The translations under genes were made by a program, and so were the position numbers. A stretch of DNA of 23,380 nt from Taibaiella sp. (GTDB lineage Bacteria > Bacteroidota > Bacteroidia > Chitinophagales > Chitinophagaceae): the NCBI GenBank assembly GCA_019454705.1, contig JACFNS010000002.1:1-23380 (forward strand), in the 5' to 3' direction. Positions within the stretch are counted from its first letter, which is position 1; each line of letters opens with the position of its first letter. The notes below the pieces were generated by a model. That model was not told where the DNA came from, made no database searches, and worked only from the letters and a program-made list of their open reading frames with translations. Below, piece by piece: positions 1-23,380 of the stretch.

Positions 1-259
1 CTGTGTTCTGATAATTATCTAATATTGGAGTGGTTGTAAGCAAATCTACGGTCCAGCCTTTTTGAGCTGTGTATTTTACATTGTCGCAAAAATTGTTGTT
101 TACCAGTAGGATATCTCCAGGCTCTTGCAAATCAATGAACATTTTATAAAAATTACTCGCACTATCGATACTTCCCTCGGTACAGTTACGGTGGTAGTAG
201 TCTCTATGGCTAATCTTGTCTGTGCAACTTATCGTACAAGATGTCGTTGATTCATTCAT
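1..259 (-). CDS. Partial protein, possibly SAM methyltransferase-like (3' end outside window)
   Basis: An uninterrupted reading frame of 86 codons runs from an ATG at 259 to the window edge, so only the N-terminal part is visible. An in-frame TAA stands at 265-263 just upstream, which fixes the start at 259 or at the second ATG at 255. The first 35 residues are rich in Cys, Ser and Thr. From about residue 48 the pattern EPGDILLVNNNF, then QKGWTVDLLTTTP, resembles motifs I and II of class I S-adenosylmethionine methyltransferases, but the glycine-rich signature is missing. The methyltransferase idea is therefore inference only. A -7 box and a terminator-like leader hairpin lie directly upstream. 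The reading frame is convincing; the function is not established. Confidence 0.6.
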   Translation of the reverse strand, partial: MNESTTSCTISCTDKISHRDYYHRNCTEGSIDSASNFYKMFIDLQEPGDILLVNNNFCDNVKYTAQKGWTVDLLTTTPILDNYQNT

Positions 260-275
260 TGTTTAAAAAAGCTAT

Positions 276-313
276 CCGGGGTACATAATCTTTAATTGGT
301 TATGCCACCCCGG
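276..313 (-). promoter_or_regulatory. Leader hairpin with T-run just before a start codon (candidate attenuator)
   Basis: Outer arms CCGGGGT (276-282) and ACCCCGG (307-313) are perfectly complementary. Inner arms ATAA (285-288) and TTAT (300-303) extend the stem. Read leftwards, the stem is followed after a few bases by six T (270-265) and then the ATG at 259. It lies between the predicted -7 box and the start codon, so it would be transcribed as leader RNA. That is the layout of an intrinsic terminator used as an attenuator. Read rightwards, the downstream bases are also T-rich, so a plain bidirectional terminator is the alternative. Confidence 0.5.
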
Positions 314-335
314 ACTGGTTTGTTTTGTCTTAGAG

Positions 336-382
336 CAAAAATATATTACACAGTTCTATCCTTGTGTGATAAATATTACATA
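336..382 (-). promoter_or_regulatory. Promoter of the leftward gene at 259, with upstream palindromic element
   Basis: On the minus strand TATTTTTG (343-336) matches the Bacteroidota -7 consensus TAnnTTTG. A good -33 TTTG is not evident. The 14-mer TATGTAATATTTAT (382-369) ends exactly 25 bases upstream of the -7 box. The same 14-mer sits at the same distance from the -7 box of the thioredoxin gene. Confidence 0.5.
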
Positions 383-404
383 AAGGAAAACCATTCAGGT
401 ATGA

Positions 405-579
405 CTTGATAAACAGGCCGTGTATTATATGTGCGAGAAACGAGGCAATATAAAGGGGTATGTGCTGACGGAATCGGAACTGGTGAACCAGAGAGATTAA
501 AGATCCTGGTCATAAACTTCTGCAAAAACTGAGAAAATTACTTGAAGGCTGCACGTTGGAGGACCTTGGGCTTCCATAG
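405..579 (+). pseudogene. Probable frameshifted remnant of a small gene
   Basis: Frame 405-500 reads LDKQAVYYMCEKRGNIKGYV and continues as LTESELVNQRD before a TAA at 498-500. The adjacent frame continues from about 493 as EIKDPGHKLLQKLRKLL, then EGCTLEDLGLP, to a TAG at 577-579. Joining the frames near 492 gives a protein-like, helix-prone C-terminal segment of about 58 residues. An ATG is present at 429 but no good upstream signal. I do not recognise the family. A relic or a sequencing frameshift are both possible, and so is chance. Confidence 0.3.
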
Positions 580-608
580 AATAAGCCTCACAGTAGTGGG
601 GCTTTATT
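580..608 (-). terminator. Terminator of the thioredoxin gene
   Basis: GCCTCAC (585-591) and GTGGGGC (596-602) pair with one G-T wobble around a four-base loop. Flanking AATAA and TTTATT extend the stem. It lies 32 bases beyond the thioredoxin stop codon. Confidence 0.5.
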
Positions 609-640
609 ATTTAATTTCTTACTGTAAAAGAACTACGGGA

Positions 641-1006
641 CTATCCTGCTTTCTTCACCAAGTGCTCTTCTATCACCTGTTTCAATACATGCTTGGGTAA
701 TGCGCCTTTCTGCATCATTGGCTGCTGGTCTACGGGTATGAACAGCAGGCTGGGTATGCTCTGTATGCCAAATGCCCCGGATAACTCCTGTTCTACTTCT
801 GTATCTACCTTATATATCACCAGTTTGCCATCATACTCTTTTGCCAGTTCTTCGAGTATGGGCGCCACCATTTTGCAGGGGCCGCACCAGTCAGCATAAA
901 AATCTATGATGGCAGGTAGTTCACCTGCATATTTCCACTCCTTATTGTTTTCATAGTCGAATACTTTCTTCTTAAAGTCTTCTGTGGTCAATTGTACTGT
1001 AGCCAT
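641..1006 (-). CDS. trxA: Thioredoxin
   Basis: This is a 121-residue cytoplasmic thioredoxin, a disulfide reductase normally recharged by thioredoxin reductase. The active site WCGPC lies at residues 40-44, with the catalytic cysteines at 41 and 44. The cis-proline that faces the active site is Pro85 in SIPS. The preceding IIDFYADWC strand and the helix after the active site are canonical. There is no signal peptide, so it is not one of the secreted thioredoxin-like proteins common in this phylum. It is slightly longer than the usual 105-110 residues because of the N-terminal segment. It is transcribed alone, with a -7 box 15 bases before the ATG and a terminator after it. The upstream element shared with the leftward gene at 259 suggests common control, perhaps redox-linked; that link is inference. 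Confidence 0.95.
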   Translation of the reverse strand: MATVQLTTEDFKKKVFDYENNKEWKYAGELPAIIDFYADWCGPCKMVAPILEELAKEYDGKLVIYKVDTEVEQELSGAFGIQSIPSLLFIPVDQQPMMQKGALPKHVLKQVIEEHLVKKAG

Positions 1007-1020
1007 ATATTTATTTTTTA

Positions 1021-1067
1021 CAAAGGTACATCATTCAGCAGGCGGCTTCTGTAATAAATATTACATA
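1021..1067 (-). promoter_or_regulatory. Thioredoxin promoter with palindromic upstream element
   Basis: On the minus strand TACCTTTG (1028-1021) fits TAnnTTTG and leaves a short leader before the ATG at 1006. A -33 TTTG is not evident. The upstream element (1051-1067) contains the dyad GTAATA-AA-TATTAC and matches the element at 366-382 in 16 of 17 positions, at the identical 25-base spacing from the -7 box. Confidence 0.55.
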
Positions 1068-1071
1068 GGGG

Positions 1072-1095
1072 TATTGTTAAAGCAGTTTAACAATA
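1072..1095. repeat. 10-bp inverted repeat between divergent genes
   Basis: TATTGTTAAA (1072-1081) and TTTAACAATA (1086-1095) are perfect arms around the loop GCAG, followed by five T on the plus strand. A TAGGGGTAT box (1066-1074) overlaps its left edge, 45 bases before the TAGGGGTAT of the downstream ECF-type promoter. It could be an operator, or an AT-rich terminator insulating the rightward gene. Confidence 0.55.
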
Positions 1096-1110
1096 TTTTT
1101 CCTTGGGACG

Positions 1111-1137
1111 TAGGGGTATCGGTACGTGGTTGCGTTT
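1111..1137 (+). promoter_or_regulatory. ECF-type promoter of the T9SS secreted protein
   Basis: TAGGGGTAT (1111-1119), 13 bases, then CGTTT (1133-1137). The same two boxes with the same spacing precede fecR and the second TonB-dependent receptor. It ends 50 bases before the ATG at 1188. It is assigned to the neighbouring sigma factor by recurrence and position. Confidence 0.6.
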
Positions 1138-1187
1138 ATCCTCTAAAATAACAATTGAAAAAACGTTTACTCGAAAACAAAACTTAT

Positions 1188-2171
1188 ATGAAAAGGTTCA
1201 TGTTTGCTGCAACAATGGTTGCGACTTTTTTAACGGCTGGTACATTACAGGCCCAGATGCCGTACACTTTCAGTGTGTCCACAGCGTCATATCAACCCAT
1301 TGGCAATGGCACTACGCTGAATGACACAACCGTGTGGGATGATGAAATGTACAAAGTGGATATCCCATTTACATTCAAACTCAACAATAAACCGATGACA
1401 AGCCTCTTCCTGGAGGCTATGGAAATAGGATTGCCGGATACGGTCGGCAGTATGGACGGATTGCCCCTGATGAGTGTAGACCTGGTGGACCGTGGTATTG
1501 CCGACTCATTGCAAGTGTCACAGTCGCCTATACGATATATAATTGAGGGTGCGGCCGGCAACAGGATACTGAAGCTGGAGATTGCCAACGTGGGTTTTGC
1601 CGATGAATTTTATGTAGACAGCACGGTAGATGATTACTTCAATATGCAGGTGTGGTTGTACGAAAACGGAAACATAATCGAATACAGATATGGTAGCTCG
1701 TCGGTTACAGATTTTGGCACCTACTTTCCGCTGGGTATGCTTACAGGTTTTGTGAAGAATATTGATTTTTCAAGCTCTTCATTTGATATGATGTACATAT
1801 TGAGCGGAGACCCCTCATCACCGGTTATCGACAGCCTGACGCAAACTTCATTTACCACAGGCCTTACAGCCTTCCCTGATTCAGGCACTGTATATCGTTT
1901 CACACCCAAACCAACGGGCATTGCAGAGAAACACCGCATCCTGGAAATGAGCCTGTATCCCACCCGTACTACCGGCTCTCTGCATATAGATAATCCTAAC
2001 AGGGCGGAAGCCACCTATAAGGTATTGTCATTATCAGGCCAGATATTGAAGTATGGCAACATCAAAAAGGGTTTGAATACGGTAGATGTAAATGACGTAC
2101 CTGCCGGCCAATACCTGGTCAGGTTCGATTACGACGCGGGTTTTGAAACACAAAGGTTCATAAAACTATAG
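1188..2171 (+). CDS. T9SS-sorted secreted protein
   Basis: This is a 327-residue secreted protein. The ATG at 1188 gives a proper signal peptide (MKRFMFAATMVATFLTAG, ending LQAQ); a frame extension to a TTG at 1155 would place charged residues in front of it, so I chose 1188. The body is beta-rich and has the segment FNMQVWLYENGNIIEYRYG, a pattern I associate with jelly-roll-like surface domains of Bacteroidota exoproteins. The last 75 residues, from MSLYPTRTTGSLHIDNP through LSLSGQILKYG to QRFIKL, form a type A sorting domain that directs export by T9SS and attachment to the surface. The CTD begins around residue 255. An ECF-type promoter precedes it and a strong terminator follows, so it is monocistronic. 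Its co-regulation with the uptake locus is inferred from the shared promoter motif. The specific function is unknown. Confidence 0.8.
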   Translation: MKRFMFAATMVATFLTAGTLQAQMPYTFSVSTASYQPIGNGTTLNDTTVWDDEMYKVDIPFTFKLNNKPMTSLFLEAMEIGLPDTVGSMDGLPLMSVDLVDRGIADSLQVSQSPIRYIIEGAAGNRILKLEIANVGFADEFYVDSTVDDYFNMQVWLYENGNIIEYRYGSSSVTDFGTYFPLGMLTGFVKNIDFSSSSFDMMYILSGDPSSPVIDSLTQTSFTTGLTAFPDSGTVYRFTPKPTGIAEKHRILEMSLYPTRTTGSLHIDNPNRAEATYKVLSLSGQILKYGNIKKGLNTVDVNDVPAGQYLVRFDYDAGFETQRFIKL

Positions 2172-2183
2172 CATGGGGCAAAT

Positions 2184-2216
2184 AAACGGGGCAGGCGTCA
2201 AGGCGCCGCCCTGTTT
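2184..2216 (+). terminator. Terminator after the T9SS protein gene
   Basis: GGGC-A-GGCG and CGCC-GCCC pair around a short loop with one bulged A. AAAC and GTTT extend the stem, followed by TTACC. It starts 13 bases after the stop codon and separates this gene from the sigma factor gene. Confidence 0.65.
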
Positions 2217-2273
2217 TACCACTATAAAATGATTAAAATTATATCGTTCTTTGTATCTGTTTTTTAATTAAGT

Positions 2274-2834
2274 ATGGCGCAGGATCAAATTGCAGAAACA
2301 GCCTTTAAGTCATTGTTTGACAGGGAGTACCAGAACTTGTGCAGGTATGCGTATAGCTACCTGAAGGATGAGCACCTGGCTGAAGATGTGGTGCAAAATA
2401 CTTTTATAAAGATATGGGAACAGAAAAAAGACCTGTTGCCAACAGAAAACGCACGTTATTACCTGGTTACATCTGTGCGCAACAACTGCATATCTGAACT
2501 GCGCAAAGCTAAAAACCTCACCTACCCTGAGAATAACCCTGGTACTGATGCAGAGCCCTTTTTCTCGCATATGCTGCAAAAGGAGGAGTACAATGAACAG
2601 CAGAAAAGAATAGCCGCTGCCCTCGACGAATTGCCCCCCAAATGCAAAGAGATATTCCTGATGATAAAACTGCATGGCATGAGCTACAGGCAGGTGGCAG
2701 AAACGCTGGAATTATCGGTAAAAACCGTTGAGAATCAAATGGGTAAGGCTATCAAGACCTTCCGTAACCTATGCCTGCCGGTCTTATTGTCGTTATGCAA
2801 CCTGTTCACTATTAAAAATTTTATGTTGCCGTAG
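2274..2834 (+). CDS. ECF RNA polymerase sigma factor (FecI-like)
   Basis: This is a 186-residue extracytoplasmic-function sigma factor. Region 2, which binds core polymerase and the -10 element, covers about residues 14-80 and includes LAEDVVQNTFIKIWE. Region 4, which binds the -35 element, covers about 117-164 and includes the helix-turn-helix MSYRQVAETLELSVKTVENQ. Regions 1 and 3 are absent, as usual in the family. The next gene encodes a FecR anti-sigma factor and the one after it a receptor with an STN domain, which is the classic surface-signalling triad. The ECF-type promoter for fecR overlaps this gene's stop codon, so the sigma factor likely drives the downstream genes. No such motif precedes the sigma gene itself, so basal expression probably comes from another promoter. 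The last 20 residues are hydrophobic and not typical. Confidence 0.92.
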   Translation: MAQDQIAETAFKSLFDREYQNLCRYAYSYLKDEHLAEDVVQNTFIKIWEQKKDLLPTENARYYLVTSVRNNCISELRKAKNLTYPENNPGTDAEPFFSHMLQKEEYNEQQKRIAAALDELPPKCKEIFLMIKLHGMSYRQVAETLELSVKTVENQMGKAIKTFRNLCLPVLLSLCNLFTIKNFMLP

Positions 2835-2858
2835 GGGTAACGAACATAAATTTCGTTT
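2832..2858 (+). promoter_or_regulatory. ECF-type promoter of fecR and the receptor operon
   Basis: TAGGGGTAA (2832-2840), 13 bases, then CGTTT (2854-2858), ending 23 bases before the fecR ATG. The first box contains the sigma gene's TAG stop. It is identical in layout to the sites at 1111 and 7501. Confidence 0.65.
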
Positions 2859-2881
2859 TACATTAATAACAAGAAGAGCAA

Positions 2882-3859
2882 ATGGAAGAGCGGATCCACA
2901 TACTGATAGCGAAAAAGCTGACGGGTGAAGCGAGTGCAGAAGAAATGCGTGAGCTGGATACATGGGCGGCAAATGGAGACAACCGGACTGCCCTCAGAGA
3001 TACGGAACGCCTGTGGCAGGATAGTGATAGCCTGTTGGCCGGGCCAAAATTTGATAAAGGTGCAGCCTGGGAAAAAATCAGTGCTGGTATAAATAACACC
3101 TCTACGATACAGTCAAAAGGCAGGACTATTGCCTTCCCCGCCTGGACGAGGACAGCTATGGCTGCGGCTGCCGTGCTGGTCATTGGTTTGTTTGTGATAA
3201 TAGGCGTGAATAAAACAGGCAATGTAACCGTTATAGCTGATGCCGGAGATAAGCAGGTGACCTTGCCGGACAACTCTACAATTACACTAAAACATGGCGC
3301 TATACTGGCATATCATAAATCGTTTAACGAAGAAGACCGTAACATCACACTACAGGGCGAAGCGTTTTTCGACGTAGCGCGTAACGAGCAAATGCCGTTC
3401 ATCATTAATGCGGGCGATGTTTCTGTACAGGTGCTGGGTACGTCATTTTATGTAAAAAGCGGTAAAGCGGCCTATGTAGCGGTGGTAACCGGCAAGGTGC
3501 AGGTAACAGCAAATAAAAACACAACTAACAAGCTTATATTGACCCCGGGGGAAACGGGCAGGTTGGAAGATGGGAAACTGGTAGAAGACGCTACCGATAT
3601 ATATGACCTGATGTATTGGAAGACGGGAAATCTTAATTTTGCAGATGTGCCCCTGGCGGAGGTAGCGGCAAGGCTGGATAAAATATTCTCGGAATCAGTA
3701 CGTTTATCGGATATGATGCCTGCTGAAGCAGGTCGGCAGGTGGTCAATATAACGTTTAATCAACAGACATTAGAAGAAATGCTTCGGGAACTTTGCCTCG
3801 TAACACAATGCAGCCTGCAGCAAGACGGTAACAATTATATTATAGCGCCCCTGCAGTGA
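2882..3859 (+). CDS. FecR-family anti-sigma factor
   Basis: This 325-residue inner-membrane protein should hold the ECF sigma factor until a periplasmic signal arrives from the receptor. The cytoplasmic N-terminal part (about 1-88) begins with helices typical of the family (LIAKKLTGEASAEEMRELD). One transmembrane helix spans about 91-109. A periplasmic FecR domain follows (about 121-215), with LPDNSTITLKHGA and LQGEAFFDVAR as typical family stretches. The C-terminal DUF4974 domain, an STN-like fold, covers about 247-323 (LNFADVPLAEVAARLDKIF). The ATG at 2882 follows an A/G-rich stretch. The stop overlaps the GTG start of the next gene (GTGA, 3856-3859), suggesting translational coupling with the receptor. 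Confidence 0.93.
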   Translation: MEERIHILIAKKLTGEASAEEMRELDTWAANGDNRTALRDTERLWQDSDSLLAGPKFDKGAAWEKISAGINNTSTIQSKGRTIAFPAWTRTAMAAAAVLVIGLFVIIGVNKTGNVTVIADAGDKQVTLPDNSTITLKHGAILAYHKSFNEEDRNITLQGEAFFDVARNEQMPFIINAGDVSVQVLGTSFYVKSGKAAYVAVVTGKVQVTANKNTTNKLILTPGETGRLEDGKLVEDATDIYDLMYWKTGNLNFADVPLAEVAARLDKIFSESVRLSDMMPAEAGRQVVNITFNQQTLEEMLRELCLVTQCSLQQDGNNYIIAPLQ

Positions 3860-6423
3860 TAAAGTATATACTTTTCTGTGCAATCTTATTGACATGTTTT
3901 TTTGAGCCGGGCAGTTGTCCGGCTCAGGTACGTGGGTGGTTGTCCAGGTCTTATCAGCCTGCAGCCCAATCAGGCACGGTTAAATATTTCCTTACAGAAA
4001 TGAAAGAGCAAGGTATCCCTCTTTCATACAGCGAAGCATATATACAACCCGGGCGGCAGGTTACTATGCGGGGAACAGAGCAGACAGTACAGGATGTTTT
4101 GAATACGCTGTTTGCCGGGCAGTACCTGATCTTCATAGAAAAAGATGATAAGATATTAATTGCACCCAAAGAGCAGCAAGACGCTGCACAGCCTCGCGGA
4201 CATTACCGTACTATCAACGGGTTCATCAAAGAGGCGGGTAGCAACGAAGTGCTGGTGTCTGCAAGTGTGTATGCACCGGGTACACCATATGGCACTGTCA
4301 CCAACAGTTATGGTTATTATAGCCTTGTGTTGCCATCGCACATACGCACGGTAGTATATTCTTATATCGGCTACAAGGCAGACACAATAGACCTGTTGGC
4401 CGCAGACCGCAAAGATGTAACACTCACAAGGGACGATGTGATGGATGAGTTGTTGGTATCAGCCGATAAAGAAAGCAGTCCGGAACATCTGCACATGACG
4501 GCTGCTGATATACAGGCACGCCCTGTAGTATTGGGCGAAAATGATGTGATGCGCGCACTCCAATACCAGGCGGGGGTGCAGGCGGGTATCGACGGGTCGA
4601 GCCAGGTGCTGGTGCGTGGTGGCGACCCAGGGCAGAACCTGAACCTGCTGGACGGTGTCCCCTTGTATTATGTCGACCATTTTTTCGGGTTGACATCTGT
4701 GTACAACTCTGATGCGGTGAAGTCGGTAGATTTTCACAAAGGTGCCTTCCCCGCACGCTACGGTGGCAGGTTGTCTTCCATTATTGATGTGACCACCCGC
4801 GATGGCAGCCTGGAGAAGTGGGGCGGACAATTCAGCATGGGACTGGTAAAAAGCAGCCTCAACCTGGAAGGGCCGATTATCAAAAACAAATCATCCATCA
4901 TGCTGTCAGCCCGCCGTACCTGGGTAGATGCTTTCTGGAAACCTTTTACCAAAGACCCCAGCTTCAACTTTTACGATATCAATGGTAAAGCCAATTATAT
5001 CCTCAATGAAAATAACAGGCTGTATGTGAGTTTTTATAAAGGTAGGGACAAAATCAAATCGAAAATAGATGATGGTTCCATCAGTACGCAATGGGGCAAC
5101 ACCATCGGCTCTGTCAAATGGAATTCGATAGTAAACCCAAAGTTGTTTGTTAATACCATTTTCACCTACAGCCGTTTCAAATACAGGCTGGACGATACCC
5201 GGCAGGTGATACAGTATGGAACAATATCCAACAGCAGCGACTATACCGGCACTTCCACCATCAACGAATTTACCCAGAAGGTACAGGCTAACTGGAATAT
5301 GAATGCTACCCACCAGGTAGAGTTTGGTGAGAAATACTCTTACTCTGTTTTTGTTCCCGTATCGCTTGAGTCACAATCACTTTATACCCAGGCAGGATTA
5401 GCTGCACCCATCTCTACAGAATTTGCTACACACGAGGTGACACTCTTTGCTGAGGACAATATAACTATCAATGAAAAGTGGCTGATACGCCCTGGTATAC
5501 ATTGGGCTACCTGGTTCAACAGGGATTTTAGTTACTCTGCCTTACAGCCCCGGTTTTATGCTGCATTCAGCATTACGCCCCGTCATATATTGCACAGCTC
5601 TTTTACACAAATGACGCAGTACCTGCACCTGGTCAACAATAATTCTTATGGTCTGCCGACCGATTTCTGGATACCCAGTACCAGCCTTATAGAACCCGAG
5701 GAATCGTTGATGGGTACATTGGGTTACAAGGGTACGCCGGGAAAAAACTTTGAGTATAATATCGACTTCTACTACAAAGACATAACAGGCGTTACTATGT
5801 ATAATTTGGGTAAAGACCTGTTTGATAACACTATTCAGTGGGAGGATAAAATAATCCAGGGCAGGGGATGGAGTTATGGCGCGGAAGTTTCGTCAGAAAA
5901 GAAAATGGGTTCATTCACAGCAGCGTTCGCGTACACTCTTTCATGGACATGGCGCAAGTTTACACAGTTAAATGGGGGTGCTGCTTTCCCTTACCGCTAC
6001 GACAGGAGGCATAATTTTAAAGCATCGCTGGTGTACCAACGCAAAAAGTTTGAAGGGGCTGCAAGTTGGACATACATGAGCGGGGAAGCCATTACCTTGC
6101 CCGACCAGGTGTATCCCGACTTTGACCGCAACCTGATGATAGACCCAGGGTCGTCGTATTACAGCAGCAACTACACATACAACTATACCGGTTGGAACAA
6201 TTACAGGTTGCCGCCGATACACAGGCTGGATGTAGGGTTTAAATTCAAAAAGCAAAAACGCAAAACACAGCGCGAATGGGGTATTGGTGTATTCAATGCT
6301 TATGCTAACAAAAACGTCATGGTGGTTCAGTTGGAGCAGGATACTAATACTCAACAGTTCAACCTGCAGGCATTCAGCTTTTTGCAGTTTGTGCCCTACC
6401 TCACCTACAAATTGATTTTCTGA
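3856..6423 (+). CDS. TonB-dependent receptor with STN signalling domain
   Basis: This 855-residue outer-membrane transporter begins with a GTG that overlaps the fecR stop. The signal peptide is about residues 1-24. An STN (secretin/TonB N-terminal) domain follows at about 40-105, the module that contacts FecR in the periplasm. Next is a carboxypeptidase-regulatory-like domain (about 115-200, with GTVTNSYGYYSLVLP and YSYIGYKAD) and a plug domain (about 215-320, with VLVRGGDPGQNLNLLDGVP and FPARYGGRLSS). The rest is a 22-strand-type barrel ending in an aromatic residue (LTYKLIF). The substrate cannot be read from the sequence. The STN domain and gene order make it the sensor of the locus. The partner is a DUF4249 lipoprotein rather than SusD. 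The second receptor of this locus is clearly paralogous over the plug and barrel. Confidence 0.93.
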   Translation: MIKYILFCAILLTCFFEPGSCPAQVRGWLSRSYQPAAQSGTVKYFLTEMKEQGIPLSYSEAYIQPGRQVTMRGTEQTVQDVLNTLFAGQYLIFIEKDDKILIAPKEQQDAAQPRGHYRTINGFIKEAGSNEVLVSASVYAPGTPYGTVTNSYGYYSLVLPSHIRTVVYSYIGYKADTIDLLAADRKDVTLTRDDVMDELLVSADKESSPEHLHMTAADIQARPVVLGENDVMRALQYQAGVQAGIDGSSQVLVRGGDPGQNLNLLDGVPLYYVDHFFGLTSVYNSDAVKSVDFHKGAFPARYGGRLSSIIDVTTRDGSLEKWGGQFSMGLVKSSLNLEGPIIKNKSSIMLSARRTWVDAFWKPFTKDPSFNFYDINGKANYILNENNRLYVSFYKGRDKIKSKIDDGSISTQWGNTIGSVKWNSIVNPKLFVNTIFTYSRFKYRLDDTRQVIQYGTISNSSDYTGTSTINEFTQKVQANWNMNATHQVEFGEKYSYSVFVPVSLESQSLYTQAGLAAPISTEFATHEVTLFAEDNITINEKWLIRPGIHWATWFNRDFSYSALQPRFYAAFSITPRHILHSSFTQMTQYLHLVNNNSYGLPTDFWIPSTSLIEPEESLMGTLGYKGTPGKNFEYNIDFYYKDITGVTMYNLGKDLFDNTIQWEDKIIQGRGWSYGAEVSSEKKMGSFTAAFAYTLSWTWRKFTQLNGGAAFPYRYDRRHNFKASLVYQRKKFEGAASWTYMSGEAITLPDQVYPDFDRNLMIDPGSSYYSSNYTYNYTGWNNYRLPPIHRLDVGFKFKKQKRKTQREWGIGVFNAYANKNVMVVQLEQDTNTQQFNLQAFSFLQFVPYLTYKLIF

Positions 6424-6424
6424 T

Positions 6425-7480
6425 ATGAATAATGCGAAGAAACATATCATAATAGGTTTGCTGGCCACAGTGGTAGCCTTTGCTGCCTGCACTAAAAAAC
6501 TGGATTTGCCCGATATACCGCACGAAAAGAAAATAACACTGATTGCAGAGCTGGTAGCTAACGATAGCTTTTATATGAGGGCGGGACAAAGCTTACCGCT
6601 TACTAAAAACTCTTCCCTATATTTCGACCTGCTGCAAAATATGAAACTGATCGTTGAGCCAACGGGCTTGCCGGCGTTTACGCTTACAGAGTATGCAGAA
6701 GAATTTACAGGACAGACCTATACACTGCCTTTTGCGTCCAGTCAGAAAGTATTAGCTAACACTACGTACAACATTACGGCTAATCATGTTGATGTGGGCA
6801 CAGCTACTGCGAAAATAACTATACCGGCACCGTTCACAGCATTGTTAAAGGATACGGCTCATATACAGTATTCATCTGCAGACGCTATACAAGCGGACAT
6901 TACCATTAACGATGATGCAACGGGCGAACATTATTATGTGATTGAAGTGTTGAAGCAAATCGTGAACATCAGGAACCTGTTTTATTACAACAACCAATGG
7001 CTGGACGTGACCGTACCTGCTTACAAAATAACTTACGACAGCCTGGTAGCGGCCGGTGTGCAGGTGCAAAAATATTCAGATACTACATTTCAAAGGGCAT
7101 ACACCAGGCAGGGGGTTTACACTAACGACCCGAATACGGAGAACGTAAAAGACGGCGACATCTTCGCCATGAACAAGCGGATATTGCTCAAAGACAATTA
7201 TTTCAATAGCCAGAATTACACTACAAGGGTAATCATTCGTAATACGGTAAGCGAATTTGAAGAGGAAGCCCGCAAAGGGGTTGTACATATAATGGTGAAA
7301 TCTGTGCCTAAAGAATATTTTGAGTTTCTGAAAGCTTATGAGCAATATGACCCCTCGGTGGGGTTCAATTCACTGGCACCACCGGTAAAGCTTATAGGCA
7401 ATGTGCAAAACGGCCTGGGCATGGTGGGCGCCGCCTACGAGGTGCGTTTCAGCTATTGGTTCGATACCTGGGGCTTTTAG
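6425..7480 (+). CDS. DUF4249-family lipoprotein
   Basis: This 351-residue protein has a lipoprotein signal (positive N-terminus, hydrophobic stretch, FAAC with Cys22), so it should be anchored in a membrane, probably facing out beside the receptor. The mature part begins with the family-typical KLDLPDIPHEKKITLIAELV, followed by beta-rich repeats and a C-terminal segment with KAYEQYDPSVGFNSLAPPVKL and NVQNGLGMVGA. DUF4249 proteins are regularly encoded next to TonB-dependent receptors in Bacteroidota; a surface-capture role like that of SusD is plausible but inferred. The ATG lies one base after the receptor's stop codon, so the two are co-translated from one message. A second family member follows the second receptor. 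Confidence 0.88.
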   Translation: MNNAKKHIIIGLLATVVAFAACTKKLDLPDIPHEKKITLIAELVANDSFYMRAGQSLPLTKNSSLYFDLLQNMKLIVEPTGLPAFTLTEYAEEFTGQTYTLPFASSQKVLANTTYNITANHVDVGTATAKITIPAPFTALLKDTAHIQYSSADAIQADITINDDATGEHYYVIEVLKQIVNIRNLFYYNNQWLDVTVPAYKITYDSLVAAGVQVQKYSDTTFQRAYTRQGVYTNDPNTENVKDGDIFAMNKRILLKDNYFNSQNYTTRVIIRNTVSEFEEEARKGVVHIMVKSVPKEYFEFLKAYEQYDPSVGFNSLAPPVKLIGNVQNGLGMVGAAYEVRFSYWFDTWGF

Positions 7481-7500
7481 TATTTTTTAGTGATTGCAGA

Positions 7501-7527
7501 TAGGGGTAATCCAGTTTTTATGCGTTT
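7501..7527 (+). promoter_or_regulatory. ECF-type promoter of the second receptor
   Basis: TAGGGGTAA (7501-7509), 13 bases, CGTTT (7523-7527), ending 26 bases before the ATG at 7554. It has the same motif and spacing as the fecR promoter. It would give the second receptor pair its own control by the same sigma factor. Confidence 0.65.
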
Positions 7528-7551
7528 TGATATTGTTATTAAACGCATAAA
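7517..7551. repeat. 11-bp inverted repeat over the second receptor's promoter
   Basis: TTTATGCGTTT (7517-7527) and AAACGCATAAA (7541-7551) are perfect arms around a 13-base spacer. The left arm contains the CGTTT promoter box and the right arm ends two bases before the start codon. The site could bind a repressor or activator as a dimer. A transcript starting downstream of CGTTT would lose the left arm, which argues for a DNA site over an RNA hairpin. Confidence 0.55.
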
Positions 7552-7553
7552 GC

Positions 7554-9857
7554 ATGACAAAAATCAAATTCATTCTATTTCTGATAGCCACGGTAAGCTG
7601 TTTTGTAACCGGGGCGCAGAACATTACAGTAAGTGGTTATATTTCTGAAGCGGGCAGCGGTGAGCGGCTGATAGGGGCCACCGTATTTGTTCCCGGAAAA
7701 AATATTGGCACTACTACCAATGCCTACGGTTTTTACTCAATCACCCTGCCTGCTGATACATTTACACTCCGCTATTCTTATATCGGTTATCAGCCTGTAA
7801 TCAAAAATATTACGGGTAAGGGCAATCAACAAGTGAATGTTGAAATGAAACAGGATAAAGGATTGGAGGAAGTGGTGATTACCTCGCAAAAAGATGCCAT
7901 CCAGTCGCGTACGCAAATGAGCAGTATTGATCTGCCCATACAGACCATAAAATCCCTACCCGCCTTCCTGGGCGAGGTAGATGTAATGCGTGCCATACAG
8001 TTGCTGCCCGGGGTACAAGGCGGCAATGAGGGTTCTACAGGTATCTACGTACGTGGCGGAGGGCCCGACCAGAACCTGATACTGTTGGACGGCGTACCTG
8101 TGTACAATGCCAGTCACTTGTTTGGTTTTTTCAGCGTATTCAATGCCGATGCTATACGTAGTGTGGAAGTGATAAAAGGAGGTTTCCCCGCCCGTTATGG
8201 CGGCAGGTTGTCCTCTGTTGTAGACATCAATATGAAAGAAGGTAACAAAGAAAAATTGCATGGCGAAGGTGGGATTGGGTTGATAGCTTCAAGGCTGACG
8301 TTGGAAGGCCCTATACAGAAAGGCAAATCGTCATTTATGATTTCCGGCCGCCGAACTTATTATGATCTGATAGCTAAACCCTTTATGCGTGGTGCGGTAA
8401 AAGGCGGCTACTATTTCTACGACCTGAATGGTAAAGCCAACTTCCAGCTGGGCAAGAAGGACCACCTGTACATCAGCGGCTATTTTGGCAACGACAAATT
8501 TTACGCCCGTCAATCCAATAACAGCGGTGGGTTGCTCAATACAGATTTCCGTACCAACCTGCAATGGGGTAACGCAACTGCCGTTGGCCGTTGGAACCAT
8601 GAGTTCACACCAAAGCTCTTTGGTAACCTGACGACATATTACAGCAGGTACAGGTTCATGGTATCTGCACAAACGAAGAATCAACTGGTAGGGAGCAACG
8701 AAGAATACTTATTGAAGTACAGCTCAGGCATCAACGACAAAGCGGTGAAGTATGATTTTGACTACCTTCCGGGGGCTAATCATTATATCAAAGCCGGCGT
8801 AGGTTTTATCGCTCATACTTACAAGCCCGGTGCACAGCAAACTAAAATCAGGAGCATACTCGCCAACCAGGATACGACAATTGGTGTAGATGATATACAC
8901 GCCAACGAAATAGATGCATACATAGAAGATGATATACGCATATCATCACGTTTCAAAGCAAACATCGGCCTGCACTGGACCGGGTTCTCAGTACGGAACC
9001 AATTTTATCACTCTATACAGCCGCGTGTAGCTGCACGTTACCTGATTACAGACGAGCTGAGTGCTAAAGCGTCTTTCGTGCAGATGAACCAGTTTATCCA
9101 TCTGCTCACCAACTCATCCATTGGCCTGCCAACTGACCTGTGGGTGCCTGTTACCGATAAGGTGCCCGTGCAGAAATCTTATCAGTATGCAGCAGGTATG
9201 GCCTATACACACCGTACGGGCATAGAGGTGAGTGTGGAAGGTTATTACAAGACCATGGATAATATCATAGAATACAAAGAGGGCGCAAGCTTCTTTAATA
9301 CCGCCACCAATTGGGAGGATAAGATAGAGATAGGCAAGGGCTGGAGCTATGGTGGTGAGTTATTTGTACAGAAAAAGAAAGGCCGTTTTACAGGATTGAT
9401 GGGTTATACCCTGTCGTGGACAAACAGGCAGTTTGACAACCTGAACATGGGTAAAGTATATCCTTATCGCTACGACCGCAGGCACGACTTTAAAATTGCG
9501 GGTATCTACAGCCTCACTGATAGGATAGAGCTAAGCGCTGAATGGCTGTATGGTACAGGTAATGCCATCACCCTGCCTGTTGCTTATCATCAGGGGCTTG
9601 AAGGTGGTGAAGTACTGGTATATGGAGAGCGTAATGCTTTCAGGATGCCCGCCTACCACAGGGGAGATGTGAGCATCAAGTTTTCTAAACAAAAGAAAAA
9701 CTGGGAGCGTGCCTGGGTAGTCGGCGTGTACAATGTATATAACCGCCGCAATCCCTTCTATGTGTACAGCAGTACCAACAGCAGCGGCAATAATGTATTC
9801 AAACAAATGAGCCTGTTCCCTATCATACCTTCTATCACATATCAGTTCAAATTTTAA
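7554..9857 (+). CDS. TonB-dependent receptor without STN domain
   Basis: This 767-residue outer-membrane transporter has a signal peptide of about 21 residues (ending VTGAQ). A carboxypeptidase-regulatory-like domain follows at about 24-108 (GATVFVPGKNIGTTTNAYGF, YSYIGY), then the plug (about 125-230, with IYVRGGGPDQNLILLDGVP and FPARYGGRLSS), and a barrel ending in ITYQFKF. It is paralogous to the receptor at 3856, sharing the VMRA start of the plug and the WEDKI...GWSYGGE and YRYDRRHDFK stretches late in the barrel. It lacks the STN domain, so it can transport but should not signal to FecR by the known mechanism. It has its own ECF-type promoter and is followed by its own DUF4249 gene. Confidence 0.93.
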   Translation: MTKIKFILFLIATVSCFVTGAQNITVSGYISEAGSGERLIGATVFVPGKNIGTTTNAYGFYSITLPADTFTLRYSYIGYQPVIKNITGKGNQQVNVEMKQDKGLEEVVITSQKDAIQSRTQMSSIDLPIQTIKSLPAFLGEVDVMRAIQLLPGVQGGNEGSTGIYVRGGGPDQNLILLDGVPVYNASHLFGFFSVFNADAIRSVEVIKGGFPARYGGRLSSVVDINMKEGNKEKLHGEGGIGLIASRLTLEGPIQKGKSSFMISGRRTYYDLIAKPFMRGAVKGGYYFYDLNGKANFQLGKKDHLYISGYFGNDKFYARQSNNSGGLLNTDFRTNLQWGNATAVGRWNHEFTPKLFGNLTTYYSRYRFMVSAQTKNQLVGSNEEYLLKYSSGINDKAVKYDFDYLPGANHYIKAGVGFIAHTYKPGAQQTKIRSILANQDTTIGVDDIHANEIDAYIEDDIRISSRFKANIGLHWTGFSVRNQFYHSIQPRVAARYLITDELSAKASFVQMNQFIHLLTNSSIGLPTDLWVPVTDKVPVQKSYQYAAGMAYTHRTGIEVSVEGYYKTMDNIIEYKEGASFFNTATNWEDKIEIGKGWSYGGELFVQKKKGRFTGLMGYTLSWTNRQFDNLNMGKVYPYRYDRRHDFKIAGIYSLTDRIELSAEWLYGTGNAITLPVAYHQGLEGGEVLVYGERNAFRMPAYHRGDVSIKFSKQKKNWERAWVVGVYNVYNRRNPFYVYSSTNSSGNNVFKQMSLFPIIPSITYQFKF

Positions 9858-9876
9858 ACAACAAAAATAAGACAGT

Positions 9877-10818
9877 ATGAAACTGAATATAATAGCCATA
9901 ACAGCAGGTGCTTTACTACTTACATCCTGTGAAAAAGAAATAATAGTAGATGTGCCTCCACATGAACCAAAACTCACAATCAACTCTGTTACTTATACAG
10001 GTGATACTATTAGTGTGATGTTGGGCAAAAGCATCGACGTGTTGAAACATAAGTACGGTACCAACCTGGGCGTCAATAATGCAGTCGTTCAACTGCAGGC
10101 AGGAGATAAAGCAGCGGTCACTATGAAATACGATAATACATCAGGTATGTATATATCGGATATGGTGGCGGAGCCGGGTATAACATATAGTGTAAAGGCC
10201 GTCGCACCCGGGTTTAAGGACGTTTCTGGAACAACGTGCGCGCCACGCGTGGTGGAAATACAATCGCTACAGAGGATAAAAGATGTGCGGCTGGATATGG
10301 ATGGTAATATGCAGGACGAACTGAGGCTGACCTTTGACGACCCCGCAGGCGAAAAGAACTACTATATAGTCATTATCAGCGCATCATATATGGTCAATAA
10401 CTATGAGGAAACGGCATATTCCGGTTGTGTCAACACACCAGACCCGTCAGTAGAAACCCTGTACGACGAATCTATTGACCAGAATACCTGTATAGAAAGC
10501 AATGGCATCTTCCTGCGCGATGAATTGTTTGACGGTAAGCGTAAAGAACTAAGGTTGTTTGTACGCAGTACCGATCTGCAGGCTGTGGAGATGCCCGGGT
10601 TAGGCATGGTGTATCCCACTATAGAGATACAGCATGTAACGGAGGAGTATTTCAGGTATATCAAATCATCACGTTACGCTTCTGTCAACAGCGGTAACCC
10701 CTTTGCAGAACCATCTAATGTGTACACCAATATCAAAGACGGTTTTGGGATATTCAGTGTCTCTCATTCGGAAGTGATGGAAATAAAAGAGGACTATGTG
10801 TATATAGCGGGTGCGTGA
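9877..10818 (+). CDS. DUF4249-family lipoprotein
   Basis: This 313-residue lipoprotein has the lipobox LTSC with Cys18. The mature start EKEIIVDVPPHEPKLTINSV matches the DUF4249 pattern seen in the first copy, as does the C-terminal IKDGFGIFSVSHSEV. It lies 19 bases after the second receptor gene and is probably its surface partner. Two cysteines in the middle (SGCVNTPD and QNTCIES) might form a disulfide. The stop codon TGA lies in the loop of the terminator hairpin, so the gene ends inside the terminator. Confidence 0.87.
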   Translation: MKLNIIAITAGALLLTSCEKEIIVDVPPHEPKLTINSVTYTGDTISVMLGKSIDVLKHKYGTNLGVNNAVVQLQAGDKAAVTMKYDNTSGMYISDMVAEPGITYSVKAVAPGFKDVSGTTCAPRVVEIQSLQRIKDVRLDMDGNMQDELRLTFDDPAGEKNYYIVIISASYMVNNYEETAYSGCVNTPDPSVETLYDESIDQNTCIESNGIFLRDELFDGKRKELRLFVRSTDLQAVEMPGLGMVYPTIEIQHVTEEYFRYIKSSRYASVNSGNPFAEPSNVYTNIKDGFGIFSVSHSEVMEIKEDYVYIAGA

Positions 10819-10832
10819 GCACCCGCTTTTTT
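10807..10832 (+). terminator. Strong intrinsic terminator of the receptor locus
   Basis: GCGGGTGC (10807-10814) and GCACCCGC (10819-10826) are perfect arms around the loop GTGA, followed by six T. The loop contains the TGA stop codon of the upstream gene. Confidence 0.93.
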
Positions 10833-10844
10833 ATGATAATTGAA

Positions 10845-10877
10845 TTTGCGCTATGTCCGATTATCGTCGCATCTTTG
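10845..10877 (+). promoter_or_regulatory. Housekeeping promoter of the decarboxylase gene
   Basis: TTTG (10845-10848), 21 bases, CATCTTTG (10870-10877), one mismatch from the Bacteroidota consensus TTTG/TAnnTTTG. Transcription would begin near 10883, which rules out the in-frame upstream TTG at 10840 and supports the ATG at 10903. Confidence 0.65.
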
Positions 10878-10902
10878 CAGCATAATCAGCATTAATACAG
10901 CT

Positions 10903-12420
10903 ATGGGTAATATGAAAGGGCCGCTCACCAGCCACCCGGTTACGGATAATTTCAAAGAGTGGAGCGTGCAGGTAGACGGGCGTAAGTTTCTGCAGCAGTT
11001 GGCGCGCCATGCATACAGGATATGCAATTATGATGCAGTGGCCGACAACTACAATATATTTCATCAACACTTTGGCAAAACGGGGGTGATACATTTTGCG
11101 GTAAAGGCCAGCGCTGAACCACACATACTCAAGACGTTGATAGCAAAGGGCTCTGGTTTCGAGATAGCTACCTACAGCGAGCTGCGACTACTGATAGAAA
11201 GCGGCCTGTCAAAGGAAGACATCGGGACGAAAGTAAACTTCGGGCAAACGCAAAAGGAGCGCGCTGATATACGCAAGGCACTGGTAGATGGTGTACGCAA
11301 CTTCGCCACCGATAATGTACACGATATACGCATCATAGCAGAGGAGGCGTTCAAACTGCGTATGGACAAGGGTGCTATCAGGATGCAGGTACGCCTGTTC
11401 AACAGCGATAGTGATACATCGGGCGAGGGATATTCCCAATCTTTCAACCGCCGCTACGGTGTGGACAATGAACAGGCCATGCAACTGGCGCGTAATATCG
11501 CAGAACGTGGCATGACACTGACTGGTTTTACCTTTCACCCCGGCAGCGATTCCAACAACCCGCAACTGTGGGACTATGGCGTGCGTAATGCAGCCATACT
11601 TACACGCAGGGCAAAGGAGGAGTTGGGTATTGAAGTAACAGAACTGAACCTGAGCGGTGGTTTTGACCCTGCTATACATATTGAGCAATACAGCAAACAT
11701 ATACTGCCACTGATAGACAAAATATACAAAGAAGAGAAAGCCACACACCCGCACAGGATAGATACTGAGCCCGGCCGCTGGCTGGTAGCTAATGCTGAGG
11801 TGCTGATAGGCAAAGTATCTAACGTCAAGATTAATAAAGACGGCACCCGCATCGTTACGATGACAACAGGTGTGTCAGAAAACGGAACGCTGACCGATTT
11901 GGGCCTGGATTTTGATTTCTTTATACTGGAAGATGGCAAAGCCCGCAAGCTGGAAAAACGGGACGACATTCGTGGCAACCTGCATGGCCGCGCCTGTGCT
12001 GACTTTGATGTAATGGCAGAATCCACACCCATACCTGATGAACTGCACCCAGATAATCCCATAGCTGACGATGTGTTTGTAGTGATACACGGAGCAGGTG
12101 CCTATTCGCATTATATGGAGCGCAACTTCTGGTGCGGTATTACCCCACCTATGAAGATGAATTACGATGATTTTAAAAACTGCATCACACACGAAAAATA
12201 TTACCAGGTGGCATTGGTTAACTCGTATGCAGAACGCTCGGGCCTGCCATTGAAAAACGCCATGAGTTTCATTACACGTGATACCCACAAAAAGATAGGT
12301 GAAATAAAAGGTTCTGAAATAGCAAGGATATTGGATAACCCTATACTGCTCAACAAATTGGGCCTGCATATACTTAGCAGCGTGGCGGAGTTTGTGCAGG
12401 AGCATGCAGATAGGCAATAA
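10903..12420 (+). CDS. Type III PLP-dependent amino acid decarboxylase (Orn/DAP/Arg decarboxylase 2 family)
   Basis: This 505-residue cytoplasmic enzyme has the alanine-racemase-like barrel of fold-type III PLP enzymes. The PLP lysine is Lys68 in HFAVKAS. Other signatures are FHPGS (His212), LNLSGGFD near 249-255, the phosphate-binding EPGR (289-292), GRACADFD with the active-site Cys365, and GAYSHYM near 399. The family decarboxylates ornithine, lysine, arginine, diaminopimelate or carboxynorspermidine; these motifs alone do not choose. The Cys-containing C-terminal motif and free-standing gene favour a polyamine-type ornithine or arginine decarboxylase. The protein is longer than typical ornithine decarboxylases (about 400 residues) because of insertions and a helical C-terminal tail of about 50 residues. 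It has its own promoter and terminator. Confidence 0.85.
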   Translation: MGNMKGPLTSHPVTDNFKEWSVQVDGRKFLQQLARHAYRICNYDAVADNYNIFHQHFGKTGVIHFAVKASAEPHILKTLIAKGSGFEIATYSELRLLIESGLSKEDIGTKVNFGQTQKERADIRKALVDGVRNFATDNVHDIRIIAEEAFKLRMDKGAIRMQVRLFNSDSDTSGEGYSQSFNRRYGVDNEQAMQLARNIAERGMTLTGFTFHPGSDSNNPQLWDYGVRNAAILTRRAKEELGIEVTELNLSGGFDPAIHIEQYSKHILPLIDKIYKEEKATHPHRIDTEPGRWLVANAEVLIGKVSNVKINKDGTRIVTMTTGVSENGTLTDLGLDFDFFILEDGKARKLEKRDDIRGNLHGRACADFDVMAESTPIPDELHPDNPIADDVFVVIHGAGAYSHYMERNFWCGITPPMKMNYDDFKNCITHEKYYQVALVNSYAERSGLPLKNAMSFITRDTHKKIGEIKGSEIARILDNPILLNKLGLHILSSVAEFVQEHADRQ

Positions 12421-12427
12421 CAACAGC

Positions 12428-12454
12428 ACAGCCCCTCTAATACAGAGGGGCTGT
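12428..12454. terminator. Bidirectional terminator between convergent genes
   Basis: ACAGCCCCTCT (12428-12438) and AGAGGGGCTGT (12444-12454) are perfect 11-base arms around AATAC. It lies 7 bases after the decarboxylase stop and 21 bases before the stop of the convergent T9SS gene, and so can serve both. Confidence 0.8.
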
Positions 12455-12475
12455 TCTATTGTCTGAATATTCCTG

Positions 12476-14632
12476 TTATAATTTCACCCACTTTACGGTA
12501 TAGTTTGCTCTACCGGTTGATGCATTTACAGCATAAATACCTTTAACCAAATCTGACGCAGGAAGGCCAATATAATTATCGCCTTCATTTACTTCGATAT
12601 TAGTTTTATATACAGTTTTACCTGCAACATCAGTTATAGTAATATCCATGATTTGTTTTGCAGCTGCATATATTTTTAGCTGTGCATTATTGCCCGATGG
12701 GTTAGGTATAATCATTACCCCTTTCTCCATTGATTCTACCACTGATATGCCCACTGCCTGTATGGTAGCATTGGTATCGGTGGTATTGAATGCCGTTATT
12801 TGATTGCCATTCTTGTCTATCATAATAGCATCATCAAATATAAAGTCTACTATAGTGCCCGGTATGGCATTTGACGGTACAGTAAAATTTAACATGGCTA
12901 TAGTACCGGTGCCGCTTATATTCTTATGGTCGGTACGGGCCATTGCCCAATCTATAGTCGACGTGCTGAAATTCTTACTGAATTTGAGCGTATTACTGCT
13001 GTTTCCAATCCAGCTTGTTGCTGTAGTGATTGTGGCCTGTGTTCCCAGGGTGATGCCATTAATCTGTACATTGGTACCAAGCCCGTACATGTCGTTCATC
13101 GGGTCGGCTGTAGTACCCAGTTTTATGGGTATACTGACACTTGCACCCGGTGCAAGTGTTATACCAGCCAGGTCGAAATAGAGTTCCGGCACACCGCTTG
13201 TTTTACTTCTTGGCCCGCCTTTAGGATGTGTCAATCCATAATTAGCGGCTATTGCTGCAAGGTCGCCTGCATTGATAATACCGTTCCCGTTGCAATCGCC
13301 GTGTTTAATGTTTACTGTTGAGAATGGATAGTTCATAGACCAGTTGGTTGCCCATTGCGGTACCCAATTTATAGATGCACCTGGCCTTGCAGGGCCTGTC
13401 TGGTTGTACGCTACCGCTATGGCCAATACATCCCACAGGTTGGCTATCTTATCGCTGTTTGCGTCTCCGGGCCATACGCTGTCTGTAGGGCATTGTTGAT
13501 TTTTTATTAGCAGAGTGTAATTGACATAACCGCGGGGGCAGGCATTATCCCTAACTTTTATAGGTATATATAAATACGGTAATGTGGATGGGTTCATGTT
13601 AGAAGTGGCCGTCCACGATACTGTTACAGAACCGGTGGGTTTACCATTAGTTTTACTGATATTGAAATTCCATCCTGATAGCTGCGGAGTATCAACCTGC
13701 TCGATATATACTGAATCCGTTGAAACCGGGTCTGTAAAGCTTAGCGTGGCTGAACCTGCGGCACCCGGGCATGCATATGCCGTGGCGCTGCTTAATGAAT
13801 TGAGCAGCGGGTATGAATAATTTATATTGCCCCCTAACACTGCAACTGCAAAGTCGCGCATATAGCTGGCTATAAGGTTGCCGTTTCTGTATTCTTTTAC
13901 CAGGAAAGCAAGGTTGTAATTGCCCATATTACTACCCTGTAATGTCATTGTTTGTGCTGCATTGTTGATAGTGTACGTGCCACTGCCCCCAAAGGGTGAT
14001 GTTGCTGAATACCCTGTTGCGTATGTTACATTAGTTGTAGCATTGGTTTTAGGTGCGATACGTTCAAATACTATACTGTCCCCATCTACGTCTACGACTT
14101 GTATGGGAACTACGGTTGTATTGGTTGACAAATAGAAAGGGCCGTGGTTAACTACAAGCGCGCTCGTGTTTGCGCCGTTTGTATTGTTCAGGGTTGCCAT
14201 CAGGTGCAGGTTACTTGTTCCCGCCAGGTTCATCATAGTAGTTCGTGCATTAGCATTGTATTCAAACACCCAATCAGTCCTGGGTGATGACGGTAAATTA
14301 ACTACCGCCTTGTATGTTCCCATCATAATACCTGGTACATTGGAAGAAGAGTTCTGACACTTGGTCACCGTGCCTGGGCAAGGAACTGTTACCTGGTTCA
14401 GGTATAATTGCTGGGCAGTAACCTGGAAGTTGACGCCTGTCGATGCGGAACGTATTGTAATAGGGACCGACCCGGGAAGTGCTATGCCGGAGCAGTCGCG
14501 ATAAAGATGCAACGTAATTACATAACTGGAGCCGTTGTATGCGTAACTCAACTCCCCGCCCATCAGGTGCGATGCGCTGGATTGAACACTTGATAACAGC
14601 AAAACCGCAAGTAAACAGTTGATGTATTTCAT
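12476..14632 (-). CDS. T9SS-sorted surface protein with dockerin-like and cohesin-like segments
   Basis: This 718-residue exported protein has a signal peptide of about 20 residues. The mature start SHLMGGELSYAYNG with LHLYRDCSG is a module common at the head of large Bacteroidota surface proteins. Residues 389-470 hold two loop-helix units, DANSDKIANLWD and DCNGNGIINAGD, each followed by a helix, as in type I dockerin calcium-binding repeats. Residues about 483-620 (LYFDLAGITLAPGASVSIPI onward) resemble a cohesin-like beta sandwich. The last 75 residues (MIIPNPSGNNAQLKIYA to YTVKWVKL) form a type A T9SS sorting domain. Cohesin- and dockerin-like parts in one chain suggest intramolecular packing or self-association, not a true cellulosome; that is inference. 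It is alone on this strand, convergent with the decarboxylase. Confidence 0.82.
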   Translation of the reverse strand: MKYINCLLAVLLLSSVQSSASHLMGGELSYAYNGSSYVITLHLYRDCSGIALPGSVPITIRSASTGVNFQVTAQQLYLNQVTVPCPGTVTKCQNSSSNVPGIMMGTYKAVVNLPSSPRTDWVFEYNANARTTMMNLAGTSNLHLMATLNNTNGANTSALVVNHGPFYLSTNTTVVPIQVVDVDGDSIVFERIAPKTNATTNVTYATGYSATSPFGGSGTYTINNAAQTMTLQGSNMGNYNLAFLVKEYRNGNLIASYMRDFAVAVLGGNINYSYPLLNSLSSATAYACPGAAGSATLSFTDPVSTDSVYIEQVDTPQLSGWNFNISKTNGKPTGSVTVSWTATSNMNPSTLPYLYIPIKVRDNACPRGYVNYTLLIKNQQCPTDSVWPGDANSDKIANLWDVLAIAVAYNQTGPARPGASINWVPQWATNWSMNYPFSTVNIKHGDCNGNGIINAGDLAAIAANYGLTHPKGGPRSKTSGVPELYFDLAGITLAPGASVSIPIKLGTTADPMNDMYGLGTNVQINGITLGTQATITTATSWIGNSSNTLKFSKNFSTSTIDWAMARTDHKNISGTGTIAMLNFTVPSNAIPGTIVDFIFDDAIMIDKNGNQITAFNTTDTNATIQAVGISVVESMEKGVMIIPNPSGNNAQLKIYAAAKQIMDITITDVAGKTVYKTNIEVNEGDNYIGLPASDLVKGIYAVNASTGRANYTVKWVKL

Positions 14633-14773
14633 GACATATTAATTTTTTGGTGCAAAGGAATAGAACACGTGCAGCCATGGAATGGTTGGGTAAATATTAA
14701 AAAATCCTAAAAATATTAACCGGGGGGTATTTATTATACACTATTTACATCTTCCTGGATATAACGGGCTATT

Positions 14774-15007
14774 TTATCTTAATGTACAATATACAAAAAA
14801 ATCATGCTTCTCTGCAATATTAATTTCTGATTCAGCACATTCTTTGGCAGCTTTCTTGCTGTTGGTGGCCCGTACCGATATCAGTAAAGTGTCGGCCTGT
14901 TCATATTCATTTAAGTAGGCGCACTCACAGTTGTAATATTCCTTTTTGCAGGAAGATACAGCCATAAAAACTGATGCTATGAATATGCAAGTTACTCCAC
15001 GGCGCAT
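14774..15007 (-). CDS. Small Cys-rich lipoprotein, paralogue of the next one upstream
   Basis: This 77-residue lipoprotein has the lipobox VSSC with Cys20, followed by KKEYYNCECAYLNEYEQ. The mature part keeps the pattern C-x-C near the N-terminus, a Cys in the middle (AAKECAESE) and a Cys near the end (VYCTL). The neighbour encoded just upstream has the same order. Its ATG lies inside the end of that gene (16-base overlap), so translation is probably coupled. Function unknown; a small envelope protein stabilised by two disulfides is a reasonable reading. Confidence 0.65.
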   Translation of the reverse strand: MRRGVTCIFIASVFMAVSSCKKEYYNCECAYLNEYEQADTLLISVRATNSKKAAKECAESEINIAEKHDFFVYCTLR

Positions 15008-15207
15008 TGTACATTTTTATATTGGGGGTTGCCGCTCAATGCCAGGCTTTTTTGTTTACACTCAAATGAAGCGGATTCTTTTTTGCCGGTTTCTATTTTG
15101 TAGGTAGCTATTTCTTGCTCACCGTCCATGCAGGTGCAGGTATAGCTGTCGTTTCCGCAGGATGTGAGCATTATTGTTGTAATTGCTGTCACGGTTATTT
15201 TAAACAT
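14992..15207 (-). CDS. Small Cys-rich lipoprotein
   Basis: This 71-residue lipoprotein has the lipobox LTSC with Cys17, then GNDSYTCTCMDGEQEIATY, FECKQKSLAL and VQCAVE at the end. Spacing of the mature cysteines (C-x-C, C, C) matches the protein encoded immediately downstream, so the two are tandem duplicates that have diverged. The C-terminal end overlaps the next start by 16 bases. No known family is recognised. The upstream hairpin at 15226-15241 ends 18 bases before this start, so a promoter must lie within or before it. Confidence 0.65.
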   Translation of the reverse strand: MFKITVTAITTIMLTSCGNDSYTCTCMDGEQEIATYKIETGKKESASFECKQKSLALSGNPQYKNVQCAVE

Positions 15208-15225
15208 ACAGCTAAAATAAACAAA

Positions 15226-15241
15226 GCGGGTGAAAACCCGC
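15226..15241 (-). terminator. Terminator of the S24 repressor gene
   Basis: GCGGGT (15226-15231) and ACCCGC (15236-15241) pair around GAAA. Read leftwards the stem is followed by TTTGTTTATTTT. It lies about 75 bases after the repressor stop. Confidence 0.6.
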
Positions 15242-15280
15242 CTTGCTATTGTATTTACTAACCCTTAATTGCTTGTCTTT

Positions 15281-15306
15281 CTCAAATTTTGGATTTGAAA
15301 TTTGAG
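15281..15306. repeat. 9-bp inverted repeat after the repressor gene
   Basis: CTCAAATTT (15281-15289) and AAATTTGAG (15298-15306) are perfect arms with an 8-base loop. No T-run follows on either strand, so it is not an obvious terminator. It may be an interspersed repeat copy or an RNA 3'-end stem. Confidence 0.45.
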
Positions 15307-15314
15307 ATTTACCA

Positions 15315-16046
15315 TTATACTTTTATCTCAAACCGCTTAGGTGGCGGCATTTCCCAGTCTATTTTGCGTTTCACCAGCCACAGTTCCTTTATCTCGCTTT
15401 TGGGTAGCAGAAACTGCGGGTAGAATTCTTCATTATCGCTGATGCACACATAGTGTTCGTTGTCTTCTTTGCGGTACAGGCGTTTTACCATAATGCGGTC
15501 TTCTGTTACTACTACATATATATAAAACTGCGCCGTGCTGTTCCAATAGTCGGGCGATACGGTTTCTGCCACTACGTGGAAGCCTTCTTTCAATGTGGGC
15601 TCCATACTATCTCCGCTCACTTCAAACACACGGTACCTGTCGCCTTTGTAGGGCATATTGGGTACGTTCATCACTTCCAGTTCCTCTACAAATGCGGGGT
15701 CCAGGTAGTGCTTGCTATAGCCCGCCTGCGCCCTGATGGGCACTACATGCAGCCCGTCATTGCCGCCCAGGCCCAGGGCTTTCTGCATGCGCAGGTCGTC
15801 GCCTGTGGTGCGGGTGGGCTGGTCATACATATCAGCCGGATTGTTATAAGCCCCGCCAAACAATTGCTCGGTGGTAATGCCCAGCGCCTTGGCTGCCCGG
15901 GTACGTATGGTATCGTCCAGCCGCTCTTTGCGAAAGTTATAATATAGGGTGCTGCGGGGTACGTTCAGTGCTATGGCCAGGCCATGCACCCCCAGTTTGT
16001 TCATACGTGCGGCGTTCTGCAACGCTTCGCCTTCATGGATACTCAT
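15315..16046 (-). CDS. S24-family (LexA/CI-like) transcriptional repressor
   Basis: This is a 243-residue DNA-binding repressor. An XRE-like helix-turn-helix covers about 10-62 (GVHGLAIALNVPRSTLYYN). The C-terminal S24 peptidase domain covers about 101-225. All parts of autocleavage are visible: the Ala108-Gly109 bond in RAQAG, the catalytic Ser147 in SGDSMEP, and a candidate Lys188 in IMVKRL. Such proteins repress phage or SOS-like genes and inactivate themselves on RecA-linked stress; here that is inferred from the motifs. The architecture fits prophage CI-type repressors better than LexA, whose N-terminal winged helix differs. Upstream lie several ACATTTGT sites overlapping two face-to-face promoters, so it very likely represses itself and the rightward small genes. 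Confidence 0.87.
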   Translation of the reverse strand: MSIHEGEALQNAARMNKLGVHGLAIALNVPRSTLYYNFRKERLDDTIRTRAAKALGITTEQLFGGAYNNPADMYDQPTRTTGDDLRMQKALGLGGNDGLHVVPIRAQAGYSKHYLDPAFVEELEVMNVPNMPYKGDRYRVFEVSGDSMEPTLKEGFHVVAETVSPDYWNSTAQFYIYVVVTEDRIMVKRLYRKEDNEHYVCISDNEEFYPQFLLPKSEIKELWLVKRKIDWEMPPPKRFEIKV

Positions 16047-16084
16047 ATGCTAATGTATTATGGTTAATAATATTTTTTAAACTT

Positions 16085-16115
16085 TTTGGACATTTGTACT
16101 AAATGTGTACATTTG
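16085..16115 (+). promoter_or_regulatory. Rightward promoter embedded in repressor operators
   Basis: TTTG (16085-16088), 19 bases, TACATTTG (16108-16115), a full match to the Bacteroidota consensus. The -7 box is itself part of an ACATTTGT operator copy, and another copy lies between the two boxes. Confidence 0.65.
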
Positions 16116-16157
16116 TCTAACAATGATGATTTGAAAACAGTTTGTTTGAACAAATGT
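16090..16157. promoter_or_regulatory. Operator cluster of the S24 repressor (ACATTTGT copies)
   Basis: ACATTTGT occurs at 16090-16097 and 16109-16116, and its reverse complement ACAAATGT at 16150-16157. Between the first two copies, AAATGT (16101-16106) and ACATTT (16109-16114) form a dyad with a 2-base spacer. A further dyad TTTGTT/AACAAA lies at about 16143-16154. The copies cover the -7 boxes of both promoters, as expected for a repressor that shuts off both directions. Confidence 0.6.
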
Positions 16158-16182
16158 ATAAACAAATACGCAAACTGCCAAA
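16151..16182 (-). promoter_or_regulatory. Leftward promoter of the S24 repressor gene
   Basis: On the minus strand TTTG (16182-16179), 20 bases, TACATTTG (16158-16151), a full consensus match. Transcription would start near 16145 and give a leader of about 100 bases. The rightward promoter starts near 16121, so the two transcripts overlap head-on. Confidence 0.65.
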
Positions 16183-16322
16183 CCTGCGCCTAAAATCTTT
16201 TGAAAACGGGTTGATGCAGCGAGAGTAAAAATGAAGTAAATAAAAAATGAAAAAAACTATGAACTATAAAAACAGGAATCGTGGAAATGCAATACAGTCA
16301 GGCGTTGAGATAAGGGCAAAAA

Positions 16323-16353
16323 AAATGCCCGTTGTAGACACAGACGGGCGTTT
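16323..16353 (-). terminator. Leftward terminator-like hairpin
   Basis: Arms at 16323-16332 (AAATGCCCGT) and 16344-16353 (ACGGGCGTTT) pair with one wobble. Read leftwards, the stem merges into eight T (16325-16318). It would stop leftward read-through from the membrane-protein cluster before it reaches the repressor promoter. Confidence 0.5.
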
Positions 16354-16450
16354 CAAAACAAAAAATAAAAAACACGATACGAAGATAATAAAAAATCGGG
16401 ATTTGGAACAATTTGGCCAAAGCAGGCTGTTTGTACAATTCTGAGTGCAG

Positions 16451-16506
16451 GGTAATAAGGTAATAAGGTAATAAGGTAATAAGGTAATAAGGTAATAAGG
16501 TAATAA
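16451..16506. repeat. Seven perfect tandem copies of GGTAATAA
   Basis: The 8-bp unit is repeated exactly seven times, ending 65 bases before the ATG at 16572. The lack of any variation suggests recent expansion by slippage. Because the unit is 8 bp, copy-number change would alter the spacing between upstream signals and the gene. Confidence 0.95.
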
Positions 16507-16571
16507 GGATGACCACCTAATAACCATTTAACGAATTAACCTATTGACCTCAAAAAACAAGTAACCAAAAA

Positions 16572-17006
16572 ATGTCAGATATGGAAAAGAACATGTTTTA
16601 CAACCACGTCAGTAGCTGGATAGACAGTTACTACAATGCAGAAGCGCTTGAATGGCTGCGCCGTTTCATCAACAACAGCGCCCAGCCGCTGGAAATGAAA
16701 GACCGCCTGCTGCGGGAGGTAGACCGTAAAATCGCCTCACTCACCAACATGCCGTTTTTCGGCAGTTACGATGATATGAAACTGCTGATGGATGAGCATT
16801 GCCACCCGCAGATTTTTACTACACGCTACGCAGCCATGAGTAAGGTAGCCCAGTTGCGTATCATGGGTTATGACGCGCGGCTGCTGGAGGGTAATAGCTT
16901 TTTCCGCATACAGTTGGTACAGTCCGCCCCTGTAAATTTTATATCGCCGGTTAACGAAGGCCGCATCGCCTCACTGCCACAGCAGCAGATGAAGATGAGC
17001 GCCTGA
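16572..17006 (+). CDS. Hypothetical protein of the repressor-controlled set
   Basis: This 144-residue, soluble, mostly helical protein is not recognised. The first 60 residues (MFYNHVSSWIDSYYNAEALE, WLRRFINNS) look like a helical bundle. From about 85 there is a beta-prone part (FTTRYAAMSKVAQLRIMGYD). It has no signal peptide and no transmembrane segment. The ATG at 16572 follows an A-rich stretch; an ATG three codons later is possible. It is the first clear gene downstream of the rightward promoter and the 8-bp repeat. By position it corresponds to early genes behind a CI-type switch, but no function can be named. Confidence 0.65.
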   Translation: MSDMEKNMFYNHVSSWIDSYYNAEALEWLRRFINNSAQPLEMKDRLLREVDRKIASLTNMPFFGSYDDMKLLMDEHCHPQIFTTRYAAMSKVAQLRIMGYDARLLEGNSFFRIQLVQSAPVNFISPVNEGRIASLPQQQMKMSA

Positions 17007-17010
17007 TATA

Positions 17011-17072
17011 TACCGGCAGCATGAAAACAACTAATAACCCTGTCGAATGTATTAACGGCCGGATAGCCGGTA
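17011..17072. repeat. Inverted repeat TACCGGC / GCCGGTA
   Basis: TACCGGC (17011-17017) and GCCGGTA (17066-17072) are complementary, with AT-rich extensions on both outer sides (ATAT). The pair encloses the first part of a 33-codon reading frame. Spacing of 48 bases. Confidence 0.4.
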
Positions 17073-17122
17073 GATATGAGTTGCATTTGCCCCGTCCGCC
17101 GTACACAACTATAACATTTTAA
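17021..17122 (+). CDS. Possible 33-residue small protein
   Basis: The frame starts at an ATG 15 bases after the stop of the preceding gene and encodes MKTTNNPVECINGRIAGRYE followed by LHLPRPPYTTITF, then TAA. The composition is protein-like, and the position inside a run of small co-directional genes supports it. No Shine-Dalgarno sequence is visible. No family is recognised; a chance frame is possible. Confidence 0.35.
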   Translation: MKTTNNPVECINGRIAGRYELHLPRPPYTTITF

Positions 17123-17165
17123 CCATGAGTACATGCCGCGAGGCGGTACGGAAAAATTGAAAAAT

Positions 17166-17182
17166 CCCCGATGCAAAAGGGG
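17166..17182 (+). promoter_or_regulatory. Hairpin covering the ribosome binding site at 17179
   Basis: CCCC (17166-17169) can pair with GGGG (17179-17182). The GGGG is the core of the likely Shine-Dalgarno sequence AAGGGGTGAG, 8 bases before the ATG at 17191. Pairing would hide the site. Confidence 0.35.
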
Positions 17183-17190
17183 TGAGTATT

Positions 17191-17454
17191 ATGAACACAG
17201 AATTAAGAATAGTAGCCTCTCCCGCGGCAGACACATTTGCCGCAGCTATGGGTATAGGCAGCAACAGAGAAAGGCAGATATGCGACTTGATCGAAGAATG
17301 TTACGAAGGAACAGACACTTATCCGCAGGCTGTAGCCTGCCTATCGCAAATGGTAAATAGTATGAACGAACTGGCTTACGCATTATTTCACCTGGGCGCG
17401 TTCGCGGGTAGCGAGCAGGCTAAGCGGGAACTGATAAGAAAGCTGGAAGGTTAA
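17191..17454 (+). CDS. Hypothetical small protein of the repressor-controlled set
   Basis: This 87-residue soluble protein is not recognised. I chose the ATG at 17191 because a Shine-Dalgarno-like AAGGGG stands 8 bases before it; a GTG at 17182 would overlap that site. The protein is acidic and helical (RERQICDLIEECYEGTD, ACLSQMVNSMNELAYALFHL), ending in a basic tail (AKRELIRKLEG). It lies between two hairpin-bearing spacers in the rightward set. Confidence 0.6.
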   Translation: MNTELRIVASPAADTFAAAMGIGSNRERQICDLIEECYEGTDTYPQAVACLSQMVNSMNELAYALFHLGAFAGSEQAKRELIRKLEG

Positions 17455-17465
17455 ACCTGTAACCT

Positions 17466-17519
17466 TACTCCCCGCAATGCGGAGGCAGGCGATAACCGCA
17501 CTAACCATTGCGGGGAGTA
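17466..17519. repeat. 14-bp perfect inverted repeat between two small genes
   Basis: TACTCCCCGCAATG (17466-17479) and CATTGCGGGGAGTA (17506-17519) are perfect arms around 26 bases. The spacer can add an inner stem GCGG/CCGC (17479-17482 with 17496-17499). No T-run follows, so it is not a standard terminator. It fills the gap between the genes at 17191 and 17535, ending 15 bases before the latter's ATG. Confidence 0.8.
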
Positions 17520-17534
17520 TATAAACACCGCAAC

Positions 17535-17885
17535 ATGAAACAGGAACAAACAACAAAGAATACAAATGGTGTAGTGATGATAGTGGTGGGGGATATAAGT
17601 AATATGGGGTATGGAGAGCGGCAGGATTGTTGCAGACAGCTGGCCACCGCCCTGGGTGTAAACAGTGCAGAGGAACAGGAAACTGTAAGGACTGCTTTCC
17701 CTGATTCGCTTTTTCTCAGCGATAAAGAATTAACGAAGATGGTAAACCGATGTAGTGATGTTGCCGTACTCCGGGCCCTGTATCAGGAAAACCGCCATCG
17801 TGCAGAACAAAAACCGCTACTGCAACAAATGTTTGCAGCCAGGCTGCAACAACTGGAAAAAATGAATAGCTGTATAGACTATTAG
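17535..17885 (+). CDS. Hypothetical small protein of the repressor-controlled set
   Basis: This 116-residue soluble protein is not recognised. The ATG at 17535 is chosen because the in-frame TTG at 17508 lies within the hairpin arm. The N-terminal part (NGVVMIVVGDISNMGYGERQ) is beta-prone. The rest is helical and charged, with LFLSDKELTKMVNRCSD and a Gln-rich C-terminal helix (LLQQMFAARLQQLEKM) that may form a coiled coil. No signal peptide or membrane segment. It is the last gene of the rightward set before the opposing membrane-protein cluster. Confidence 0.6.
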   Translation: MKQEQTTKNTNGVVMIVVGDISNMGYGERQDCCRQLATALGVNSAEEQETVRTAFPDSLFLSDKELTKMVNRCSDVAVLRALYQENRHRAEQKPLLQQMFAARLQQLEKMNSCIDY

Positions 17886-17921
17886 TGAAAATTTGGGTTA
17901 GTATCACTGTTGCCCTTCGCC

Positions 17922-18059
17922 ATGAAAAACAATATTGAAGACAGGCAGAACTGTAGGCCCGTCACCTTTGAAAAACTGAAGTTCTTTGAAAAGCTAAAAC
18001 ATGCGGGGGTGCTGGTCAAAAGTCATGATGAGCATATAGATGATAATGGCTGCCGATAA
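17922..18059 (+). CDS. Possible 45-residue small protein, overlapping the opposing gene
   Basis: An ATG at 17922 opens a frame encoding MKNNIEDRQNCRPVTFEKLK and then FFEKLKHAGVLVKSHDEHI to a TAA at 18057. The first 24 codons lie in otherwise empty DNA and read like a charged helical protein. The last 22 codons overlap antisense the end of the membrane-protein gene at 17994. This could be a real small gene or the 5' remnant of a gene cut by arrival of the membrane-protein cluster. Confidence 0.3.
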   Translation: MKNNIEDRQNCRPVTFEKLKFFEKLKHAGVLVKSHDEHIDDNGCR

Positions 18060-18401
18060 AGCAGATATGGCGATATAGGGCAGGGCAAGCAATAACAACC
18101 ATTTGCTGCGCCTTGCCCATATCAATATAGCATCTGTAACGATGCCACACATAATAATGGCTGCGGGAAATAATACAAACCATAGTTCGTCTATGTCCAC
18201 TATGTCTTCCAGCACATCCATACCTGCTGCACCTGCTACAGGCAGTATGGCGCAGACAGCGACGAGGGTTTTATATCCTGGAGATAATGTAACCGGTTCT
18301 TTATGATTACGGACAGGCGATAGCGTACGGCGGTACAGGTAAGTCAGCAGTACGGGTACAGCTATTGAGGCCAGTGTTATGAGCAGTATTATGCCATCCA
18401 T
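17994..18401 (-). CDS. Four-helix membrane protein (paralogue A)
   Basis: This 135-residue integral membrane protein has about four hydrophobic helices: 3-22, 43-60, 75-96 and 102-125. Between helices 1 and 2 is a soluble loop with YRRTLSPVRNHKEPVTLSP. The same layout (helix, YxLSP loop with charged residues, three more helices) is found in the two genes upstream on this strand. No family is recognised. It is third in the leftward cluster, 91 bases after paralogue B, with a REP-like fragment in the gap. Confidence 0.65.
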   Translation of the reverse strand: MDGIILLITLASIAVPVLLTYLYRRTLSPVRNHKEPVTLSPGYKTLVAVCAILPVAGAAGMDVLEDIVDIDELWFVLFPAAIIMCGIVTDAILIWARRSKWLLLLALPYIAISALSAAIIIYMLIMTFDQHPRMF

Positions 18402-18437
18402 ATGGTATAAAGATAGGGGAAGACTTTTGTTAAAAGC

Positions 18438-18490
18438 CCTCTCCTTGGGAGAAGGCGGCCTGTCCCCAATGTAGTTGGTGGAGGAGAAGC
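18438..18490. repeat. REP-like repeat fragment
   Basis: TCTCC (18440-18444) and GGAGA (18448-18452) pair around TTG, within a CCCTCTCCTTGGGAGAAGG context. A related stem, ATCTCC-CTT-GGAGAT, occurs at 19658-19672. The two spacers flank the membrane-protein cluster region, so they are likely copies of a short interspersed element. Confidence 0.4.
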
Positions 18491-18492
18491 TT

Positions 18493-18885
18493 CTATCTCA
18501 TCGTCATAAAAAAGATAATAGCCGACATGGTATAAAAAATGGCTGTAGCTCCATTCAGTACCATCAGCATCATCGCTATTTTATTTCGTTGGTGAAAATA
18601 CTTGCTCATTACGATGCCCATTACGGCCAGCAGTGCATGGCTGGTAGTGAACAGCCCTGCAAACACTGAATGTTCTTTGGTGTTCAGCAAGGGCATATAT
18701 TGGCCTGCCGCCAGCAGTATCATCAGTTGCACGGGGGTGTACAGCACTACAAACCAGCATAGCAGCCGTTGCCCAGTACCCAACTGTAGTTTATCACCTT
18801 TAAATGGCGACAGCTTGTATATAATACTGTACAACACACCGGTAATTGCTATAGATGCCAGTATGATTAAAAGGAGCTTGCCCAT
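18493..18885 (-). CDS. Four-helix membrane protein (paralogue B)
   Basis: This 130-residue integral membrane protein starts at the ATG at 18885 (MGKLLLIILASIAITGVL). The frame stays open for 61 codons upstream, but that part is antisense-like and overlaps paralogue C, so I reject it. A GGAGC stretch (18878-18874 on this strand lies inside the gene) gives no help in choosing the start. Four hydrophobic helices are visible, with a soluble loop YKLSPFKGDKLQLGTGQR after the first. It matches paralogues A and C in layout. The gap to paralogue C is only 17 bases, so the two are one transcription unit. Function unknown. Confidence 0.68.
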   Translation of the reverse strand: MGKLLLIILASIAITGVLYSIIYKLSPFKGDKLQLGTGQRLLCWFVVLYTPVQLMILLAAGQYMPLLNTKEHSVFAGLFTTSHALLAVMGIVMSKYFHQRNKIAMMLMVLNGATAIFYTMSAIIFFMTMR

Positions 18886-18902
18886 ACAGGCAAAGGTAAT
18901 AC

Positions 18903-19328
18903 TTAGCCGTATATATGGAAGAAAAGGGCTATCAGGCAGGTAGTATATACAGCCCCGGTCAGCAGGTCGCCTACAAAGTACACGGTATTGCGTTTGTCCC
19001 GCCTGCGCAGGTACCAGGCACCGGCAGCACCTACCGAGCTGATGCCGGCATGCCCCCCGCAAAACCATGCTATGGTCAGCAGTTCATTGCCCGATGCGGT
19101 AGATAGCCCGGGTAAGACAAAAGCGGCGAAGCCCAGTAAGACAAGTGAAATCGGCGGGTAACCCGCCATGGTAAAAAGGGTTTTGCGCTCCCACTCAGGC
19201 AGCGCTACCGTTTCATCGCGGCGGCTGTAGGGCGAGAGCTCGTAGCAGATGGAAGTAAATATGACTATGGCAACAAAAGACAACGCCACATAAATCAAAA
19301 CCCCTATCGTCATACCCATCATACTCAT
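18903..19328 (-). CDS. Four-helix membrane protein (paralogue C)
   Basis: This 141-residue integral membrane protein is the first of the leftward cluster. The ATG at 19328 is chosen because AGAGG lies about 8 bases upstream; ATGs at 19322, 19319 and 19313 are alternatives, and the frame is open back to a TTG at 19370. It has a first helix near 8-27, a loop with CYELSPYSRRDETVALPEWE, then three more hydrophobic helices (AGYPPISLVLLGFAAFVLPG and following) and a basic YLRRRDKRN segment before the last. The layout equals that of paralogues A and B. No known family is recognised. Confidence 0.65.
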   Translation of the reverse strand: MSMMGMTIGVLIYVALSFVAIVIFTSICYELSPYSRRDETVALPEWERKTLFTMAGYPPISLVLLGFAAFVLPGLSTASGNELLTIAWFCGGHAGISSVGAAGAWYLRRRDKRNTVYFVGDLLTGAVYTTCLIALFFHIYG

Positions 19329-19500
19329 AACAAAACCTCTTGATAAAGTATAAAACAAAAACGATACCAAACTTGAAAAATTATACTGGAAAATGGGGTT
19401 TTGTGATAGTTTTTTGACAAAAAAAATCAGGCATCAAAATGGAACATTTTACACAACGACACAGTGAAGCACTCAATGAAACCAATAAAAACAATCAAGC

Positions 19501-19540
19501 GATATAAAACGATACTAAACGATACAGAATGATACAAAAT
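19501..19540. repeat. Four 10-bp direct repeats with consensus GATACnAAAC
   Basis: Four consecutive 10-base units each begin with GATA: GATATAAAAC, GATACTAAAC, GATACAGAAT and GATACAAAAT. A further CGATACCAAAC lies at 19362-19372, next to the start of paralogue C. The 10-bp period places the units on one face of the helix. Confidence 0.75.
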
Positions 19541-19542
19541 GG

Positions 19543-19635
19543 CCTTCCCCGCCCCGCCGGGGATACAAAGTACAATATAGTGTCCCCCGCAGGCGGGGGT
19601 GTCACGTAGTGACGGGGGTGGGGTGCTCGCGAAGG
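19543..19635. repeat. GC-rich REP-like or MITE-like element
   Basis: The element begins CCTTC (19543-19547) and ends GAAGG (19631-19635), a short terminal inverted repeat. Inside are the perfect stems CCCCCG/CGGGGG and GTCAC/GTGAC. Its base composition is far more GC-rich than the surrounding AT-rich spacer. It carries no coding frame. It looks like a non-autonomous interspersed repeat. Confidence 0.55.
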
Positions 19636-19756
19636 ACAATAAAACACAACAACTAACATCTCCCTTGGAGATAAGTGGATAAAACAAACACTTTTAACAT
19701 AACATAAAAAACTGAAGCCATGTTATATATAGTAGAGGAAGGGAAGGCTATAAAAA

Positions 19757-19765
19757 AGGAGGTGG
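19757..19765 (+). promoter_or_regulatory. Strong Shine-Dalgarno sequence before the ATG at 19768
   Basis: AAGGAGGTG is almost fully complementary to the 16S rRNA 3' end. Genes of Bacteroidota seldom carry such sites, and the other genes of this window mostly have A-rich leaders. It fixes the start codon at 19768. Confidence 0.7.
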
Positions 19766-19767
19766 TT

Positions 19768-20241
19768 ATGAATACCGAAGCAAATAGCGTCTTCTCCGCA
19801 TTACGCAATAAGGCCCTTGCCGACGACCGCAGGTTTGTTTTGCCATACCTGGCTACCGGCAGGGTAGATAAAGAATTACTCGCAGATTGGCTCACTGCCT
19901 TTAACCGTTGGTTACAATACAAAGGAGCAACTGTAACCGAAGAACGCGACTACCGCCGCCGTTTTGCAGCATGGTTCAGGTTGCGCAACCCTTTTTCAGA
20001 ACACCCTGCTGATTATAATCCTGCAACAGAAGATACAACAGGCAACACACCTGCCAAGCTGGTGCCCCTGCCCGTATATCAGCCCGAGTTACCCGGTATG
20101 GAACAATCGGCCGCAGATAGTGAAGGCTATAAAAAAGTGCTGGAAATAAACACACGTGGCAAATACAGCCCCAGGGACAATAAATACGACATGCATTGGC
20201 TGAAATCCCTCAGGGATGAAGTGAGGAGTATGGGAGGATGA
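19768..20241 (+). CDS. Hypothetical protein, distantly phage-replication-like
   Basis: This 157-residue soluble protein starts at the ATG at 19768, preceded by AAAGGAGGTGG with 5 bases between AGGAGG and ATG. An in-frame ATG at 19720 would add 16 residues, but lacks such a site. The N-terminal part is helical (SVFSALRNKALADD, LLADWLTAFNRWLQYKG), then DYRRRFAAWFRLRNP, a Pro-rich linker with PVYQPELPGMEQ, and the C-terminal MHWLKSLRDEVRSMGG. The RRRFAAWFRLR pattern reminds me of the C-terminal part of replication-initiator or DnaD-like proteins of Bacteroidota phages; that is a weak impression only. It ends the accessory island. Confidence 0.65.
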   Translation: MNTEANSVFSALRNKALADDRRFVLPYLATGRVDKELLADWLTAFNRWLQYKGATVTEERDYRRRFAAWFRLRNPFSEHPADYNPATEDTTGNTPAKLVPLPVYQPELPGMEQSAADSEGYKKVLEINTRGKYSPRDNKYDMHWLKSLRDEVRSMGG

Positions 20242-20259
20242 ATGTTATGAGTTCAGCAT

Positions 20260-20290
20260 TTTGCCATATACAAGTAAAATGTTATTTTTG
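20260..20290 (+). promoter_or_regulatory. Housekeeping promoter of the T9SS gene at 20312
   Basis: TTTG (20260-20263), 19 bases, TATTTTTG (20283-20290), a full consensus match. It leaves a leader of about 15 bases before the ATG at 20312. Confidence 0.75.
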
Positions 20291-20311
20291 TAAGTAAAAA
20301 GGAACCAACTT

Positions 20312-22144
20312 ATGAATTCTCTACGTATCTGCTCATTCAGCATGTTAGTATTCCTCAGTTTTATCGTTTTTAGCGCAAAAGCCACCTGGTACGAAACTGT
20401 CCAGTCCGGCAACTTCAGTAGCACTTCTACCTGGAAAGACGGGATAGTGCCTCCTGTAACGCTGGGTAGCGGCGATACTGTAATGATTAGTAATTCTTCG
20501 CCGAATATTGTAATGGACCGGGATTTGGTAATGGATGATGCTACCTGTGTGGTTTTTATACAAACCGGGGTTTCCGTTATAGAAAGCGGCAAGCATTATA
20601 TCGCAGTAAAAATGGGTTATTTAGGCCAAGATCAATTTAGTAATATCATCATTGATAGCCTATTCCTGTCGAAGAACGCGCACTCGCAGACTGTATTTTC
20701 AGGCATGGACACTTTTAACAAGTTAACATTATCTGAGGCAAATTACAAGACGGGTAATAACGGCTCAATTGTGGTGAATGAATTGCTCCATTTAAGAGAT
20801 GGTGTTTGCAATACTAACTACCAGATACATCTGGCTGCGGTTACGCCACATCCCACTATATATTTTTCTAACGGAGGCGGCTTATCCGGTGGTTTTGCAG
20901 TATCCGTCAGCAACCCTTACAATATCAGATATGGAAATAATAACAGTGCGCCGGCTATGAATCGTTTTAATGAATTAAAAGGCTCCGGAACTACGTTGAG
21001 CGGCATAGAAGTGACGGATAACGCCAACATTACATTGGTTCCCGATATTCAGGATATCGAAGTAAAGGGTGAAGTGAAACTGACATCCGGGACATTGAGA
21101 ATCGCAAAAAGCAGTGTACTATACTGCGGCTTCATATTAACTGGAGCAGGAAAATTTTCTTCGTCAGGAACAGGCACTTTCACAGGGTCTGATAGCCTGC
21201 AGTTAATAATCGCATCCAGCAATGTTTCTACACTGGGTACGTTACGTTTCACACCAGGCAGCAATTCATTACAATCGTTAAACCTTGATCTTCAAGGTGG
21301 GGCAAGCGGAACCCTTACCATAAAGAATGACCTGAAAATCAAATCCTCGTTGTCGCTAACAAGAGGGCATTTGTATATGGAAAATCATTTCCTGGATATT
21401 ATTCATCCCTCAAATGGATTTTTGCCCGGCGATGTGGGTAGTTACGTTATGATGGACCAGGGTGGGAGTGTCCGCTCTGATGTGTCAAACGGAGGCTTAG
21501 TAACTTTTTCTATCGGTACGCCTACGCAATATTTGCCGATTACGTTCATCCCCTCTAGTCAAACCGCCAGAATAAGTGTTGAGCATGGTGTAAAACAAAA
21601 TGGTAGTTCTGGTCCCGACATTTCCGCAACCCAACCTGTCGTAAATGCCACATGGAGGTTTTTGGATAATACCAGTTGCACAGATATAAGGCCGGGATGG
21701 ATGGCCGGAAATGAGAAAAATGGCTTCGACCGCAGCAAATGTTATATAAGTGAATTCAAAAACGGGAACTGGGATAAACAAAATAGCGGTCCGGCAAGTA
21801 CTAGTAGCGGCGGCGTATACACTGTATCAAGAGCTGGCACTTACACAGGCAATGTGTATGCAATATTTGATATAAACACAGCTGTTTCTGTAGAAGAGTT
21901 GCTGAATGAAAAAAATAATATTGTATTGTTTCCTAACCCGGTGATAAATGAACTACAAATCCAGTACAAGGGTGAAAAAGTTTTGGTAGCGTCTGTGCTG
22001 GATATTTCTGGTAGAGTGATGAGTACCTCTTATATCGAAAAGGGCACAAATACTATAGCAGTAAGTGCATTGACGAATGGCATTTACTTTATCCGATTGA
22101 CAGGTGAAGGCGTTGGCAGCACTTATAGGTTTGTGAAGCAGTAA
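20312..22144 (+). CDS. T9SS-sorted secreted protein
   Basis: This 610-residue exported protein has a signal peptide of about 25 residues (ending FSAKA). The mature part starts WYETVQSGNFSSTSTWKDG, a motif I associate with beta-solenoid-type exoproteins of this phylum. The next 450 residues are short beta strands with many Gly, Ser and Asn, as in a beta-helix; no catalytic motif is visible. The last 75 residues (IVLFPNPVINELQIQY, ASVLDISGRVMSTSYIEKG, STYRFVKQ) are a type A T9SS sorting domain. It has its own promoter. It is likely a surface-attached or released adhesin or structural protein; the target is unknown. Confidence 0.82.
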   Translation: MNSLRICSFSMLVFLSFIVFSAKATWYETVQSGNFSSTSTWKDGIVPPVTLGSGDTVMISNSSPNIVMDRDLVMDDATCVVFIQTGVSVIESGKHYIAVKMGYLGQDQFSNIIIDSLFLSKNAHSQTVFSGMDTFNKLTLSEANYKTGNNGSIVVNELLHLRDGVCNTNYQIHLAAVTPHPTIYFSNGGGLSGGFAVSVSNPYNIRYGNNNSAPAMNRFNELKGSGTTLSGIEVTDNANITLVPDIQDIEVKGEVKLTSGTLRIAKSSVLYCGFILTGAGKFSSSGTGTFTGSDSLQLIIASSNVSTLGTLRFTPGSNSLQSLNLDLQGGASGTLTIKNDLKIKSSLSLTRGHLYMENHFLDIIHPSNGFLPGDVGSYVMMDQGGSVRSDVSNGGLVTFSIGTPTQYLPITFIPSSQTARISVEHGVKQNGSSGPDISATQPVVNATWRFLDNTSCTDIRPGWMAGNEKNGFDRSKCYISEFKNGNWDKQNSGPASTSSGGVYTVSRAGTYTGNVYAIFDINTAVSVEELLNEKNNIVLFPNPVINELQIQYKGEKVLVASVLDISGRVMSTSYIEKGTNTIAVSALTNGIYFIRLTGEGVGSTYRFVKQ

Positions 22145-22159
22145 TATAGTGCGATATCG

Positions 22160-22174
22160 GCACAATAATTGTGC
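22160..22174. repeat. 15-bp palindrome GCACAAT-A-ATTGTGC
   Basis: Perfect 7-base arms surround a single A. It lies between the stop at 22144 and the ATG at 22199. It could be an operator, or the short stem of a transcript end, though no T-run follows. Confidence 0.5.
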
Positions 22175-22198
22175 TGCATACACAAAACCAAATACACT

Positions 22199-22867
22199 AT
22201 GCGCTACCTTCTTATCCTTGTCTTCAGTTTTATTATGCCTTTTACCGCAAAGGCACAACCCTCTTTGCATATGGGGTATAACCTGGGCGGTGTATTCAGC
22301 CAGTTGCAATACAACACGGATGTGGTGATGCCTTTTGATTCAGAACAGGTGGGTGTATGGATGAACCTCAGGGTGTGGATGCAGGGCAAATACTGGCAGG
22401 CGGGTATATCAGCGGAAACGGGTATGATCAGGCAACAAGTAGAATTAGAAGTGGTACATTATGAGTTTGGGCAGTTGATTAATAGCACCACCGTCTCCCA
22501 GCGTCACGATATAGCTTCTCCCGCCATATCGCCCATGTTGTTCGGGCATATCAAGCTCGATATCCCTAAGGGAGGCTATATGTATGCAGGCCCTGCTGCC
22601 GGCTATATCTCCGGCAGAAAGTCTGTGGGGTACCGCCAACGGTTCAGGTCATTTGCAGGCGGTATGGATTGGGGCATATCTTTCAGGCTGACTAAGCGGG
22701 TACAGTTCGAAATAGGCCACGCATGGCGCTTTGCCAAGATTCCTAAAAATACAGGCATTTATTACATAAGCCCTCCTACTAATCCCGGCAGATATATTGG
22801 CTACCGCATGACCGACATCAGGTTGGATTATGTAACCAATACTGTAGGTGTCAGTTTGCAGCTATAA
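22199..22867 (+). CDS. Predicted outer-membrane beta-barrel protein
   Basis: This 222-residue exported protein starts at the ATG at 22199, giving a clean signal peptide (MRYLLILVFSFIMPFTAKAQ). The frame extends to a TTG at 22169 inside the palindrome; I reject that start. The mature chain has alternating beta strands with Gly and aromatic residues (GYNLGGVFSQLQYNT, LRVWMQGKYWQAGISAETG, AGPAAGYISGRK, VQFEIGHAWRFAKI) and ends in a strand (TNTVGVSLQL). This fits a small outer-membrane barrel of the porin-like or PorT-like type common in the phylum. The exact role is unknown. It may be co-transcribed with the T9SS gene before it, or have a promoter near the palindrome. Confidence 0.7.
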   Translation: MRYLLILVFSFIMPFTAKAQPSLHMGYNLGGVFSQLQYNTDVVMPFDSEQVGVWMNLRVWMQGKYWQAGISAETGMIRQQVELEVVHYEFGQLINSTTVSQRHDIASPAISPMLFGHIKLDIPKGGYMYAGPAAGYISGRKSVGYRQRFRSFAGGMDWGISFRLTKRVQFEIGHAWRFAKIPKNTGIYYISPPTNPGRYIGYRMTDIRLDYVTNTVGVSLQL

Positions 22868-22897
22868 TGCTGTTGGTGGTAATATCATCAATCCCCC

Positions 22898-22909
22898 TGA
22901 CAAATGTCA
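22898..22909. promoter_or_regulatory. Crp/Fnr-type palindrome TGACAAATGTCA
   Basis: TGACA and TGTCA form perfect arms with two bases between them. The layout resembles sites of Crp/Fnr-family regulators such as FNR or HcpR. It lies 45 bases before the ATG at 22955. No clear TAnnTTTG box follows. Confidence 0.4.
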
Positions 22910-22954
22910 TAGTAATAAAGGAACCCTATATAGAGCTTTGCCTAAAACCACCTT

Positions 22955-23380
22955 ATGAAATACATCTTTGCCATCATCATCATTCTGCACGCATTGCTGC
23001 ACCTGTTGGGCTTTGTAAAAGAGTTTAGGCTGGCGCAGGTCAGCCAGATTAGCGGCGATACCTTGCTGGGGTTACCTGATACCGCAAAGCGTATTGCAGG
23101 GGCGTTGTGGCTGCTTGCATGCCTTAGCTTCCTGGTGACGGTGGGCCAATACCTGCGAGGCAACGATAGTTGGTGGATATGGGCTGTGGTTTCAATAATA
23201 CTATCCCAGGCGTTGATAATACTGTACTGGCACGATGCTAAGGCCGGCACTATTGCCAACATCATTATTTTGGCTGTAGCTGCGTTTGGGTATGGGCAGT
23301 ATAGTTTCAACCGGATGGTAAATACCGAAGCCGATAAAATAATAACAGCATCTCATAGTGCACAAAAGCTGGTTACAGAA
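22955..23380 (+). CDS. Membrane-anchored protein, DUF6544-like (3' end outside window)
   Basis: The frame is open from the ATG at 22955 to the window end, giving 142 residues. Three or four hydrophobic helices are visible: about 2-18 (IFAIIIILHALLHLLGFV), 42-60 (AGALWLLACLSFLVTVG), 67-88 (SWWIWAVVSIILSQALIIL) and 93-107 (AGTIANIIILAVAAF). The start LHALLHLLGFVKEF and the order of helices resemble the N-terminal membrane part of DUF6544 proteins, which have a larger soluble C-terminal domain; that part is beyond the edge. The family call is from memory of the pattern. A Crp/Fnr-type palindrome upstream suggests regulation. Confidence 0.65.
   Translation, partial: MKYIFAIIIILHALLHLLGFVKEFRLAQVSQISGDTLLGLPDTAKRIAGALWLLACLSFLVTVGQYLRGNDSWWIWAVVSIILSQALIILYWHDAKAGTIANIIILAVAAFGYGQYSFNRMVNTEADKIITASHSAQKLVTE

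Follow-up and report, generated by a model that had tools for sequence, protein, structure and literature searches.

In the 23,380-nucleotide stretch of Taibaiella sp. DNA analysed here (the window), a two-box motif, TAGGGGTAW-N13-CGTTT, stands before the genes of a T9SS secreted protein, a FecR regulator and the second of two TonB-dependent receptors. The motif is very probably an ECF promoter in which TAGGGGTAW forms the -35 box, N13 the spacer and CGTTT the -10 box, and we regard it as highly likely that its three copies would be recognized by the adjacent FecI-like sigma factor, which would thereby serve the operons of the T9SS gene, fecR and receptor 2. The initial annotation had proposed the same assignment, for which we now find support in the conservation of the three promoter positions across genera, the concentration of exact copies in genomes carrying an orthologue of the sigma factor, the two-box geometry and the presence of a similar box at other FecI/FecR pairs.

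Results

Organization of the locus

Seven genes follow one another in the order T9SS protein, sigma factor, fecR, TonB receptor 1, DUF4249 protein, TonB receptor 2 and DUF4249 protein, and the features of the region are as follows.

1111..1137, + strand: predicted ECF-type promoter, copy 1, TAGGGGTAT-N13-CGTTT, before the T9SS protein gene; exact match
1188..2171, + strand: secreted-looking protein with a T9SS type A C-terminal sorting domain, 327 aa; TIGR04183 above cut-off
2187..2217, + strand: hairpin then TTTT, a likely terminator between the T9SS and sigma genes; -18.8 kcal/mol (35 bases before the T-run)
2274..2834, + strand: FecI-like ECF sigma factor, TIGR02985 (Sig70_bacteroi1), 186 aa; 152.6 bits, cut-off 126.4
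2832..2858, + strand: predicted ECF-type promoter, copy 2, before fecR; exact match, exact also in the same-genus genome G001
2882..3859, + strand: FecR anti-sigma regulator, 325 aa; FecR 60.6 bits, cut-off 24
3856..6423, + strand: TonB-dependent receptor 1, likely signal transducer; weak N-terminal STN domain
6425..7480, + strand: DUF4249 protein 1; 71.8 bits, cut-off 28.5
7501..7527, + strand: predicted ECF-type promoter, copy 3, before TonB receptor 2; exact match, exact also in G001
7554..9857, + strand: TonB-dependent receptor 2; Pfam match, no STN domain found
9877..10818, + strand: DUF4249 protein 2; 122.9 bits, cut-off 28.5

The C-terminus of the T9SS protein scores 35.3 bits against TIGR04183 (cut-off 23) and 25.1 bits, below the cut-off of 27, against Pfam PF18962, and in a predicted model this domain fits the solved T9SS C-terminal domains 8qb1 and 8glk. 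Apart from the sorting domain the protein matched no family among the Pfam and NCBIfam profiles, and the N-terminal part of the model (mean pLDDT 75.9) gave no convincing fold match. The sigma factor also matches Pfam Sigma70_r2 and Sigma70_r4_2, while the FecR-domain regulator, whose FecR_C match lies exactly at its cut-off, adjoins the sigma gene, as in FecI/FecR cell-surface signalling. The STN domain of receptor 1 has an E value of 0.028, below the Pfam cut-off; three of the four receptor 1 orthologues tested gave 3.8e-5, 8.9e-5 and 0.0029, all likewise below cut-off, and the fourth showed no STN. At E 0.001 no NCBIfam profile matches receptor 1, and receptor 2 scores 76 against the SusC/RagA cut-off of 368.25, which does not qualify it for a SusC/SusD pair; the partners of both receptors are DUF4249 proteins, not SusD. 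Further along the window, both on the minus strand, lie genes for a 718-aa secreted-looking protein with dockerin-like stretches and a T9SS-like end (12476-14632) and for a 243-aa protein resembling a phage-type repressor with a LexA-like end (15315-16046), both described by eye.

A scan of the window returned exact copies of the motif at 1111-1137, 2832-2858 and 7501-7527, all on the + strand, with no fourth, and 100 dinucleotide shuffles of the window returned none. The gaps from box to start codon are 50 bases (ATG 1188), 23 bases (ATG 2882) and 26 bases (ATG 7554), ATG 1188 being the signal-peptide-like start of the T9SS gene, for which the ORF listing also allows TTG 1155. The initial annotation is thereby confirmed as to the three sites, their distance of 23-50 bases from start codons and, through the TIGR04183, FecR and TonB receptor profile matches, the identity of the three boxed genes. 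The first three bases of copy 2 double as the TAG stop codon of the sigma gene. The sigma ORF of the window lacks a box in the stretch that runs from 160 bp ahead of it to 60 bp into it. The stretch 1066-1101, between a thioredoxin-like gene on the minus strand and the T9SS gene, has a further TAGGGGTAT, which lacks a -10 box at the right distance and is followed by the inverted repeat TATTGTTAAA...TTTAACAATA and T's.

Conservation of the promoter positions

The positions of the boxes were compared in 20 non-redundant loci (the window, L082, L183, L189, L196, L199, L201, L203-L211 and L213-L216), the duplicates L188 and L212 and the more distant L197 and L217-L219 being left out of the count. 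The comparison covered the seven window genes only, and a box was counted as TAGGGG[TA]-N12..17-NGT lying between 160 bp upstream of an ORF and 60 bp inside it. By this measure a box precedes the T9SS gene in all 11 loci with a readable upstream stretch, with variants of the -10 box among them, receptor 2 in all 17 loci that show that gene, and fecR in 14 of 20. As L082, L183, L189, L196, L199 and L201 had first been noticed through exact copies of the motif, a separate count was made for the 14 loci found from the sigma protein alone (L203-L216, where L212 is the record form of L201), and there the box was present before the T9SS gene in 8/8, before receptor 2 in 11/11 and before fecR in 10/14.

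Among the six loci that lack the fecR box, a boxed T9SS gene lies 94-210 bp upstream of sigma in five, while in the remaining one a box stands 135 bp upstream of sigma. The two arrangements are not sharply separated, since the window (102 bp) and L210 (140 bp) have a similarly short gap between the T9SS gene and sigma and yet carry a fecR box, while L207 and L208 have boxes before both sigma and fecR; in L196 a strong hairpin lies between the T9SS gene and sigma. Between the window and G001, whose stretch upstream of the T9SS gene reads N, the boxes of the two comparable sites are identical at 27 of 28 positions and the spacers at 16 of 26, although the receptor 2 site taken by itself has a spacer (10/13 identical) whose conservation comes close to that of the boxes.

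A receptor/DUF4249 pair is found in two of the three boxed operons, and these pairs lie in tandem, as would be expected had the upstream sequence been duplicated along with the receptor genes. Such a duplication, or chance, is nevertheless an explanation to which we give almost no weight, because the spacers and flanks of the three window copies have diverged while the boxes agree, and because the positions hold across genera.

Three loci have features of their own. In L188 two boxes stand back to back at 8950-8976 (-) and 9001-9027 (+), 24 bases apart and facing in opposite, outward directions, upstream of the T9SS gene of G303. The more distant L197 (G404) has a variant arrangement, with a gene for a 139-aa lipoprotein-like product, preceded by an exact box, between sigma and fecR. 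L205 comes from a genome labelled Azovibrio restrictus, which is not a member of the Bacteroidota, and its fecR promoter region is identical to that of L203; it is probably a misplaced contig.

Exact copies in the genome and the family

The genome-wide search that the initial annotation had called for found four exact copies in the 2.92 Mb draft (87% complete), three of them in the window contig C143, and one copy of the reversed control pattern. With two mismatches allowed, the draft held 32 matches and 49 for the reversed control, so that only near-exact copies are informative. The fourth exact copy is on contig C253, 18 bp before the gene for a 259-aa protein with a signal-peptide-like start, of which only two remote relatives were met in 58 other genomes searched; it sits just behind an RpoE-like ECF gene and a putative anti-sigma gene. 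Two one-mismatch matches were also noted: one on C303, and one on C244, opposite an aminotransferase-like coding region, that we attribute to chance.

Across the family, an orthologue was defined as a match to the window sigma factor at E 1e-40 or better, which 21 of 394 genomes possess; as no more than eight candidates were scored per genome, some orthologues may have been overlooked. Those 21 contain 25 exact copies and the other 373 contain 23; at least one copy is present in 12/21 genomes with an orthologue as against 23/373 without (p 6e-9). The reversed pattern showed no such bias, with 2 copies in the orthologue genomes and about 52 in the others. As the total for the whole sample (48 exact copies) does not exceed that of the reversed control (about 54), it is only the distribution by orthologue that is informative. 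No exact copy occurs in 9 of the 21 orthologue genomes, among which G029 has a variant.

These data also bear on whether the boxes might be the promoter of another ECF sigma factor, such as the RpoE-like one on C253, the adjacent FecI-like sigma having some other target or none here. The sigma region 4 family has 15 matches in the genome, the fourth exact copy adjoins the RpoE-like pair, and overlapping ECF regulons are known elsewhere. We nonetheless consider this reading unlikely, as the copies track the orthologue of the FecI-like sigma and lie at fixed places in its locus. Moreover, among the 15 own-genome sigma-family loci, TAGGGG with NGT at the -10 distance occurs only at the window locus and on C253, and the other 13 showed no two-box site within flanks of at most about 1.5 kb a side.

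Recognition by the adjacent FecI-like sigma factor, which we prefer, need not be confined to its own locus. Of the 25 exact copies in orthologue genomes, 14 lie on another contig or at a distance of over 1 Mb from the sigma gene, as against 1.3 expected at the rate of the non-orthologue genomes and 2.9 at the control rate; the 14 are not all independent, G336 and G388 sharing two sites. An ORF starts within 60 bp downstream of seven of them, at 104 bp for an eighth and at 117 and 126 bp for two more, while the remaining four lie inside ORFs. By eye, eight of these ten ORFs begin like secreted proteins, that of L184 having a T9SS tail. A gene for a protein of about 140 aa lies behind two unlinked copies and a relative behind a third. 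It is present in 8/21 orthologue genomes, the Taibaiella genome itself having no relative of it, and a TAGGGGT box stands near its start in 7/8, with -10 variants. Three of the eight genomes had been met via exact copies; four of the other five have the box, which is missing in one species (L299). The secreted-looking product (L187 8298-8717, L200, L293-L299) carries a TIESxxPGGxGRSRI stretch. The unlinked copies, one of which is the C253 copy of the own genome, and the boxed gene of about 140 aa together refute the view that the regulon is self-contained, as the initial annotation had put it, and the unlinked copies point instead to what may be a small dispersed regulon.

The box at other FecI/FecR pairs of Bacteroidota

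A first set of 66 FecI/FecR pairs was drawn from 99 relatives of the sigma factor (three of them, those of the window, G001 and G009, had come up through the motif as well). TAGGGG was the hexamer most enriched over coding background both upstream of sigma (16/66) and between sigma and fecR (13/66), never occurring in both stretches of one locus, and it was found in 0/66 stretches behind fecR. A second set of 80 named loci, found from sigma protein patterns and including 73 with fecR, again had TAGGGG as its top hexamer, upstream of sigma in 16/73 and before fecR in 37/73; it occurred in both stretches in 4 loci and in either in 49, the Markov simulation means being 2.8 and 3.2 for the two stretches, and in neither in 24/73. 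Of the 37 fecR sites, 14 start within sigma, 9 on its stop codon and 14 beyond it, and 33 of the 37 start 31-54 bases before fecR. The pattern does not hold throughout: with groups assigned by record title, neither of the two stretches contained TAGGGG in the four Bacteroidales loci (L231, L239, L256, L262) or the six Flavobacterium loci (L238, L247, L269, L274, L278, L281), four of the latter having a TAGGGG site before another gene. Over the 80 loci TAGGGG lies within 100 bp upstream of 67/252 ORFs matched to the window genes and 36/506 unmatched ORFs; judged by eye, many of the 36 have a full box, and these may be additional members of local regulons.

The geometry of these sites fits that of a promoter. 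Among 105 sites before ORFs, chosen by TAGGGG[TA] alone, 100 have NGT starting 21-23 bases on (67 of them at 22), whereas windows of four offsets placed elsewhere yield 10-19%; the -10 forms are chiefly CGTT (31), TGTC (26) and TGTT (17). The motif could in principle be the binding site of an ordinary DNA-binding regulator common to the three operons, and the 5' box is indeed the more constant part, but in sites that were chosen by that very box. The two boxes, however, are separated by 12-14 bases, and 100/105 sites have GT at the -10 distance; by eye the boxes form no palindrome, and sigma and FecR are the only regulators among the seven window genes matched in orthologous loci. On these grounds we judge the regulator reading very improbable and retain the ECF promoter.

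In the set that was not seeded on the recognition helix, the helix ENQMGK is associated with TAGGGG (16/20 vs 11/43, p 8e-5); in the seeded set the association is not significant (44/63 vs 5/10, p 0.28). The -10 box co-varies with sigma residues, for example at position 66, which is T in the CGT class and mostly R in the GTC class, but as this co-variation follows clades it is only a lead. Within loci the first -10 base (C or not) agrees in 34/46 pairs as against 22.6 by shuffling, a value reached in 4/2000 shuffles, with shared ancestry among the loci. The Taibaiella draft itself has two FecR matches, in the window and on C36, and the C36 FecI/FecR pair has by eye TGGGGGTA with TGTCA at the spacing of the window boxes, inside a long listed sigma ORF and upstream of the start expected for a sigma of normal length. 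From these sequences the two systems would share a -35 box and differ in the -10 box. On contig C337 of G000 (L290), TAGGGGTAA-N13-TGTCAT at 6789-6816 (-) stands 24 bp before the gene of a 391-aa secreted-looking protein, which is perhaps a target of this second pair. Whether TAGGGGT is a -35 box common to many ENQMGK-type TIGR02985 sigma factors across much of the Bacteroidota, with the -10 box (CGTTT, TGTTA, TGTCA and others) separating the paralogues, is in our estimate an evenly balanced question.

Discussion

In the mechanism that we propose, RNA polymerase with the TIGR02985 sigma factor (2274-2834) would read the three copies, TAGGGGTAW serving as -35 element for sigma region 4 and CGTTT as -10 element for sigma region 2. 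A ligand at TonB receptor 1 would give rise to a signal through FecR by which the sigma factor is freed or activated, and the sigma factor would then switch on the T9SS surface protein, the fecR-receptor 1-DUF4249 operon and the receptor 2-DUF4249 operon, and probably also the unlinked secreted-protein gene on C253. Sigma binding, transcription starts, signal path and ligand are the elements that we infer. As fecR has a box and the sigma gene of the window does not, induction should increase sensor and regulator alike without increasing the sigma factor, making the response self-limiting; and as an STN domain, a weak one, was found in receptor 1 only, both uptake pairs would be under a single sensor. 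Two-box sites are conserved in silico, one ahead of fecR-receptor 1 or farther upstream and one ahead of receptor 2, and this conservation of promoter positions lends in silico support to the earlier proposal that a secreted surface protein and two uptake pairs form one regulon.

The E. coli fecI gene is not driven by its own sigma factor, in which the window sigma gene would resemble it, and the window box differs from the E. coli fecA promoter. The wider likeness to the E. coli FecI/FecR/FecA system, as far as it is described in the excerpted text of PMC9249621, lies in the combination of an ECF sigma, FecR and a TonB receptor and in a receptor operon as the sigma target. Unlike in that system, fecR in the window is preceded by a box of its own, which starts on the sigma stop codon, and is itself followed by the receptor, and the box is common to two receptor/DUF4249 pairs and a T9SS protein.

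Within the Bacteroidota the closest parallels are partial. Excerpts of PMC9723704 take a CGT -10 box as a sign of ECF promoters and describe the SM6 promoters of Flavobacterium psychrophilum, which resemble the window copies in having a CGT -10 box and in belonging to a Bacteroidota ECF regulon; SM6 differs in preceding T9SS components and an ECF/anti-sigma pair, its sigma factor not being settled there, and 'GGGG' is absent from the main text, the SM6 logo being in a figure. SigP of Porphyromonas gingivalis is likewise an ECF sigma tied to type IX secretion, but in the portions of PMC4800418 available its targets are secretion components and the motif proposed for it is A/T-rich and does not resemble the window box, whereas the window box would control a T9SS-tailed, cargo-like protein. 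The pairing of receptor and DUF4249 protein is matched in B. thetaiotaomicron by the conserved pair of the TonB transporter BT2172 and the DUF4249 protein BT2173, DUF4249 being a proposed partner of the transporter; the excerpted text describes no promoter or sigma factor for them (PMC11003636).

The Bacteroidota ECF boxes described in the available parts of three papers have other sequences (PMC9723704; PMC7366714; PMC4800418). Our literature search recognized, among the papers available to it, none describing a TAGGGG ECF motif in Bacteroidota. The 2021 ECF reclassification may list predicted motifs for these groups. The parts of the locus fit FecI/FecR surface signalling, which is of a known kind; the TAGGGG promoter grammar was not found in the literature searched, and its novelty is not established.

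ECF sigma factors are numerous in these bacteria. Several genomes have dozens of matches to the window sigma, up to 34 per genome among the matches listed, and B. thetaiotaomicron has 50 ECF sigma factors according to an excerpt of PMC12596196, for none of which was a recognition motif known in 2020 according to part of another paper (PMC7366714). In the window the box links a T9SS surface protein to two TonB/DUF4249 uptake pairs, and a two-box site that marks targets, with a -10 box that differs from system to system, would make regulons testable by simple searches and reporter fusions. If the shared -35 box proves true, one simple grammar would make it possible to read many FecI/FecR regulons across the phylum from sequence.
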